Source: Oharaeibacter diazotrophicus
Lineage (GTDB): Bacteria > Pseudomonadota > Alphaproteobacteria > Rhizobiales > Pleomorphomonadaceae
NCBI RefSeq assembly: GCF_004362745.1
Contig: NZ_SNXY01000006.1
Location: forward strand, 124,001 to 188,000
DNA: 64,000 nucleotides
Direction: 5' to 3'
Part shown: positions 1-64,000 of the stretch, piece after piece
How positions within the stretch are numbered: the stretch's first letter is position 1
Layout of the letters: every line of letters begins with the position of its first letter
The notes under the pieces: generated by a model
The model's input: only the letters and a program-made list of their open reading frames with translations
The model's database searches: none
Told to the model about the DNA's origin: nothing
Position numbers and translations under genes: made by a program

Positions 1-41
1 GCGGGCAGGTCGGTCTCGTTCGATCCATCCCCCAGCGCCAT
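1..41 (-). CDS. N-terminus of an unidentified protein, cut by the left edge
   Basis: An ATG on the minus strand at 41..39 is preceded by a good ribosome binding site (GGGGAGG, 2-3 bases upstream on that strand) and opens a frame that runs off the window, reading MALGDGSNETDLP. Thirteen residues are too few to identify a family. A possible promoter lies 45-75 bases upstream. The call as a real gene rests only on the start codon, the ribosome binding site and the open frame. Confidence 0.45.
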   Translation of the reverse strand, partial: MALGDGSNETDLP

Positions 42-86
42 GTCCTCCCCCCGTCGGGATCCCCTGCGGTGATCAAATTAAGGCAC

Positions 87-115
87 TGCTATGTATTCGA
101 CCAGATGCGCGTCAA
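87..115 (-). promoter_or_regulatory. Candidate sigma-70 promoter for the gene leaving at the left edge
   Basis: Reading the minus strand, TTGACG (115..110) is followed after 17 bases by ATAGCA (92..87), in a stretch that is clearly richer in A+T than its surroundings. It points toward the start codon at 41. The -35 box is good and the -10 box is poor, so this is a weak call. Confidence 0.3.
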
Positions 116-161
116 TGCTGAGTTCACCATGAAAATGACACGCGCTGAAGCCCGCCGGTGC

Positions 162-497
162 TCACCATCCCGTGTCTTTTGTGTCCGTCGTCGAATCGTC
201 GTCGCCGAGGGGGCGTCGGACCCCCCAGCCGGCGAGCGCGGCCGCGAGGTCCTCGCGCACGAAATGGCGGGCGGCGTCGCGGTCGTAGCCCTCGTCGAGC
301 AGGCTGTCGTAGTCGGTGAAGACGTGGCGGGCGTAGGCGACGAGCGAGAGCCAGGCGGCGGTCTCGGGCTTGGCGCGGGCGAGGCCGGCACTGTCGACGG
401 CGTGGTCGGCGACCACGGAGAACTCGTGCGCGGGCAGACCAGGCGCCAGGCGGCGCAGCGCCGTCTCGATCGCCGCGCGCGTCGCCAGGACGGTCAG
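162..497 (-). CDS. DUF2293 domain protein, probable CTG start
   Basis: The 111-residue product carries the conserved core of DUF2293 (residues about 47-92), including AWLSLVAYARHVFTDYDSLL, GYDRDAARHFV and the closing W-G. The function of the family is not known to me. No ATG, GTG or TTG lies at a plausible place upstream in this frame. The CTG at 497..495 overlaps the stop of the upstream 66-aa membrane protein as CTGA, the same geometry as the ATGA/GTGA overlaps seen elsewhere in the window, so I take CTG as the start. An internal GTG (codon 28) would keep the domain but lose the conserved N-terminal helix. The tail is rich in Asp and Thr. It is translationally coupled to the membrane protein gene. 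Confidence 0.7.
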   Translation of the reverse strand: MTVLATRAAIETALRRLAPGLPAHEFSVVADHAVDSAGLARAKPETAAWLSLVAYARHVFTDYDSLLDEGYDRDAARHFVREDLAAALAGWGVRRPLGDDDSTTDTKDTGW

Positions 498-694
498 CCC
501 CCGAATTCGCCGCCGACCGCGACCATCGCCGCCAGCAAGAGCACCGCGCCGCTGGCGAAGGCCCAGGCGAGGACCTCGAGCTTCTGCTTGTCGTCGTGGA
601 AGGTCGGGCCGTTCGGCAGGACGCTGCGCACCGTCGCGGCACCGGTGGCCGCGAGCACGACGACGCAGAACAGGAAGGGCAGGGCGTCGGGCAT
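494..694 (-). CDS. Small 66-aa membrane protein of unknown function
   Basis: The protein starts MPDALPFLFCVVVLAATGA and has two predicted membrane segments: residues about 4-23 and 46-61. They are separated by a polar stretch, PNGPTFHDDKQKLEV, which carries charged residues and would face one side of the membrane. This two-helix hairpin is about the size seen in several uncharacterised alphaproteobacterial inner-membrane proteins. I do not recognise a named family. The gene lies 71 bases downstream of the cyclase gene on the same strand and overlaps the DUF2293 gene by four bases, so the three are probably co-transcribed. Confidence 0.65.
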   Translation of the reverse strand: MPDALPFLFCVVVLAATGAATVRSVLPNGPTFHDDKQKLEVLAWAFASGAVLLLAAMVAVGGEFGG

Positions 695-765
695 GGTCGG
701 GCACCACTCGTCGAACGTTTCGGACCGGACCGTTGAATGGGCGATTTGCGGCGTGAGCGCAAGTC

Positions 766-2577
766 CTACCCGCCATGCGTCGCCTCCGCCACCCCCGAAC
801 GGGTGACAGCCCACACCGCCTCCGGCTCGCTCCGGCCGCGCGGGACCACGCTGTCGACGGCCGTGAAGGCGAAGCGCTCGCCGAGGGCCGCACGGGTGGC
901 GTCGCCGACCAGGATCGGAACGTCGTAGCGCCGGGTCAGCGTCTGCAGGCGGGCGGCGGTGTTCACGGTGTCGCCGAGCGCGGTGTAGTCGAAGCGTGCC
1001 GACGAGCCCATGTTGCCGACCACAGCCTCGCCGGTGTTGACGCCGACGCCGACCGCGAGCGGACCGATCGGCCGCCCGGTACCGTCGGGCTCGCGCTCGA
1101 TCGCCGCCGACAGCCGCGCCACCGCCTCGACCATGGCGAGCGCCGCCTCGACCGCGCGGCCGGCGTGGTCGGGCTCCTCCAGCGGGGCGTTCCAGAATGC
1201 CATGACGCAGTCGCCCATGTACTTGTCGATGGTGCCGCCGCGCTTCAGGATCTCGTCGGAGAGCGGATCGAGCACCCGGTTGACGAGCTGCGTCAGCCGT
1301 TCCGGCTCGTCCTTGAGCCGCTCGGCGATGCCGGTGAAGCCGCGCAGGTCGCAGAAGAGCACCGTCAGCTCGCGCCGCTCGCCGCCGAGCCGGAGCGCCG
1401 CCGGCTCGGCGGCGAGCCGCTCGACCAGTTCCGGCGCGAGATACTGGCGGAAGGCGCGGACGATGTCGCGCCTGAGGCGGCGCTCGGCGGCGAAGTCGGC
1501 GATGCCCTGGACGGTCAGCACCGTCGTGAAGGCGAGGGCGGGGCAGACCGGCGACACCCAGACGTGGCGGAACGCCAGCAGCAGCCCCGCGCCGGCCACC
1601 ATGGCCGCGGTGAAGGCGGCGCCGCCGACGATCGCCGCCGGATGGGTGCCGCCCCTGACCGAGAGGCCGGCGAGGAGCGCGGCGAGGGCGGTGAGGACGA
1701 CGCCGAGGCTCGCCGGCGTGGCGGTGATCGCGCGGTCGAGGCGGAGCGTGTCGAGGATCGCCGCCTGGACCTCGACGCCGGGCACGAGGCGGCCGGTGCG
1801 CGGCGTGAACGGGGTCGCGAAGGCGTCGGTGCCCGACGCCTTGACGTCCGGCACCGCCTGGAGGCTGAGCCCGACCAGCACGATGGCGTCGCGGAAGGTG
1901 CCGGGCGGCAGCGTGCCGGCCGGGTCGAGCGCCTGATAGTAGGACACGGTGCGGTAGGTCCGCGCCGGACCGACCGGGGCGATCAGGTCGCCGGGCGCGG
2001 TGGCGGCCGGACGCTCGCCGGCCGCCTCGAGCAGCCGGCGCGCGAAGCCGTCGGCGAAGGGCGGCACGCGCCGGAGCACGCCGTCGCCGTCGAGCATCAC
2101 CGAGACGAGGCCGGAACGGGCGCCGGCGGCGGTGAGCGTCTGCAGCGGTTCGGTGCGCAGGATCTGGTCGGCCTGGGGCGTCTCGACCACGCTCTCGTCG
2201 GCGCCGAGCACCACGTCGGGCTCGAGGGCGGCGGCGAAGGCCTCGTCGTCGCGGTCGTTCGAGGCCTCGGCGAAGACGACGTCGAAGCCGATCGCCCGCG
2301 CGCCCGCGGTGCGCAGCGCCCGGACGAGGCGGCCGTGCAGGGCGCGCGGCCACGGCCACTGGTCGCCGACGTCGGCGAAGGACGGCTCGTCGATCGCGAC
2401 GATCACCACGTCCGGCGACGGCGCGGCGGGACGCAGCGTGGCGGCGAAGTCGACGAGGCGGGCGTCGAGCAGGTGGAACGGCCCGCTCGCCGAGACCGCC
2501 ACCACGGCGGCGGTTGTGACGGCGACGAGGGTCGCGACCAGGGCGCTGCGCCGGCGCGGACCCGCCAGCGCCGCCAT
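766..2577 (-). CDS. CHASE2-domain class III adenylate/guanylate cyclase
   Basis: The 603-residue protein makes a cyclic nucleotide in response to an extracytoplasmic signal. A signal-anchor helix (residues about 11-31) is followed by a periplasmic CHASE2 sensor domain (about 35-310; DVVIVAIDEPSF and WPWPR are typical). A cluster of membrane helices follows (about 310-380) and then a class III catalytic domain (about 400-570). Catalytic motifs are intact: VLFCDLRGFT with the metal Asp, KYMGDCVMAFWN with the purine-selecting Lys, and YTALGDTVNTAARL. The Lys favours ATP over GTP. The start codon overlaps the stop of the upstream FecR/TPR/barrel gene by one base (TGATG), so the two proteins are translationally coupled and very likely work together. 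Confidence 0.9.
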   Translation of the reverse strand: MAALAGPRRRSALVATLVAVTTAAVVAVSASGPFHLLDARLVDFAATLRPAAPSPDVVIVAIDEPSFADVGDQWPWPRALHGRLVRALRTAGARAIGFDVVFAEASNDRDDEAFAAALEPDVVLGADESVVETPQADQILRTEPLQTLTAAGARSGLVSVMLDGDGVLRRVPPFADGFARRLLEAAGERPAATAPGDLIAPVGPARTYRTVSYYQALDPAGTLPPGTFRDAIVLVGLSLQAVPDVKASGTDAFATPFTPRTGRLVPGVEVQAAILDTLRLDRAITATPASLGVVLTALAALLAGLSVRGGTHPAAIVGGAAFTAAMVAGAGLLLAFRHVWVSPVCPALAFTTVLTVQGIADFAAERRLRRDIVRAFRQYLAPELVERLAAEPAALRLGGERRELTVLFCDLRGFTGIAERLKDEPERLTQLVNRVLDPLSDEILKRGGTIDKYMGDCVMAFWNAPLEEPDHAGRAVEAALAMVEAVARLSAAIEREPDGTGRPIGPLAVGVGVNTGEAVVGNMGSSARFDYTALGDTVNTAARLQTLTRRYDVPILVGDATRAALGERFAFTAVDSVVPRGRSEPEAVWAVTRSGVAEATHGG

Positions 2578-5500
2578 CAGAATCGGACCGCCAGCTTCGC
2601 CTCGACCGTGCGGCCCCAGCCGGGCGTGTCGGGGGCGATGTCGAAATGCTTGTCGAGGATGTTGTAGAGGCCGACGTCGAAGACAAAACGGCCACCGTCG
2701 GGCTCGTAGCGGAACTTGGCGTCGACGGTGAAGGCCTCGTCGAGCCGGGTGCCGAGGTCGTCGCCGAGGCGCTCGCCGACGTAGGTGCCGGACAGCGTCA
2801 CCCGCCAGCGCGCCGGATCGACGTAGGCGAGGCCGACCCGCGCCATCGTCTCGGGCACGTAGGGGATGTCGGCGCCGGTGCCGTCGTCCGAGCGGGCGAG
2901 CGCCAGGGTGGCGAAAGCGCCGAAGCCGTGGCCGAGGAGCAGGTTGGCCGAGGCGGTCAGACGGTCGACCTCGCCGTCGGCGACGGTGTAGGTCTCGAGC
3001 GTGCCGGGATTGGTGATCGACAGCCGCTCGAGCCACTGGTGCTGGTACTCGATCGCCGTGAACAGGTTGTCCGACCACTCGGCCTCCCACTTCGCACCGA
3101 CGGTGTCGGCGGTGGCGCCGGAATCGAGCGGGGCGTCGTAGGGGCGCAGCCCGACGGCGCCGATCGGCTCCAAGGTGGCGAGGCCGGGCATGTCGACGTC
3201 GCGCTCGGCGAAGGCGCGCAGCCACTGGCCCTCGTAGAACGACCAAGCGACGCCGACGCGCGGGCCGAGGTCGAAGCCCTGGTCGCGGCCGCCGCCGTCG
3301 CTTTCGGCGATCCCGGTGTCGTGGAAGGTGCCGTCGAGGCCGACCTCGAAGGCCAGGTCACGGTTCGGCTCGAAGCGCAGGTTGCCGTAGGCGCGGGCGA
3401 AGGAGAAGTCGCGCGTCTCCGCGCCGCTCTGCGTGCTCGGGTCGCCGCCCGGCGGCGTCGTGGTGGTCGAGAGCGCCGAGCGCTCGTCACCGCCGCCGCC
3501 CTCGAGGCCGTAGACGAAGCTCCAGGCGTCGCCGCCGATCATGTGCTGCAGGCTGCCACGGACGACGCGCTGGCGGACCTCGGCGTCGAAGTCGGCGAGC
3601 GTGCCTTCGCCGTCGGTCGGGACGTCGAACAGGTTGGCCCGGTCGGTGCGGTCGCCGTAGGTGACCGCGGCGTTGACGACGTTGCGCCAGCCGATCGTGT
3701 GGCTCCAGGTGGTGCCGGTCTGGACGGCGTCGGAGCGGATCAGGTCGTCCGGCGTCGGCCACCACCACACGCCCGGTGTCGCGACGTGCTGGCGGCCGGC
3801 GGTGACGAAGCTGGTGACGCGGTCGTAGGGCGTCGGCGTCGCCCCGAGGATCACCGACAGCGACCCCAGGCGATCGTCGACGTTGCTGTCGTTGCCGTCG
3901 AAACGGTCGACCGTGAGGTTGGCGCTGAGGCCGAACGGGAACGGCTTCAGCGCGAAGGCCTGGATGTTGGTCTCGCTGCTCCAGCCGCGGCCCTCGCCGA
4001 AGGTCAGGCCGCCGATCGTCTCGGCCTCGAGGAAGGGCGCGTGCAGCAACTGGCGCCGCCGGAGCGTGGCGCCGATCGCGAGCGGGTCGTGCAGCAGGCC
4101 CTGCAGCAGGATCGAGAAGTCGTCCTCGCCCGAGCCCCGGTCGGGGGCGAGGTCGCCGCGGGCGAGGGCGTCGGTGAAGGCGGTGGCGTTGCCCTCGGCG
4201 GCGGCGTCGTTGTAGCCGGAGAAGTCGAAGCGCGAGAACGAGCGGTCGCCGTAGTAGTCGGCCCAGGCGGACAGCCCGGCGAAGCGCATGGCGTCGGCGA
4301 CGGTGGAGAGCGCGTCGGCGTTGGCCCCGAGGGTGGCGAACCAGCCGCCGCGCGATTCCGAGCGCCTCAGCGCCTCGCGCGCCGCCGCGATCGCCACGTC
4401 CGCCTCGTAGGCGTCGATGGCGAAGCCGGAGCGCACGATCGAGGGCAGGGGATCGTTCGGGTCGAGGCGGTCGGCGTTGTCGAGCGCCTGCCAGGCGGGA
4501 TCGTCCTGGTCGTTCTGGTAATAGGCGGCGGCGAGCAGAAGCAGCGCCTGCGAATAGGTCGGGTTGGCGGTCGAGCCCTTCAGCAGCGCCTCGATCGCCG
4601 CGGGCATGTCGCCCTTCTGCAAGTACCAGCGGCCGAGCGCCACGTAGGCGACGTCGAAGGCGGGATCGAGGGCGAGGGCGCGGTCGATCTCGGCCCTGGC
4701 CTCCTCCATGCGGTTCTGCTCGAGCAGCATCAGCGCGTAGTTGGCGTGGCCGAGCGGATCCTCGGGGTCGAGTTCGATCGACCGGCGGATCGCCGCCTCG
4801 GACTCGCGCGTGGCGTCGCGGTCGTCGTAGGCGAGCGACACCGCGTTCCAGATCGACGCCGATCCCGGCTGGATCGCCGCCGCGGCGCGGGCGTCGGCGA
4901 GCGCACCGGCAAGGTCGCTCTCGTAGGCGCTGCGGTAGTAGCTGCGCGATTCCAGCGCCATCGGCTCCTGCGGATCGAGCGCCAGCGCGCGCTCGTAGGC
5001 CTCCCGGGTCTGCGCGCGGTCGTCGACCACCGCCGCGAGCTGCGAACGCGCCGCCGGCAGGTAGGAATCGGTCGGCCAGCGCCGCTCGGCCTCCTTCAGG
5101 AGGTCGATCGCGGCCGGGACGCCCTCGCGGAAGGCGAGGCCGTAGGCGGCGGCCGTGGCGGCATAGGGGCTGTCGAAACCGGCCGGCGGCGTCGACGGCC
5201 GGTCGGGATGGGCGAGCGTGTCGGCGAAATGGGCAGCGTAGAGCGCGACGGTGCGGCGCTTCGGGTCGAGCCGCGGCTGGGCGGCGCGGAGCGTCGCGGC
5301 GGCGGCGGCGTAGCGGCCCTCGTTGGCGGCGAGCAGGCCCTCGACGAGGTCGAGCCGGGCGGCCTCGGCCGGCGACGGCCGCAGCGCGCGGGCGGCCGCG
5401 ACCGCGGCGCGGGTGTCGGCGCGGCTGTCGAAGCCGAAGGCGATCTCGGCACGCGCGACGGCGTCCGCGACGCCGCGCGCCGCCGGCGGGATCGCGTCGA

Positions 5501-6179
5501 TCCGCGCCCGCTCCTCGCGCTGCTCCCGCGTCGAGCCCGGGTGCGCCGACAGGAGCTGGAAGGCGTAGCGGATCGGCATGTAATAGAGCATCTGCTCGCG
5601 GTCGTCCGGGCGCACCACAACCGTCTTGGTCGGCGCCTCGCCGACCGCCACGGTCGCGGCCTCGCCGGGCTGCACCACCACGCTGCCTTGCGCGTTGGCG
5701 AGCTCGACCTTGCCCTCGAGCACGATCAGCGACGTCCGCCTGTCCGGCCCGACGGTCAGCGTCCAGTCGGTGCCGCGGATCGCCGCCGCCGCCGCCGGGG
5801 TCTCGACCGTGACCGCCGAGCCGCCGCGGGCCGCGCGCGCCCAGATGGTGCCGCCGGAAAGGTCGAAGCGCGAATCGCCGTTCGGCCGGAGCTCCTTGAT
5901 CCGCATCGTGGTGTTACGGCCGATGCGCAGCTGGGTCTGGTCGGCGAACAGGACGGCGAGCTGACCCTCGGCGTTGGTGCGCAGGCCGTCGCCGGTGCGC
6001 ACCTCTTGGCGCACCTCCACGGGAATCCAGCCCGGCCGCTCGCCGAGCTCGAGCTGTTCGCCCCGCTTCACGGCGACGACGGTGCCGGCCACGGGCGGAT
6101 CGCGCGGCACGATTTCCGCGGCCGCGGCGCTCGCGTAGACGGCGGCCGCGGTGGTGAGGACGAGGTTGCGCAGGCGCAT
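2577..6179 (-). CDS. Secreted FecR-TPR protein with C-terminal outer-membrane beta-barrel
   Basis: This 1200-residue protein combines modules normally found apart. A signal peptide (1-21, ending ASAAAA) is followed by a FecR-type domain (about 60-185; LRIGRNTTMRIKEL, AAAIRGTDWTL, VVVQPGEAATV). Next come a series of TPR-like helical repeats (about 270-610, with several ALALDP-type repeat ends). The last part, about 715-1200, is an amphipathic beta-strand region resembling the C-terminal barrel of TonB-dependent receptors, with SGTYVGERLGDD, VDAKFRYEP, LYNILDK and a terminal Phe (AVRF). No plug domain or TonB box is visible. I chose the ATG at 6179 because the signal peptide starts there; the frame stays open further upstream. 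It likely presents the sensor to the overlapping CHASE2 cyclase. Confidence 0.8.
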   Translation of the reverse strand: MRLRNLVLTTAAAVYASAAAAEIVPRDPPVAGTVVAVKRGEQLELGERPGWIPVEVRQEVRTGDGLRTNAEGQLAVLFADQTQLRIGRNTTMRIKELRPNGDSRFDLSGGTIWARAARGGSAVTVETPAAAAAIRGTDWTLTVGPDRRTSLIVLEGKVELANAQGSVVVQPGEAATVAVGEAPTKTVVVRPDDREQMLYYMPIRYAFQLLSAHPGSTREQREERARIDAIPPAARGVADAVARAEIAFGFDSRADTRAAVAAARALRPSPAEAARLDLVEGLLAANEGRYAAAAATLRAAQPRLDPKRRTVALYAAHFADTLAHPDRPSTPPAGFDSPYAATAAAYGLAFREGVPAAIDLLKEAERRWPTDSYLPAARSQLAAVVDDRAQTREAYERALALDPQEPMALESRSYYRSAYESDLAGALADARAAAAIQPGSASIWNAVSLAYDDRDATRESEAAIRRSIELDPEDPLGHANYALMLLEQNRMEEARAEIDRALALDPAFDVAYVALGRWYLQKGDMPAAIEALLKGSTANPTYSQALLLLAAAYYQNDQDDPAWQALDNADRLDPNDPLPSIVRSGFAIDAYEADVAIAAAREALRRSESRGGWFATLGANADALSTVADAMRFAGLSAWADYYGDRSFSRFDFSGYNDAAAEGNATAFTDALARGDLAPDRGSGEDDFSILLQGLLHDPLAIGATLRRRQLLHAPFLEAETIGGLTFGEGRGWSSETNIQAFALKPFPFGLSANLTVDRFDGNDSNVDDRLGSLSVILGATPTPYDRVTSFVTAGRQHVATPGVWWWPTPDDLIRSDAVQTGTTWSHTIGWRNVVNAAVTYGDRTDRANLFDVPTDGEGTLADFDAEVRQRVVRGSLQHMIGGDAWSFVYGLEGGGGDERSALSTTTTPPGGDPSTQSGAETRDFSFARAYGNLRFEPNRDLAFEVGLDGTFHDTGIAESDGGGRDQGFDLGPRVGVAWSFYEGQWLRAFAERDVDMPGLATLEPIGAVGLRPYDAPLDSGATADTVGAKWEAEWSDNLFTAIEYQHQWLERLSITNPGTLETYTVADGEVDRLTASANLLLGHGFGAFATLALARSDDGTGADIPYVPETMARVGLAYVDPARWRVTLSGTYVGERLGDDLGTRLDEAFTVDAKFRYEPDGGRFVFDVGLYNILDKHFDIAPDTPGWGRTVEAKLAVRF

Positions 6180-6349
6180 GTCGTGAAACTGGACCACCCG
6201 ATTGAACGGCGATGGAACGCGTGCACCGGTCCCGCTGTCAAGGCGTGCGGACCGGCCGCGTGGAGCGGCCGCCTCCGAACGGGCGTCGATCTCGGAAAAT
6301 CGCATGGATCCATCGATTTGCAACGACTGCGAAACGTTTGGCGACCACG
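6180..6349. promoter_or_regulatory. Divergent promoter region of the barrel/cyclase and c-di-GMP genes
   Basis: These 170 bases separate two divergent signalling units. They are locally richer in A+T around 6290-6345 (tcgatttgcaacgactgcg). No convincing paired -35/-10 boxes or operator palindrome could be picked by eye on either strand. Confidence 0.35.
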
Positions 6350-9300
6350 ATGACCGGACCGGGGGCAGGCGATTTGGCGACCATGACGGGGCAGGGGACG
6401 GAAACGGTGTCGGCGCGTGCCGATCGGACGGCATCCGCGAGGATCGCCGCCGCGGTGGCGCTGCTGGCCGTGATCGCCGCCCTTGCCGTGCCCGCGATCG
6501 CACCGGTTCCGGGCGCGCGGGCCTACGTCTGGGTCGCCGACGCCGTCCTGGTCACGGCCGGGCTCGTGGCCCCGGCGCGCCTGCGCATCCCGCTGGTCGC
6601 AATCACCCTTTTCGCAATTCCCGCCGTCGTGTTCGCCACCGGCGCCGCCTCGTTCGAGAGCGCGGTCGCGGACGGGATCGGCGACGCCGTCTGCGTCGCC
6701 GTCGCGCTGGCGATGGCGCTCGGCATGGACGGCGGGCGGACGATCCGCTCCCACGACATCGCCGGCCTGTTGCGCCGGACAGCGGCGGTCGCGTTCGTCG
6801 GTCCGATGGTCGGCGCCCTCGTCGGGGCCGCTCTGCTCGCCGTCCTCGGCGAGGCGGGCTTCGGCGGGGCACTGTGGTCACGGTGGACGGCCGGCTCGGG
6901 TGGCGCGCTGACCGTTCTGCCCGTGCTGCTGTTCCCGCCGATCATCCGGCTCGGCCGGGCCAACGCGCTGCGCGAGTTCATGGAGGCGATGGCGGTGTTG
7001 GCGGCGACGCTGGTGCTCGTCGTCTTCGCCGTGCCGAACCTGCGCTTCCCCTTCGTGGCGGCGATGATCCCGCTGGCGCTGGCGTCGAGCCGGATGCGGC
7101 CGATCCAGATCGCGGGCCTGTGCTCGGCCGTCGCCACCGCCTTCGCGCTCGGCGGCGTCCATGGCGCCTATCACGGCCTCGGCAGTGCGGCCCTAGCGTT
7201 CGACGGCGGCCTGCAGGTGGCGGGCGCGGTCGCCGCCTTCGTGCCCTTCTGCATCGCGGTGCTGGCCGAGCACATCCGCCGCGACAAGCGCGCCCTCGCC
7301 GTCGGTGCGGAACAGCTCCGCCGGGCCTTCCAGGGCAGCGCGGTCGCCGCCGGCATGATCGGTCGCGACGGCACATTCATGCGTGTCAACGCCGCCTGCG
7401 CCGCGCTGTTCGGCCGTACGGAGGCGCAGATCGTCGGTCGGCGGCTCGACGCCTTCTGTCGGGAGGGCGACCTCGACCCGGACTGGCTACCCGGACTGTT
7501 TCCCTTCTCGCGCGACCCGGTGGCCCACCGCGACCTGCGTCTCGTCCGGCCCGACGGCACAGAGGTCTGGGCCCGCGTCCACGCCTCCGCGATCCGCCGC
7601 CGCCCCGGCGCACGCTCGCTCTATCTCTTGGTGCAGATCGAGAACATCGACGCCCAGCGCCGCGCCGTCGACGAACTCGTCCGGGTCCAGACCCTTTGGA
7701 ACTTCGCCCTCGAAGGCGCCGGGCAGGGGGTGTGGGAGGAGGACTATCTCACCGGCAAGGACCACTATTCCCTGACCTGGACGGCGCTGCTCGGCTTCAC
7801 CGAGGCCGACATGGCCGGCCGGCGCTACTGGCCCGACATGGTCCACCCGGACGACCGCGCCGAGGTGGTGCGGCGCGTCCACGAGCACGAGGCCGGTCTG
7901 ACCTCCTCCTTCGAGGCGACCTGCCGGATGCGCCATGCCGACGGCCGCTGGGTCTGGATCCTCGACCGCGGCCGCATCATCGAGCGCGACTCCGAGGGGC
8001 GGCCGGTGCGCATGGTCGGAACCCACACCGACATCACGCGCCAGAAGGAGAACGAGGAGAAGCTCGCGATCCTCAACGAGCGCATGCGCCTCGCCACCGA
8101 GGCCGGCGGCGTCGGGCTGTGGAGCTACGACGTCGCGACCGGCGAGGTGTTCTGGGACGAGCGCATGCACCAGCTCTACGGCATCGACACCGGCGGGTCG
8201 TCGTCGCACGAGGTCTGGTCGGCGTGCCTGCACCCGGACGACCGCGAGGCGACGCTCGCCCTGTTCTTCGCGGCGGTGGAGCACGGGGCCGCCTACAACA
8301 CCGTGTTCCGCATCGTCCGCGGCGACGGCGAAGTGCGCTACATCCGCACCCTCGCCAAGATGACGAAACGCGCCGACGGCGGCGCGCTGATGGTCGGCTG
8401 CAACTGGGACGTCACCGAAATCCGCCTCACCGCCGACGCGCTCGCGGAGGAGAAGGAGCGGCTGCGCGTCACGCTGCATTCGATCGGCGACGCGGTGATC
8501 TGCACCGACACCGCCGGCAACGTCACCTTCATGAACCTCGCCGCCGAGACGCTCACCGGCCACATCGAGCCGATGGTGCGCGGCGCCCCGCTCGCGACGG
8601 TCTACCGCCCGGTCCACGAGGACAGTGGCGAGGAACTGCCGTCCTCGGCGGCCGAGGCGCTGCGCAGCGGTGCGCCGGTGGAGATGGGCCACCCCGCCAA
8701 GCTGGTTCGCCCCGACGGCGTCTCGCGCGCGGTCCGCGACAGTGCCGCGCCCGTGCGTGCGGCGAGCGGCGAGACGATCGGCGTGGTGCTCGTCTTCCAG
8801 GACGTCACCACGGCGCGCGCCCTGCAGCGCGACCTCGCCTACGCCGCCAGCCACGACGCGCTGACCGGCCTGAAGAACCGCACCGCCTTCGAGGGCGCCG
8901 TGCAGGCGGCGCTGGCCGAGGCGCGGGCCGGCGGCCCCGGTCACGCCGTGCTGTTCGTCGACCTCGACCGCTTCAAGGTTCTCAACGACACCGCCGGCCA
9001 CGCCGCCGGCGACACGCTGCTGCGCGAGATCGCCGGCGTGGTCCACGCGGTCGTCCGGCCGGGCGACGTGGTCGCCCGCCTCGGCGGCGACGAGTTCGCC
9101 GTGCTGCTGCGCGACTGCCGGATCGACGAGGCCGAGGCCCAGGGCGCGCGCATCATCGAGGCCGTGCGCTCGCTGCGCTTCTCCTGGAACGACCGCGTCT
9201 ACAACTTCGGCGCCTCGATCGGCGTCACCGCGCTCGACGCCCGCAGCGTCGGCGTCGCCGAGGCGCTCGCCCAGGCCGACGTCGCCTGCTACGCCTCCAA

Positions 9301-10168
9301 GGCCGGCGGCCGCGACCGCGTCTCGGTCTACCGTCCGGACGCCAGCGAGGCGCACCGCCACCTCTCCGACCTGCACATCGTCGCCGGCATCCGCGAGAGC
9401 ATCGAGGCCGGCATGTTCCGGCTCTACGCCCAGGAGATCCGCGAACTCTCCGCGCCGCTCGCCCGCGCGCCGCGCCTCGAGATCCTGACCCGCATGGTCG
9501 GCCCGGACGGCGCGCTGGTGCCGCCCGACGTGTTCATCCCGGCCGCCGAGCGCTTCGACCTGATGGGCGCGCTCGACCGCTGGGTGCTCGCGACCACGCT
9601 GCGCGAGCACGGCGCCCGCGTCATGGCCGTCGAGGGGCTGACGGTGGCGGTGAACCTCTCCGCCAACTCGCTCAGCGATCCGACGCTCTGGGACTTCCTG
9701 TCGGCCGAACTCGCCGCCACCGGCTTCTGCCCGTCCCGCCTCGTGCTCGAGATCACCGAGACCGCGGTGATCAACAATTTCGTCGCCGCCGAACGCTTCA
9801 TTACCGCGGCGCGCGCGGCCGGCTGCCGCGTCAGCCTCGACGACTTCGGCTCGGGCGTCTCCTCCTTCACCTACCTGAAGCGCTTCCCGGTCGACGCCAT
9901 CAAGATCGACGGCACCTTCGTGCGCAACATGAAGGACAGCCGCTACGACATGACGATCGTGCGCATGATCCACGAAGTCGGCATGGAACTCGGGGTCGAG
10001 ACGATCGCCGAGTTCGTCGAGGACGTCGAGACGGTGGACCTGTTGCGCACGATCGGCGTGGCCTGGGGCCAGGGCTACCTGTTCCACCGCCCGCGCCCGC
10101 TCGACGAGGTGCTGGACGGCTACCGTCCGGCGCTGGCGTCGCCGGCTCAGGTGGCGCGTCGGGCCTGA
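6350..10168 (+). CDS. Membrane-anchored PAS-GGDEF-EAL c-di-GMP signalling protein
   Basis: The 1272-residue protein has an N-terminal block of about eight hydrophobic helices resembling MASE1 (residues about 25-260). About four PAS/PAC sensor domains follow (about 280-840), then a GGDEF domain and an EAL domain. The cyclase motif RLGGDEF is intact. The EAL motif reads EIL, a common active variant, and the other phosphodiesterase residues are present: NLSANSL, EITETA, DDFGSG, IKIDG and ETIAE. It could therefore both make and break c-di-GMP. The start is uncertain: ATG at 6350 and ATG at 6383 are both in frame, and neither has a strong ribosome binding site at ideal spacing. The 3' end overlaps the convergent DeoR gene by 22 bases. 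Confidence 0.88.
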   Translation: MTGPGAGDLATMTGQGTETVSARADRTASARIAAAVALLAVIAALAVPAIAPVPGARAYVWVADAVLVTAGLVAPARLRIPLVAITLFAIPAVVFATGAASFESAVADGIGDAVCVAVALAMALGMDGGRTIRSHDIAGLLRRTAAVAFVGPMVGALVGAALLAVLGEAGFGGALWSRWTAGSGGALTVLPVLLFPPIIRLGRANALREFMEAMAVLAATLVLVVFAVPNLRFPFVAAMIPLALASSRMRPIQIAGLCSAVATAFALGGVHGAYHGLGSAALAFDGGLQVAGAVAAFVPFCIAVLAEHIRRDKRALAVGAEQLRRAFQGSAVAAGMIGRDGTFMRVNAACAALFGRTEAQIVGRRLDAFCREGDLDPDWLPGLFPFSRDPVAHRDLRLVRPDGTEVWARVHASAIRRRPGARSLYLLVQIENIDAQRRAVDELVRVQTLWNFALEGAGQGVWEEDYLTGKDHYSLTWTALLGFTEADMAGRRYWPDMVHPDDRAEVVRRVHEHEAGLTSSFEATCRMRHADGRWVWILDRGRIIERDSEGRPVRMVGTHTDITRQKENEEKLAILNERMRLATEAGGVGLWSYDVATGEVFWDERMHQLYGIDTGGSSSHEVWSACLHPDDREATLALFFAAVEHGAAYNTVFRIVRGDGEVRYIRTLAKMTKRADGGALMVGCNWDVTEIRLTADALAEEKERLRVTLHSIGDAVICTDTAGNVTFMNLAAETLTGHIEPMVRGAPLATVYRPVHEDSGEELPSSAAEALRSGAPVEMGHPAKLVRPDGVSRAVRDSAAPVRAASGETIGVVLVFQDVTTARALQRDLAYAASHDALTGLKNRTAFEGAVQAALAEARAGGPGHAVLFVDLDRFKVLNDTAGHAAGDTLLREIAGVVHAVVRPGDVVARLGGDEFAVLLRDCRIDEAEAQGARIIEAVRSLRFSWNDRVYNFGASIGVTALDARSVGVAEALAQADVACYASKAGGRDRVSVYRPDASEAHRHLSDLHIVAGIRESIEAGMFRLYAQEIRELSAPLARAPRLEILTRMVGPDGALVPPDVFIPAAERFDLMGALDRWVLATTLREHGARVMAVEGLTVAVNLSANSLSDPTLWDFLSAELAATGFCPSRLVLEITETAVINNFVAAERFITAARAAGCRVSLDDFGSGVSSFTYLKRFPVDAIKIDGTFVRNMKDSRYDMTIVRMIHEVGMELGVETIAEFVEDVETVDLLRTIGVAWGQGYLFHRPRPLDEVLDGYRPALASPAQVARRA

Positions 10169-10953
10169 GGCTCGGCCGCGGCCGCGGCGGCCTGCGGGGG
10201 CGTCAGCACCGTCGCGCCGTGTTCGGCGAGCCGCGCGGCGAGGTCCGGCGGCGGCAGCGCGTCGGTCGCCAGCGTGTCGAAGCCGTCGAAGCCGCAGACC
10301 CGGACGAGGGCGCGCCGGCCGAACTTGCTGGCGTCGGTCACCACGATGCGGCGGTCGCCGCAGGCGAGCACCTCGCGGCCGAACTCGGCCTCCTCGAAAT
10401 CGTAGTCGGTGACGCCGGCCTCGGCGTCGATCGCGCCGGTCGACACGATGGCGTGGCGGACGCGGAAGCGCTTGACGAACTCCACCGCCGCCGCGCCGAA
10501 GGCGGCGCCGTTGTCGGCCCGGAGCCGGCCGCCGGCCATGTAGACCGTGTTGTCGTTGACGACCGACAGGGTGCGGGCGACGTCCGACGAGTTGGTCACC
10601 ACGGTGAGACGGCGGCGGGCGAGCAGCGCCCGGGCGACGAAGCTCGTGGTCGTCCCGGTGTCGAGCATGACGCTGTCGCCGTCCTCGACGAGACCGGCGA
10701 CCAGCGCCGCGATCGCCCGCTTGGCCTCGGCGTTCTCGCGCATCCGGCGGTCGAACGGCGCCTCGCCGCGCTGGCTCGACAGCGCCGCGCGGCCGTGGGT
10801 CTTCACGACGGTGCCGGCGTCGGCGAGCAGCTTGAGGTCGCGTCGGATCGTCTCCGCCGAGACGGCGAGCCGGTCGGCGAGGTCGCTGACGCCGAGGGTG
10901 CCGGCGCTGGCGAGCGCGTCGACGATCGCGGTCTGGCGGGGTGTCCGTCCCAT
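10147..10953 (-). CDS. DeoR/GlpR-family transcriptional regulator
   Basis: The 268-residue protein has an N-terminal DeoR helix-turn-helix (residues about 5-60; LGVSDLADRLAVSAETIRRD) and the C-terminal sugar-phosphate-isomerase-like sensor domain (about 75-235; LDTGTTTSFVA, VVTNS, GAAAVEF, VTDASKFGR). Such proteins usually bind a phosphorylated metabolite and repress the neighbouring operon. It stands divergent to the betaine/choline-type importer operon, with three GTGTGGGA repeats in between. The adjoining operon encodes two choline-kinase-type enzymes, so a phosphorylated amino alcohol is a reasonable but untested ligand. The final 20 residues are Ala-rich and overlap the convergent EAL gene. 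Confidence 0.88.
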   Translation of the reverse strand: MGRTPRQTAIVDALASAGTLGVSDLADRLAVSAETIRRDLKLLADAGTVVKTHGRAALSSQRGEAPFDRRMRENAEAKRAIAALVAGLVEDGDSVMLDTGTTTSFVARALLARRRLTVVTNSSDVARTLSVVNDNTVYMAGGRLRADNGAAFGAAAVEFVKRFRVRHAIVSTGAIDAEAGVTDYDFEEAEFGREVLACGDRRIVVTDASKFGRRALVRVCGFDGFDTLATDALPPPDLAARLAEHGATVLTPPQAAAAAAEPQARRAT

Positions 10954-10973
10954 GGTGGGCTCGTGGCGCTCCG

Positions 10974-11082
10974 GTGTGGGAACACCATCATAGTCGTGCC
11001 CGGCTCGTGTGGGAATATGCCCGAACTGCCCAGGAAGGCGGCAGGATGGCGCGTCTTTGCCACGCCGGGGTGTGGGAGTGCT
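10974..11082 (+). promoter_or_regulatory. Three phased GTGTGGGA repeats, candidate DeoR operator, plus a weak promoter
   Basis: GTGTGGGA occurs at 10974, 11007 and 11070, always followed by a similar run (AACACC, ATATGC, GTGCT). The spacings of 33 and 63 bases are close to three and six turns of the helix, so the copies would face the same side of the DNA. They lie between the regulator start (10953) and the importer operon start (11270). A TTGACT box follows at 11095, with only a poor -10 (CGACAC at 11118). The rest of the 316-base gap shows no gene. Confidence 0.5.
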
Positions 11083-11269
11083 GTGGTTTTCGGATTGACT
11101 CGCCCGGCGCCGTCGGTCGACACTGACCCTGGAGAGACGGGCACGAACCCGTCCCAGGGAACGCGCCGGTCCCGGCCCCTCGAGGCGGAGCGACCGGCGG
11201 CAACGTCGTCGTCGAGGGGAGGGCGGTCGCGGGCGGCCGGCCGTCCCCGCTCAATCGCGGGAGAGACCG

Positions 11270-12232
11270 ATGCGCAGTGCCTTCCCCCTGTTCCGACGCC
11301 TCGCGCCGGCGCTCGCCGGCCTCGGCCTCCTCGCCGCGGCGGCGATGCCGGCGGCGGCGGTCGAATCCACCGACCCGATCAAGATCACCCTGCACGACTG
11401 GACCGGTCAGCTGCTCTCGGCCCACATCATGGGCGAGGTGCTGAAGAAGGCCGGCTACAACGTCGAATACGTCCAGGCCGACTATCTCGCCCAGTTCGCC
11501 GGCCTGAAGACCGGCGACCTCGACCTCGCCATGGAGATCTGGGCCACCACCGGCCGCGAGGCGCTCGAGGAGGCCGTCGCCTCCGGCGGCGTCGAGAACC
11601 TCGGCGAGAGCGGGCTGCAGGCGATCGAGGAGTGGTGGTACCCGGACTACGTCAAGGAGAAGTGCCCGGGCCTGCCCGACTGGAAGGCGCTGAAGGACTG
11701 CGCGGAGATCTTCTCGACGCCGGAGACGGCGCCGAAGGGCCGCTATCTCGGCGGCCCGGTCACCTGGGGCGGCTTCGACGAGGAGCGCGTCGAGGCGCTC
11801 GACCTGCCCTTCGAGGTGGTCCACGCCGGCACCGACGCGGCGCTGTTCGCCGAACTCGAATCCGCCGAGCAGCGCAAGGCGCCGATCGTGCTGTGGATCT
11901 ACGCGCCGCACTGGGCCCCGGCCAAGTACAAGGGCGAGTTCGTCCAGTTCCCGCCCTACGAGAAGGCCTGCTACGAGGATCCCGCCTGGGGCGAGAACCC
12001 CGACGCCACCCACGACTGCGGCAAGCCGCGCGGGCCGATCTGGAAGGCCGGCTGGTCCGGCATCAAGGACAAGTGGCCGGGCGCCTACAAGGCGATCAAG
12101 GCCTTCACCCTCGACAACGACGAGATGGGCAAGATGGTCGGCGAGGTGGACCTCGACGGCAAGAAGCTCGACGACGTCGTCGCCGAGTGGATGAAGACCA
12201 ACGAGGCGCGCTGGAAGCCCTGGGTGGAGTGA
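11270..12232 (+). CDS. proX: ABC importer, glycine betaine/choline-type substrate-binding protein
   Basis: The 320-residue periplasmic protein belongs to the OpuAC/ProX family, which binds quaternary amines in an aromatic box. A signal peptide spans residues 1-30 (ending MPAAA-VE). The mature part shows LHDWTGQLLSAHIMGEVLKK and DLDLAMEIW, which match the family's opening fold, and it is rich in Trp (WWYPDY, LWIYAPHW, WSGIKDKWPG), as expected for cation-pi binding. Several Cys pairs (KCPGL, DCAEIF, ACYEDP, DCGKP) may form disulfides. The ATG follows GGGAGAGACCG. It heads the operon with the ATPase and fused permease; a 227-base gap with a palindromic element separates it from the ATPase. The exact substrate cannot be read from the sequence. 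Confidence 0.9.
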   Translation: MRSAFPLFRRLAPALAGLGLLAAAAMPAAAVESTDPIKITLHDWTGQLLSAHIMGEVLKKAGYNVEYVQADYLAQFAGLKTGDLDLAMEIWATTGREALEEAVASGGVENLGESGLQAIEEWWYPDYVKEKCPGLPDWKALKDCAEIFSTPETAPKGRYLGGPVTWGGFDEERVEALDLPFEVVHAGTDAALFAELESAEQRKAPIVLWIYAPHWAPAKYKGEFVQFPPYEKACYEDPAWGENPDATHDCGKPRGPIWKAGWSGIKDKWPGAYKAIKAFTLDNDEMGKMVGEVDLDGKKLDDVVAEWMKTNEARWKPWVE

Positions 12233-12241
12233 GGGGGCTTC

Positions 12242-12390
12242 TACCCTCCCCCTTGCGGGGAGGGTCGGCCCGAAGGGCCGGGGTGGGGTCGCTTCCGTGG
12301 GCGCGGCGCTTCTCGTGGCGTCTCGCGGGTTGACGCGTACCCCACCCCGCCGGCCTCCGGCCGTCGACCCTCCCCGCAAGGGGGAGGGTA
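12242..12390. repeat. Intergenic palindromic element, copy 1 (long inverted repeat)
   Basis: About 50 bases at the left (from TACCCTCCCCCTTGCGGGGA) return as a near-perfect reverse complement at the right (ending CCGCAAGGGGGAGGGTA), around a loop of about 45 bases. Each arm also folds on itself (CTCCCC/GGGGAG). Related copies lie at 18844, 31378 and 52251. It sits in the proX-proV gap, so it is transcribed and would form a strong RNA structure. No transposase or target duplication is visible. Confidence 0.8.
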
Positions 12391-12459
12391 ATCGGCGCAT
12401 CTCCCGCCCCCCGCCCACGGGCGGGGCGCCACGGATCCTCTCACCCGGTCGCCGTCGCC

Positions 12460-13497
12460 ATGAGCCAGTCCGACATCGCGCCGCATCTCGCCGCCACCGG
12501 CCTGTGGAAGCTCTACGGGCCGGCCGACGTCGACCTGACGCACCACGTCGACGCGGCGCGGACGACCGAGGAGCTGAAGGCCGCGGGGGTGGTCGGGGCC
12601 GTGCGCGGGGTCGAGCTGTCGGTGCGCCGCGGCGAGATCTTCGTGATCATGGGCTTGTCCGGCTCCGGCAAGTCGACGCTGGTGCGCCTGCTCGCCCGCC
12701 TGATCGACCCGACCGCCGGCGCCGTCACCTTCGACGGCCGCGACCTCGTCGACCTGCCGCCGCGCGAGCTGATCGAGATCCGCCGCCACCGCATGGCGAT
12801 GGTGTTCCAGAACTTCGCCCTGCTCGGTCACCTCTCCGCCCTCGGCAACGTCGCCTTCCCGCTCGAGGTCCGGGGGCTGCCCCGGGCCGAGCGCGAACGG
12901 CGCGCCCGCGAGGTGCTGCAACTGGTCGGCCTCGAGGGCCGCGAGAATTCCTATCCGCGCCAGCTCTCCGGCGGCCAGCAGCAGCGCGTCGGCATCGCCC
13001 GCGCGCTCGCCGGCGATCCGGAGCTGCTCTTCCTCGACGAGCCCTTCTCGGCGCTCGACCCGCTGATCCGTCGCGAGATGCAGGACGAGTTCCTGCGCCT
13101 GCAGGCGGTCCTGAAGAAGACCATCGTCTTCATCACCCACGACTTCGACGAGGCGATCCGGCTCGCCGGCCGCATCGCCATCATGAAGGACGGCGCGATC
13201 GAGCAGATCGGCACGCCGGAGGATCTCGTGCTGCGCCCGGCGACGCCCTACGTCGCCGCCTTCACCCGGCAGGTCTCGCCGTCCAAGGTCCGCACCGTCG
13301 CCTCGCTGATGCGGCCGCTGCCCGAGGGCGGGGCGGTGCCGGCGGGGTATCCGGAGGTCGCCGCCGACGCCAAGGTCGCCGACGTCGGCCCGCGCTTCCG
13401 CGCCGCGCCGGGCCCGTTCCTGGTGACCGACGGCGACGGCCGGCCGGCGGGCGTGCTGCGGCGCGACGACGTCGTCGACGTGGTACTCGGAGGCTGA
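12460..13497 (+). CDS. proV: ABC importer ATPase, proline/glycine betaine (ProV) type
   Basis: The 345-residue protein powers quaternary amine uptake. It has the N-terminal extension typical of ProV, with WKLYGP (residues 16-21). Walker A is GLSGSGKST (65-73), the signature LSGGQQQR (169-176), Walker B LLFLDEP and the switch histidine in ITHD (about 227). The C-terminal 75 residues look like a single shortened CBS-type domain (FLVTDGDGRPAGVL), less than the CBS pair found in osmosensing homologues. The permease gene follows after four bases. Confidence 0.92.
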   Translation: MSQSDIAPHLAATGLWKLYGPADVDLTHHVDAARTTEELKAAGVVGAVRGVELSVRRGEIFVIMGLSGSGKSTLVRLLARLIDPTAGAVTFDGRDLVDLPPRELIEIRRHRMAMVFQNFALLGHLSALGNVAFPLEVRGLPRAERERRAREVLQLVGLEGRENSYPRQLSGGQQQRVGIARALAGDPELLFLDEPFSALDPLIRREMQDEFLRLQAVLKKTIVFITHDFDEAIRLAGRIAIMKDGAIEQIGTPEDLVLRPATPYVAAFTRQVSPSKVRTVASLMRPLPEGGAVPAGYPEVAADAKVADVGPRFRAAPGPFLVTDGDGRPAGVLRRDDVVDVVLGG

Positions 13498-13501
13498 ACG
13501 G

Positions 13502-15514
13502 GTGACGGACGGCATCGCCACCGCCGCCGCGCCGCCGCGCGGCCTCGCCGGGCCGTCCCGCCGCCTCGTCGGCTGGGCGGCGTTCCTGGCGGTCTGCATC
13601 GTCGTCTCGCTGACGGCGAAGGGCCTGGCGCCGGCCGCCGCGGTCTATCCCAAGGCCTGGGTGGTGCCGGTCCGGCGCTGGATCTCCGCTTTCATGAAAT
13701 GGCTGGTGGAGAGCGCCGACCTCGGCCTCTTCACCGTGCGCGAGGCGACCCGTGCCGTCGCCGCCGTGCTGGCCGTGCCCTACGACGTCGCGCTCGGCCT
13801 GTTCGCCCGCGGCCTCGTCGACGGTCCCGGCACCGACGCGCCGCAGATCCTGCCGCCGCTGTCCTGGGCCGCGGTCGTGCTGCTGGTCGCCGCCGCCGGG
13901 ACCTGGGCGGGTGGGCGCCGGCTCGGCCTCTTCGTCGGCGCCTGCTTCCTCTATCTCGCGGTGTTCGGCGAGTGGCAGGCGGCGATGACGACGCTGGCCT
14001 CGATCGTGGTGGCGGTGCCGCTCGGCGTCGCCGGCGGCCTCGCGGTCGGCCTCGCCGCCTACCGCAGCCGCGGCTTCGAGCGGGCGATCTCGCCGCTGCT
14101 CGACCTGATGCAGACGGTGCCGGTATTCGCCTATCTGGTGCCGATCCTGGTGCTGTTCGGCTTCGGCCCGGTCGCCGCCATCCTCGCCACCGTGATCTAC
14201 GCCATGCCGCCGATGGTCCGGATCACCATCGTCGGCCTGCGCGCCGTGCCGGCCGAGGTGCTCGAACTCGCCGCCATGATCGGCTGCACCCCGCGCCAGA
14301 CCACGTGGCGGGTGCTGCTGCCGACCGCGCTGCCGGCGCTGATGGTCGGCGTCAACCAGGTGATCATGCTGTCGCTCAACATGGTCATCATCGCCTCGAT
14401 GATCGGTGCCGGCGGCCTCGGCTTCGACGTGCTGGCGGCGCTGCGCAAGCTCGACATCGGCGGGGGCGTCGAGTCCGGCCTCGCCATCGTGGTGCTGGCG
14501 GTGGCGCTCGACCGGTTGTCGCAGGCGGTCGCGGTGCGCGAGGCCCGCCGCACGACCGGGGCCGACGGCACGCCCCGGCGCGACCCCGCGATCGGCCTCG
14601 CGCTCGCCGGCGCCGCGGCGGCGACGGTCGGCGCGCTGTTCGTGCCGGCGCTCGCGACCTATCCCGAGGCGTTCAGGCTCACGACCGGGCCGATCTGGTC
14701 GGACGCGATCGCCTGGATCAACGTCCATTTCTTCGACACCCTCGACGCGGTCAAGAACGCGCTGCTGCTCGGCGTGCTGATCCCGGTCAAGCGCTTCCTG
14801 CTCGAGCTGCCATGGACGGTGGTGGTGGCCGTCGTGACCGCGCTCGGCTGGAGCGCCGGGGGCCTGCGCCTCGCCGGGCTCGTGCTGGTGCTGACGTCGG
14901 CGATCGCGATGGTCGGCCTGTGGGAGCCGGCGATGGTGACGCTCTATCTCTGCGGCGTCTCGGTGGCGATCGCCATGCTGATCGGGGTGCCGATCGGCAT
15001 CGCCGCCTCGACCCGGCCGCGCCTTTGGCGGGTGGTCGAGGCCGGCATCGACACGCTGCAGACCCTGCCGTCCTTCGTCTATCTGATCCCGGTGGTGATG
15101 CTGTTCCGCGTCGGCGACTTCTCGGCCATGGTCGCCGTGGTCGCCTACGCCGTGGTGCCGGCCGTGCGCTACACCGCGGTCGGGCTGATGCGGGTCGACC
15201 CGCAACTGTTGGAGGCCGGCGTCGTCGCCGGCTGTACGCCGTGGCAGCTCCTGACCAAGGTCAAGCTGCGCCTCGCGTTCCCCGAGATCCTGCTCGGCCT
15301 CAACCAGACCGTGATGCTGGCGCTGTCGATGCTGGTGATCACCGCGCTGGTCGGCACCCGCGACCTCGGCCAGGAGGTCTACGTCGGCCTCACCAAGGCG
15401 GACGTCGGCCGCGGGGTGGTCGCCGGCCTCGCCATCGCCTTCATCGCCATCGTCGCCGACCGCCTCATCATGGCGGCCGCCGGCCGCCGAAACGCCACCC
15501 GGGGAGGGCACTGA
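13502..15514 (+). CDS. Fused double permease of the betaine/choline ABC importer
   Basis: The 670-residue protein is two ProW-type permeases joined in one chain. The first binding-protein-dependent transport domain spans about residues 155-345, with coupling loop GCTPRQTTWRVLLPTALPALM. The second spans about 475-660, with GCTPWQLLTKVKLRLAFPEIL. Both halves show the family's LQT-P-F-YL-P pattern (MQTVPVFAYLVPILVLFG; LQTLPSFVYLIPVVMLF). ProW-type permeases usually act as homodimers of about 280-350 residues, so this chain would supply a complete heterodimeric pore. The start is GTG at 13502 after GGAGG. The next gene follows after one base. The two halves have clearly diverged, so the fusion is not recent. 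Confidence 0.88.
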   Translation: MTDGIATAAAPPRGLAGPSRRLVGWAAFLAVCIVVSLTAKGLAPAAAVYPKAWVVPVRRWISAFMKWLVESADLGLFTVREATRAVAAVLAVPYDVALGLFARGLVDGPGTDAPQILPPLSWAAVVLLVAAAGTWAGGRRLGLFVGACFLYLAVFGEWQAAMTTLASIVVAVPLGVAGGLAVGLAAYRSRGFERAISPLLDLMQTVPVFAYLVPILVLFGFGPVAAILATVIYAMPPMVRITIVGLRAVPAEVLELAAMIGCTPRQTTWRVLLPTALPALMVGVNQVIMLSLNMVIIASMIGAGGLGFDVLAALRKLDIGGGVESGLAIVVLAVALDRLSQAVAVREARRTTGADGTPRRDPAIGLALAGAAAATVGALFVPALATYPEAFRLTTGPIWSDAIAWINVHFFDTLDAVKNALLLGVLIPVKRFLLELPWTVVVAVVTALGWSAGGLRLAGLVLVLTSAIAMVGLWEPAMVTLYLCGVSVAIAMLIGVPIGIAASTRPRLWRVVEAGIDTLQTLPSFVYLIPVVMLFRVGDFSAMVAVVAYAVVPAVRYTAVGLMRVDPQLLEAGVVAGCTPWQLLTKVKLRLAFPEILLGLNQTVMLALSMLVITALVGTRDLGQEVYVGLTKADVGRGVVAGLAIAFIAIVADRLIMAAAGRRNATRGGH

Positions 15515-15515
15515 C

Positions 15516-16388
15516 GTGGACGCCGAGACCCGCATCCGCGCGCTGCCGATCTGGAGCGGGCCGATCGCCGTCCGCCCGGTCGGCGGCGGCCTGTCGAACT
15601 CCAACTACGCCGTCACCGACGCCGGGCGCACCGTGATGGTCCGCCTCGGCGACGACCTGCCGTTCCACCACGTCTTCCGCGACCGCGAAGTGGCGGTGAG
15701 CCGGGCCGCCCACGCCGCCGGGCTGTCGCCGGCGGTGGTCCACGCCGAGCCCGGCGTCAGCGTGTTCGAGTTCCTGACCGCGCGGACCTACACGGCGGAC
15801 GACGTGCGCGCCAATCGGGGGCGCATCGTCGAGATGGTGCGCCGGCTGCACGCCGACGTCGCCCGCCACCTCGTCGGCCCGGCGCCGTTCTTCTGGGTGT
15901 TCCACGTCGTGCGCGACTACGCCGCGACCCTGACGGCCAAGGGCAGCCGGATGGCCGACCGGGTGGCCGAGTTCGTGGCGATCGCCGACCGGCTCGAGGC
16001 GATGCAGGTGCCGCTGCCGCTGGTGTTCGGCCACCACGACCTCCTGCCCGCCAACATCATGGACGACGGCACCCGGCTCTGGCTGGTCGACTGGGAATAC
16101 GGCGGCTTCGGCACGCCGCTGTTCGACCTCGCCAACCTCGCCGGCAACGCCGGCTTCTCCCGCGACGAGGAGCTCGACCTGCTCGACGGCTATTTCGGCC
16201 GGGCACCCGAGCCGGCGCTCGTGCGCGCCTTCGACGCCATGAAGGCCGCCTCGCTCTTGCGCGAGGCGATGTGGAGCCTCGTCTCCGAACTCACCCTGAA
16301 CGCGCCGGGGGCCGACTACGAGGCCTACACCGCCGCCAATCTCGGGCGCCTCGAAGAAGCGCTCGCCTCCCTCGAGGAAAGACCATGA
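15516..16388 (+). CDS. Choline/ethanolamine-kinase-family phosphotransferase (copy 1)
   Basis: The 290-residue cytoplasmic protein has the APH/choline kinase fold. Residues seen are GGGLSNSNY (nucleotide loop, 23-31), GHHDLLPAN (172-180, with catalytic Asp175 and Asn180) and DWEYGG (192-197, the metal-binding Asp192). The last motif is typical of choline and ethanolamine kinases and LicA rather than antibiotic kinases. The start is GTG, one base after the permease stop, and the end overlaps the flavoprotein gene by four bases (ATGA). It is therefore tightly bound into the importer operon and probably phosphorylates the imported amino alcohol or a product of it. The substrate is an inference. 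Confidence 0.85.
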   Translation: MDAETRIRALPIWSGPIAVRPVGGGLSNSNYAVTDAGRTVMVRLGDDLPFHHVFRDREVAVSRAAHAAGLSPAVVHAEPGVSVFEFLTARTYTADDVRANRGRIVEMVRRLHADVARHLVGPAPFFWVFHVVRDYAATLTAKGSRMADRVAEFVAIADRLEAMQVPLPLVFGHHDLLPANIMDDGTRLWLVDWEYGGFGTPLFDLANLAGNAGFSRDEELDLLDGYFGRAPEPALVRAFDAMKAASLLREAMWSLVSELTLNAPGADYEAYTAANLGRLEEALASLEERP

Positions 16389-18832
16389 GCACGCCCACCA
16401 TCCCGACCCAGGCGGACGTCGTCGTCATCGGCGGCGGCATCGTCGGCTGTTCGACCGCCTACCACCTCGCCCGCGACCACCGCCGGAACGTGCTGCTGCT
16501 GGAGAGCGGCCGGCTCACCAACGGCTCGACCTGGCACGCCGCCGGCCTCGTCGGCCAACTGCGTACCTCGGCCTCGATCACCCGGTTGCTGAAGTATTCG
16601 GTCGAGCTCTATTCCAAGCTCGAGGCCGAGACCGGCCTCGCCACCGGCTGGAAGCAGAACGGCGGCCTGCGCCTCGCCTGCAACCAGGACCGCTGGATCG
16701 AGATCAAGCGGCAGGCCACCACCGCCAAGAGCTTCGGCCTCGAGATGCACCTGCTCTCGCCGAAGGAGGCGCTCGACCTCTGGCCGCTGATGGATCCGTC
16801 CGACCTCGTCGGCGCCGCCTTCCTGCCGACCGACGGGCAGGCCAGCCCCTCCGACATCACCCAGTCGCTCGCCAAGGGCGCGCGCATGCACGGGGCGAAG
16901 ATCGTCGAGGGCGTCGCCGTCACCGGCTTCCGGATCGAGAACGGCCGCGTCACCGGCCTCGACACCACCGCCGGGCCGGTCGCCTGCGAGAAGGTCGTCA
17001 TCTGCGCCGGCATGTGGTCGAAGGAGGTCGGCCGCCTCGCCGGCGTCTCGATCCCGCTGCAGCCGGTGCAGCACCAGTACATCCTCACCGAGAAGATCGA
17101 CGGCGTCTCGCCGAACCTGCCGACGCTGCGCGACCCCGACCGCCTGATCTACTTCAAGGAGGAGGTCGGCGGCCTCTCCATGGGCGGCTACGAGACCAAC
17201 CCGATCGCCTGGGCCGAGGCGGGCATCCCGAAGAATTTCGAGTTCCAGCTGCTCGACGAGAACTGGGACCACTTCGAGCCGCACATGATCCAGGCGATCG
17301 AGCGCGTGCCGGCGCTGGCGAATGCCGGCGTCAAGCAGATGATCAACGGCCCGGAGAGCTTCACGCCCGACGGCAACTTCATGCTCGGCGAGGCGCCGGA
17401 GGTGAAGGGCGTGTTCGTCGGCTGCGGCTTCAATGCCTTCGGCATCGCGTCCGGCGGCGGCGCCGGCTGGGCGCTCGCCAACTGGGTCGAAACCGGCGAG
17501 CAGCCGATGGACCTGTGGGTCGTCGACATCCGCCGCTTCGCCGGCCTGCACCGCGACGACGCCTGGGTCTGCGAGCGCACGCTCGAGGCCTACGGCAAGC
17601 ACTACTCGATCGCCTGGCCGCACGAGGAGTACAAGTCGGCCCGCCCGCGCATCGTCTCGCCGCTCTACGAGCGCCTGAAGGCGGAGGGCGCCGTGTTCGG
17701 CTCCAAGCTCGGCTGGGAGCGGCCGAACTGGTTCGCCGCCCCGGGCGAAGCCGCCGAGGACGTGCCCTCGCAGGGCCGCACCAACTGGTTCGAGCCGGTC
17801 GGCGCCGAGCACCGCGCCTGCCGCGAGGCCGTGGTGGTGTTCGACCAGTCGTCCTTCGCCAAGTTCGAAGTCAGCGGCCCGAAGGCCGCCGAGCGGCTGG
17901 AATGGGTCGCCGCCAACCGGGTCGCCCGCGGCCCGGGCCGGCTGACCTATACCCAGATGCTGAACTCGCGCGGCGGCATCGAGTGCGACCTCACGGTGGC
18001 GCAGATCGCCGACGACCGCTTCTACGTCGTCACCGGTACCGGCTTCCGCACCCACGACGGCGCCTGGATCCGCGACCACCTCGGCACCGACGGAGTCACC
18101 TTCACCGACGTCACCGAGGACTGGGGCACGCTGTCGCTGATGGGGCCGAAGGCGCGCGACGTGCTCGCCGCCGTCACCGACGCGGACATGTCCAACGCCG
18201 CCGCGCCCTTCGGCAGCGTCCGCGACATCGTCGTCGCCGGCCACCCGGTCAGGGCGCTGCGCGTCACCTACGTCGGCGAACTCGGCTGGGAGCTGCACGT
18301 GCCGCTCGCCGCCACCGGAGACGTCTTCGACGCGCTGATGGCCGCCGGCGCGCCGCACGGCATCCGCCCGGCCGGCTACCGGGCGATCGAGTCGCTGCGC
18401 CTCGAGAAGGGCTACCGCGCCTGGGGCTCGGACATCACGCCGAACGACAGCCCGGTCGAGGCCGGGCTCGGCTGGGCGGTCAAGCTGAAGTCGAACCTCG
18501 ACTTCCTCGGCCGCGCTGCGACGGCGGCGATCGCGTCGGCGCCGCTGAAGAAGCGCCTCGTCGGCTTCACCGTCGCCGATCCCGACTGCTTCCTGGTGGG
18601 CCGCGAGACCATCCTGCGCGACGGCGTGCCGGTCGGCTACCTCGCCAGCGGCGGCTGGGGCTACACCGTCGACGCCGCCATCGGCTACGGCTACGTCCGC
18701 CGCGAGGAGGGCGTCGCCGAGGACTGGCTGACCGCGGGGCGCTACGAGCTCGACGTCGCCAACCGGATCTTCCCGGCGACGCTCGCGCTCGGCCCGCTCT
18801 ACGACCCGGCCATGGCGCGCGTGAAGGCGTGA
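16385..18832 (+). CDS. Dimethylglycine/sarcosine-dehydrogenase-like flavoprotein with GcvT domains (copy 1)
   Basis: The 815-residue protein should oxidatively remove an N-methyl group and pass it to tetrahydrofolate. It has an FAD-binding GGGIVG (16-21), followed by GSTWHAAG, in which His51 matches the covalent flavin histidine of dimethylglycine dehydrogenase. The DAO domain fills about 1-390, the FAO_M linker about 390-450, and the aminomethyltransferase-like GCV_T and GCV_T C-terminal domains about 450-815 (FDQSSFAKFEVSGP, YVGELGWELHVP, EKGYRAWGSDI). The start overlaps the kinase gene (ATGA). It shares the same layout with a second copy downstream, but the two are well diverged and so are unlikely to be redundant. 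Confidence 0.88.
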   Translation: MSTPTIPTQADVVVIGGGIVGCSTAYHLARDHRRNVLLLESGRLTNGSTWHAAGLVGQLRTSASITRLLKYSVELYSKLEAETGLATGWKQNGGLRLACNQDRWIEIKRQATTAKSFGLEMHLLSPKEALDLWPLMDPSDLVGAAFLPTDGQASPSDITQSLAKGARMHGAKIVEGVAVTGFRIENGRVTGLDTTAGPVACEKVVICAGMWSKEVGRLAGVSIPLQPVQHQYILTEKIDGVSPNLPTLRDPDRLIYFKEEVGGLSMGGYETNPIAWAEAGIPKNFEFQLLDENWDHFEPHMIQAIERVPALANAGVKQMINGPESFTPDGNFMLGEAPEVKGVFVGCGFNAFGIASGGGAGWALANWVETGEQPMDLWVVDIRRFAGLHRDDAWVCERTLEAYGKHYSIAWPHEEYKSARPRIVSPLYERLKAEGAVFGSKLGWERPNWFAAPGEAAEDVPSQGRTNWFEPVGAEHRACREAVVVFDQSSFAKFEVSGPKAAERLEWVAANRVARGPGRLTYTQMLNSRGGIECDLTVAQIADDRFYVVTGTGFRTHDGAWIRDHLGTDGVTFTDVTEDWGTLSLMGPKARDVLAAVTDADMSNAAAPFGSVRDIVVAGHPVRALRVTYVGELGWELHVPLAATGDVFDALMAAGAPHGIRPAGYRAIESLRLEKGYRAWGSDITPNDSPVEAGLGWAVKLKSNLDFLGRAATAAIASAPLKKRLVGFTVADPDCFLVGRETILRDGVPVGYLASGGWGYTVDAAIGYGYVRREEGVAEDWLTAGRYELDVANRIFPATLALGPLYDPAMARVKA

Positions 18833-18843
18833 CGGATCGTCCT

Positions 18844-18977
18844 GACCCTCCCCTCGTGGGAGGGTCGGCGCTGAGCGACGGGGAGGGTCGCCGGGCGTGG
18901 AGCCCGACGCCCCGAGGTCGGCGCCACCCCACCCCGTCGGCCTCCGGCCGCCGACCCTCCCCACAAGGGGGAGGGTA
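18844..18977. repeat. Intergenic palindromic element, copy 2
   Basis: Outer arms (GACCCTCCCCTCGTGGGAGG near 18844; CTCCCCACAAGGGGGAGGGTA to 18977) are reverse complements with a few mismatches, and an inner part (GGCCTCCGGCC) is shared with copy 1. It fills most of the gap between the two flavoprotein genes and may separate their expression. Confidence 0.75.
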
Positions 18978-19068
18978 GACCCTGCGGCGACCGTCGCACG
19001 CGTTCTTCCAGTGCGGGGCATCTCCGCGCTCTCCGATCGATCCCCGCTCCCCTCGCGAGATCCCAACG

Positions 19069-21489
19069 ATGTCCTCCTCGCTTCCCTCCCACGCCCGCAT
19101 CGTCGTCGTCGGCGGCGGTGCCGTCGGTACCTCGGTCGCCTACCAGCTCGCCAAGGCCGGCGAGCGCGACGTGCTGCTGATCGAGAAGGCGCAGCTGACC
19201 CACGGCTGCACCTGGCACGCGGCCGGCCTCGTCGGTCAGCTGCGCACCAAGGCCAACCTGACCCGGCTGATGCAGAACTCGGTCGCCGTGTTCGACCAGC
19301 TCGAGGCCGACACCGGTCAGGCGGTCGACTGGAAGCGCGTCGGCTCGCTCCGACTGGCGGGGTCCGAGGCGCGCTGGTCGGAGATCCGGCGGACGCTGTC
19401 GATCGCCCGTTCCTTCGACTTCGAGGCGCACACGCTGAACGCCCGCGAGGCCCGCGACCTCTTCCCGTTCATCGTCGAGGACGGCATCGTCGGCGCCGCC
19501 TTCATCCCCTCCGACGGCTACGTCGACCCCTATTCGCTGACCATGGCCTACGCCAAGGGCGCCCGCGCCGGCGGCGTCAAGATCCGCGAGGGCGTGCTCG
19601 TCACCGACATCGTGGTGGCCGACGGCCGGGTGACCGGCGTCGTCACCGACCACGGCAACGTCTCCTGCGAGATCCTGGTCAACTGCGCCGGCTTGTGGGC
19701 GCGGCGGGTCGGCGAGATGGCCGGGTTGTCGCTGCCGGCCGGCGTGGTCGAGCACCAGTATTTCGTCACCGAGCAGACCATCGACCTGCCGCCGGGCATT
19801 CCGACCCTGCGCGACCCCGACCGCATCTTCTACCTGAAGCCCGACGTGCGCTCCTTCGCCATCGGCGGCTGGGAGGAGGGCGCGCCGGAGTGCTGGAACT
19901 CGCGCCCGCCCTTCGACTTCGGCCGCTCGCTGTTCCCGGCCGACATGGACCGCCTCGCCCTGTTCGCCGAACCGGCGGCCGAGCGCATGCCGATCCTGAA
20001 CGAGACCGGTATCCGCACCGTCATCAACGGCCCGATCCCGGTCTCGGCCGACGGCGAGCCGATCATGGGCCCGGTGCCGGGCATCCCCAACCTCTTCGTC
20101 GCCTGCGGCTTCACCGCCGGCATCGCGGCGTCCGGCGGCGCCGGCCTCGCCATGGCCGCCTGGATCCTCGACGGCGATCCGGGCATGGACCTCTGGCCCT
20201 TCGACGTCCGCCGCTTCGGTCCGCACCACGGCCAGTCGCGGCATCTCGGCGAGCGCGCCCGCACCGCCTACGCCGGCTACTACAAGCTCCATTATCCGGG
20301 CGAGGAGACCTCGGTCGGCCGGGGCCTCCGCCGCTCGCCGCTGCACGGCCTGCTCGACGACGCCGGCGCCCGCTTCGGCAACCGCTTCGGCTGGGAGCGG
20401 CCGAACTGGTTCGCCGAGCCCGGCGACGCCCCGGAGCGCCCGACCTTCGAGGACGTGCCGGCCGGCTTCGACGCGGTGGCGCGCGAGGTGCGGGCGATCC
20501 GCTCCGGCGTCGCGCTGATCGACCAGACCTCCTTCGCCAAGTTCGAGGTGACCGGCCCCGGCGCCTTCGCGGCGCTGCAGGCCCTCGTCGCCAACGACCT
20601 CTCCGGCGGCCCGGGCAAGGTCACCTACACCCAGATCCTCAACGCCCGCGGCGGCATCGAGGCCGACGTCACCGTGCTGGAGCCGGAGGCCGGCCGCTTC
20701 TTCGTGATCACCGGCTCGGGCTTCGGCGTCCGCGACGGCGCGACGATCCGCGCCGGCCTGCCGACCGACGGCTCGGTGGCGATCCACGAGGTGACGTCCG
20801 GCTACGCCGTGCTGAACCTCTGCGGCCCCGCCTCGCGGGCGGTACTGGAGACCGTGTCGGCCACCGACGTCTCCAACGCCGCCTTCCCGTTCCTCGGCTG
20901 CCGGATCGTCGAGATCGGCGACGCCACGGTGGTGGCGAGCCGGATCGGATACGTCGGAGAACTCGGCTACGAGCTTCTGATCCCTTCGGAATTCGCCCCG
21001 CACGTCTACGAGAGCCTGAAGGCGGCCGGCGCCGCCCACGGCATCCGCGACGCCGGCTACAAGGCGATCGACAGCTGCCGGATGGAGAAGGGCTATCTCT
21101 ACTGGTCGGCCGACGTCGGCCCCGACGACGACCCCTACGAGGCCGGCCTCGGCTTCTGCGTCAAGCCGGACAAGGGCCCGTTCCAGGGCCGCGACGCGAT
21201 CGTGGCGAAGAAGGCGGCCGGGCGCCGGCGCAAGCTGGTGTCGTTCCGCGTCGACGGCTTTGCGCCGCTGATGGGCGGCGAGGCGATCCTCGCCGACGGC
21301 CGCGTCGTCGGCTCGACCACCAGCGGCGGCTACGGCCACCATCTCGGCTGCTCGATCGCCTTCGGCTATGTTCCGACCGAGGGCCTCGAGGCGGCGCGCT
21401 TCGAACTGGAGGCCTTCGGCCGGTTGCATCCGGCGACGGTCGGCCCGCGCTGCCTCTACGACGCCAAGGGCGAGCGGCTGAAGTCGTGA
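19069..21489 (+). CDS. Dimethylglycine/sarcosine-dehydrogenase-like flavoprotein with GcvT domains (copy 2)
   Basis: The 806-residue protein has the same domain order as the previous flavoprotein: FAD motif GGGAVG (15-20), CTWHAAG with the covalent-flavin histidine at 50, a DAO domain, then folate-binding GCV_T domains (DQTSFAKFEVTGP, YVGELGYELLIP, EKGYLYWSADVGPDD). Compared with copy 1, the substrate half differs in the region before the GcvT part, so the two may take successive methylamines (for example a dimethyl and a monomethyl amine) or different head groups. No electron-transfer partner is encoded in this window. The kinase that follows starts 17 bases downstream. Confidence 0.88.
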   Translation: MSSSLPSHARIVVVGGGAVGTSVAYQLAKAGERDVLLIEKAQLTHGCTWHAAGLVGQLRTKANLTRLMQNSVAVFDQLEADTGQAVDWKRVGSLRLAGSEARWSEIRRTLSIARSFDFEAHTLNAREARDLFPFIVEDGIVGAAFIPSDGYVDPYSLTMAYAKGARAGGVKIREGVLVTDIVVADGRVTGVVTDHGNVSCEILVNCAGLWARRVGEMAGLSLPAGVVEHQYFVTEQTIDLPPGIPTLRDPDRIFYLKPDVRSFAIGGWEEGAPECWNSRPPFDFGRSLFPADMDRLALFAEPAAERMPILNETGIRTVINGPIPVSADGEPIMGPVPGIPNLFVACGFTAGIAASGGAGLAMAAWILDGDPGMDLWPFDVRRFGPHHGQSRHLGERARTAYAGYYKLHYPGEETSVGRGLRRSPLHGLLDDAGARFGNRFGWERPNWFAEPGDAPERPTFEDVPAGFDAVAREVRAIRSGVALIDQTSFAKFEVTGPGAFAALQALVANDLSGGPGKVTYTQILNARGGIEADVTVLEPEAGRFFVITGSGFGVRDGATIRAGLPTDGSVAIHEVTSGYAVLNLCGPASRAVLETVSATDVSNAAFPFLGCRIVEIGDATVVASRIGYVGELGYELLIPSEFAPHVYESLKAAGAAHGIRDAGYKAIDSCRMEKGYLYWSADVGPDDDPYEAGLGFCVKPDKGPFQGRDAIVAKKAAGRRRKLVSFRVDGFAPLMGGEAILADGRVVGSTTSGGYGHHLGCSIAFGYVPTEGLEAARFELEAFGRLHPATVGPRCLYDAKGERLKS

Positions 21490-21506
21490 CGACGGGGGAG
21501 AGGGCG

Positions 21507-22445
21507 ATGGCGGACGACATCATCGGAACCGACGAGGCCGAGGCGCTCGCGACCTTCGGCGGCCTCGGCCTCGTGCCGGCGGGAACGCCGGCGACGGCGC
21601 GCCGGCTCGGCGGCCTGACCAACCGGGTGTTCCGGATCGAGGCCGGCGGCACCGCCTTCTGCCTGCGCCTCGCCGGCGCCGGCACCGAGGAGTACATCGA
21701 CCGCGGGCGCGAGGCCGAGATGGCCCGGCTCGCCGCCGCGGCCGGCGTCTCGCCCGAGGTCCTCGCCGTCGACCCCGCCACCGGCGTGATGGTGACCCGC
21801 TTCCTCGACGGCGTCGCCACCATGACGCCGGCCGGCTTCGCGGACCGCGCCGGCGCCCCGGCCCGGGCGGGACGGGTGTTCCGCCAGCTCCACGATGGCG
21901 CGGCGGCGTTCCCGTCGCGCTTCGAGCTGTTCCAGATGATCGACGACTATCTCCGCATCCTGTCGACGAAAACCGTCGACCTGCCCGAGGGCTACTTCGA
22001 CGTCCTGAAGGAGGCGGAGACCGTCAAGGCCGCGCTCTCGGCCCGGCCGCTGCCGCTGGCGTCCTGCCACTGCGACCCGCTCTGCGAGAACTTCCTCGAC
22101 ACCGGCGAGCGCATGTGGCTGGTCGACTGGGAATACGGCGGCACCAACGACCCGATGTGGGACCTCGGCGACCTCTCGGTCGAGGGCGCCTTCTCGCCCG
22201 AACAGGACGAGGAGATGCTGGCGGCCTATTTCCCCGCTGGCCCGACGCCGGCCGAGCGCGGCCGCATGGTGATCTACAAGGCGATGTGCGATCTCCTGTG
22301 GACGCTCTGGGGCCTGATCCAGCACGCCAACGGCAACCCCGCCGACGACTTCGCCGCCTACGCCGCCGGCCGCTTCGCCCGCTGCCGGGCGCTGATGGCG
22401 ACGACGGACTTCGCCGGCCACGTCGCCGCCGTGGCACGAGGCTGA
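21507..22445 (+). CDS. Choline/ethanolamine-kinase-family phosphotransferase (copy 2)
   Basis: The 312-residue protein carries GGLTNRVFR (35-43), SCHCDPLCEN (187-195, with catalytic Asp190 and Asn195) and LVDWEYGGTNDPMWDLGDL (Asp207). These are closer to classical choline/ethanolamine kinases and LicA than copy 1. The ATG at 21507 follows GGGGGAGAGGGCG, a strong ribosome binding site; longer starts in this frame belong to the out-of-frame shadow of the flavoprotein gene. It closes the amine cluster. Having a kinase at each end of the flavoprotein pair suggests that phosphorylated and demethylated forms are both on the pathway. Confidence 0.87.
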   Translation: MADDIIGTDEAEALATFGGLGLVPAGTPATARRLGGLTNRVFRIEAGGTAFCLRLAGAGTEEYIDRGREAEMARLAAAAGVSPEVLAVDPATGVMVTRFLDGVATMTPAGFADRAGAPARAGRVFRQLHDGAAAFPSRFELFQMIDDYLRILSTKTVDLPEGYFDVLKEAETVKAALSARPLPLASCHCDPLCENFLDTGERMWLVDWEYGGTNDPMWDLGDLSVEGAFSPEQDEEMLAAYFPAGPTPAERGRMVIYKAMCDLLWTLWGLIQHANGNPADDFAAYAAGRFARCRALMATTDFAGHVAAVARG

Positions 22446-22559
22446 GCGGGGCCGGCTCGGGTCGCCCCCGGCTTTCCGCGGCCGCGTTCACCCCGCTTCA
22501 ACCGCCGGGCGCTAGCCTGTCCGCATCCTCCTCGGATGGCGGTGGGAGCCGAACTCGGC

Positions 22560-23318
22560 ATGCGGGACGTCGCGGCACTGGAACTCGTGGGCCTGTCGAA
22601 GACCTTCGTCCGCCCGGCGGTGGCCGGGCTGGACCTCACCGTACGCGCCGGCGAGTTCTACGCCCTGCTCGGACCGAACGGCGCCGGCAAGACCACCACG
22701 CTGCGCATGGTCGCCGGACTGTTGCGGCCCGACGCCGGCACCGTCCGTGTCTGGGGCCACGACGCGCTCGCGGATCCGATCGCCGCCAAGCGGATCATGG
22801 CGTGGATCCCCGACGAGCCGATGATCTACGACAAGCTGACGCCGCTGGAATATCTCGCCTTCGTCGCCGGGCTCTGGAGCGTGCCGAACGCGGAGGCCGA
22901 GCGGCGCGCCGCCGAGCTCCTCGACCTGCTCGGCCTCGACCCCCACGCCGACGAGCGCTGCGAGGGCTTCTCCAAGGGCATGCGCCAGAAGGTTGCGCTC
23001 GCCGGTGCGCTGATCCACGACCCGCGCCTGATCATCCTCGACGAGCCGCTGACCGGCCTCGACGCCGCCGCCGCCCGCCTCGTCAAGGACGTGCTGCGCG
23101 CCCGCGTTCGCGCCGGCGCCACCATCATCATGACCACCCACATTCTCGAGGTCGCCGAGCGGATGGCCGAGCGCATCGGCGTCATCGCCGGCGGCCGGCT
23201 GATCGCCGAGGGTACGCTCGAGGAACTCCGCGAGCGCGCCGGCCGCTCCGGCTCGACGCTGGAGGAGGTGTTCCTCGCGCTCGTCGCCGGCGAGGGCGCC
23301 GCGAGGGAGGCGGCGTGA
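22560..23318 (+). CDS. ABC-2 type exporter ATP-binding protein
   Basis: The 252-residue ATPase has Walker A GPNGAGKTTT, a signature in the weak form FSKGMRQK, Walker B LIILDEPLTGLD and the switch TTHI. The GPNGAGKTTTLRM context and SKGMRQK are those of exporters for drugs, lipids or natural products. I chose the ATG at 22560 because GGTGGGAG lies 10 bases upstream; the ATG at 22536 has no ribosome binding site and would add eight residues. The stop overlaps the permease start as GTGA. Confidence 0.85.
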   Translation: MRDVAALELVGLSKTFVRPAVAGLDLTVRAGEFYALLGPNGAGKTTTLRMVAGLLRPDAGTVRVWGHDALADPIAAKRIMAWIPDEPMIYDKLTPLEYLAFVAGLWSVPNAEAERRAAELLDLLGLDPHADERCEGFSKGMRQKVALAGALIHDPRLIILDEPLTGLDAAAARLVKDVLRARVRAGATIIMTTHILEVAERMAERIGVIAGGRLIAEGTLEELRERAGRSGSTLEEVFLALVAGEGAAREAA

Positions 23319-24850
23319 GCGCCGGTTCGACCCTCGTCCGCTTCGCCCGCCACGAGGCGCGGCTCGCCTGGCGCGACTGGCTCGGCATGATGTCGGGCAA
23401 CCGGACCGGCCGCGAGCGCGCGGCTATCCTCGGCGTCGCGCTGTTCATGCTCGCCCTCCACGTCATGGCCTACGGCATGGTTGGCGACTTCGCCCGCTTC
23501 GCCGACAACCTCGACACCCACGACCGGCTGGTCGTGACCGGCGCCGCCTTCTTCACCTTTGCACTGATGCTGGCGCAGGCGCTGGAATCGGTCACCCGCG
23601 TGGTCTACGGCCGCGCCGATCTCGACCTGATCGCCTCCTCGCCGGCGCCGCTGCCGACCGTGTTCGCGCTGCGCGCCGGCATCGCCGCGATCTCGACGAC
23701 GACGATGACCGTGATCATCGTCGGCCCCTTCGTCGACGCGCTGGCGCTGCGCGGCGGCGCGCGCTGGCTCTCCGCCTACGGTGTCGTCGCGGCGATGGGG
23801 CTGGCGGCGGCGACGGTCGCGATCGCGATCACGCTGGCGCTGCTGCGCTTCGTCGGCCCGCGCCGGACCCGCACGGCCGCCCAGATCGCGGCCGCTATCA
23901 TCGGCGCCGGCTTCGTGATCGGCGCACAGGCGATCGGCATCTTCGCCTACGGCGAGATGGGACGGTTCTCGATGTTCCGCTCGCCGGCCCTGCTCGAGGC
24001 CGTGCCCGGACCGGACAGCCTCCTGTGGTGGCCGGCGCGCGCCGCCATGGGCGACGTCGCGGCGCTCGCCGGCGCGCTGGTCGGCGCCGTGGCGGTGTTC
24101 GCGCTCGCCGTCGCGGTCGCCGCGCCGCGTTTCGCCCGCTACGCCGTGGTCGTGGCGGGGACGCAGGTCGACGGCGTGCCGACCGGCCGCGCCGCGGCGC
24201 GCCGGCCTTTGAAGGCGCGCAGCGCCGCCGGCTACCTCCGCGCCAAGGAACTGCGCCTGCTCGGCCGCGATCCCTGGCTGATCTCGCAGACGCTGATGCA
24301 GGTGCTCTACCTGATCCCGCCGGCGCTGATGCTGTGGAAGGGCTTCGGCAGCGACGAGGACGCACCGGTGATGCTGGCGCCGATGGTCGCGATGGCGGCG
24401 GGCCAGCTCGCCGGCGGCCTCGCCTGGCTGGCCGTCTCCGGCGAGGACGCCCCCGACCTCGTCGCGACCGCGCCGATCGGCTTCGCCGCGGCGATCCGCG
24501 CCAAGATCGAGGCGGTGATGATGGCCGTCGCCGTGCCGGTGGCGCCGCTGCTCCTCGGCTTCGCGCTGGTCGACCCCTGGGTCGCCGCGGTGGCGGCGGC
24601 GGGCGTCGCGCTGTCGGCCGCCTCGGCGACGGCGATCCAGTTCCTGTTCCGCAAGGCCGCCAAGCGCAGCCACTTCCGCCGCCGCCAGACCGCCTCGCGC
24701 GTCGCCACCTTCGCCGAGGCGTTCTCCTCGATCTCCTGGGCGGGCGCCACCGGCCTCGCCGCGGCGTCGTCGTGGTACGCGGTCGCGCCCGCCGGCTTCG
24801 CCGCCGCGGTGCTGGCGCTCGCCTGGGCGGTCAGCCCGCGCCACCCCTGA
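23315..24850 (+). CDS. ABC exporter permease, polytopic membrane protein
   Basis: The 511-residue protein has an N-terminal cytoplasmic amphipathic stretch (RFARHEARLAWRDW) and about ten hydrophobic helices in two blocks (about residues 40-285 and 330-510), separated by a charged region (GRAAARRPLKARSAAGYLRAKELRLLGRDPW). It fits the large, poorly characterised permeases that pair with ABC-2 ATPases. The start is GTG overlapping the ATPase stop by four bases. A perfect hairpin lies seven bases after the stop. The cargo cannot be told. Confidence 0.8.
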   Translation: MSAGSTLVRFARHEARLAWRDWLGMMSGNRTGRERAAILGVALFMLALHVMAYGMVGDFARFADNLDTHDRLVVTGAAFFTFALMLAQALESVTRVVYGRADLDLIASSPAPLPTVFALRAGIAAISTTTMTVIIVGPFVDALALRGGARWLSAYGVVAAMGLAAATVAIAITLALLRFVGPRRTRTAAQIAAAIIGAGFVIGAQAIGIFAYGEMGRFSMFRSPALLEAVPGPDSLLWWPARAAMGDVAALAGALVGAVAVFALAVAVAAPRFARYAVVVAGTQVDGVPTGRAAARRPLKARSAAGYLRAKELRLLGRDPWLISQTLMQVLYLIPPALMLWKGFGSDEDAPVMLAPMVAMAAGQLAGGLAWLAVSGEDAPDLVATAPIGFAAAIRAKIEAVMMAVAVPVAPLLLGFALVDPWVAAVAAAGVALSAASATAIQFLFRKAAKRSHFRRRQTASRVATFAEAFSSISWAGATGLAAASSWYAVAPAGFAAAVLALAWAVSPRHP

Positions 24851-24857
24851 TCCCCCC

Positions 24858-24885
24858 GGGCCGATCCGCGCCAACGGATCGGCCC
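24858..24885 (+). terminator. Hairpin terminator after the ABC exporter genes
   Basis: GGGCCGATCCG and CGGATCGGCCC form a perfect 11-base-pair stem with a six-base loop, beginning seven bases after the permease stop. No T-run follows, as is common in very G+C-rich genomes. Confidence 0.65.
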
Positions 24886-24978
24886 CGGACGGCCGCCCTT
24901 GCGGATCGCCTCGCGACTGTCGAAGATCGGGACGACGACGGCTTTCGGGAGCCCTTGTCGATCGTTCGGGAGATCGAC

Positions 24979-25623
24979 GTGTCGTTCGAGGACTTCGTGC
25001 GGGCGTTCGTAGCCTGCTACTTCATCTTCGTCGCGCTGCACTACACGGCGCGGCTGTCGGGCCTGCGCGCCCGACGCGGCTTCCCGCATGCGCCGGTCGG
25101 GCCGTGGCGGAGCGCCAACGGGCTGAACCAGATCGTGTTCCGGCTGTTCCGGGCGGCGATCCTGGGACTGATGACACTACGCGTCTTCGTGCCGGCGACC
25201 GACGTCTTTCTCGGCGCGCTGCCGGTGCTCGAGACGGACGCTGTCCGCGCGGTCGGCTTCGTGGCGATGTGCGCGGGGCTGGCGGTCGCCGACCACGCCC
25301 ATTCCTACCTCGCCGACGAATGGCGCTCCGGCACCGCGGCGCGGGCCGCCGATGTACTGGTGACCGACGGGCCCTATGCCCGCTCGCGCAATCCGATCTT
25401 CACCGGCGTGCTGATCGGGCAGGCCGGCCTGTTCCTGGCGGCGCCGTCGCTGTTCACGCTCGCCTGCCTCGCCATCGGCGCAGCCGTGATCCTGCGGCAG
25501 GTCGGCGTCGAGGAGCGCACCCTCGCCGGCCGCTTCGGGGGACGCTACGCCGCCTATCGCGCGCGCGTGCCGCGCTGGGGAGCGGTGGGGATGGCCGCGC
25601 GCGGGGTGACGGAGAGGCGCTGA
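24979..25623 (+). CDS. Membrane-bound methyltransferase, PEMT/isoprenylcysteine type
   Basis: The 214-residue protein has about five membrane helices and the C-terminal signature of the PEMT/ICMT superfamily: TDGPYARSRNPIFTGVL, then VEERTLAGRFGGRYAAYRARVPRW. The RNP and EE motifs bind S-adenosylmethionine at the membrane face. These enzymes methylate lipids, small hydrophobic amines or prenyl-cysteine-like groups. I chose the GTG at 24979 because GGGAG lies at the right distance; the frame remains open further upstream without a ribosome binding site. Proximity to choline-kinase-type genes is suggestive of a lipid head-group role but not proof. Confidence 0.78.
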   Translation: MSFEDFVRAFVACYFIFVALHYTARLSGLRARRGFPHAPVGPWRSANGLNQIVFRLFRAAILGLMTLRVFVPATDVFLGALPVLETDAVRAVGFVAMCAGLAVADHAHSYLADEWRSGTAARAADVLVTDGPYARSRNPIFTGVLIGQAGLFLAAPSLFTLACLAIGAAVILRQVGVEERTLAGRFGGRYAAYRARVPRWGAVGMAARGVTERR

Positions 25624-25738
25624 TCGGCCGCCTTGTCGCCCCGGCGGCGGGCCTCTATCGTCGCGCCGAACCGCCCGCGCCGGGCGACGCGACCCGGGCC
25701 GCCGGTCCGGATCGGCCCCCACGGAAGACGCCCCCTCG

Positions 25739-26920
25739 ATGAAGCCGACCAACCCGATCTTCACCGGCCTGCCCACCACCATCTTCGAGGTGATGTCCCG
25801 CCTCGCGGTGGAGACCGGGGCGATCAACCTCGGCCAGGGCTTTCCCGACGTCGACGGCCCCGAGGAGATCCGCCGCGCCGCGGCCGACGCGCTGATGGCC
25901 GGGCCGAACCAGTATCCCTCGATGATGGGCATCCCCGAACTGCGTCGGGCGGTGGCGGAGAGCAACCGGCGCTTCCACGGCCTCGACGTCGACTGGCAGA
26001 GCGAGGTGATGGTGACCTCCGGGGCGACCGAGGCGATCTGCGATTCGATCCTCGGACTGGTCTCGCCCGGCGACGAGGTCGTGCTGATCGAGCCGCTCTA
26101 CGACTGCTACCTGCCGATCGTGCGACAGGCCGGCGGCATCCCGAAGCTGGTGCGGATCGCGCCGCCGACCTGGACGATCGACCCGGACCAACTCGCCGCC
26201 GCCTTCTCCGACCGCACCAAGGCGATCGTGATCAACACGCCGATGAACCCGGCCGGCAAGGTGTTCACCGAGGCGGAGCTGCAGCTGATCGCCGACCTCT
26301 GCCAGAAGCACGACGCCTACGTGATCGCCGACGAGGTCTACGAGCACCTCGTCTACGACGGCCGCCGCCACCTCTCGCCGATGGCGCTGCCGGGCATGCG
26401 CGAGCGCGTCGTCCGGATCGGCTCGGCCGGCAAGACCTTCTCGCTGACCGCCTGGAAGATCGGCTACGTCACCGCTCCGCCGCACCTCCTGGCGCCGATC
26501 GCCAAGGTGCACCAGTTCGTCACCTTCACGACCCCGCCCGACCTCCAGGCCGCCGTCGCCCGCGGCCTCCGGCTCGGCGACGATTATTACGAGGGCTTCG
26601 CCGCCGGCCTCGCCGCCAAGCGCGACCGCCTCTCGGCCGGGCTCGCCGACCTCGGCTTCGAGGTGCTGCCGAGTGCCGGCACCTATTTCGTCACCACCGA
26701 CGTCGGCCCGCTCGGCATCGCCGACGACCGCGAGGCCTGCCTGACCATGACGCGGGAGGCCGGCGTCGCCGCCGTGCCGGTCTCGGCCTTCTACGCCTCC
26801 GACCCGCCGACCAACTACATCCGCTTCTGCTTCTGCAAGCGCGACGAGGTGCTCGACGAGGCGCTCGAACGGCTTGGCAGGTGGTTGAAAACCGGTCGGA
26901 AATCCGCGGCGACCGGTTAG
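25739..26920 (+). CDS. Class I/II PLP-dependent aminotransferase
   Basis: The 393-residue enzyme has the fold type I layout: GQGFPDVDGP near the N-terminus, NTPMNPAGKVF, the cofactor Asp-Tyr region (VIADEVYEHLVYDG) and the Schiff-base lysine in SAGKTFSLTAWKIGY, followed by the substrate-carboxylate arginine region near the end (NYIRFCFCKRDEVLDEAL). This pattern matches the methionine/kynurenine aminotransferase group (YbdL-like). It lies 115 bases after the methyltransferase and 53 before the SDR gene, so it may be an independent unit. Confidence 0.87.
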   Translation: MKPTNPIFTGLPTTIFEVMSRLAVETGAINLGQGFPDVDGPEEIRRAAADALMAGPNQYPSMMGIPELRRAVAESNRRFHGLDVDWQSEVMVTSGATEAICDSILGLVSPGDEVVLIEPLYDCYLPIVRQAGGIPKLVRIAPPTWTIDPDQLAAAFSDRTKAIVINTPMNPAGKVFTEAELQLIADLCQKHDAYVIADEVYEHLVYDGRRHLSPMALPGMRERVVRIGSAGKTFSLTAWKIGYVTAPPHLLAPIAKVHQFVTFTTPPDLQAAVARGLRLGDDYYEGFAAGLAAKRDRLSAGLADLGFEVLPSAGTYFVTTDVGPLGIADDREACLTMTREAGVAAVPVSAFYASDPPTNYIRFCFCKRDEVLDEALERLGRWLKTGRKSAATG

Positions 26921-26973
26921 GATCGGCCGCCGGCGGGGGGCCGGCGATGATTCTCGGGAGGGCCGGGGCGCTC

Positions 26974-27678
26974 ATGAACCGGGTCACGATGCTGGTCGGC
27001 GCGGCGGAACCGTTCGGGCGCGCCATCCTGTCCGCCCTGCTCGACGCCGGCGACACCGTCGCGGTGGTCGCCGTCGACGGCGAGGCGTCCGACGAGATCG
27101 AGACGGAGACCGACGGCCGCGCCGTCGCCTTCGCGGTCGATCCGACCGATCCGGAGAACGTGGCCGAGACCTTCGACGCGGTCGTCGACGCCATGGGCGC
27201 GCCGGGCGCGATGGTGCTGCTGGTCGAGGAGGCGCAGCCGGCCTGGCTGATCGACGGCGGGGCCGAAGGCGTCAACGCCGCCGTGCAGCACCGCATCGTC
27301 GCGCCGCTGACCATGGTCGCGCTCGCCGCCGAGCGCATGGAGGCCGGCGCCGCCATCGCGCTGGTGCTGCCCTCGACCGGCGCCCATTCGGTCGCCAAGG
27401 CGCTGACCGGGGCCACCCGCGGCGCGCTCGAGGGCTTCGTGCGCGGCGCCGCCACCGAACTCGCGGTCGCCGACATCCGGATCAACGCCGTGCTGACCGG
27501 GGCGGTCGACGCCGACGCCGGCGTGCGCCCGGTCCGCCGCACGCCGCTGTCGCGCCCGGCCGAGCCGGAGGACGTCGCCGCCGCGGTGCTGTTCCTGATC
27601 GCCGACGAGGCGCGCGGCGTCACCGGCGAATGCCTCGCCGTCGACGGCGGCGCCGGGGCGTCGCGGGCGGTGCCGTAG
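26974..27678 (+). CDS. Degenerate short-chain dehydrogenase/reductase (SDR) family protein
   Basis: The 234-residue protein keeps the Rossmann start (VGAAEPFGRAI, residues 8-18), the late SDR features (RINAVLTGAVD) and the SDR C-terminus (GVTGECLAVDGGAG). The catalytic YxxxK is absent: aligning ALEGFVRGAATEL with the usual helix puts Thr145 and Arg149 in place of Tyr and Lys. The usual NAG region is also altered (LLVEEAQPAW). It probably binds a nucleotide without classical dehydrogenase activity. I chose ATG 26974 because GGGAGG precedes it; the ATG at 26947 would add nine residues. It converges on the creatininase-family gene with 13 bases between the stops. Confidence 0.7.
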   Translation: MNRVTMLVGAAEPFGRAILSALLDAGDTVAVVAVDGEASDEIETETDGRAVAFAVDPTDPENVAETFDAVVDAMGAPGAMVLLVEEAQPAWLIDGGAEGVNAAVQHRIVAPLTMVALAAERMEAGAAIALVLPSTGAHSVAKALTGATRGALEGFVRGAATELAVADIRINAVLTGAVDADAGVRPVRRTPLSRPAEPEDVAAAVLFLIADEARGVTGECLAVDGGAGASRAVP

Positions 27679-27691
27679 GATCGGCGCGCGC

Positions 27692-28507
27692 TCAGCCGCG
27701 GTCGAACCGCGTACGGCCGGTGAGGCGCGCCATGTCGAAGGCGGCGACGTCGGCGACGAGGCGGCGGAGGGCTTCGGCGGCGCGGGCGATCACCGCCTCG
27801 CCCTTGGCGGCGGTGGCGGCCGAGGCGTCGCCGCAGACGCCGGCGGGGTGGAGGTCCTGGGCCTGCCAGCCGAACCCGACCCGGCCCTCGGCGGTGAGCG
27901 CGCTGCCGGAACGCTCGATCTCGACCGTCAGCGGCACGAAGTTCTCGGCCCGGTCCATGGCGACGAGGTCGCCGTGGAGGGCGAGCATGACGCTGGTCTC
28001 GATGTCGCCGCCGTGGATGCCGTGCTCGATCTCGGCGGCGGGGAAGAGGTCGTCGACGGGCGTGATCCGGAACCACGAGCAGGCGACGGCGAGCAGGCCG
28101 AGCTCGACCCGGATCCGCCGACAGACGATGTCCATCAGCGCCATCTGACCGCCGTGGGCGTTGAAGAACAACAGCTTGCGCGCCCCGGCCCGCGCCACCG
28201 AGGCGGCGATCTCGAACCAGACCGCGGCTAGCGTGTCGCCGGAGAGCGTCAGCGTGCCCGGGAAGGCGAGGTGCTCGTCCGACTTGCCGTAGGGCATCTG
28301 CGGCAGCACCAGCACGTCGGCGCCCTCGGGCAGGCCGTCGAGCGCGGCGGCGAGCAGGCCGGCGCCGATCGCGGCGTCGACCCGGACCGGCAGGTGCGGC
28401 CCGTGCTGCTCGACGGCGGCGACGGGGAAGATCACCACGGTGTTCGAGAGGTCGCGGGCGGAAAAGTCGGCGGTGGACAGGTCCCACCAGGCGAAGGAGC
28501 GGGTCAT
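27692..28507 (-). CDS. Creatininase-family amidohydrolase
   Basis: The 271-residue protein shows the family's metal-binding motifs in order: AAVEQHGPHLPVRVDA (Glu, His and Asp ligands), NAHGGQ, HGGDIETS and the conserved Glu. Members cut creatinine, or related cyclic or linear amides such as formamidopyrimidines, or act in mycofactocin maturation. There is no nearby creatinase or mycofactocin peptide, so creatinine is not a safe guess. The gene begins 36 bases after the acyl-CoA ligase gene on the same strand and is probably co-transcribed with it. Confidence 0.82.
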   Translation of the reverse strand: MTRSFAWWDLSTADFSARDLSNTVVIFPVAAVEQHGPHLPVRVDAAIGAGLLAAALDGLPEGADVLVLPQMPYGKSDEHLAFPGTLTLSGDTLAAVWFEIAASVARAGARKLLFFNAHGGQMALMDIVCRRIRVELGLLAVACSWFRITPVDDLFPAAEIEHGIHGGDIETSVMLALHGDLVAMDRAENFVPLTVEIERSGSALTAEGRVGFGWQAQDLHPAGVCGDASAATAAKGEAVIARAAEALRRLVADVAAFDMARLTGRTRFDRG

Positions 28508-28543
28508 CGTGTCTCCGGTGTCTCGGCCGGGCGGGTGGGGGTG

Positions 28544-30058
28544 TCAGCCGCCCGCGGTCTCGGCCAGCGTCGCCTTGGCGATCTTGCCGGTCGGCGTCGT
28601 CGGAAGCTCGGCGGCGACGCGGATCTCGAGCTTGGCGAGGTCGTAGGGCAGCTTCGGCGCGATCGCGGCGGCGAGGGCGGCGGTGTCGAGCACCGCGCCG
28701 GCGCGGGCGGTGACGAAGGCGACCGGTCGGGTGCCGTCCGGCCCCGTCAGGCCGACGAGCGCGGCGAGCAGCACGCCGGGCTCGGCGGCGAGCGCCTCCT
28801 CGACGTCGCGCGGGAACCAGTCGACGCCGTCGACGGTGACGAGTTCGGAGCGGCGGCCGCGCATGGTGACGAAGCCGTCGGCGTCCATCGAACCGAGGTC
28901 GCCGGAGCGCAGCCAGCCGCCACGAGTCGCCTCGGCGGTCTTCTCCGGCTTGCCCCAATAGCCGGCCATGAAGCCGCCGCGCAGCGAGATCTCGCCGACG
29001 CGCCCCAGCGCGGCCGGTTCGTCGGCGGAGGTGAGGATCGCCACCTCCTTGTCCGGCAGCGGCGGGCCGACGCGCATCAGGCGGTCGTCGTCGGGCTCGA
29101 GCTCGGGAAAGCCGAGGGCGAAGAAGCCGCCGAGCTCGCTCTGGCCGTAGCTCTCGACCAGCGGCAGCTTCAGCACGTCGCGGAAGGCGCGCTTCAGCGT
29201 CGGCGGCACCGGTCCGCCGCCGGAGAGGCCGAAGCGCAGCGGCGAAGGCAGGCGGCCGCGCGCCTCCGATTCCTCGAGCAGTTCCGTCAGCACCACCGGA
29301 TTGCCGACGAACATGGTGGCTTGCGTTGCGGCGAGGGCGTCCCAGCCGGCCTGCTGCGTCCAGCGGCCCATGACGTTGACGGTGGCGCCGACCGCGAGCT
29401 GCGGCAACAGGTTGGCGACCAGCTGGTAGGACGACGACAGCGCCGTCGGCCCGAAGGAGCGGTCGTCGGCGCGGATGCGCAGGCGCTCGCCGATCACCCG
29501 GCAAGCGGTCACCGTCGGTTCGTGGGCGAGGCAGGCGCCCTTCGGCCGGCCGGTGGTGCCGGAGGTGTAGGAGAGGTGGGCGACCGCATCCGGACGGCCG
29601 GGATCGGCGGGGGCGGCGAGGCCGGCGGCCATCAACTCGGGCAGCGACACCGCGCCCTCCTGTGGCCCGTCCATGCAGATCAGCCGGGCGTCGAGACCGG
29701 CCGCCGCCACCGCGGCGCGGACCGGGTTGGCCATGTCGTGGGTGTAGACGATCACCGTCGGGGCGTGGTCGCCGACGTAGTAGGCGAGGTCGTCGGCGTA
29801 ACGGACGTTGACCAGCGCCGAGATGGCGCCGAGCCGCCACGCCCCGAGCATGGCGACGAGATAGTCGAGGCCGTTGTGGGCGAACACCAGCACGCGGTCG
29901 CCCGGGCGGACGCCGAGGTCGGCGAGGCCGCCGGCCATCGCCTCCATGGCGGCGACGGCCTCGGCGTAGGTGGCGGTGCGCTGGCGGTCGACCCAGCGGA
30001 AGGCGACGCGGTCCGGCGTGCGCGCGGCGCTCGCCTCGAGCAGGCGGTGCATCAGCAT
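28544..30058 (-). CDS. AMP-forming acyl-CoA synthetase family ligase
   Basis: The 504-residue enzyme activates a carboxylic acid with ATP and transfers it to CoA. Motifs present are the P-loop YTSGTTGRPKG, SGGGPVP, YGQSELGG, the hinge region WLRSGDLGSMDADGFVTMRGR and the C-terminal catalytic lysine in TPTGKIAKATLAE. Substrate class cannot be read directly; the pocket region is closest to medium- or long-chain acyl and aryl acid ligases. GGGAGGGG lies 13 bases before the first ATG (30058); a second ATG is at 30052. With the creatininase-family gene downstream, it could form a short route from an amide to an acyl-CoA. Confidence 0.85.
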   Translation of the reverse strand: MLMHRLLEASAARTPDRVAFRWVDRQRTATYAEAVAAMEAMAGGLADLGVRPGDRVLVFAHNGLDYLVAMLGAWRLGAISALVNVRYADDLAYYVGDHAPTVIVYTHDMANPVRAAVAAAGLDARLICMDGPQEGAVSLPELMAAGLAAPADPGRPDAVAHLSYTSGTTGRPKGACLAHEPTVTACRVIGERLRIRADDRSFGPTALSSSYQLVANLLPQLAVGATVNVMGRWTQQAGWDALAATQATMFVGNPVVLTELLEESEARGRLPSPLRFGLSGGGPVPPTLKRAFRDVLKLPLVESYGQSELGGFFALGFPELEPDDDRLMRVGPPLPDKEVAILTSADEPAALGRVGEISLRGGFMAGYWGKPEKTAEATRGGWLRSGDLGSMDADGFVTMRGRRSELVTVDGVDWFPRDVEEALAAEPGVLLAALVGLTGPDGTRPVAFVTARAGAVLDTAALAAAIAPKLPYDLAKLEIRVAAELPTTPTGKIAKATLAETAGG

Positions 30059-30146
30059 GGTGCGGCCGGGTCCCCTCCCTGGGTGTCGTTCGGGAGAGAG
30101 TGCCGCCGTTCGCCCGCGCCGTGAACCGGGCGGGCGTCGATAGAGG

Positions 30147-31286
30147 CTATTGGCCCGCCGTTATGGCCGGCGCGACGGCGGCCGCCGCCGCGGTGGTGGT
30201 GGCGGCGACCGAGCCGGTCAGGGTGGCGTCGACCGGGGGCGGCAGCAGGCCGGGCACGTAGGGATCGGCGAGGGCGGCCTCGGGGCGGCTCACGGGCGCG
30301 CGTTCCGACGTCAGCTTGGCGAGCTTGCGCGCGCCGTCGCGCTCCAGGATCTCGCGGAAGCGCGGGTGCATGCCGCCGTCGACGTAGGACATCGCCGGCA
30401 GCACCGGATAGGACGCCGCGACGGTGGCGACGGCGGCGTCGTCGCGCGCCTGCTTGGCGGCGACGGCGGCGGCGACCGCGGGGTCGGTCTCGAGCGCCGG
30501 GCAGGCGGCGAGCGGGTCGAAGTCGCGGCCGACGTTGGGGGCGTCGAAGACGTAGCGGCGGCCGCACCAGCCGACCGTCGGCTCGCGCCGGGTCACCTCG
30601 AAGACGTCGGCGCCGTCCTTGAGGGTGCGCCAGAACGGCATGTTGGGGTCGTCGCGGTGGAGGGCGAGGTTCACCGGCGTCATCCGGAACGGCAGCGCCT
30701 GGACCTGGAACGCCTCCTGCCCGCCGCGGAACGCCTCGCGCGCCACCACGTAGATCTCCGCCGCCGCCTCGTCGGTGACGGCGTAGCAGCCGGACGACGA
30801 GCAGGCGCCGTGGATCATCAGCGCCGCGCCCTGGAAGCCTTGAGCGGCCTCGAGCCGGTTGGGGAAGCCGAGATTGAAGGAGAGGTAATAGCGGCTGTCC
30901 GGGTTCATCTGCCGGCGGGAGATCGCGTAGAAGCCTTCCGGCGTCTGCCGGTCGCCCTCGAAGCGCTTCGGCCCGAGCTTCCCGGACCAGCGGCAGATCG
31001 GGTAGGTCTTCAGGAGCGCGTAGCGGCCGGTGCGGTCCTTCTTCCAGAGCTCGAGCTCGCTCTCCTGCTTGAACACGCGGATCAGGATCGGCGCCGTCTC
31101 GGCCATGCCGAGCCGCGCCATCTCGCTCCTGAGCGCGGAGGGGATCGGCTGGATCGAGCGTTCGGCCTGGTCGATGTCGTAGAGCGTCGAGCAGGCGGCG
31201 GTCGCGAACGCGACGAGGAGCGCGGCGATCGCGCGTTTGCCCGGAACCGGTCTCAAGGATGGCAACCCCGAATCAGAGGTCCGCAC
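30147..31286 (-). CDS. YafK/DpaA-type murein L,D-transpeptidase-family lipoprotein
   Basis: The 379-residue protein begins with a lipoprotein signal (LLVAFATAAC; the Cys at about 33 would be lipidated). The YkuD catalytic motif is HGACSSSGCYAVTD, with His, Ser and the nucleophilic Cys in place, in the long YafK form with the GDRQTPEGFYAISRRQMNP region. Family members trim or build cross-links between peptidoglycan peptides and lipoproteins. The C-terminal 110 residues are Ala- and Pro-rich, lack a fold I recognise and end in a low-complexity tail (AATTTAAAAAVAPAITAG). Its promoter would lie in the repeat-containing gap to the right. Confidence 0.85.
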   Translation of the reverse strand: MRTSDSGLPSLRPVPGKRAIAALLVAFATAACSTLYDIDQAERSIQPIPSALRSEMARLGMAETAPILIRVFKQESELELWKKDRTGRYALLKTYPICRWSGKLGPKRFEGDRQTPEGFYAISRRQMNPDSRYYLSFNLGFPNRLEAAQGFQGAALMIHGACSSSGCYAVTDEAAAEIYVVAREAFRGGQEAFQVQALPFRMTPVNLALHRDDPNMPFWRTLKDGADVFEVTRREPTVGWCGRRYVFDAPNVGRDFDPLAACPALETDPAVAAAVAAKQARDDAAVATVAASYPVLPAMSYVDGGMHPRFREILERDGARKLAKLTSERAPVSRPEAALADPYVPGLLPPPVDATLTGSVAATTTAAAAAVAPAITAGQ

Positions 31287-31377
31287 TCTACGGGAAACTG
31301 TGCCCTAAGTTGGGCGGGGTGGGGAGGGTGGTGGGATACGGATGGGGGGGAAGGGGGGCCTCGGGAGCCCGCCGTCT

Positions 31378-31590
31378 TCATCCTTCCCCTCCAGGGGAAG
31401 GTGGCCCGGAGGGCCGGAAGGGGTCGGGGTTCCGTGGGGCGGACGTTGGACGTTGGACGTCGGCGGGCGGAACGGCCGGCTCCGCCGTCCGTCGCGACCC
31501 CTTCCGCCTCGCTCCGCTCGGCACCGCCGGCCTCGGAGTCGCTTGCCTCCTCGGCGTTCGGCTTCGCCTCACCCCCCGAGGGGAAGGATG
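31378..31590. repeat. Intergenic palindromic element, copy 3 (composite)
   Basis: TCATCCTTCCCCT at 31378 is repeated in reverse complement as AGGGGAAGGATGA ending near 31590. A second inner pair, CCGGAAGGGGTCG (about 31414) and CGACCCCTTCCG (about 31494), lies inside. The GGCCCGGAGGGCCGG core relates it to copies 1 and 2. A 7-base unit, GGACGTT, is repeated in tandem at 31441-31460. It fills most of the 376-base gap; no gene is visible there. Confidence 0.65.
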
Positions 31591-31662
31591 AAGGGGCAGA
31601 GCGGAAGGACGCGTTGCGCCCTTTCCGGATGCCGATACCGTCGCGCCGGCGCGCTCTTCCCA

Positions 31663-32649
31663 TCACCCCGGCAGATGACACGCCACCGCGCGGCCGTCGG
31701 CGCGCGGCGTCAACGCCGGCCGGTCGGTGCGGCAGCGGTCGAAGGCCTTGGGGCAGCGGGTGGAGAAGGCGCAGCCGGGGGGCGGGGCGAGCGGGCTCGG
31801 CAGGTCGCCCTGGAGCAGGATGCGCGGGCGGACCGGTCCCTTGGCGCGGCGGGCCTGCGGGATCGCCGACACCAGTGCCTCGGTGTAGGGGTGCGCGGGC
31901 GCGCCGAACACGGCGGTGGTGTCGCCGGTCTCGACGATGCCGCCGAGATACATCACCGCGACCCGGTCGGCGACCTGACGGACGACGCCGAGGTCGTGGG
32001 CGATGAAGACGTAGGTGAGGCCGAGCCGTTCGCGCAGGTCCGCGAACAGGTTGACGATCTGCGCCTGCACCGAGACGTCGAGCGCCGACACCGGCTCGTC
32101 GGCGACGATCAGCTCCGGCTCGACCGCGAGCGCCCGGGCGATGCCGATGCGCTGGCGCTGGCCGCCGGAGAACTCGTGCGGGTAGCGGTCGAGATAGGCG
32201 GCCGGCAGGCCGACGAGGTCCATCAGCTCGTCGAGGCGGGCCGGGATCTCGCGGCGCGGCCGGAGGCCGTGGACGGCGAGCGGCTCGCCGATCAGGTCGC
32301 GCACGGTGCGGCGCGGGTTCAGCGAGGCGGACGGGTCCTGGAAGATCATCTGCATCCGCCGGCGCACCGGCGCGAGGGCGCGGCCGTCGGCGCGGGCGAT
32401 GTCGACGCCGTCGAACAGGATCTCGCCGGCGGTGACGTCGTAGAGCCGGGTCAGGCAGCGCCCGAGCGTCGACTTGCCCGAGCCGGACTCGCCGACGAGG
32501 CCGAGGGTGTCGCCGCGGCGGACCGCGAGCGAGACGTTCTCGACCGCGTGGACGGTGCGGCCCGAGCCGGGCACGAAGCTGCGGCCGACGACGTAGCGCT
32601 TGGTGAGGTTGCGGGCCTCGAGCAGGGGGCGGACGGCGGTGTCGGTCAC
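31663..32649 (-). CDS. Oligopeptide ABC importer ATPase (DppF/OppF type)
   Basis: The 328-residue protein has Walker [10 protein letters not shown], signature FSGGQRQR, Walker [13 protein letters not shown], and the C-terminal oligopeptide-transporter extension with the [14 protein letters not shown] cysteine cluster, which binds an iron-sulfur centre in some members. It is the last gene of the peptide importer operon and overlaps the preceding DppD-type gene by four bases (ATGA). Confidence 0.9.
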
Positions 32650-33680
32650 CGGGCGGTCTCCCAGTCGGGCAGGACGAGGCGGCGGGCGTCGGGGCGCGCG
32701 GCCGGCTCGATGTGGCAGCGGACGGCGTGACCGGAGCGCGCCAGCGGCGGCACGGTGGCGTCGCAGGGGGCGAAGCGGAAGCGGCAGCGCGGGGCGAAGC
32801 CGCAGCCGGGCGGCTGGTTGGCCGGCGTCGGCGGCAGGCCGGGGATCGAGGCGAGCCGGCGCGGCCGGGCGCCGTCGATCGGCGGAATCGAGGCGATCAG
32901 GCCCCAGGTGTAGGGGTGCGAGGGATTGCCGAAGATCTCGTCGCGCGTGCCGCTCTCGACGATGCGGCCGGCGTACATCACGATGACCCGGTCGGCGACC
33001 TCGGAGACGACGCCCATGTCGTGGGTGATCAGCACGATCGCCGAACCGAAGTCGCGGCGCAGCCGGACGATCAGGTCGAGCACCTGCGCCTGCACGGTGA
33101 CGTCGAGCGCGGTGGTCGGCTCGTCGGCGACCAGCAGCGCCGGGCTGCAGGACAGCGCCATCGCGATCACCGCGCGCTGGCGCATGCCGCCGGAGAGCTG
33201 GTGCGGGTAGCGGCCGAAGGCCTCGGCCGGGTTCGGCAGGCCGACGGCGTCGAGCAACTCGATCGCCCGCCGCTTCGCCGCGGCGGCGGAGACACTCTCG
33301 TGGGTGCGGATCTGCTCGACGATCTGCCAGCCGACGGTGTGCACCGGCGTCAGCGCCGTCATCGGATCCTGCGAGATCAGCGCGATCTCCTTGCCGCGGA
33401 TGCGCCGGAGCGCCCGGTCGGGCAGGCCGAGGACGTCGCGGCCGCGGAAGGTGACGGCGCCCTCGACCGTGGTCGTGCGCCGGTCGGTGAGGCCGAGCAC
33501 GGACAGCATCGACACCGTCTTGCCGGAGCCGGACTCGCCGACGATCGACAGGATCTCGCCCGGCTTGACGGCGAAGGAGACGTCGCGGATCGCGGTGACG
33601 CGGCCGCGGTCGGTGGCGAAGGAGACGGTCAGCCCCTCGACGGCGAGGAGGTCGGGGGCGGCGGGGTCTTGCGCGGCCAT
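32646..33680 (-). CDS. Oligopeptide ABC importer ATPase (DppD/OppD type)
   Basis: The 344-residue protein has Walker A GESGSGKTV, signature LSGGMRQR, Walker B LLVADEPTTALD, switch ITHD, and the C-terminal CGFAPRCRFRFAPC cysteine cluster. I start it at ATG 33680; the frame extends further upstream only as a shadow of the permease gene. It follows the permease after five bases and overlaps the second ATPase gene, so the two ATPases are made together as a heterodimer. Confidence 0.9.
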   Translation of the reverse strand: MAAQDPAAPDLLAVEGLTVSFATDRGRVTAIRDVSFAVKPGEILSIVGESGSGKTVSMLSVLGLTDRRTTTVEGAVTFRGRDVLGLPDRALRRIRGKEIALISQDPMTALTPVHTVGWQIVEQIRTHESVSAAAAKRRAIELLDAVGLPNPAEAFGRYPHQLSGGMRQRAVIAMALSCSPALLVADEPTTALDVTVQAQVLDLIVRLRRDFGSAIVLITHDMGVVSEVADRVIVMYAGRIVESGTRDEIFGNPSHPYTWGLIASIPPIDGARPRRLASIPGLPPTPANQPPGCGFAPRCRFRFAPCDATVPPLARSGHAVRCHIEPAARPDARRLVLPDWETAR

Positions 33681-33685
33681 CGCTC

Positions 33686-34657
33686 TCAGCCCTCCCGCGT
33701 GCGCGGGTCGACCGCGAGGTAGACGAGGTCGACCGCCGCGTTGGCGACCACCACGAAGAACGAGGCGTAGAGCACGGTGGCGAGGATCATCGGCAGGTCG
33801 AGGCTGAGGAGGGCGAGATAGGTCAGCCGCCCGACGCCGTTGAGGCCGAACACCACCTCGGTGAGGAGGGCCGAGCCGCCGACCAGCACACCGAAGTCGA
33901 GGCCGAACATGGTGATGAACGGGATCATCGAGGTGCGCAGCGCGTGGCGGAGCATCACCCGCGCCGGCCCGAGGCCCTTGGCGCGGGCGGTGCGCACGAA
34001 GTCCTCCTGGTAGGCCTCGACGAGGTTGGCGCGCAGCACCCGGCCGTAGATGCCGACGTAGAGGGCGGCGAGCGTGAACCAGGGGATCACCAGCGTCCTG
34101 AACCAGCCGGCGGGATCCTCGGAGAACGGCTTGTAGCCGAGCGCGGGCACCCAGGAGAACATCCAGGTGTCGTGCAGGCGCGACTGCGACAGGAGGTTCA
34201 TCACCTCGCCGAGCCAGAACACCGGCATCGAGACACCGACGAGGGCGACGATCATCAGCGTCTTGTCGACCCACGTGCCGGCGGTGGCGGCGGTGACGAC
34301 GCCGAGCAGGATGCCGCCGATCACCCAGATCACCGCCGCGCCGGCGACCAGCGACAGCGTGATCGGGGCGGCGTCCATCACCAGCGGGATCACCCGCTGG
34401 CCGCGGTTGACGAAGGAGGTGAGATCCTGCGTCACGAACAGGCGCCGCATCATCGAGACGTATTGCACCGGCAGCGGGCGGTCGAAGCCGAAGTCGCGGC
34501 GGACCTGCTCGACCGTCTCGGGCGCGGCGTTGCGGCCGGCGATGCGGGCGGCGGGGTCGGAGCCGGGGGTGGCGAAGAAGATCAGGAACACCACCACGGA
34601 GATGCCGAACATCACGAAGACCATCTCGGCGAGGCGGCGGATCAGGCTGACGATCAT
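33686..34657 (-). CDS. Oligopeptide ABC importer permease (DppB/OppB type)
   Basis: The 323-residue inner-membrane protein has the DppB start (MIVSLIRRLAEMVFVMFGISVVVF), six membrane helices and the coupling loop DFVRTARAKGLGPARVMLRHALR. It pairs with the DppC-type permease, whose gene lies four bases upstream. In most peptide importer operons the B gene comes before the C gene; here the order is C then B. Confidence 0.9.
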   Translation of the reverse strand: MIVSLIRRLAEMVFVMFGISVVVFLIFFATPGSDPAARIAGRNAAPETVEQVRRDFGFDRPLPVQYVSMMRRLFVTQDLTSFVNRGQRVIPLVMDAAPITLSLVAGAAVIWVIGGILLGVVTAATAGTWVDKTLMIVALVGVSMPVFWLGEVMNLLSQSRLHDTWMFSWVPALGYKPFSEDPAGWFRTLVIPWFTLAALYVGIYGRVLRANLVEAYQEDFVRTARAKGLGPARVMLRHALRTSMIPFITMFGLDFGVLVGGSALLTEVVFGLNGVGRLTYLALLSLDLPMILATVLYASFFVVVANAAVDLVYLAVDPRTREG

Positions 34658-34661
34658 GGGG

Positions 34662-35684
34662 TCACCGCGGCCGGAGCTTGGAGCGGGGATCGAAGGCGTC
34701 GCGGACGCCGTCGCCGAGCACGTTGAGGGCGAGCACCGTGACGACGATGGCGATGCCCGGGGCGAGCGACACCGCGGGCCGGGAGTAGAGCAGGCCCTGG
34801 CCCTCCTGGATGATGGTGCCCCAGGAGGCGTCCGGCGGCTGCACGCCGATCGACAGGAACGACAGCGCCGATTCCGTGACGATGTTGAGCGCCATCATCA
34901 GCGGCACGAACACGATCAGCGTGGTCGAGACGTTGGGCAGGATGTCCTTCACCAGGATGCGCCGGCGCGGGATGCCGAGGCCGACCGAGGCGAGCACGAA
35001 CTCCGAGCGCTTCAGCGTCAGCACCTGACCGCGGATCGGCCGGGCGACATAGGGCACGTAGATCACGCCGATGATCAGGATCGGCAGCATCAGGCTGTTC
35101 GAGGCGATCGTGATCGGCCCGATGGTGAGGCCGCCGTTGATCAGCACGATCGAGAGCGAGATCGCCAGCAGGTAGACCGGAAAGGCCCAAAGGACGTCGA
35201 GCAGGCGCGACAGCACGAGGTCGACCGCGCCGCCGAAGAAGCCGGCGGTGACGCCGACCAGCGCGGCGAGGAACAGGCAGAGCGCGGTGGCGCTGCCGGC
35301 GATCAGGAGCGAGTTGCGGCCGCCGTAGAGGAGGCGCGCGGCGACGTCGCGGCCCTGGCTGTCGGCGCCGAGCAGGTAGCGCGGGCCCCAGGTCGGCCCG
35401 ATCGGGGTGACGCCGAGGCCGAGGCCCTCGGTGGAGCGCTCCATCACCGGCACCTTCTTGCCGCCGATCTCGATCTTGGCGCTCAGGGTCGAGCGGAAGG
35501 GGTCGGTGCCGGAGACGTGGCGGGCGTAGAGCGGCGCGGCGAGCACGGCGAGCACGATCAGGACCAGCACGACGGCGGCGCCGATCGCGGCGTGGTCGGC
35601 GAGGAGCTTGGCCCGGGCGCGGGCCCACGGGCCGTCCGGGCGATCGGACCCGGCGGTGGCGGGCGGGAGGGGGATGTCGGTCAT
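34662..35684 (-). CDS. Oligopeptide ABC importer permease (DppC/OppC type)
   Basis: The 340-residue protein has the OppC_N opening helix (residues about 30-55), a periplasmic insert of about 45 residues (HVSGTDPFRSTLSAKIEIGG), six helices and the coupling loop SEFVLASVGLGIPRRRILVK. GADSQGRDVAARLLYGGRNSL is the classical DppC motif. The insert between the first helix and this motif is longer than usual. The gene starts 139 bases after the binding-protein gene, across a hairpin. Confidence 0.9.
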   Translation of the reverse strand: MTDIPLPPATAGSDRPDGPWARARAKLLADHAAIGAAVVLVLIVLAVLAAPLYARHVSGTDPFRSTLSAKIEIGGKKVPVMERSTEGLGLGVTPIGPTWGPRYLLGADSQGRDVAARLLYGGRNSLLIAGSATALCLFLAALVGVTAGFFGGAVDLVLSRLLDVLWAFPVYLLAISLSIVLINGGLTIGPITIASNSLMLPILIIGVIYVPYVARPIRGQVLTLKRSEFVLASVGLGIPRRRILVKDILPNVSTTLIVFVPLMMALNIVTESALSFLSIGVQPPDASWGTIIQEGQGLLYSRPAVSLAPGIAIVVTVLALNVLGDGVRDAFDPRSKLRPR

Positions 35685-35753
35685 CTCGGATCCGGGCGGG
35701 GCGCGGTCGGCGGGCGGGTCCGGCGCGGGGCGCCGCGCCGGCCTCGGGTGTCA

Positions 35754-35806
35754 CGGGATCCCGGCTGGCCGGGATACCCGCGGGATCCCGAGTCTTCGGG
35801 ATCCCG
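35754..35806 (-). terminator. Tandem palindromes in the peptide-importer transcript, attenuating or stabilising hairpin
   Basis: CGGGATCCC occurs three times (35754, 35781, 35797) with a variant CGGGATACCCG between. 35781-35806 folds as a perfect 10-base stem with a six-base loop. It lies between the binding-protein gene and the permease genes and probably protects the upstream mRNA or lowers read-through. Confidence 0.6.
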
Positions 35807-35823
35807 CGCGCGGAGCGTGGCCG

Positions 35824-37509
35824 TCACTTCACCCAGACGTTGGCCAGGATCATGTAGAACTGGCTCGAGAACATGTAGTTGCCGACGCGGGACGACACGA
35901 AGTCGACGCGCTTCGGGGTGAACAGCGGGGCCATCGGCGCGGCGTCCATGAAGGCCTGGTCGATCTTGGTCCACTCGGCGTAGGACGCCTCGGGATCGGT
36001 CACGGCCAGCTCGAGCGCCGCCTTCATGCGGGCGTCGAGGTCCTTGTTGCAGTAGCCGGAGATGTTTATCGAGGCGTCGGCGCCCGGGGTGAAGGACGCG
36101 CAGCTGAGCAGGATGTTCAGGAAGTTCGAGGGCTGCGGATAGTCCTGGTACCACTGGCTGATCGACATCTGCACCTTGTTGTTGGTGTTCTGGATGTAGG
36201 TGAACTGGATGTTCGACGAGATCGGCTTGACGGCGGCCTTGTAGCCGAGGTCGCCGAGCACGGTCTGCAGGTAGGTGCCGATCGCCTTGGAGACGGCGGT
36301 GTCCTCGGTGACGATGGTCACCTCCTGGCCGGCGGTGCCGGATTCCTCGACCAGCGCCTTGGCCTTGTCCATGTCCGGGCCGGACCACTCGGAACCGGGG
36401 TCGGTGGTGTACTGGCAGACGGGCTCGTGGCCCGGCATGTTCGGCGGCAGGATCTGGCAGACCGGCTGGGCGAGCACGGGGCCGCCGAACAGGTCGACGA
36501 TCGCCGAGCGGTCGATCGCGTAGTTGACCGCCTGCCGCACCCGCGCGTCGTTGAACGGCGCGAGGTTGGTGTTCATCGGCGCGTACCAGAACGCCATCAG
36601 CGGGTTGACGTGGACCTGGGCGGCGTAGGTGGTGCCGAGCTCGTTGAGGCGGTCGGCCGGCGGCGGGTCGAACAGCCAGTCGGCCTGACCGTTCTGGATC
36701 GCGGTGATCGCCGCCTCCTCGGTGAGGCCGAAGTCGTAGTCGATCTCGTCGACGAAGCCGTCGGGCTGGGCCGCCTCGCTCCACTCCTTGAAGTACGGGT
36801 TGCGGACCAGCTTCATGCGCTGGTTCGGATCGTAGGACTGGATCATGTAGGCGCCGGTGCCCGGGATCGGGTCGGTGCCGACGTCCTTGGCCGGGGCGTC
36901 CGCCGGCAGGATCGCGGCGTGCGGCACGGCGAGCTTGTAGAGGAACTCGGAGTCGGGCGCGGTCAGGGCGATCGTGACGGTGCCGGCGGCGGCGTCGGCG
37001 GTGACGCCCTCGAGCTTGCAGTCGGCCGGAGCGGACAGGCAGGCGTCGGCGCCGACGATGCCGTTGTAGAAGGTACCGGCGGTCGGGCCGGAGACCTTGA
37101 AGATGCGCCGGAGCGAGGCGACGACGTCGTCGGGGGTCAGGTCCTTGCCGTTGGAGAACTTGACGCCCTTGCGGATCTTGAAGGTCCAGGTCTTGCCGCC
37201 GTCGGTCGGGGTCGGGATCTCTTCGGCCAGACTCGGCACCAGCTTGAAGGCACCCGGGCCGGCGACGCGGCTGAAGTTGACCAGACCGTCGTAGGCGAGC
37301 TGGTAGATCTGCCAGTTCTTCAGGGTGTAGTTGATGTGCGGATCGATCGTGCCCTCGGCCGCGACCGTGACGAGGCGGAGCGTGCCGCCGCGGTGCGCGG
37401 CCATGTCGGCGGCGCGGTCGGCGAGGGCGGTGGTCGAGAAGAGGGCGGTGGCGGCCAGCGCCGTCAGGGCGCCGAGGAGGGGCTTGGCGTATCGCTTCGT
37501 CAGGGACAT
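35824..37509 (-). CDS. Peptide ABC importer substrate-binding protein (SBP family 5)
   Basis: The 561-residue periplasmic protein begins with a signal peptide (1-30, ending STTALA-DRA) and shows the DppA/OppA family signature: GGTLRLVT, IDPHINYT, WTFKIRKGVKFSNGKDLTPDDVV, and the long C-terminal lobe. Several Cys residues (ACLSAPADC; PVCQILPP, EPVCQY) suggest disulfides. It begins the transporter part of the operon, 168 bases after the peptidase gene. The ligand is probably a small peptide or an opine-like amide, in line with the proline iminopeptidase next door. Confidence 0.9.
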   Translation of the reverse strand: MSLTKRYAKPLLGALTALAATALFSTTALADRAADMAAHRGGTLRLVTVAAEGTIDPHINYTLKNWQIYQLAYDGLVNFSRVAGPGAFKLVPSLAEEIPTPTDGGKTWTFKIRKGVKFSNGKDLTPDDVVASLRRIFKVSGPTAGTFYNGIVGADACLSAPADCKLEGVTADAAAGTVTIALTAPDSEFLYKLAVPHAAILPADAPAKDVGTDPIPGTGAYMIQSYDPNQRMKLVRNPYFKEWSEAAQPDGFVDEIDYDFGLTEEAAITAIQNGQADWLFDPPPADRLNELGTTYAAQVHVNPLMAFWYAPMNTNLAPFNDARVRQAVNYAIDRSAIVDLFGGPVLAQPVCQILPPNMPGHEPVCQYTTDPGSEWSGPDMDKAKALVEESGTAGQEVTIVTEDTAVSKAIGTYLQTVLGDLGYKAAVKPISSNIQFTYIQNTNNKVQMSISQWYQDYPQPSNFLNILLSCASFTPGADASINISGYCNKDLDARMKAALELAVTDPEASYAEWTKIDQAFMDAAPMAPLFTPKRVDFVSSRVGNYMFSSQFYMILANVWVK

Positions 37510-37598
37510 GCGGTCGATCCTTCGTGCTTCGGTCGAGGGCTGGCGGGTGTCTTGCCTGTCTCGTGAACTCCGGATTTGTCGGGCGTTCGCGAGGTTTC

Positions 37599-37670
37599 GG
37601 CCTTGCGGCCGGCGCCCGGTCGGGCGCTTCTCGCCCGCGACGCCCCGACCACGGGTCGGAGCGTCGCGGG
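37599..37670 (-). promoter_or_regulatory. Three consecutive RNA hairpins between peptidase and importer genes, candidate antitermination site
   Basis: On the minus strand, eight bases after the peptidase stop, comes a 17-base-pair stem with one mismatch and a three-base loop (37670..37634). It is followed by GCGCCC/GGGCGC (37627..37612) and GGCC-GCAA-GGCC (37610..37599). Any transcript from the amiC/amiR genes into the importer must cross them. The operon encodes an ANTAR antiterminator, so these are a candidate target, although I do not see the classical two-hexaloop pattern clearly. Confidence 0.5.
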
Positions 37671-37677
37671 CTCGGGG

Positions 37678-38577
37678 TCAGGTGCGGGCGTCGATCTCGT
37701 CGAGGAAGGCGGAGACGGTGGCGATGCAGGCCTCCTTCTCCTCGAGATGCGGCATGTGGCTGGACTGCTCGAAGATGGTCCAGCGCACGTCGGGGATGCG
37801 GTCGGCAAAGGGCTGCACGGTGGCCGGCGTCGCCTCGTCGAAGCGGCCGGAGACCAGCAGCGTCGGCACCGCGATCGCGTCGAGGCGGTCGACGATGGTC
37901 CAGTCGCGCATGGTGCCGATGACGTAGAACTCGTTCGGCCCGTTCATGGTGTGGTAGACGGTCGGGTCCTTCTCGAGCCACGCCTCCATCCGCGCGACGT
38001 CGTCGGGCTTCGGCTTCACCCGGCAGACGTGGCGGTCGTAGAAGACGTCGGCGGCGGCCTTGTACTCCGCGCTCGAGGTGGTGCCGGCGGCCTCGTGGGC
38101 GAGCAGGGTGGCCTGCACCTCCGGCGGCAGTTCGGCGCGCAGGCGGTTCGCCTCCGAGATCCAGAGCTCCATCGAGGCCGGCGAATTGGCGATCACCAGC
38201 GCCTTCAGGCCAGCGGGCCGGCGCACCGCGAACTCGGCGCCGAGCATGCCGCCCCAGGACTGGCCGAGCAGGTGGTAGGCGCCGCGGATGCCGAGGTGGT
38301 CGATCAGGTTGTTCAGTTCGGCGACGAAGAAGTCGACGGTCCAGAAGTCGCCGCCCTTCTCGGGCAGGTGGGTCGACTTGCCGTTGCCGACTTGGTCGTA
38401 GTGGATCACGGCGCGGCCGCTGTCGGCGACCAGCTTGTAGCTGTCGACGTAGTCGTGGGTGCAGCCGGGGCCGCCGTGGGCGACGATCAGCGGCGGCCGG
38501 CCGTTCTCGATGTCGCCGGTGATCCTGTACCACGTGAGGTAATCGCCGTAGGGGGCGAAGCCTTCGACCGTCTTCAC
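37678..38577 (-). CDS. Proline iminopeptidase family alpha/beta hydrolase
   Basis: The 299-residue cytoplasmic enzyme removes N-terminal Pro or related residues from small peptides. It has [11 protein letters not shown] (oxyanion loop), the nucleophile elbow GQSWGGMLG, the acid in [10 protein letters not shown] and the catalytic His in [11 protein letters not shown]. The start is GTG (38577), with GGAGAG eight bases upstream, and it overlaps the ANTAR gene stop by four bases (GTGA). Longer starts in the frame are shadows. The position between the ANTAR regulator and peptide importer suggests it cleaves the imported peptides or amino amides. Confidence 0.87.
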
Positions 38578-39221
38578 GTCTTCTCTCCAGACCTTGCGGG
38601 GGCGGATGCGGTGCGGGTGGTGCGGCGCGCGGCGGCGCGGGCGCCGGCGGCGACGACGATCTCGGCCGCGTCCTCGAGGCCGATGCGCCGCTCCATGGCG
38701 AGCGCGCGCAGGCGGGCCATGGCGCCGGCCTCGTCGAGGCCGCCGGCCATCAGCGCGACGACCGCGCCGACGACCGCCGAGCGGCGGCCGAGCCGGTCGT
38801 CGAGCGCCGAGACCTCGGCGGCGCGGCGGCGGGCCTCGGCGAAATTCTCGGCGGCGATGGTGAGCGCGCTGAAGGTGCCGGCGGAGCCGACCGGCTTCAG
38901 GAGATGCGCGTGGAAGCGGTGGCCGAGCGCCCACTCGAGCCGGCCGGCGGCCTCGGAGCCGATCAGCGCGACCAGCGGCATCGGCGCGGCGCCGGGCGCC
39001 CACGGGAACTGGGCGTCGTGGCCGGTGTCGACGTCGAACAGCACGACGTCGGCGCGGATGTCCTCGGGCTCGAGCGCCGGCCACGCGACGCGGACCGTCA
39101 GGCCGAGGCGCTGGAGCTGGCGCTGGATCGTCTCGACCATCGGGTGGGGCGGGTGCAGCAGCACCGCGTGCCAGGACCTGAGCGGCGGCGTGGTCGGGGC
39201 GGGACGGGGACGACGGGCCAT
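38574..39221 (-). CDS. AmiR-like ANTAR-domain RNA-binding antiterminator
   Basis: The 215-residue protein has a pseudo-receiver domain (residues about 20-120; phosphoacceptor region VVLFDVDTG) and a C-terminal ANTAR helix bundle (about 140-200; [31 protein letters not shown]). ANTAR proteins stop premature transcription termination by binding leader RNA. In Pseudomonas, AmiC holds AmiR inactive until an amide binds. Here the amiC-like gene lies directly upstream with a one-base overlap (TGATG), so the same mechanism is likely. The last residues are basic ([16 protein letters not shown]). Confidence 0.85.
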
Positions 39222-40366
39222 CAGTGGGTCACCCGGCGGCTGGCGCCGGCCCGGAGCGCGGCGGGGCGGTCCGGTCGGCGGTGGAGGAGGTAGGGGTCGG
39301 GCGCGATCGGCGGGAATTCGTGCAGCGTCTCGAAGCCGCCGGCGGCGTCGGCGCGCACCAGCAGCGGCGCGTGGACGGTGTGGGCGGTGACCGGATCGAT
39401 CGCGACGGCGCCGAGCGGTGTCTCCCAGGTCTTCGCCATCACGGCCTTCTTGACCGCGTCCGGATCGTCGGTGCCGGCGAGGCGGATGCCCTCGGCCAGG
39501 AGTCGGACGGCGGTGTAGGCCGAGGCGAAGCAGGACGACGCCCGCCGCGGCGGCGCGAGGCCGGCGGCGATCGCGTCGGTCCAGGGCGAGGGCCGTCCGC
39601 CGAAGTGGACGCCCGCGATCAGCGTGCCGGCGACGGCGGGGCCGATCACCGCGGCGTCGGCCTCGGTGAGGTTGCAACTGGCGAGCGGCCGACGGCCGCC
39701 GGCGAAGGCGGGATCGGCGACGGCGAACTCGGCGTAGGCGCGGACGAAGGCGTGCGAGGACGGGCCGATCAGGCTCGACAGCACGAAGCTTGGCCGGCGT
39801 CGCGCGATCTCGGCGACCACCGGCGAAAAGTCGACGGTGCCGACCGGGATCGCGACCTCGCCGGCCGGCGTGCCGCCGACCTCCTCGACGAGGGCGCGGG
39901 CGATCCGGTTGATCTCCCAGCCCCAGACGTAGTCGGGCGCGACCAGCATCGGCGACGGGCCGTAGCGGCGGATGCACTCCTCGAGCAGCGGCACGACGTG
40001 CTGGTTGGCGGTAGCGCCGAGGTAGACGACGTTCTCGCTGCTCTCGTAGCCCTCGTAGGGGAAGGCGTACCAGAGCAGGCCGCGGTGGCGCTCGGCGACG
40101 GGGAGAACTTCCTTGCGGCTCGACGAGGTGATGGTGCCTACGACGTGGCGGCAGCCGGCCGGGCCGAACAGACCCTCCGCCGCCGGCGCGTAGGCGGCGA
40201 CGTCGCCGGCGGGATCGGCGGCGGCGAGGGCGAGGCGGAATGGCAACGTCTGGTCGGCCTCGACCGCCGCGATCGCGTGGCGGGCGCCGTCGGCGGCCTC
40301 GCGGCCGAGCACCGCGTAGGGTCCCGCCTCCGAGAACAACATGCCGACGGGGATCGTGGTCCGCAT
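39221..40366 (-). CDS. AmiC-like amide/urea-family ligand sensor, cytoplasmic
   Basis: The 381-residue protein belongs to the type I periplasmic-binding-fold group of AmiC and UrtA/FmdD ([85 protein letters not shown]). It has no signal peptide, as expected for a cytoplasmic regulator rather than a transport protein. The ATG at 40366 follows AGGTGA; a GTG at 40375 is also in frame. It is coupled to the AmiR-like gene by a one-base overlap. The ligand is probably an amide or small peptide taken up by the importer of this operon. Confidence 0.85.
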
Positions 40367-40635
40367 CCAACTCACCTATCCGCGCCGCCCGAAACGCAAA
40401 GAGCCCCGCTGCCGCGCTGGTCGGGCGCGGTGACGAGGCTCGGTTGCCGGTCGGCGATCAGGGCCGTATGCGCGAAGCTTCCGCCCTCGGCCGGCCGGCG
40501 TCAAGGACGCCGCCTGGGCACGGCCGTGGGCAAGCTGCCCAATCGGCGGGCAAGTGCGCAGTTCGGTGCAATGGACGGGCGCGGCGGCGCCGTGGCTGCC
40601 GGGGCAGTCGCGGTGCGCGTCCGCGGCCACGGTGG
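40367..40635. promoter_or_regulatory. Intergenic region upstream of the amiC-like gene, downstream of rhaK
   Basis: This 269-base gap holds the promoter of the amiC/amiR/peptidase/importer unit and the 3' end of the rhamnose operon. TGGGCA-AGC-TGCCCA at 40527-40541 is a palindrome that could be an operator. A weak CTGCC/GGCAG hairpin around 40596-40607 may end the rhamnose transcript. No clear -35/-10 pair was found. Confidence 0.35.
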
Positions 40636-42009
40636 TCAACCGACCCGGCGGCGCCACGTCGCGGCGTAGGCGTCGAGGTCGATTCCGGCGAGGTCCGGGG
40701 TCCGCTCGTCGGGCGGCAGGACGAGAGGATGGTCGCGGCCGAGGGCGAGCAGGGCGGCGCCGGCCGACGTGCCCGTGGTGCCGCCGCCGGCGACCACCGG
40801 CCGTCCGACCAGCCGTTGCAGCGCGGCGCGGAACAGGGCATTGCGCGTGAACGGGCCGTCGAGCACCACCGGCCCGGCGCCGCCGGCGACCGCGATCGCC
40901 TCGGCGGTCATCAGCGCGGCGTAGAGCGAGACGGCGGCGTTGCGCGCTCCCGGGGAGAGCGTGGCCGGGTCGTGCGACCAGCCGCCGGTCCGGTGCGGGA
41001 ACGGGCCCGAACCGGCGACGAAGGACGGCAGCACCGTCACCGCCTCGGCGACGACGCGGGCGATCTCCTCCGCCGTCGGCTCGGCGGTGCCGCCGGGGTT
41101 CAGCAGGTCGAACTCGCGCCCGCCCATCCAGCGCGCCGACGGCACCGGGCGGCCGAAGGCGTCGACGTTGGCGAGGCCGTCGCGGGCGGGGTCGAGGCCG
41201 GCGACGTCGGCGCCGACGGCGAAGACGATCACCCAGGTGCCGGTGGAGACCACGGTGAACGGTGGCGTCCGCGCCATCAGGTGCGGCAGCAGCGATGCGT
41301 TGCTGTCGTGGATGCCGGAGATCACCGGCGTCGTGGGGGAAAGGCCGGTGCGGGCGGCGACGGCGGGCAGGATGGGGCCGGCGACGTCGAACGGGCTCGC
41401 GAGCGGCGGGAACAGGGACCGCCAGCCGCAGCGGTCGACCAGGGTGGAGAAGGCGCCGGCGGCGGGATTCCAGAGGTCGGTGTGGGCGCCGAGCGAGGTG
41501 GGCTCGCAGGCGAGGACCCCGGTGAGCCGCCACGTCCAGTATTGCGGACAGGTCAGGATGGCGCGCAAACGCGCGAAGGCGTCCGGAAAGCGCGTCTGCT
41601 GCCAGTGGATCTGGGCGCCGACGTTGAGGCCGCCGGGCAGGCGTGGCGAACCGGTCTCGGCGAAGGGCGGGCGGACGGCGTCGTAGGCCGCGGCGGTGTC
41701 GTCGGGCCCGGCGTCCTCGTAGACGAGCATCGGCAGGGCGAGGCCGTCGTCGCCGAGGAGCACGGCCGACGCGCCGTGGGTGGTGACGGTGACGGCGTCG
41801 ACATCGTGGCCCTCGGCGACGGCGGCCGCGAGGGCGTCGAGCGCGAAGGCCCAGATCGCCTCGACGTCGAAGTGCCGGTAGGGCGGCCCGGCGATCTCGA
41901 GGTTGGGGGTGGTGTGCACGAACAGGTCGCGGCCGGCGACGACGTCGCGGACGACGACCTTGACGTTGGTGCGGCCGACGTCGAGCACGGCCACGCTGCG
42001 GGGCGCCAT
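40636..42009 (-). CDS. rhaK: Rhamnose kinase, FGGY family (RhaK)
   Basis: The 457-residue kinase has the FGGY N-lobe (VAVLDVGRTNVKVVV, residues about 6-20), the substrate region (THGASAVLLGDDG; GLNVGAQIHWQQ), the catalytic-Asp region GIHDSNASLLPHL and the C-lobe ATP site (VVAGGGTTGTSAGAALLALG). It phosphorylates L-rhamnulose. In Rhizobium leguminosarum the RhaK protein is also needed for rhamnose transport by the neighbouring ABC importer. The ATG at 42009 follows CAGGAG. It is the last gene of the operon, 20 bases after rhaU, exactly as in the Rhizobium order R-S-T-P-Q-U-K. Confidence 0.85.
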   Translation of the reverse strand: MAPRSVAVLDVGRTNVKVVVRDVVAGRDLFVHTTPNLEIAGPPYRHFDVEAIWAFALDALAAAVAEGHDVDAVTVTTHGASAVLLGDDGLALPMLVYEDAGPDDTAAAYDAVRPPFAETGSPRLPGGLNVGAQIHWQQTRFPDAFARLRAILTCPQYWTWRLTGVLACEPTSLGAHTDLWNPAAGAFSTLVDRCGWRSLFPPLASPFDVAGPILPAVAARTGLSPTTPVISGIHDSNASLLPHLMARTPPFTVVSTGTWVIVFAVGADVAGLDPARDGLANVDAFGRPVPSARWMGGREFDLLNPGGTAEPTAEEIARVVAEAVTVLPSFVAGSGPFPHRTGGWSHDPATLSPGARNAAVSLYAALMTAEAIAVAGGAGPVVLDGPFTRNALFRAALQRLVGRPVVAGGGTTGTSAGAALLALGRDHPLVLPPDERTPDLAGIDLDAYAATWRRRVG

Positions 42010-42029
42010 CCCGGGAAACTCCTGTCGGG

Positions 42030-42362
42030 TCAGTCCATGTGGAAGACGGTGACGAGCGGCACGGCGACGGGCTCGTCGTCCGGCTTCGTCTCCATGATGT
42101 CGGCCATGTGGGCCCACCAGCGCCGCATCACCGGATGGGCGGGCAGCGCGGCCATGCCGTGGTCGCGGCGGCGCCAGAGCACGCCGAACAGGAGGTCGGT
42201 CTCGCGGTCGAGGTGGATCGAGTAGTCCTCGACGCCGGCCTCGCGCAGGAGCGCGGCCAACTCCGGCCAGATCTCGTCGTGACGGCGGCGGTACTCGGCC
42301 TCCATGCCGGGATGGAGGCGCATGCGGAAGGCGTATTTCTCGTGGGTGGCGGGGTCGGGCAC
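42030..42362 (-). CDS. rhaU: L-rhamnose mutarotase (RhaU)
   Basis: The 110-residue enzyme interconverts alpha and beta rhamnose. Family marks are [20 protein letters not shown] (with the catalytic His in [11 protein letters not shown]), [17 protein letters not shown], and the C-terminal [30 protein letters not shown] start at the GTG 42362, which follows CGGAGA at good distance and gives nearly the usual family length of about 105. A TTG at 42380 overlaps the rhaQ stop (TTGA) and would add six residues. Confidence 0.88.
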
Positions 42363-42376
42363 GGGCTCTGTCTCCG

Positions 42377-43390
42377 TCAATGGCCGGCGCCGGCGCCGCG
42401 GCGGCGGGCGATCCGGCCGGCCAGGATGGGAACGGCGATCACCGAGATCAGCATGACGCCGATCACGATCGACATCACGATGCCCGGCACGTTGAGGAGG
42501 CCGAGGCCGAAGGTGACGAGGCCCATCACGAAGGCGGCGATGGCGACGCCGAGGATCGAGCCGGAGCCGCCGAGGATCGACACGCCGCCGAGCACCACCA
42601 TGGTGACGACCTCGAGCTCCCAGCCGACCGCGATCGAGGGACGGGTCGAGCCGAGGCGCGACGTCAGCATCACCGACGCCGCGCCGGCGGCGAGGCCGGT
42701 GCCGAGGAAGAGCAGGAACTTCACCCGCTCGACCTTCACGCCGGAAAAGCGGGCGGCGAAGGCGTTGTTGCCGATGGCGAACACCTGCCGGCCGAACACC
42801 GTGCCGTGCAGGATCACGCCGCCGACGACGGCGACGGCGAGGAAGGCTGCGAATTCGAAGGAGAACACCCACCAGACGTAGCCCTGGCCGAACCAGGCGA
42901 AGGCGGCGGGATAGCCCTTGTAGACCTGATCGCCGAGCACGACGAAGGAGAGGCCGCGGAAGAGGCTCATGGTGCCGATCGTGACCACGATCGAGGGCAG
43001 GCCAAACCTCGTGACGAGCAGGCCGTTGAAGGCGCCGCAGGCGAGGCCGACGCCGAGCCCGATCGCCACCAGCCCCGGCGCGCCGACGCCGGCCTGCGCC
43101 GCCGCGCCCATGGCGGTCGACGCCAGCGCGATGATCGCGGCGACCGACAGGTCGATCTCGCCGGCGATGATCAGGAAGGCCATGGCGACCGCGACGATCG
43201 CCTTCTCTGTGAAGTTGAAGGTCGCGTCGGAAAGGTTCCACGGATCGAGGAAATAGGGCGACGCGAGGCTGTTGGCGACGAAGATCGCGACGGCGACCGC
43301 GAACAGCAGCGCCTCCCAGCTCTTGAGGATCCGCTTGGCACCGCCGTCGAGGCGGTCTGGGATGACCCGGGGTGCGGGAACGTCGGTCAT
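42377..43390 (-). CDS. rhaQ: Rhamnose ABC importer permease (RhaQ)
   Basis: The 337-residue permease is of the ribose/RbsC (BPD_transp_2) type with about nine membrane helices and the family motifs [60 protein letters not shown] and [17 protein letters not shown]. The ATG overlaps the stop of rhaP as ATGA. Together with RhaP it forms a heterodimeric pore. The assignment to Q rather than P rests on gene order. Confidence 0.88.
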
Positions 43391-44370
43391 GCCACGGCTC
43401 CGGCTTCGCGCAAGATGATGCGGCCCTTGGCGCGCTCGGCGCGGGCGTTGATGGCGACGGCGGCGATGATGACCGCCCCCGAGATCGCCATCTGCCAGAA
43501 CGGCGAGACGCCGACGACCGGCAGGGCGTTCTTGACGAGGCCGAGGAACAGCGCGCCGAGCACGGCGCCGGCCACCGAGCCGATGCCGCCGGCGATCGAG
43601 ACGCCGCCGATCACGCAGGCGGCGACGACGTCGAGTTCGAAGCCGGCGGCGACGTCGACGTAGGCGACGGCGTAGCGGGCGACCCACAGGTAGCCGCAGG
43701 CGCCGGCGACGAGGCCGGACAGGCAGAAGGCGGCGAAGCGCGTACGGCCGACGTCGACGCCGGCGTAGACCGCGGCGGTCGGGTTGCCGCCGGTGGCGTA
43801 GAAGGCGCGGCCGAGCGCGGTGCGGGTGAACAGGACGAAGGCGGCGGCGATCGCCGCCAGCGCGATCCAGGACAGCACCGGCAGCCCGGCGATCACCACG
43901 CGCGGGGTGTCGAGGAAGGCCGGCGTCATCTCGTGGGCGTTGACCCAGGCGCCGCCGGAGACGACGAAGGCCATGCCGCGGTAGATCGTCAGCGTGCCGA
44001 GCGTGACGACGATCGGGGGAATGCCGAGCTTCCAGACCAGGAGGCCGTTGATCGCGCCGAGCGCGAGGCCGATGCCGAGCGAGACGAGCACCAGCAGCGC
44101 GAGCGGCAGCTCCGGATGGGCCTCGTTCAGCATCGCGACGACCATGCCGGTGAAGGCGAGGTTGGCGGCGACCGAGAGGTCGATCGAGCGCGTCAGGATC
44201 ACCGCCGACTGGCCGAGCGCGAGCACGATCAGGATGGCGGTGTCGTTGAAGACGGCGGCGAGATTGCCCGGCGCCGCGAAGGCCGGGAAGCGCCACGTCA
44301 CCGCGGCGACCAGCAGCGCGGTGGCGAGGAGCAAGAGGCTCTCGCGCCGGGCGAGGAGGGCGGCGATCAT
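43387..44370 (-). CDS. rhaP: Rhamnose ABC importer permease (RhaP)
   Basis: The 327-residue permease is of the RbsC type: [84 protein letters not shown]. The ATG at 44370 has CGGAG eight bases upstream. It is separated from rhaT by 280 bases holding a large inverted repeat, an unusual gap inside an otherwise compact operon. Confidence 0.88.
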
Positions 44371-44432
44371 GCGGGGGCTCCGGGGCGGGCGACGGTTCCG
44401 GGGAAGGGGCGTGCGGTGGCCCCTCCCGTCGA

Positions 44433-44616
44433 CTTGGTCCGCGCAGGCGGACCATCCACGAGGGTGACGGGTGCGGCGGTGTCCGGCCGGGCAGGCTCTC
44501 GGCCGTGACGTGGATGGTCCGCCCGCGCGGACCAAGCCGGAGAATGGAAAGGCGGGCGCGGGTGGTCCGCGTGGAGGGTCGCGCGACCCGCGAGCGTCCC
44601 GCCCGCGAGCGTCCCG
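44433..44616. repeat. 28-base inverted repeat and 15-base tandem repeat inside the rhaT-rhaP gap
   Basis: The arms 44433-44460 and 44509-44536 are reverse complements with one mismatch (starting CTTGGTCCGCG) around a 48-base loop, and a partial third copy (GGTGGTCCGCGTGG) lies at about 44560. Then CCCGCGAGCGTCCCG is repeated in tandem at 44587-44601 and 44602-44616. No gene is credible in the 280-base gap. The structure would be transcribed in the middle of the operon. Confidence 0.75.
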
Positions 44617-44650
44617 CTCGGTGCCGTCCGGCCCGCCGGCGTCCTCGACG

Positions 44651-46183
44651 TCATGGCGCGGCCTCCGCGTTGCCGGTCGCGGCGGCGACGAGGATCTCGG
44701 GGGTGAGGCCGGCGCGGTCGTAGGTGGCGACCATGCGGCCCTCCTTCATCACGACGACGCGGTCGCTCATGCCGAGGATCTCCGGGATCTCGCTCGACAC
44801 CATCAGCACCGCGAGCCCCTCGGCGGCGAGTTCGCCCATGAAGGCGTGCACGGCGGCCTTGGAGCCGATGTCGATGCCCTTGGTCGGCTCGTCGAGCACG
44901 ATGACCTTGGGCCGCGTCGCCAGCCACTTGCCGATCACCACCTTCTGCTGGTTGCCGCCCGACAGCGTGCCGACCGGCTGGCTGAGCGAGGCGGCGCGCA
45001 GGTCGAGCCGGGCGGCGTAGGTGCGGGCGAGGGCGAATTCCTCGGCCGAGCGCAGGAAGCCGCGGCGGGCGGTGCGGGCGAGCGAGGGCAGCGAGATGTT
45101 CTCGACGATCGGCATCGCCGTGATCGCGCCGTGGCGGCCGCGCTCCTCCGGCACGTAGACGATGCCGGCTGCGATCGCGTCGGCCGGCGAGCGGATCGTC
45201 AGCGTCCGGCCGTCGAGGGCGACGGTGCCGCCGGAGGGACGGGTGACGCCGAACAGCGCCTGACAGAACTCCGAGCGCCCGGCGCCGACGAGGCCGTAGA
45301 GGCCGAGGATCTCGCCGCGGCGGAGCTCGAGCGAGATGCCGTCGAACTCGGTCGGATGACGGTAGCCCGCGACGGAGAGCACGGTCGGGCCGATCGCGAC
45401 CTCGCGCTTGGGGAAGACCTGGGTGACCTCGCGGCCGACCATCATCCGGACGAGGTCGGCGTGGGAGACGTCGGCGAGGCGGCCGGCGCCGACGCGGCGG
45501 CCGTCGCGGAAGACGGCGTAGTCGTCGGCGATCCGCCTGAGCTCCTCGAACTTGTGGCTGATGAACAGGATCGCCTTGCCGCGGCTCTTCAGCCGCTCGA
45601 TGATGCGGAAGAGGTCCTCGACCTCCTTGTGCGACAGCGCCGCGGTCGGCTCGTCCATGATGACGATGCGGGCGTCGACCGAGAGCGCGCGGGCGATCGC
45701 CACGAGGTGGCGCTGGGCGATCGAGAGGTCCTTCAGCCGCGTCCGCGGGTCGATGGCGGCGTCGATCGAATAGAGCAGGGCCGCGGCGCGGGCGTTCATC
45801 GCGCCCCAGGCGACGAGGCCGAGGCGGTTCTTCGGCGCGTGGCCGAGGAAGATGTTCTCGGCGACCGTGAGGTCGTCGAACAGCACGGTCTCCTGGTGGA
45901 TCGCGGTGATGCCGGCGGCCTGCGCGGCCTCCGCGGTCGGCAGGACGCAGGGCGCGCCGTCGATCAGGATCTCGCCGGCGTCGGGCCGGTGGATGCCTGT
46001 GAGGATCTTGACCAGCGTCGACTTGCCGGCGCCGTTCTCGCCGATCAGCGCGGTGACGCGGCCGGGGCGCAGCTCCAGGGCCACGTCCGAGAGCGCGCGA
46101 ACGCCCGGGAAGGCCTTGGAGATGCCGCGCATCTCCAGCACGGGCGCGGCGACGGTCGTCTCGGGGACGGGCATGGCGTTCAT
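44651..46183 (-). CDS. rhaT: Rhamnose ABC importer ATPase with two nucleotide-binding domains (RhaT)
   Basis: The 510-residue protein has two ABC domains in tandem, as usual for sugar importers of the RbsA type. The first has Walker A GENGAGKSTLVK and the signature LSIAQRH; the second has the degenerate P-loop GLVGAGRSEF and the signature LSGGNQQK, with Walker B motifs IVIMDEPTAAL and VIVLDEPTKGIDIGSK. Two in-frame ATGs (46183 and 46174) lack a clear ribosome binding site. In the Rhizobium rhamnose locus rhaT stands between rhaS and rhaP, as here. Confidence 0.9.
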   Translation of the reverse strand: MNAMPVPETTVAAPVLEMRGISKAFPGVRALSDVALELRPGRVTALIGENGAGKSTLVKILTGIHRPDAGEILIDGAPCVLPTAEAAQAAGITAIHQETVLFDDLTVAENIFLGHAPKNRLGLVAWGAMNARAAALLYSIDAAIDPRTRLKDLSIAQRHLVAIARALSVDARIVIMDEPTAALSHKEVEDLFRIIERLKSRGKAILFISHKFEELRRIADDYAVFRDGRRVGAGRLADVSHADLVRMMVGREVTQVFPKREVAIGPTVLSVAGYRHPTEFDGISLELRRGEILGLYGLVGAGRSEFCQALFGVTRPSGGTVALDGRTLTIRSPADAIAAGIVYVPEERGRHGAITAMPIVENISLPSLARTARRGFLRSAEEFALARTYAARLDLRAASLSQPVGTLSGGNQQKVVIGKWLATRPKVIVLDEPTKGIDIGSKAAVHAFMGELAAEGLAVLMVSSEIPEILGMSDRVVVMKEGRMVATYDRAGLTPEILVAAATGNAEAAP

Positions 46184-46297
46184 CGGTCGGAGGGGCCTCG
46201 GCTGGAGCGGTGCGCCGCTCTCTCGTCGTGGTCTCGGGCGCCGCCGGACGGTGCGGCGGCGGGGCGCGCCGGCACGAGCGGCCGACGGGCGGATGCC

Positions 46298-46329
46298 GAC
46301 GGCGCCGGACCTCGGGGGGCGGCGCCGTC
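46298..46329 (-). terminator. Intercistronic hairpin after rhaS
   Basis: GACGGCGCC (46298-46306) and GGCGCCGTC (46321-46329) form a nine-base-pair stem with a 14-base loop, 21 bases beyond the rhaS stop on the minus strand. It probably stabilises the rhaS message or reduces read-through into rhaT. Confidence 0.55.
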
Positions 46330-46350
46330 GCGGATCGAGCGTTTCGCCGA

Positions 46351-47343
46351 TCAGAAGATCTTGGCGAATTCCTCGACGTTGGAGGCGTCGTAGACGAACG
46401 GGTCGGCCATGGCGCCCTCGGCGTTGTCGTCGAGCTTCACCGTGCCCATCCGGCCCATCGGGATCTCGGCGCCCGGACCGGCCTTCGCCTTCCCGGTGGC
46501 GAGGTTGTAGGCGATCGTGGTGGCGGCGTAGCCGAGGTCGATCGGGTTCCAGATCGCGAAGGACTTCGAGGCGCCCGACTTGACATGGCCGGCCATCTCC
46601 GAGGGCAGGCCGAGGCCGGTGACGTTGATCTGGCCGGTCTTGCCGGCGTCGGTCACGGCCTGGGCGGCGGCGACGATGCCGACCGAGGTCGGCGCGATGA
46701 TCGCCTTCAGGTTCGGGTACTTCTGGATCAGGCCCTGCGTCTCGCGGTAGGACTTGTCGGCGAGGTCGTCGCCGTAGACCGTGTCGACCAGCTTCACGTT
46801 CGGATAGTTCGGCAGCACCTTCTTCATCTCCTCGATCCAGGTGTTCTGGTTCGTGGAGGTGGCGGTGGCCGAGAGGATCGCGACCTCGCCCGGCTCGGTC
46901 AGGTTGTCGGCAGCCATCTTGACGCACATGTTGCCGATCAGCGCGTTGGACGACGGGTTGAGGTGCATGGCGCGGCCCTCGGTAGCGACGCCCGAATCCC
47001 ACGAAATCACCGTGATGCCGCGCTCCTGCGCCTTCTTCAGCGCCGGGACGAGGGCGTCCTTGTCGTTGGCCGAGACCGCGATGGCGTTCACCTTCTGGGC
47101 GATCAGGGCGTTGATCACCTCGATCTGGCCTTCGGCGGTGGTGCTGGTCGGGCCGGTGTAGATGACCTCGACGTCGCCGAGTTCCTTGGCCGCTTCCTGG
47201 GCGCCCTTGTTGGCGGCCTCGAAGAAGCCGATGCCGAGCGCCTTGACCACCAGCGCGATCCTGACGGTCTCGGCCGAGGCGGTCGCGGTGGACAGCGCCA
47301 GCACGGCCGCCGTGGTGACGGCGAGTTTCTTCCAGAGCTTCAT
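46351..47343 (-). CDS. rhaS: Rhamnose ABC importer substrate-binding protein (RhaS)
   Basis: The 330-residue protein is a periplasmic sugar-binding protein of the RbsB/Peripla_BP_4 type. The signal peptide covers about 1-24 (STATASA-ETV). The fold shows IALVVKALGIGFFEAANKGAQEAAKEL, IALIAQKVNAIAVS, VISWDSGV and ITVISWDS-type strands. I start at ATG 47343, preceded by GGAGGAGAAG; the longer frame adds ten residues without a ribosome binding site. RhaS here is the transport protein of the Rhizobium nomenclature, not the AraC-type regulator of enteric bacteria. Confidence 0.9.
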   Translation of the reverse strand: MKLWKKLAVTTAAVLALSTATASAETVRIALVVKALGIGFFEAANKGAQEAAKELGDVEVIYTGPTSTTAEGQIEVINALIAQKVNAIAVSANDKDALVPALKKAQERGITVISWDSGVATEGRAMHLNPSSNALIGNMCVKMAADNLTEPGEVAILSATATSTNQNTWIEEMKKVLPNYPNVKLVDTVYGDDLADKSYRETQGLIQKYPNLKAIIAPTSVGIVAAAQAVTDAGKTGQINVTGLGLPSEMAGHVKSGASKSFAIWNPIDLGYAATTIAYNLATGKAKAGPGAEIPMGRMGTVKLDDNAEGAMADPFVYDASNVEEFAKIF

Positions 47344-47409
47344 GGTTCTTCTCCTCCCGGTCGAACGCATCACCGCCGGCGCGCGCCGCCCCCTCCGGGG
47401 CGGCCTCCT

Positions 47410-48222
47410 TCACGCCACCGACGGGGATTCCCTGTGCCGGTCGGCGGCCGTGACCTCGGCCACCACCAGCGTCACGCCCGCGGCCTCGACCATCCGCCGC
47501 GCCTCGTCGGTGACGCCGTCGTCCGTGACGATCACGGAGACGCGGTCGAGGGGGCAGAGGATCAGGCTGGAACGGTTCTCGAACTTCGACGAGTCGACCA
47601 GCAGGATCGTCTCGTCGGCTTGGCGCATCAGTCGCTGCTCGGATTGGCTGATCAGGCTGTCCTGCTCCATGATGCCCGCCTTCGAGACGCCGCGGGCGCT
47701 CATGAACATGCGCCGGCCGTAGAAGTGGGCGATGCCGTCGTTGTCGAACGGCGACACGATCACGCCCTGCTCGCGGTAGACCGCGCCGGCCGGCAGGATC
47801 ACCGAGCACTTGGAGTGCTTCACCAGATACTCGGCGATCGGGAACGAGTTGGTCAGCACCTGCATCCGGAGATGGGCGACGTGGTGCACCATCTGGAAGG
47901 TGGTGGTGCCGGCGTTGATGATGACGGCGTCGCCGTCGGCGCAGTACTTGGCCGCCTCGCGCGCCACCGCCCGCTTCTCGGCGGTGCGGACCGTCTCGTC
48001 GACACGGAACGGGCGCGCCGACAACGTACCGAACTGCGGCGGATGCACCGCCTCGGCACCGCCGCGCACCTTGCGCACCCGCCCCTGCAGCGCCAGAGCC
48101 GCGATGTCGCGCCGGATCGTCGCCTCGGACGCGCCGGTCAGCTCGACGATGTCGGGCACCGTCGCGACCGGGCGTTCCTGCACGGCGGCGAGGATGATGC
48201 GGTGGCGTTCACGTTCGTGCAT
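47410..48222 (-). CDS. rhaR: DeoR-family regulator of rhamnose catabolism (RhaR)
   Basis: The 270-residue regulator has a DeoR helix-turn-helix (residues about 8-60; VPDIVELTGASEATIRRDIAAL) and the sensor domain (INAGTTTFQMVHH, LTNSFPIAEYL, VDSSKFENRSSLI). It is the negative regulator of the locus in Rhizobium. It heads the minus-strand operon and is divergent to rhaD; repeated GATTGACA-type sites cover both promoters between them. The name denotes the Rhizobium gene, unrelated to enteric RhaR. Confidence 0.87.
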   Translation of the reverse strand: MHERERHRIILAAVQERPVATVPDIVELTGASEATIRRDIAALALQGRVRKVRGGAEAVHPPQFGTLSARPFRVDETVRTAEKRAVAREAAKYCADGDAVIINAGTTTFQMVHHVAHLRMQVLTNSFPIAEYLVKHSKCSVILPAGAVYREQGVIVSPFDNDGIAHFYGRRMFMSARGVSKAGIMEQDSLISQSEQRLMRQADETILLVDSSKFENRSSLILCPLDRVSVIVTDDGVTDEARRMVEAAGVTLVVAEVTAADRHRESPSVA

Positions 48223-48242
48223 GGGCTTCCCCTCGGAGCCGC

Positions 48243-48361
48243 ATCAAAACGATTGAAACGACCGGTGTCAATCAGATTCGATCATGACTGGTCATTGTGC
48301 GCTGCAATATGATCGAAAATGATTGGAAGCGATTGACAGTCGCCGGGCCGGTCTGGGATAT
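48243..48361. promoter_or_regulatory. Divergent rhaR and rhaD promoters with GATTGACA-type operators
   Basis: For rhaD: TTGACA (48333-48338), 17 bases, GGATAT (48356-48361). For rhaR on the minus strand: TTGACA (48271..48266), 17 bases, TTTGAT (48248..48243). Both -35 boxes are inside the octamer GATTGACA. Related octamers lie at 48251 (GATTGAAA), 48311 (GATCGAAA), 48321 (GATTGGAA) and 48331 (GATTGACA); the last three are spaced by exactly 10 bases. This is a strong candidate for the RhaR binding array. The region is richer in A+T than its surroundings. Confidence 0.7.
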
Positions 48362-48440
48362 GTCGGCGCCATGGGAAGAGGTCCGCCGCCGCGCCGTGTG
48401 CGCCCGGCGGACGGGATGCCGCGACGACGAGGAGGCGCCG

Positions 48441-50534
<2,094 letters not shown>

Positions 50535-50550
50535 CGGGGCCGTCGGACGC

Positions 50551-50709
50551 TCAGCGCCGCAGGATGACCCAGATCGCGTGGACGATGCCCGGGATGTAGC
50601 CGAGCAGCGTCAGGAGGATGTTGAGCCAGAACTGCAGCCCCAGGCCGACCTGGAGGAAGACGCCGACGGGCGGCAGGAAGATGGCGAGCAGGATGCGGAC
50701 GACGTCCAT
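50551..50709 (-). CDS. yqaE: YqaE/Pmp3-family small membrane protein
   Basis: A 52-residue protein with two hydrophobic helices and the family's proline-glycine turns: ILLAIFLPPVGVFLQVG, then FWLNILLTLLGYIPGIVHAIWVIL. In fungi and plants Pmp3 members affect membrane potential and salt tolerance; bacterial YqaE is uncharacterised but stress-linked. It is antisense to the rhaD-rhaI direction, sitting alone between them, with its start facing rhaI across an inverted repeat. It is too short to appear in a typical 60-residue ORF cutoff. Confidence 0.88.
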   Translation of the reverse strand: MDVVRILLAIFLPPVGVFLQVGLGLQFWLNILLTLLGYIPGIVHAIWVILRR

Positions 50710-50712
50710 GGG

Positions 50713-50770
50713 GGATCCTTCGGTTGATCGACGTGGCGCCGGGTGAACGCGGCGCCGCCCGGAAGGATCC
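50713..50770. promoter_or_regulatory. Inverted repeat between divergent yqaE and rhaI starts
   Basis: GGATCCTTC (50713-50721) and GAAGGATCC (50762-50770) are perfect reverse complements 40 bases apart, with a smaller GGCGCC pair (50735 and 50751) inside. The left arm lies at the ribosome binding site of yqaE. It could be a shared operator or a cruciform; no clear promoter boxes were identified. Confidence 0.45.
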
Positions 50771-50813
50771 CGCCCGCGCCGTCGCCGCCGACGAGGAAAC
50801 GGGAGGATCGACC

Positions 50814-52103
50814 ATGTCCGAACTGCCGATCGCGGCCGAACTGATCGCCGCCGACAACGACCGCCGGGCGAGCGCCCACGCCGCCGACTACGAGGCGCTC
50901 GGCGCCCGCCTCGCCCGCGCGGGCGTCTCGATCGAGACGCTGACGCAGAGGGTCGGCGCCTTCGGCGTCGCGATCCCGTCCTGGGGCGTCGGCACCGGCG
51001 GCACCCGCTTCGCCCGCTTCCCCGGCCGCGGCGAGCCGCGCGGCATCTTCGAGAAGCTCGACGACTGCGCGGTAATCCAGCAACTCGGCCGGGCCACGCC
51101 GACGGTGTCGCTGCACATCCCCTGGGACGCCGCCGACCCGACCGAACTCCGGGCGAAGGCGGCCGCCCTCGGTCTCGGCTTCGACGCCATGAACTCCAAC
51201 ACCTTCCAGGACCAGCCGGGCCAGCCGCTGTCCTATCGCTTCGGCTCGCTCAGCCACACCGACCCGGCCGTGCGCGCCCAGGCCGTCGCGCACAATCTCG
51301 AGTGCGTCGAGATCGGCCGGGCGATCGGATCCAAGGCCCTGACGGTGTGGATCGGCGACGGCTCGAACTTCCCCGGCCAGAGCCACTTCCGCCGCGCCTT
51401 CGAGCGCTATCTCGCCGCCATGGCCGAGATCTACGCCGGCCTGCCGGACGACTGGTCGCTCTACGTCGAGCACAAGATGTTCGAGCCGGCGTTCTATTCC
51501 ACCGTGATCCAGGATTGGGGCACCAACTACCTCGCGGTGACCGCGCTCGGTCCCAAGGCCAAGTGCCTCGTCGACCTCGGCCATCACGCGCCCAACACCA
51601 ACATCGAGATGATCGTCTCCCGGCTGATCCAGTTCGGCCGGCTCGGCGGCTTCCACTTCAACGATTCCAAATACGGCGACGACGATCTCGACACCGGCTC
51701 GGTCGACCCTTTCCGCCTGTTCCTCGTCTTCAACGAACTGGTCGACGCCGAGACCGCCGACCCGGCCTTCCGGCCGGCGCACATGATCGACCAGTCGCAC
51801 AACGTCACCGACCCGATCGAGAGCCTGATCCGTTCGGCGGACGAGATCCGCCGCGCCTACGCCAAGGCGCTCCTGGTCGACCGCGCCGCCCTCGACGCCG
51901 CCCAGGACGCCAACGACGCCCTCCTCGCGTCCGAGACGCTCAAGGCGGCGTTCCGGCTGGACGTCGATCCGATCCTCGCCGAGGCGAGACGCCGCGCCGG
52001 CGGCGCGATCGATCCGATCGCGGCCTATCGCGCGAGCGGATATCGGGACAAGGTCGCGGCGCAGCGGCCGGCCGCGCAGGCGAGCGGCGGCGGGATCGTG
52101 TGA
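50814..52103 (+). CDS. rhaI: L-rhamnose isomerase, Rhizobium type (RhaI)
   Basis: The 429-residue TIM-barrel isomerase converts L-rhamnose to L-rhamnulose. It carries the metal and substrate residues in VSLHIPWDAAD, ALTVWIGDGSNFPGQ, YVEHKMFEP (metal Glu), VDLGHHAPNTNIE (Asp, His) and GGFHFNDSKYGDDDLD (Asp cluster). This is the sugar-isomerase form found in rhizobia and Pseudomonas stutzeri rather than the enteric RhaA. GGGAGG lies just before the ATG at 50814. It probably has its own promoter because a minus-strand gene separates it from rhaD. Confidence 0.9.
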   Translation: MSELPIAAELIAADNDRRASAHAADYEALGARLARAGVSIETLTQRVGAFGVAIPSWGVGTGGTRFARFPGRGEPRGIFEKLDDCAVIQQLGRATPTVSLHIPWDAADPTELRAKAAALGLGFDAMNSNTFQDQPGQPLSYRFGSLSHTDPAVRAQAVAHNLECVEIGRAIGSKALTVWIGDGSNFPGQSHFRRAFERYLAAMAEIYAGLPDDWSLYVEHKMFEPAFYSTVIQDWGTNYLAVTALGPKAKCLVDLGHHAPNTNIEMIVSRLIQFGRLGGFHFNDSKYGDDDLDTGSVDPFRLFLVFNELVDAETADPAFRPAHMIDQSHNVTDPIESLIRSADEIRRAYAKALLVDRAALDAAQDANDALLASETLKAAFRLDVDPILAEARRRAGGAIDPIAAYRASGYRDKVAAQRPAAQASGGGIV

Positions 52104-52126
52104 AGGGGGAGGGGCGGTAGGGAGTG

Positions 52127-52188
52127 GGCAGTAGGTAGTAGGCAGTAGGCAGTAGGGTTTCGGCAGTCGGCAGTCGGCAGTCGGCAGT
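52127..52188. repeat. Two heptanucleotide tandem arrays
   Basis: GGYAGTA is repeated four times (52127-52154), then after six bases CGGCAGT is repeated four times (52161-52188). The units are related. Two degenerate copies (CGGCAGC) follow to about 52225. Such simple arrays can vary in copy number by slippage. They lie after rhaI; no gene is present between 52104 and 52433. Confidence 0.85.
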
Positions 52189-52250
52189 CGGGCTTGGGAC
52201 TTCGGCAGCCGGGCACCGGCAGCCACGTCTCCTCATCCTCGACGGCTTCC

Positions 52251-52358
52251 CTCCCCCCTTGTGGGGGAGGGTCAGGGAGAGGGGTATGCGGCGGTTCCGC
52301 CGCCGCGTCGGCTCGAGCGGGGGGACCCCCCTCTCCAACTCTCCCCCACAAGGGGGGA
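52251..52358. repeat. Intergenic palindromic element, copy 4
   Basis: Arms of about 34 bases (starting CTCCCCCCTTGTGGGGGAG at 52251; ending CCACAAGGGGGGAG near 52358) are near-perfect reverse complements. The loop carries its own GCGGCGG/CCGCCGC hairpin. It separates the converging ends of rhaI and the luxR gene and could terminate both. Confidence 0.78.
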
Positions 52359-52433
52359 GAGGGCGGGGCGGGGCTCCGTGCGAACTGGGACGGGCCATCG
52401 CCGACCTCGACCGCCACCCTGTCCGCCCCCTGC

Positions 52434-53219
52434 TCAGCCCTCCGCCGGCGTCAGGAACATCGCGAACAGGGCGGCCTGGCTGGAGACTGCGAGCTTCTGG
52501 TAGATGTTCTTGCGGTGGATCTTCACCGTGCCCTCGGCGATGCGCAGGCGGGTCGCGATCGATCGGGTGGAGTGACCTTTCAGGATCAGCCAGGTGATCT
52601 CGGCCTCGCGCGGGGTGAGGATGCCGCGGGTGCGGCGGGCGATGGTCTCGCCGACGGCGTCGCGGCCGAGGGCCGACGGCGTCGTGCCCGGGGCGGCGGG
52701 GCGGGTCCAGTGGCGCTCGGCGAGGGCGCGGACGACCGGGTGGGCGGCGCGGATGGCGACGAGGTCCTGGCGGCCGAAGGCCGGGGCGGTGCCGGGCCGG
52801 GTCAGGCTGACCACCACGCCGGTCCAGCCGACCGGGCGGACGACGTGGCCGACCTCGTCGCGGATGCCGGTCCGCACGTAGTGTCGGCGCCAGTATTCGG
52901 AATTGTGGAACTGGTCGGGCGCCATGTCGCGCAGCCGGCGCACGCCCTCGACCTGCGGGTCGGTCGCGGCGGTGTAGAACGGGTCGAGCACGTAGGGGCC
53001 GGCGGCGTAGGCGTGGATCACGGTGGCGGCGCGGGTCTCGTCCATGTTGTGGTGCAGGCAGACCGGCGTCGCCGCGCCGGCGTAGGCGAACACCATCAGG
53101 ATGTCGAAGTCGACCAGCGTCGCCATCGCCGCCTCGAGCCGGCGCGGAAAGGCGGGCGTGCCGACCGCCTCGACCGCCGCCGCCACCGCCGTGTTCCACG
53201 CCGCGAAACCACGCTCCAC
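52434..53219 (-). CDS. LuxR-family transcriptional regulator
   Basis: The 261-residue protein has an N-terminal sensor domain (about 1-185; FDILMVFAYAGAATPVCLHHN, YAAGPYVLDPFYTAA, EVGHVVRPVGWTGVV), which is not a classical homoserine-lactone domain. A LuxR/GerE DNA-binding domain follows (about 195-255; LTPREAEITWLILKGHSTRSIATRLRIAEGTVKIHRKNIYQKL). It diverges from the ligase/importer operon and probably controls it. This type of LuxR gene next to amine-using operons is common in alphaproteobacteria, to my knowledge, and the ligand is likely an amine-related compound. Confidence 0.85.
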   Translation of the reverse strand: MERGFAAWNTAVAAAVEAVGTPAFPRRLEAAMATLVDFDILMVFAYAGAATPVCLHHNMDETRAATVIHAYAAGPYVLDPFYTAATDPQVEGVRRLRDMAPDQFHNSEYWRRHYVRTGIRDEVGHVVRPVGWTGVVVSLTRPGTAPAFGRQDLVAIRAAHPVVRALAERHWTRPAAPGTTPSALGRDAVGETIARRTRGILTPREAEITWLILKGHSTRSIATRLRIAEGTVKIHRKNIYQKLAVSSQAALFAMFLTPAEG

Positions 53220-53274
53220 GCGAAGGACTCCCGCCCGCCGTCCGCGCCGGGCAGGCCGACCCGCGCCCGACGCC

Positions 53275-53290
53275 TATCCCTAGCGGGATA
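53275..53290. promoter_or_regulatory. TATCCC-TAGC-GGGATA palindrome, candidate LuxR-type operator
   Basis: A perfect six-base inverted repeat with a four-base centre sits midway between the divergent luxR and ligase genes (gap 53220-53338). Length and symmetry fit a LuxR-type dimer site. No other palindrome of this quality is seen in the gap. Confidence 0.5.
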
Positions 53291-53338
53291 TTTCCAGGCC
53301 GTCACGGCGGGGCCTAACCTGATCCTCCACGGATCCAG

Positions 53339-54691
53339 ATGAGCACCATGCCCGAGAACGCCTACGCCGAAGCCGACCTCGCCTCCAGGCTCGCCGCGAT
53401 CGGCGCCCGCACCGTCCACGTCGGCGTGGTCGACCCCGAGGGCGAGTTCCGCGACAAGCAGGTCTCGGCCGACAAGGCGCTGAAGCTCGGCGCCAAGGGC
53501 TATCCCTTCTGCGAGGTGCTCTACTTCTGGGACATCGCCGAGGCGACCTTCCGCGACGCCGCCTTCGTCGACCGTCCCGCGGCGCTGATGCCCGAGACCG
53601 TGCGCCGCTACCCCTTCGCCGACGACGCCGCCGTGGTGATCGCCGACTTCACCGGCGACTTCGGCCGCCGCTCGCCGCGCAACCTCTGCGCCCGCCTGAT
53701 CGCCGAGGCCGCCGACCTCGGCTTCGACGTGCTGTCGGCCTTCGAGTTCGAGTTCTTCCTGTTCGCCGAGACCGCCGAGACCATGCGCGCCAAGAACTGG
53801 CGCGACCTCTCCTTCTTCGCCCAGGGCAACCGGACCTATTCGCTGCAGACCGCCGCGCTGCACGGCGGGTTGATCGACGGCCTGGTCTCGACCATGGACA
53901 CGCTCGGCATCGCCCTCGACGCGGTCCACACCGAACTCGGGCCGGGCTGCCTCGAGGCGCCGCTGACCTACGCCGTCGGCATGAAGGCGCCCGACGACGC
54001 CGTGCTGTTCAAGAATTTCGCGCGGGCCTATTTCGCCCGCCAGGGCCTGACCGCCGGCTTCATGTCGAAGCTGTCGCCGTCGCTGTCCGGCCAGTCCGGC
54101 CATCTGCACGTCTCGCTGCGCGACCGCGCCGGCAACCCGGCCTTCGCCGATCCCGCGGCGCCCGACGGGCTCGGCCGAACCGCGCGCCACTTCGTCGGCG
54201 GCCTCGTGAAGCTGATGCCGGAGCTGCTGGTGCTGTGCGCCTCCACCGTCAACGCCTACAAGCGGCTGGTGCCGGGGGCGTGGGCGCCGACGGCGGCGAA
54301 CTGGGGCGTGCAGAACCGCACCGCCGCGGTCCGCGTCATCAACGACGAGCCGGCGGCGACGCGCGTCGAGTTCCGCGTGCCCTCGGCCGACACCAACCCC
54401 TACCTCGCCCTCGCGCTCTGCCTCGGCGCCGGCCTCCACGGCATCCGCAACGAGATCGAGCCGCCGCCGGGCAGCGCCGAGAACTTCTACGCCGCGACGC
54501 CGGCGCCGGAGGCCGTGTTCCCGCGCGACCTCGGCGCCGCCGCCGACCGGCTCGCGGCCAGTGCCGCCGCGCGCGCCATCTTCGGCGCCGACTTCGTCGA
54601 CGGCTACGTCGAGGGCCGGCGCGTCGAATACGACGCCTACCAGCGTCACGTCAGCGAATGGGAGCTCCGACGGTATCTCGGCATCGTCTGA
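53339..54691 (+). CDS. Glutamine-synthetase-family gamma-glutamyl-amine ligase
   Basis: The 450-residue enzyme joins glutamate to an amine. It has the GS beta-grasp N-terminus (VGVVDPEGEFRDKQV) and the catalytic domain with metal residues in FEFEFFLF, HTELGPGCLEAP, SGHLHVSL, and the ATP/ammonium region RLVPGAWAPTAANWG, NRTAAVRV. The length and the SGQSGHLHVSL form match gamma-glutamylpolyamine (PuuA), methylamide and isopropylamide ligases rather than housekeeping GlnA. No PuuB, PuuC or PuuD gene is in this window. The polyamine-type importer that follows suggests an imported amine as substrate. ATG 53339 and 53348 are both possible. Confidence 0.82.
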   Translation: MSTMPENAYAEADLASRLAAIGARTVHVGVVDPEGEFRDKQVSADKALKLGAKGYPFCEVLYFWDIAEATFRDAAFVDRPAALMPETVRRYPFADDAAVVIADFTGDFGRRSPRNLCARLIAEAADLGFDVLSAFEFEFFLFAETAETMRAKNWRDLSFFAQGNRTYSLQTAALHGGLIDGLVSTMDTLGIALDAVHTELGPGCLEAPLTYAVGMKAPDDAVLFKNFARAYFARQGLTAGFMSKLSPSLSGQSGHLHVSLRDRAGNPAFADPAAPDGLGRTARHFVGGLVKLMPELLVLCASTVNAYKRLVPGAWAPTAANWGVQNRTAAVRVINDEPAATRVEFRVPSADTNPYLALALCLGAGLHGIRNEIEPPPGSAENFYAATPAPEAVFPRDLGAAADRLAASAAARAIFGADFVDGYVEGRRVEYDAYQRHVSEWELRRYLGIV

Positions 54692-54700
54692 TGCCGGGCG

Positions 54701-54732
54701 CGCGACGATCCGGCTCCGGCCGGGGCGTCGCG
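54701..54732 (+). terminator. Hairpin after the gamma-glutamyl ligase gene
   Basis: CGCGACG and CGTCGCG form a seven-base-pair stem ten bases beyond the stop, enclosing CCGG/CCGG pairs that extend the fold. It lies 55 bases before the importer binding-protein gene, so it may be an attenuator rather than the operon end. Confidence 0.45.
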
Positions 54733-54786
54733 ACACCCGCACGAGCCCGAAGTGGTCCGAAACAACGACAAAGGGGAACCGGAACC

Positions 54787-55908
54787 ATGCGTCAGACCCG
54801 CCTCGACCGCCGCACCGTCCTGAAGGGGATGGGCGGCCTCGGCCTCGCCGCCACCGGCGGCCTCGCCCTCGGCCCGACCGCCGCCCGTGCGACGGAGAGC
54901 ATCGGCTACATGTGCTGGGAGGGCTACAATTCGCCCTCGATCGTCGAGCCGTTCCAGAAGGCCCACGACGTCTCCATCTCGATCGACCTGATCACCGACA
55001 GCGCCGGCGGTTTCGCCAAGCTGGCGGCGGGCGCCTCCAAGGACTTCGACCTCGTCTCCTCGGACAGCCCGTGGATCCAGCGCATGGGCCCGGCCGGCTT
55101 CTGCCGCTTCCTCGACGACGCCGACTTCGCCGAGCAGTACGCCGAGTTCTACCCGCAGTTCCGCGCGCCCTTCGGCCCGCTGCAGTTCGAGGGCAAGGCG
55201 ACCGGCCTGCCGACGCGCTGGGGCTGGGTCGGGCCGACCGTCAACACCAAGTTCGATTCGCTCGACACCTGGAAGAGCTACGCCCCGGTGTTCGACGCCG
55301 CCTACCGCGACAAGATCTGCCTCCTGGACTGGGGCGACTGGCCGATCATGCCGCTGGCGCTCTACGCCGGCGTCAACCCCTACGAGGAGCTCGACCAGGC
55401 CGCCCTCGACGAGGTCCGCAAGGTGCTGCGCGCGGCCTTCAAGAACACCCGCGCCATCGTCGCCGACCTCGCGGTGGCGCAGAAGGGCCTGATCGACGGC
55501 TCGTTCCGCGCCCTGATCGGCGGCGGCACCTACTGCACCTCGTCGCTGCGACTCAAGGGCCACGACTACATCCAGTCGATCGTGCCGGAGCCGAAGGGCG
55601 GGCTGAAGCAGGGCATCATCTGGATGGAGGCGACCGGCCTCGTCGAGAACGGCCGCGACGGCAAGGCCGCCGCCGAGTTTCTGAAGTACATCGTCTCGCC
55701 GGAAGTCGCCAAGCAGCTCGCCATCACCGAGGCGACCTGCAACCTCGTGCCGAACGCCAAGGCCGAGGCGCTGTTCTCGGACGCCGAGAAGACCGCCCTG
55801 CAGATGGACTACATGTGGACCGCCTGGGACAACAGCCAGTTCCACACCGTGGCGCCGAACATCGACGACATGCTGGCGATCTGGCAGGAAGAGCTGGCCG
55901 CCCGCTGA
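54787..55908 (+). CDS. Spermidine/putrescine-type ABC importer substrate-binding protein, Tat-exported
   Basis: The 373-residue protein belongs to the PotD/PotF group. It has a twin-arginine signal (LDRRTVLKGMGGLGLAATGG, residues about 7-26, ending ARA-TES), so it is likely folded before export. Family features are IGYMCWEGYNSPSIVEPF, FDLVSSDSPWIQRM, GLPTRWGWVGPTVNT and the C-terminal TEATCNLVPNA. The ATG at 54787 lies after GGGGAACCGG. A hairpin follows, and the ATPase gene starts 106 bases downstream. The ligand could be putrescine, spermidine or another amine that feeds the ligase. Confidence 0.88.
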   Translation: MRQTRLDRRTVLKGMGGLGLAATGGLALGPTAARATESIGYMCWEGYNSPSIVEPFQKAHDVSISIDLITDSAGGFAKLAAGASKDFDLVSSDSPWIQRMGPAGFCRFLDDADFAEQYAEFYPQFRAPFGPLQFEGKATGLPTRWGWVGPTVNTKFDSLDTWKSYAPVFDAAYRDKICLLDWGDWPIMPLALYAGVNPYEELDQAALDEVRKVLRAAFKNTRAIVADLAVAQKGLIDGSFRALIGGGTYCTSSLRLKGHDYIQSIVPEPKGGLKQGIIWMEATGLVENGRDGKAAAEFLKYIVSPEVAKQLAITEATCNLVPNAKAEALFSDAEKTALQMDYMWTAWDNSQFHTVAPNIDDMLAIWQEELAAR

Positions 55909-55936
55909 TCGCGGCCGGACATCCGAGACGGACGGA

Positions 55937-55965
55937 CCCGTGCGCTCCAGGCAGGAGCGCGCGGG
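55937..55965 (+). terminator. Intercistronic hairpin between binding-protein and ATPase genes
   Basis: CCCGTGCGCTCC (55937-55948) pairs with GGAGCGCGCGGG (55954-55965) over 12 positions with one wobble and a five-base loop. An outer GGAC/GTCC pair can extend it. It lies 28 bases after the binding-protein stop and likely protects that part of the message. Confidence 0.6.
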
Positions 55966-56014
55966 CCTTCGTCCGTATCACGACCAGGGACGATCACGAG
56001 GGGACGGGCGAACG

Positions 56015-57148
56015 GTGGCGACGGGCGACAACGATGCCGCGGGCGGCGGCACGGCGATCATCGATGCCACCGGCATCGTGAAGGACTACGGCCACGCGCG
56101 GGCGCTGCACGGCGTGTCGCTGACGGTGGCGGCCGGCGAGTTCGTGGCGCTGGTCGGCCCGTCCGGCTGCGGCAAGACCACGCTGCTCAAGATCCTCGCC
56201 GGCTTCGAGGAAGCGACCGCGGGCCGGCTGACCATCCAGGGCCGCGACATGCACGGCGTGCCGGCCGCGGCGCGGCCGACGCGGATGGTGTTCCAGAAGC
56301 TGGCGCTGTTCCCGCACAAGACCGTCGGCGACAACATCGGCTTCCCCCTGAAGTTGCAGAAGGTTGCCAAGGCCGACGCGACGGCCCGCGTCGCGGCGAT
56401 GGCCGACCTGATGCACCTGAAGCCGGAGTATCTCGGCCGCTGGCCGGCCCAGCTTTCCGGCGGCGAGCAGCAGCGCGTCGCGCTCGCCCGGGCGCTGGTG
56501 TCGCAGCCGAGCGTGCTGCTGCTCGACGAGCCGATGAGCGCGCTCGACGCCAAGCTTAAGAAGTCGCTCCAGGCGGAACTGAAGAAGCTGCACCGCGAGC
56601 TCGGCACCAGCTTCGTGCTGGTCACCCACGACCTCGAGGAGGCGATGATGCTGGCCGACCGCATCTGCGTGATGCGCGCCGGCCGCGTCGTCCAGATCGG
56701 CACGCCGGCCGACATCTACTATCGCCCGGTCGACACCTTCGTCGCCGGCTTCATCGGCGAGACCAACTTCCTGCCGGTGACCGCGACGGCGGCGGCCGGC
56801 GGCGGATTTTCCGTGACGTCGCCGCTCGCCCGCGGCGGCGCGGCGACGATCGCCGCCGAACGCGCGGCGCCGGGCGCGGGTGCCGGACGAGCGGCGCTGC
56901 TGGTCCGGCCCGAGACGATCGGCTTCGTCACCGGCGAGCCGGCGCCGGGTCGCTGGGTGCTCGACGGCGAGGTCGAGGAGTATTTCGTCAAGGGTGCCTC
57001 GACCCAGTACCGCGTCCGCGTCGCCGGCCTCCAGGCCGCACTGGTGATGGACCTGCCGGGCTCGCTCGAACTGCCCGCCGAGGTCGGCGCCAAGGTGGCG
57101 GTCGGCTTCGATCCGGCCGGCGCCTACCTGCTTCCGGAGGCGCCATGA
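56015..57148 (+). CDS. Polyamine-type ABC importer ATPase (PotA family)
   Basis: The 377-residue ATPase has Walker A GPSGCGKTT, signature LSGGEQQR, Walker B VLLLDEPMSALD and switch VTHD, followed by the C-terminal TOBE domain typical of PotA (LLVRPETIGF ... GEVEEYFVKGASTQYRVRV). I start at GTG 56015 after GAGGGGACGGG; the ATG at 55940 would run through the hairpin. The stop overlaps the next gene by four bases (ATGA). Confidence 0.88.
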   Translation: MATGDNDAAGGGTAIIDATGIVKDYGHARALHGVSLTVAAGEFVALVGPSGCGKTTLLKILAGFEEATAGRLTIQGRDMHGVPAAARPTRMVFQKLALFPHKTVGDNIGFPLKLQKVAKADATARVAAMADLMHLKPEYLGRWPAQLSGGEQQRVALARALVSQPSVLLLDEPMSALDAKLKKSLQAELKKLHRELGTSFVLVTHDLEEAMMLADRICVMRAGRVVQIGTPADIYYRPVDTFVAGFIGETNFLPVTATAAAGGGFSVTSPLARGGAATIAAERAAPGAGAGRAALLVRPETIGFVTGEPAPGRWVLDGEVEEYFVKGASTQYRVRVAGLQAALVMDLPGSLELPAEVGAKVAVGFDPAGAYLLPEAP

Positions 57149-58023
57149 CCCCCGAGGCGAAGTCCTGGCGCGATCCGGTGCTGGTGGCGACGGTGGCTCC
57201 GCTCGCCCTGATCATGGCCGTGTTCTTCCTGGTGCCGCTGGCGATGACCGCGGTGCTGACCTTCCAGACGACGCAGTATTATCGGCTGGTCTGGAGCTGG
57301 GATCTCAAGATCTGGACCGAGGTCTTCTCCAAACCGCACTACTGGACGATCATGGCGCGCACGCTCGTCATGGCGTTGGTCTGCGTCGTGGTCACGCTCG
57401 CGCTCGCCTATCCCGCCGCTTACGCGCTGGCGACGCGGCTGAAGGCTTGGAACACCCAGGTGCAGATCCTGATCGTGTTCGCCTTCCTGACCGACGCGGT
57501 GTTGAAGACCTTCGGCTGGATCCTGGTGCTCGACAAGTCCGGCGTCGCCAACTGGGCGCTCGACAAGGTCGGCTTCGGGCCGGAGGCGATGGACCTGCTG
57601 TTCACGCCGACCGGGACCATGATCGGCATGGTCTACAATCTCGTGGTCTACCCGATGTTCACGATCTACCTGTCGCTGGTCCGGATCGACCGCGACCTGG
57701 TGCTCGCCGCCTACGACGCCGGCGCCTCGCGCCTGCGCGCCTTCGTCGAGGTGACGCTGCCCTTGTCGCGGCCGGGGCTCTACGCCGGAGCCGTGCTGGT
57801 GTTCGTGCTCTCGCTCGGCGCCTTCCTCGAGCCGAAGGTGCTCGGCGGCGGCACCGCGCCTCTCGCCTCCGAGCTGATCCGCCAGAGCTTCGAAACGCGG
57901 GTGAACTGGCCGCTCGGGGCGGCGCTGACGATCCTCCTGATCGCGATCGGCGCCCTGGTGCTGGCGCTCGGCGCCGCCGTGGCGATGCGCCGGCCGGGCC
58001 GGACCGGGAGGGCGCCGGCATGA
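57145..58023 (+). CDS. Polyamine-type ABC importer permease (PotB/PotH family)
   Basis: The 292-residue protein has six membrane helices and the coupling loop RIDRDLVLAAYDAGASRLRAFVEVTLPLSRPG. Its N-terminus, PLALIMAVFFLVPLAMTAVLTF, is the PotB-type first helix. ATGA overlaps join it to the ATPase gene before and the PotC-type gene after, so the three are strictly coupled in translation. Confidence 0.88.
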   Translation: MTPEAKSWRDPVLVATVAPLALIMAVFFLVPLAMTAVLTFQTTQYYRLVWSWDLKIWTEVFSKPHYWTIMARTLVMALVCVVVTLALAYPAAYALATRLKAWNTQVQILIVFAFLTDAVLKTFGWILVLDKSGVANWALDKVGFGPEAMDLLFTPTGTMIGMVYNLVVYPMFTIYLSLVRIDRDLVLAAYDAGASRLRAFVEVTLPLSRPGLYAGAVLVFVLSLGAFLEPKVLGGGTAPLASELIRQSFETRVNWPLGAALTILLIAIGALVLALGAAVAMRRPGRTGRAPA

Positions 58024-58856
58024 TCTCCCGCCACGCCCGCAACGCCCTGGTCGACGCCGCGCTGGTCGGCTCTGTCGCCCTGCTGCTGGTGTTCTTCTAC
58101 GTGCCGATCGTCACGCTGGTGGCGTTCTCCTTCACCTCGAGCCGGGTGCTGACGCTGCCGATCGAGGGGTTCTCGCTGGAATGGTACGGCGAACTCGTCC
58201 GCAAGCCGGACTTCTGGCCGGCGGTGACCAACTCGGCGCTGGTCGCCGCGATCTCCACCGTGTTCGCGACCGTCCTCGGCACCGCAGGCGCGATCGCCTG
58301 GATCCGCTTCCGCTTCCGCTTCCAGAACGCCTTCCGCGCCGTAACCTTCGCGCCGCTGTTGTTCCCTCAGCTGCTGCTCGGCGTGGTGATGCTGTTGTGG
58401 TTCTCGGTGCTCGGCAACTGGCTCGGCTTCTCGACCGGCCTCGCAACGGTGATCGTCGGCCACGTCGTCTACGTCACGCCCTTCGCGCTGGTGATCGTCG
58501 CGGTGCAGGTGTACGGATTCGATGCCTCGCTCGAGGACGCCGCCCGCGACGCCGGCGCCACCGGCTGGGAGGTCTTCCGCGAAGTGACCTTTCCGCTGCT
58601 CTGGCCGGGCGTGTTCTCGGCTGCGAGCTTCTCGTTCCTCCTGTCCTGGGGGAACTTCTACGTCTCCTATTCGCTCGCCGGCTCGGCGCGGACGCTGCCG
58701 GTGTTCGTCTACAGCGGCATCGCGGTCGGCTCCTCGCCGATCTACCCCGCGCTCGCCACGCTCAACTTCGTGCCGGCGCTCGCGCTCGTCGCCGTCGCCG
58801 AAGTGATGCGCCGCCGCGCCCTCAAGCGCCAGCGCCTGCCGACCGCGGAGGGGTGA
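58020..58856 (+). CDS. Polyamine-type ABC importer permease (PotC/PotI family)
   Basis: The 278-residue protein has six membrane helices (VALLLVFFYVPIVTLVAFSFT as the first), the PotC-type FSLEWYGELVRKPDFWPAV, and the coupling loop DASLEDAARDAGATGWEVFREVTFPL. It completes the importer with the PotB-type permease and ends the operon. The next gene begins 89 bases downstream. Confidence 0.88.
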   Translation: MISRHARNALVDAALVGSVALLLVFFYVPIVTLVAFSFTSSRVLTLPIEGFSLEWYGELVRKPDFWPAVTNSALVAAISTVFATVLGTAGAIAWIRFRFRFQNAFRAVTFAPLLFPQLLLGVVMLLWFSVLGNWLGFSTGLATVIVGHVVYVTPFALVIVAVQVYGFDASLEDAARDAGATGWEVFREVTFPLLWPGVFSAASFSFLLSWGNFYVSYSLAGSARTLPVFVYSGIAVGSSPIYPALATLNFVPALALVAVAEVMRRRALKRQRLPTAEG

Positions 58857-58945
58857 CGGGCGGAGCAATGGGGCTCGGAAGCGCGCCTTGTTCCGTCCGT
58901 GCCATTCGTGGAAGGTGCCCCGAAGGGCCGGCAGGGGCGGGGGCC

Positions 58946-60457
58946 ATGGGCGTGACGGCGGTGGGGACGGGACGGGAGGGCGCGCGCCGGGTGCTGGAGG
59001 CGGCGCTGGTGCTCGCGATCGTCGCGACCTTCGTGACGGTGGGCTGGACCAGCCCAGGCTACGACGACGAGTTCTACAACGTGATGGCGATCGCCCGCAC
59101 CAACGGCCTCGCCGATCTCGCGCGGCACATCCTGGCGGTCGACGTCCATCCGCCTGGCAGTTATCTCGCGAACGCGGTGCTGTTCGACCTGACGGGCTCG
59201 TGGGCGGCGGTCAGGGCGCTGACCGGGGCGGTGCTGGCGGCGAGCCTCGTGCCGTTCCTGCGGGCGGCGACGGCCGGCCGGCCCGGGCTGTTCGTGCCGG
59301 TGGCGATCGTGGTCGGCCTGCATCCGACGCTGGCGATGTGGGGTCCGAGCCTGCGCTGGACCGGGCCCTTCACCGCGCTGCTCCTGACGGCGCTGACGCT
59401 GATCCTGCGCGATCCCGCGCGGCCGGCGCTGTTCTGGGGCGTGTTGGCGGCACTGCTCGCCGCGATGGCGCACGTCAATTACGAGACCCTCCTCTTCGGC
59501 CCGGCGCTGCTTGGGCTCGCCGTCCACGTGCGCTGCGACCGGCTCGGCGCGGAATGGCGGACCGCGGCGGCGGCGCTCGCGGTCGCGGTCGCGGCCTGCC
59601 TGCCGCTGGCGCTCGCCGCGGCACCGACGCTGCTCGGACGGCGAGGCGGGCAGACCGGGACGATCCTCGCGAGCCTCGCCGGCGCGGGGCAGGGCTTCCT
59701 CGTCAACGCCGGGCTGTTCCCGCTCTCGGCCGCGGGGCTCGCGAATGTCGCGGCGGTGGCGGGGCTCGGCGGTTTGGTGCTTGCGGGTGGATGGCGCAAG
59801 CTGTCGCGCGAACCACTGGCGATGTTCTGGCTCGGCGCGACGGCGCTGCTGATCGTCACCGGCCTGGCGGCGAAGCCCCGCAACGCGACGCCGCTGATCC
59901 CGGTGCTGTTCGCCCTCCTGGTGATCCTGCCGCTGGAGGGACCGCGGCGCCGGCTGGCGGCCGGGCTGCTGGTGGTCCTCACGGCCTGCCAGGGTCTCGG
60001 CCTCGCGCACGTGCTGCTCCACCTCGACACGGCGAAGGGCTCGTGGAACCTGCCGGTGCCGGCGGTTCTGGAGGCGGTGCGCGAACGGGCGCGCACCTGC
60101 CCCGGCCGGCTCCACGTGGCGGTCCACGACGTGGTGCTGGCCAATCTGCTGGCGGCGGAACCCGGCCTTTCGATCGCGAGCCCCTACACGACGCCGACCG
60201 GCGGCGCGGCCGCGGGCGACTGCCTCGTCGCGCTCGCGACCTTCCGCGGCAGCCTCGGCCGGCCGCGGCTCGCCGCGATGCTCGCCAGCCTGCCGGCGAC
60301 GCCCGTGGCCGAGACGCGGTTCGGGCCAGACCCCCACGCGGCGATCAAGCGCCGCTTCGACCCGGACGTGCCCGACGTCGCCGTGCGGCTGCTGGACTTC
60401 GGCAGCCTCGCCGAACCGGTCGACCTCGCGCCGTGGCAGCGGCGCGGACCGCCGTGA
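58946..60457 (+). CDS. GT-C-type glycosyltransferase-like membrane protein
   Basis: The 503-residue protein has about eleven hydrophobic helices and the first-loop pattern of GT-C (PMT/ArnT-type) enzymes: SPGYDDEFYNVMAIARTNGL followed by HPPGSYLANAV, in which the paired Asp-Glu and the HPP motif are characteristic. Such enzymes move a sugar from a polyprenyl-phosphate carrier onto lipid, glycan or protein at the periplasmic face. A periplasmic C-terminal domain of about 130 residues follows the helices (LHLDTAKGSWNLPVPAVLEA onward). ATG 58946 has GCAGGGGCGGGGG upstream; an earlier ATG at 58868 is less likely. The acceptor cannot be read. Confidence 0.65.
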   Translation: MGVTAVGTGREGARRVLEAALVLAIVATFVTVGWTSPGYDDEFYNVMAIARTNGLADLARHILAVDVHPPGSYLANAVLFDLTGSWAAVRALTGAVLAASLVPFLRAATAGRPGLFVPVAIVVGLHPTLAMWGPSLRWTGPFTALLLTALTLILRDPARPALFWGVLAALLAAMAHVNYETLLFGPALLGLAVHVRCDRLGAEWRTAAAALAVAVAACLPLALAAAPTLLGRRGGQTGTILASLAGAGQGFLVNAGLFPLSAAGLANVAAVAGLGGLVLAGGWRKLSREPLAMFWLGATALLIVTGLAAKPRNATPLIPVLFALLVILPLEGPRRRLAAGLLVVLTACQGLGLAHVLLHLDTAKGSWNLPVPAVLEAVRERARTCPGRLHVAVHDVVLANLLAAEPGLSIASPYTTPTGGAAAGDCLVALATFRGSLGRPRLAAMLASLPATPVAETRFGPDPHAAIKRRFDPDVPDVAVRLLDFGSLAEPVDLAPWQRRGPP

Positions 60458-60530
60458 CCGCGGGCCCGACGTTGACCGGACGCGGGCGGCCGCCTATGCG
60501 GGGCGCGATCTCGGGACGGGGAACTCGGCC

Positions 60531-61727
60531 GTGACGGTGCGTTGGCGGATGGTCGCGGCGGTTCTGCTGGCTGTCGCGGCGGTGGTCTCGACGGTGCGCG
60601 GGCTCCAGGTCGGCCTCGCCATGGGCACCGATCTGCAGTGGAGCCCGGCGAGGGTCTTCCTGTCGGGGCGCGATCCCTACGCGCTCTGGCTCGGCGGCGA
60701 TCCGTCCGACGAGATCATCCTGAAGCAGGTGCCGAATTATCTGCACGTGCTCTACGTCGCGATGGCGCCGCTGGCGGCCATGGACTTCGTGTCCGCCCGG
60801 GCGGTGTGGGCGTTCGGGAACCTCGTGCTCGGGGTGGGACTGGTGCTGGTGCTGGCGCGGCGATTCGGGCTCGACGGCGCGCGCACGGCGCTGCTGCTCG
60901 GCCTGTTCATGGCCGGCACGCCGTTCCGCATCGGCCTCGAACTCGGCCAGACCGCGCTCGTCGCCATGGCGTTCCTGATCCTGCCGTTCCTCGGCCCGCC
61001 CTTTCCCGGACGGCGCGGCGCCTTCGCCCTGCAGGGAATGGGATACGCCAAGTACAGCTTCGCGCCGCCGTTCCTGCTCTACGGCCTCCTGCGTCACGGC
61101 CCGGTGGCGCTCGCCGGCCTGATCGTGCCGGCAGCCGGTTTCGCGGTCTTCTGCTGGTGGACCGGGACGTCGCCCTTCGTGGCGGCGCTGGAACCGCTGA
61201 CGGTGGCCGGTCGCAACCTGGGCGTGACGACGGCCGACTTCATGGCGGTGGCGCAGCGGCTGTTCGGGAGACACACGGTCGTGTCGGGCACGCTCGCGCT
61301 GGCGCTCTGCGCCGTGCTCGTCCACGCGGCCGCCCGTCATCCGGACGAGGAACTGCACCTGCCGCTGGTCGCGCTGATCTCGCTCGCCTGCTTCAAGCAC
61401 CACGTCTACGACTACGCGATACTGCTGCCGGTGCTCGCCTACGCTCTGCGGCCGGGCGAGGTGGCCGGCCGCCTGCCGATCCTGCTCGTGACGGCCTGGT
61501 TCTGGTTGGGGCGACAGGCCGTGGAGATGAGCACGGCCCCCTGGGGATATGCCGGCGCCGCGCGGCGGTGGATGGTGATCCCCGGGTTCGTCGTGCTCGT
61601 CGCGCTGATCGTCCACCTGCTCCGGACCGACGCCGCGGGGCGCCGGGTCCGGTGGCCGGGGTTTCAGGGCCGCCAGAAGGCGGTCGCCGGGTCGAGCGCG
61701 GCGCGCAGCAGCGCGGCCGAGCCGTAA
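60531..61727 (+). CDS. GT87/DUF2029-type polyprenyl-phosphate-mannose-dependent glycosyltransferase-like protein
   Basis: The 398-residue protein has about nine to ten membrane helices and the DUF2029 first-loop motif MGTDLQWSPARVFLSGRDPY, with the Asp expected for catalysis. The family includes mycobacterial arabino- and mannosyltransferases. The start is GTG 60531 after GGGACGGGGAACTCGGCC. It stands 73 bases after the GT-C-type gene and may act with it in one glycan path. The last 64 bases overlap the convergent CYTH gene. Confidence 0.68.
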   Translation: MTVRWRMVAAVLLAVAAVVSTVRGLQVGLAMGTDLQWSPARVFLSGRDPYALWLGGDPSDEIILKQVPNYLHVLYVAMAPLAAMDFVSARAVWAFGNLVLGVGLVLVLARRFGLDGARTALLLGLFMAGTPFRIGLELGQTALVAMAFLILPFLGPPFPGRRGAFALQGMGYAKYSFAPPFLLYGLLRHGPVALAGLIVPAAGFAVFCWWTGTSPFVAALEPLTVAGRNLGVTTADFMAVAQRLFGRHTVVSGTLALALCAVLVHAAARHPDEELHLPLVALISLACFKHHVYDYAILLPVLAYALRPGEVAGRLPILLVTAWFWLGRQAVEMSTAPWGYAGAARRWMVIPGFVVLVALIVHLLRTDAAGRRVRWPGFQGRQKAVAGSSAARSSAAEP

Positions 61728-62149
61728 CGGCGGTCGTGGGTGATCTCGGCGCCGACCCAGGACGGCCGCTCGAAGAAGCGGTCCTCGTGGTCGAGCTCGA
61801 TCTCGGCGACGACGAGGCCGGCGAGCTCGGCCTCGAACACGTCGACGGACCAGAGGTCCGGGCCGTTCGGCACCATGTGGCGGGTCTTGCGGATCAGCGG
61901 GCCGATGCTGCGGCGGGCGAGCAGTTCGTCGGCATCCGCGAGCGGGATGTCGTACTCGAACTCGTCGCGCGAGATGCCGTGCTTGGGGCCCTTGAGGGTG
62001 AGTACGGCGCGGGCGTCGTAGCGGCGCACCCGCACCTTGTTGGAGCCCTCGGCCGCGATGAGGCCGTCGACGAAGCGGTCGGCGGACGCGACCGCGTCGC
62101 GCCACCCTTCGCCGACGACCAGGAACTTGCGTTCGATCTCGATCGCCAT
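61664..62149 (-). CDS. CYTH-domain protein (triphosphate tunnel phosphatase family)
   Basis: The 161-residue protein starts MAIEIERKFLV, the ExExK motif of the triphosphate tunnel fold. Acidic and basic tunnel residues follow in KVRVRRYDARAVLTLKGP, SRDEFEYDIP, LIRKTRHMV, WSVDVFEAELAGLVVAEIEL. Bacterial members hydrolyse inorganic triphosphate or related compounds with Mg or Mn. It overlaps the end of the GT87-type gene tail to tail by 64 bases. Its length is typical of the single-domain form. Confidence 0.85.
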   Translation of the reverse strand: MAIEIERKFLVVGEGWRDAVASADRFVDGLIAAEGSNKVRVRRYDARAVLTLKGPKHGISRDEFEYDIPLADADELLARRSIGPLIRKTRHMVPNGPDLWSVDVFEAELAGLVVAEIELDHEDRFFERPSWVGAEITHDRRYGSAALLRAALDPATAFWRP

Positions 62150-62159
62150 GGCCGGAGCC

Positions 62160-62477
62160 TCAGACGGCCGCGACCTCCGCGCCGGATCCTTCGGCGGACT
62201 TGGCCTTGTCCTTGCGGCGGGCCTTCTTCGCCTTGACCGGCTCCTCGGCCGCGGCCTCTTCGACCACGACCGTCTCGACGACGACCGCCGATTCGGCGAC
62301 CGCCGCCGGAGCCGCCGCGGCCTCTTCGGCCCGGCGCAGCACGGCCACCGCCGCCGCCGCGCCCGCCTCGAGCGCCGCCGCCCAGGCTTCGCGGACCAGC
62401 GGCGAGGCGAGCATCGCCTCGACCAGCTCGGCGGACGGCGCCGCCGCGTGCTTGTGCTTCTTCGAACCCTTGCCCAT
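62160..62477 (-). CDS. Small Ala- and Lys-rich protein, function unknown
   Basis: The 105-residue protein begins MGKGSKKHKHAAAP. It has a central alpha-helical, Ala-rich stretch (about 15-55; ELVEAMLASPLVREAWAAALEAGAAAAVAVLRRA) and a low-complexity tail of Val/Ala/Glu then a basic block (VKAKKARRKDKAKS). The ATG at 62477 has GGAGG five bases upstream; an ATG at 62492 lacks one. The gene ends 10 bases before the CYTH gene and is probably co-transcribed with it. Basic ends and a helical middle suggest a nucleic-acid or polyphosphate contact, which is speculative. Confidence 0.6.
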   Translation of the reverse strand: MGKGSKKHKHAAAPSAELVEAMLASPLVREAWAAALEAGAAAAVAVLRRAEEAAAAPAAVAESAVVVETVVVEEAAAEEPVKAKKARRKDKAKSAEGSGAEVAAV

Positions 62478-62589
62478 GTCGGCCTCCGTCACGGAAATGT
62501 CATATGGAAGCCTGTCTGGCGGTCGGCCTTGTCACAATCAAGCAGTGCCTCGCGAATGGGCACGGGGATGAACGATTCCTCCCCATCCG

Positions 62590-62610
62590 CGTGGAACGGA
62601 CCGTTCCACG
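62590..62610 (-). terminator. Hairpin terminator after the M81 peptidase gene
   Basis: CGTGGAACG and CGTTCCACG form a perfect nine-base-pair stem with a three-base loop, 31 bases beyond the stop of the M81 gene on the minus strand. The rest of the 62493-62641 gap holds only the upstream region of the small protein gene. Confidence 0.6.
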
Positions 62611-62641
62611 GGGGTGATCCGGACGCGTCGCCGCCGCGTCG

Positions 62642-64000
62642 TCAGGCGGGCATCTCGTCGCGGTCGAGCGGCCAGAGCGGCCGCGGTGCCTTGACGTAGG
62701 GCCGCCGGGCCGCCTGCGGAGTGGCGAGGGCGCCGCTGTCGCAGACGACGACGGTGCTGGCGATCGGCTCGAAGGCGGCGCGGAAGTGCTGCATCGACTT
62801 CAGGGCGAGCACCTTGCGGCGGGTCGGGTCGATGCCGAAGGCGGCGAGCTGCTGGCGGTCGAGCATCTGCTCGGCCTCGGTGACGACCAGGATGTCGATG
62901 CCGCCGACGCGGAACACCGCGGTCGGCCCGAGATTGCCGTGGATGCCGCCGAGGATCGGGCCGTCGCCGAGATAGACGCCGTCGGAGAGGTGGCGGATCC
63001 GGCCGGTGAGGATCAGCGGACCGCCGCCGAAGGACGGGTCGTTCTTGCCGCCGATCGCCACGGTCACGACGTCGCCGACCGCGTGCCGGTGCAGGAGGGC
63101 GGCGGCCTCCGGGTCGATCACGGGGGCGAAGACGGCGTCCTCGAGCCGGGCGTCGATCATCGCCTCCAAGAGCGCGGTGGCGTCGCCATAGGCGCCGGCG
63201 CCGGGATTGTCGGCGTAGTCGGCGATGACGAAGGGGCCTTCGGCGGTGTCGGCGTCGCGCGCCCGCGCCGCCGCGGCCTCCACGGTGAGGAAGTCGTTGG
63301 CGACCTCGAATCGGCCGGCCCAGATCCGGTCGGCGAGGCCCTCGGCGATGGCGCGGGCGCGCTCGGCGGCGCCGGGCACGGCGGTGTCGTGGGTGACGAG
63401 CACGGTCGGGCCGACGATCGCGGTGTCGGCCTCGGCGAAGCCTGCGTTGATCGAGACGGCGAGGATGCCGGGCTCGGCCTCGTGGGCGCGGGCGTCGGCA
63501 TAGAGCGCGGCGGTGACCGGCACGTCGGTGCGCCCGGCGTTGGCCTCCTCGAGCATCGGACGGTGGGCGCGGAGCGTGCGCGGCTTCGCCGTGCCGCGCA
63601 TCGCCGCGTCGAGGATGCGGCCGGCGTGGCGGCCGGTCTCGCGCATGTCGACGTGCGGATAGGTCTTGTAGGAGACGAAGGCGTCGCCGTGCGCCATCAT
63701 CGCCGGCGAGGCCATGGCGTGGAGGTCGAGCGTCACGGCGATCGGCAGGTCCGGGCCGACGACGGCGCGCAGCCGCACCAGTAGCTCGCCCTCGCCGTCG
63801 TCGGAGAAGGTGGTGACCATCGAGCCGTGCAGGCCGAGCAGGATGCCGTCGATCTCGTCCTTCAGCCGGCTCGCCGCCGACACGATCAGCCCGGCGATGT
63901 GGTCGAACGCCTCGCGCGAGACCGGCGCGCCCGGCGTGGCGTGGGCGCTGACCACGTGGGTCACGGTCCAGCCGGCCTCGCGGCCGGCGTCGAGGAAGCC
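62642..64000 (-). CDS. M81-family (microcystinase C, MlrC-like) metallopeptidase, N-terminus outside window
   Basis: 452 residues are visible and the frame is open to the right edge, starting GFLDAGREAGW, so the first part (about 40-50 residues in this family) is missing. Metal-binding and conserved motifs present are LLGLHGSMVT, VTLDLHAMAS, YKTYPHVDMRETG, IADYADNPGAGAYGD and GGKNDPSFGGGP. The last third is the MlrC C-terminal domain. MlrC enzymes cut small linear or modified peptides; most soil homologues have unknown substrates. A GTG inside the frame at 63964 is not the start because homology continues upstream. Confidence 0.87.
   Translation of the reverse strand, partial: GFLDAGREAGWTVTHVVSAHATPGAPVSREAFDHIAGLIVSAASRLKDEIDGILLGLHGSMVTTFSDDGEGELLVRLRAVVGPDLPIAVTLDLHAMASPAMMAHGDAFVSYKTYPHVDMRETGRHAGRILDAAMRGTAKPRTLRAHRPMLEEANAGRTDVPVTAALYADARAHEAEPGILAVSINAGFAEADTAIVGPTVLVTHDTAVPGAAERARAIAEGLADRIWAGRFEVANDFLTVEAAAARARDADTAEGPFVIADYADNPGAGAYGDATALLEAMIDARLEDAVFAPVIDPEAAALLHRHAVGDVVTVAIGGKNDPSFGGGPLILTGRIRHLSDGVYLGDGPILGGIHGNLGPTAVFRVGGIDILVVTEAEQMLDRQQLAAFGIDPTRRKVLALKSMQHFRAAFEPIASTVVVCDSGALATPQAARRPYVKAPRPLWPLDRDEMPA

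Follow-up and report, generated by a model that had tools for sequence, protein, structure and literature searches.

The window, a stretch of 64,000 nucleotides from Oharaeibacter diazotrophicus, contains two divergent rhamnose genes: rhaR on the minus strand (47410–48222), which encodes a DeoR-family regulator of 270 amino acids with the Pfam domains HTH_DeoR and DeoRC, and rhaD on the plus strand (48441–50534), which encodes a bifunctional rhamnulose-1-phosphate aldolase/dehydrogenase (TIGR02632, 1101.5 bits against a cut-off of 567.75) and whose start we take at 48441, after GAGGAGG. Beyond these two genes the window holds rhaI and rhaS. The best NCBIfam model for the rhaR product is UlaR, but its score of 190.9 bits lies under the cut-off of 244 bits, and a PDB sequence search with RhaR found no matching chain at E 0.001. 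The gap between rhaR and rhaD measures 218 bp, and the octamer operator that it contains adjoins rha operons with a DeoR-family rhaR. Elsewhere in the window a LuxR/GerE-type regulator is encoded at 52434–53219 (minus strand), between rhaI and an open reading frame at 53339–54691 that we take, from the way it reads, to be a glutamine synthetase gene.

The putative operator is a dyad of 73 bp (48266–48338, axis at 48302) with two arms, inverted relative to each other, in which octamers follow at 10-bp steps with GATTGACA outermost in each. The initial annotation had described the arm that faces rhaD, on the plus strand, as GATCGAAA (48311–48318), GATTGGAA (48321–48328) and GATTGACA (48331–48338), beginning exactly 10 bases apart, and had placed TTGACA boxes with 17-base spacing within GATTGACA in opposite orientation at both promoters; all of these letters and positions are correct, the –35 box on this side being TTGACA at 48333–48338. 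The arm that faces rhaR, on the minus strand, starts with GATTGACA (48273→48266), which holds the second –35 box (TTGACA, 48271→48266), continues with GATCGAAT (48276–48283), which had been overlooked, and ends with a degenerate third octamer, GACCAGTC (48286–48293). The period of 10 in both arms agrees with the 10–11 bp period of the two imperfect direct repeats that PMC3870299 gives for rhizobial DeoR-type RhaR motifs.

Counted with the pattern GATYGRMA, the gap contains five octamers, two step-10 pairs and one triple, and each of these counts was reached in 0 of 5000 dinucleotide-preserving shuffles, odds that are somewhat overstated because the pattern was derived from these same octamers. 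The window has many single octamers (40 versus 14.9 in shuffles), but its step-10 pairs and its triple occur only in the gap. Genome-wide, there are two exact matches to GATYGRMA-NN-GATYGRMA, both in the gap, and five pairs with one mismatch, one of which is the minus-strand pair of the gap. In addition, 46 of the 73 positions of the dyad agree with its reverse complement, and none of 20,000 mononucleotide shuffles did as well. The octamers of the rhaR–rhaD gap are confirmed as real and beyond chance. A further octamer, GATTGAAA, lies at 48251–48258 (plus strand), within the spacer of the rhaR promoter and 60 bp (six steps) from 48311; we rejected it as a member of the array since it was not clearly kept in the few relatives compared by eye, and we take it to be a chance occurrence or part of the promoter spacer.

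In both directions TTGACA is followed, after a 17-base spacer, by a probable –10 box, which for rhaD is GGATAT (48356–48361, plus strand; CGATAT is the commonest form in relatives) and for rhaR is TTTGAT (48248→48243, minus strand), the latter fitting the start that we deduce for rhaR of S. meliloti. The –10 consensus of E. coli is TATAAT, and the two boxes match it poorly, at 2/6 and 4/6. Compared with the S. meliloti promoter consensus CTTGAC-N17-CTATAT, as quoted in PMC2573895, the rhaD –10 box matches at 4/6 but lies one base further off; on the rhaD side of 70 aligned rows, GCGATATC is mostly kept at the expected place. A promoter scan listed neither of the TTGACA promoters and gave a single match elsewhere, ATGACT-18-TATGAT at 48284–48313, which we rejected after judging it by eye to be unconserved against a few relatives. 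Table 3 of PMC12542648 lists a PhaR-like site in the S. meliloti rhaD–rhaR gap at distances of 90 to the rhaR ATG and 77 to the mapped start, so that rhaR would start 13 nt before its ATG, and the same table records the rhaD start as undetected. If the first base of the site is the reference point and the usual 41–46 nt separate box and ATG in S. meliloti, whose site lies outside the loci analysed here, the rhaR start would fall about 30 nt past GATTGACA, where a GATTGACA promoter predicts it. The rhaR promoter of S. meliloti is induced 10- to 38-fold by rhamnose according to PMC4254191.

The initial annotation had proposed a search for the same octamers in other rhizobial rha gaps. Among 80 named RhaR loci, 71 have a divergent rhaD, and in 69 of these 71, plus the window, we found both outer boxes, neither with more than one mismatch, when pairs were sought at 40–80 bp; start to start, the boxes are 65 bp apart in 67 rows and 66 bp in three. 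The remaining two loci, L010 and L084, each have one deviant box and spans of 72 and 73 bp. Across the 67 rows at 65 bp (window included), one arm matches the other at 0.659 in register and at no more than 0.364 at other shifts from –6 to 6. The inner octamers are conserved in register in the same rows: the second octamer of both arms is conserved, the third moderately on the rhaD-facing arm and weakly on the rhaR-facing arm, and the core of the first is near-invariant in both arms, in rows that had been chosen for this box. The other nine of the 80 loci (eight from Pleomorphomonas and L017) have another gene order in which rhaR does not adjoin a rhaD of this type, and in 9/9 of them a four-octamer step-10 array lies 2235–2279 bp before rhaR. 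Because the arrays precede rhaR in all of these rearranged loci, the array motif follows the operon of the regulator and not the rhaR–rhaD gap.

To follow the distance between the arms more widely, we used an order-wide set of 397 genomes, 85 of which have a RhaR ortholog (E 1e-75 or better). Fourteen genomes of genus g6 were set aside before the gaps were analysed; judged by coordinates, they include the Pleomorphomonas loci, and one of them, G010, corresponds to the divergent L010. The other 71 were included, the window's own gap being taken from the window. Searches at family and class level added further genomes (10 of 28, 90 of 136, 14 of 69, 4 of 11 and 3 of 289). The total was 160 upstream regions, 152 of them with a divergent rhaD and 138 with both boxes at one mismatch or fewer; of the 22 that were dropped, eight lack a divergent rhaD and 14 have a box with at least two mismatches. 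Boxes were picked by mismatches and nearness to the genes, with spacing ignored, and a filter set after the outliers were known, which kept rhaR-side boxes 40–60 nt from rhaR, left 136 gaps. The named and order-wide sets overlap by coordinates (L008 = G001, L009 = G002, L010 = G010), and their counts are not additive.

The outer boxes span 72–74 bp in 115 of the 136 gaps (72 in two, 73 in 108 and 74 in five), and the other spans are 52 (one gap), 62 (four), 63 (five), 83 (one), 94, 95, 103, 104 and 105 (one each), 125 (four) and 154 (one). When each family and length was counted once and 72–74 left out, there were 11 classes, which are not independent (five come from family f15 and four from f6). 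Ten of them, from 52 to 125 bp, lie within 1.5 bp of 73 + 10.45n, where chance would place about 3 in 10, and none of 20,000 random uniform sets matched the fit of the 11 classes even with the step optimised. We had first estimated the step of 10.45 by eye, on a subset of these data; the rule was written from 52, 83, 94, 104, 105 and 125, and the classes that came later (62, 63, 103 and the 95 of f92) all fall within 1.5 bp of it. The best step is 10.30 (cos-mean 0.88), and a line through the spans up to 130 has a slope of 10.43 per turn and an intercept of 72.96. Without the 40–60 nt filter there are 13 classes with a cos-mean of 0.83, which 0 of 4000 null sets equalled. Three spans lie off the ladder, namely 154 (G143, –2.6 bp), 54 (G350) and 85 (G811), the last two being excluded from the 11 classes by that post hoc filter. 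As a control, the distance from the rhaD-side box to rhaD has no such period (|R| 0.04 at 10.45); distances from the rhaR-side box to rhaR are clustered (|R| 0.39) and so are uninformative on period. Taken together, these measurements show that the distance between the arms is restricted to whole helical turns in 10 of the 11 classes away from 73 bp.

Some of the dropped regions also fit the ladder (73, 74, 72, 62, 84 and 95), and four f22 genomes stand at 75, 2 bp off; re-measured outside the statistics, G410 gives 73, G317 72, L010 72 and L084 73. The Pleomorphomonas-type arrays have spans of 240, 272, 282 and 292 bp, corresponding to 15.98, 19.04, 20.0 and 20.96 steps, and of 291 bp, corresponding to 20.86; these come from one clade, were measured after the step had been chosen and between arms above a low score, with none for L013, L014 and L016, and they support the ladder without proving it. 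Parsimony on a FastTree tree of 137 RhaD pieces gives 12 changes in turn number, a rough count because off-ladder rows are included and 25 of 134 inner branches are well supported. One genome (G424, contigs C1 and C8) carries two RhaR orthologs, with gaps of 73 bp and 63 bp.

Whole-turn spacing is what would be expected if RhaR on one arm had to touch RhaR on the other, and it suggests that a single RhaR assembly grips both promoters at once. We infer that RhaR binds the octamers here as an oligomer that bridges the arms. Specifically, 48266–48338 would serve both divergent operons, rhaR-rhaSTPQ and rhaD-rhaI, as a common operator, and the monomers of a RhaR oligomer, probably a tetramer like UlaR, would read the GATYGNNN / GATTGACA octamers. 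The octamers are 10 bp apart and therefore on one face of the helix; the first contains the –35 box, so that bound RhaR would exclude RNA polymerase from both promoters; and since the arms are inverted and whole turns apart, the RhaR units would face one side and could be bridged into one closed complex, which an inducer, L-rhamnulose in the case of Chloroflexus RhaR, may dissolve. Weighing the observed anatomy of the dyad, its conservation, the way in which it follows the regulator, the spacing rule and the joint presence and absence of PhaR and its site described below, we put the probability of this whole explanation, a shared two-arm RhaR operator with phase-locked, bridged arms, at roughly 55%.

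The initial annotation had proposed a repressor that, on a single array, would close both promoters at once. The closing of both promoters by a shared repressor site is well supported because the neighbouring regulator belongs to the DeoR family and because in R. leguminosarum RhaR is a negative regulator and fusions in both transcripts are rhamnose-induced (PMC9025865); the single array gives way to two opposed arms. Going beyond that proposal, the conservation of the gap suggests joint action of the two arms, held in a fixed rotational phase. Such contacts are classically tested by asking whether the effect varies cyclically as helical turns are added, as in the ara paper cited by PMC8053113. 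If the bridged reading is true, the relatives of this organism have run a natural spacer-insertion experiment about a dozen times, as counted by parsimony on a tree with weak support. Should the spacing rule hold, comparison of genomes has already performed the classical 5-versus-10-bp insertion test, and the short gap, in a harmless soil bacterium, offers a clean system for tests of bridging in which a second, metabolic regulator apparently uses the space between the arms.

The chief rival to bridged arms is that the arms are independent RhaR operators that make no contact and whose spacing arose by slippage of 10-bp repeat units. Slippage would favour multiples of 10, the arms being step-10 repeats, the 83-bp gap of G261 looks like one added octamer, and the cos-mean is still 0.72 at a step of 10.0. 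However, that step fits worse than the best one (0.72 versus 0.88) and places 8 of the 11 classes within 1.5 bp compared with 10 of 11 for 10.45, and where slippage predicts spans of 53, 63, 83, 93, 103 and 123, those seen are 52, 62/63, 83, 94/95, 103–105 and 125. Moreover, 7 of 9 f15 gaps have gained central palindromes and not octamers, and f6 keeps a span of 73 bp in 74 of 87 gaps although its centre (positions 29–63) has diverged to a mean pairwise identity of 0.44. We consider slippage unlikely on this evidence, if still a serious contender. The rhaR-facing second octamer is largely lost in f6, where positions 52–63 are little conserved, and perhaps a single octamer is therefore left for bridging on that arm.

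PhaR (AniA) is a regulator and senses PHB, a storage polymer. On the axis of the dyad lies a predicted PhaR palindrome, TCATTGTGCGCTGCAATATGA (48292–48312), which matches in full the 21-bp motif published for S. meliloti (PMC12542648; core YGCRNYGCR) and whose core, TGCGCTGCA, occupies 48298–48306; this is the only match to the motif in the window, where 0.05 were expected. PhaR binds the rhaD/rhaR gap of S. meliloti weakly in EMSA (PMC12542648), and PhaR of B. diazoefficiens has a similar consensus (PMC6201568). The window's genome (G000) encodes PhaR (PF07879, E 1.6e-30), and another full palindrome of this motif lies in it at G000:C6:574994–575014. A PhaR-like core is present in 46 of 138 gaps, against an average of 0.7 and never more than 3 in 200 shuffles. 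It occurs in all gaps of f1 (6/6), f15 (9/9), f23 (14/14), f28 (4/4), f41 (7/7) and f92 (1/1), in some of f22 (4/5) and f40 (1/3), and in none, among the 138, of f6 (0/87), f42 (0/1) and f44 (0/1).

The presence of the regulator follows a similar pattern: PF07879 was found in all 56 genomes tested outside f6 and in 0 of 24 tested within it, a co-absence of PhaR and core that counts as one evolutionary contrast and not many, and five genomes (G289, G161, G187, G380 and G101) have PhaR without the core. PhaR and the palindrome are thus missing together, whereas the spacing is not lost with them. Motif counts across whole genomes exceed the reversed control in three genomes that carry PhaR, G301 (28 to 8), G152 (43 to 24) and G396 (37 to 28), and show no enrichment in three f6 genomes (20 to 17, 12 to 17 and 10 to 14). 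The window's genome likewise shows none (11 versus 11), and we dropped motif counts as proof of a PhaR regulon there. A looser pattern exceeded its reversed control in 7 of 7 genomes tested, an excess that carries little weight because the near-palindrome is counted on both strands while the control is not palindromic.

These observations bear on the second rival to bridging by RhaR, that the phase is set by an agent other than RhaR, whether two back-to-back RNA polymerases, PhaR or a centre-bound bending protein. Of the 48 named rows with a PhaR-like core, 45 have it exactly on the axis and three have it half a base away, about 66 bp from each predicted start, and where cores are multiple, in f15 (two or three copies in 7 of 9 gaps) and f92, the copies are 20–32 bp apart, that is 1.9 to 3.1 turns and near whole turns, so a protein bound at the centre could matter in f15. 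Four f15 genomes (G115, G146, G237 and G287) have three cores, with distances of 31 bp (about three turns) and 21 bp (about two turns) between them, and their arms are separated by 52 bp (about five turns) more than those in the window. The paired cores of f22, however, are 18 bp (1.7 turns) apart, and f6, with PhaR in none of 24 genomes tested and the core in none of 87 gaps, nevertheless keeps 73 bp in 74 of 87 gaps, so that PhaR does not set the spacing there; f6 also rules out that the dyad is made by PhaR alone. A phase imposed from the centre thus seems to us improbable, slightly more so than slippage. That the octamers are merely strong –35 boxes with their flanks, the true RhaR site being elsewhere, is very improbable: the –35 boxes are the most conserved letters, but the second octamer, outside the –35 box, is kept in register in both arms (the third less so), the arrays follow RhaR-linked operons to other places, and the RhaR motif published for rhizobia likewise consists of direct repeats (PMC3870299).

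Returning to the bridged operator, a likely PhaR site between the arms in many lineages may tie rhamnose use to carbon status, and PhaR may have such an effect in this organism too. In its fullest form this picture treats the gap as a single closed switch that evolution has kept in rotational phase: the inverted arms are clamped by a RhaR oligomer, both promoters open and shut together, PhaR sits inside the clamp in many lineages and length changes only by whole turns. This form is tentative, and we would give it slightly less than even odds.

Much of the setting is already in print: the regulator, the divergent genes, the 10–11 bp direct repeats and the binding of PhaR to the gap. The Rhizobiales operators of DeoR-family RhaR (RegPrecise; Rodionova et al. 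2013, PMC3870299) share the regulator class, the divergent rhaR/rhaD and the 10–11 bp repeats with ours, but are described as a pair of direct repeats, whereas the window has two inverted arms of up to three repeats; unlike the operators in that paper's text description, it also has a turn-quantised distance between arms and –35 boxes within the outer repeats. The same paper reports EMSA data for Chloroflexus RhaR, which attaches to a fragment carrying four tandem TCGAAA sites and lets go of it in the presence of L-rhamnulose. The PhaR site of S. meliloti (PMC12542648) lies in the same gap and is of the same palindrome type; in our set, by contrast, it is placed on the dyad axis of the RhaR arms, several families have between one and three copies of it, and it is absent from f6, whose tested genomes lack PhaR.

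Within the wider family, UlaR of E. coli is, like RhaR, a DeoR-family repressor of divergent sugar operons, the ula regulon, and acts as a tetramer on four operators (PMC3219644), the text examined from that source making no mention of turn-quantised spacing across species. E. coli DeoR, of the family that bears its name, loops DNA and so joins separate operators (deoO1, O2 and OE; PMC8053113), but these are about 600 and 300 bp apart whereas the arms in the window are tens of bp apart. In the open-licence literature, apart from the figures of RhaR logos, we found no account of an inverted two-arm layout or of turn-quantised spacing, and little is known of how DeoR-family repressors recognise tandem repeats and connect separate sites.

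The rearranged loci (L011–L018 and L020) point to a further kind of change, in the region about 2–4 kb upstream of rhaR. In the Pleomorphomonas locus L012 the set of enzymes appears to have been swapped under the same regulator, with E. coli-type rhamnose isomerase and aldolase genes apparently in one operon with rhaR; reading its translations gene by gene, we take the genes that precede rhaR to be a LacI-type gene and this isomerase and aldolase. A second array in L012 faces a divergent gene, presumably encoding a rhamnose mutarotase.
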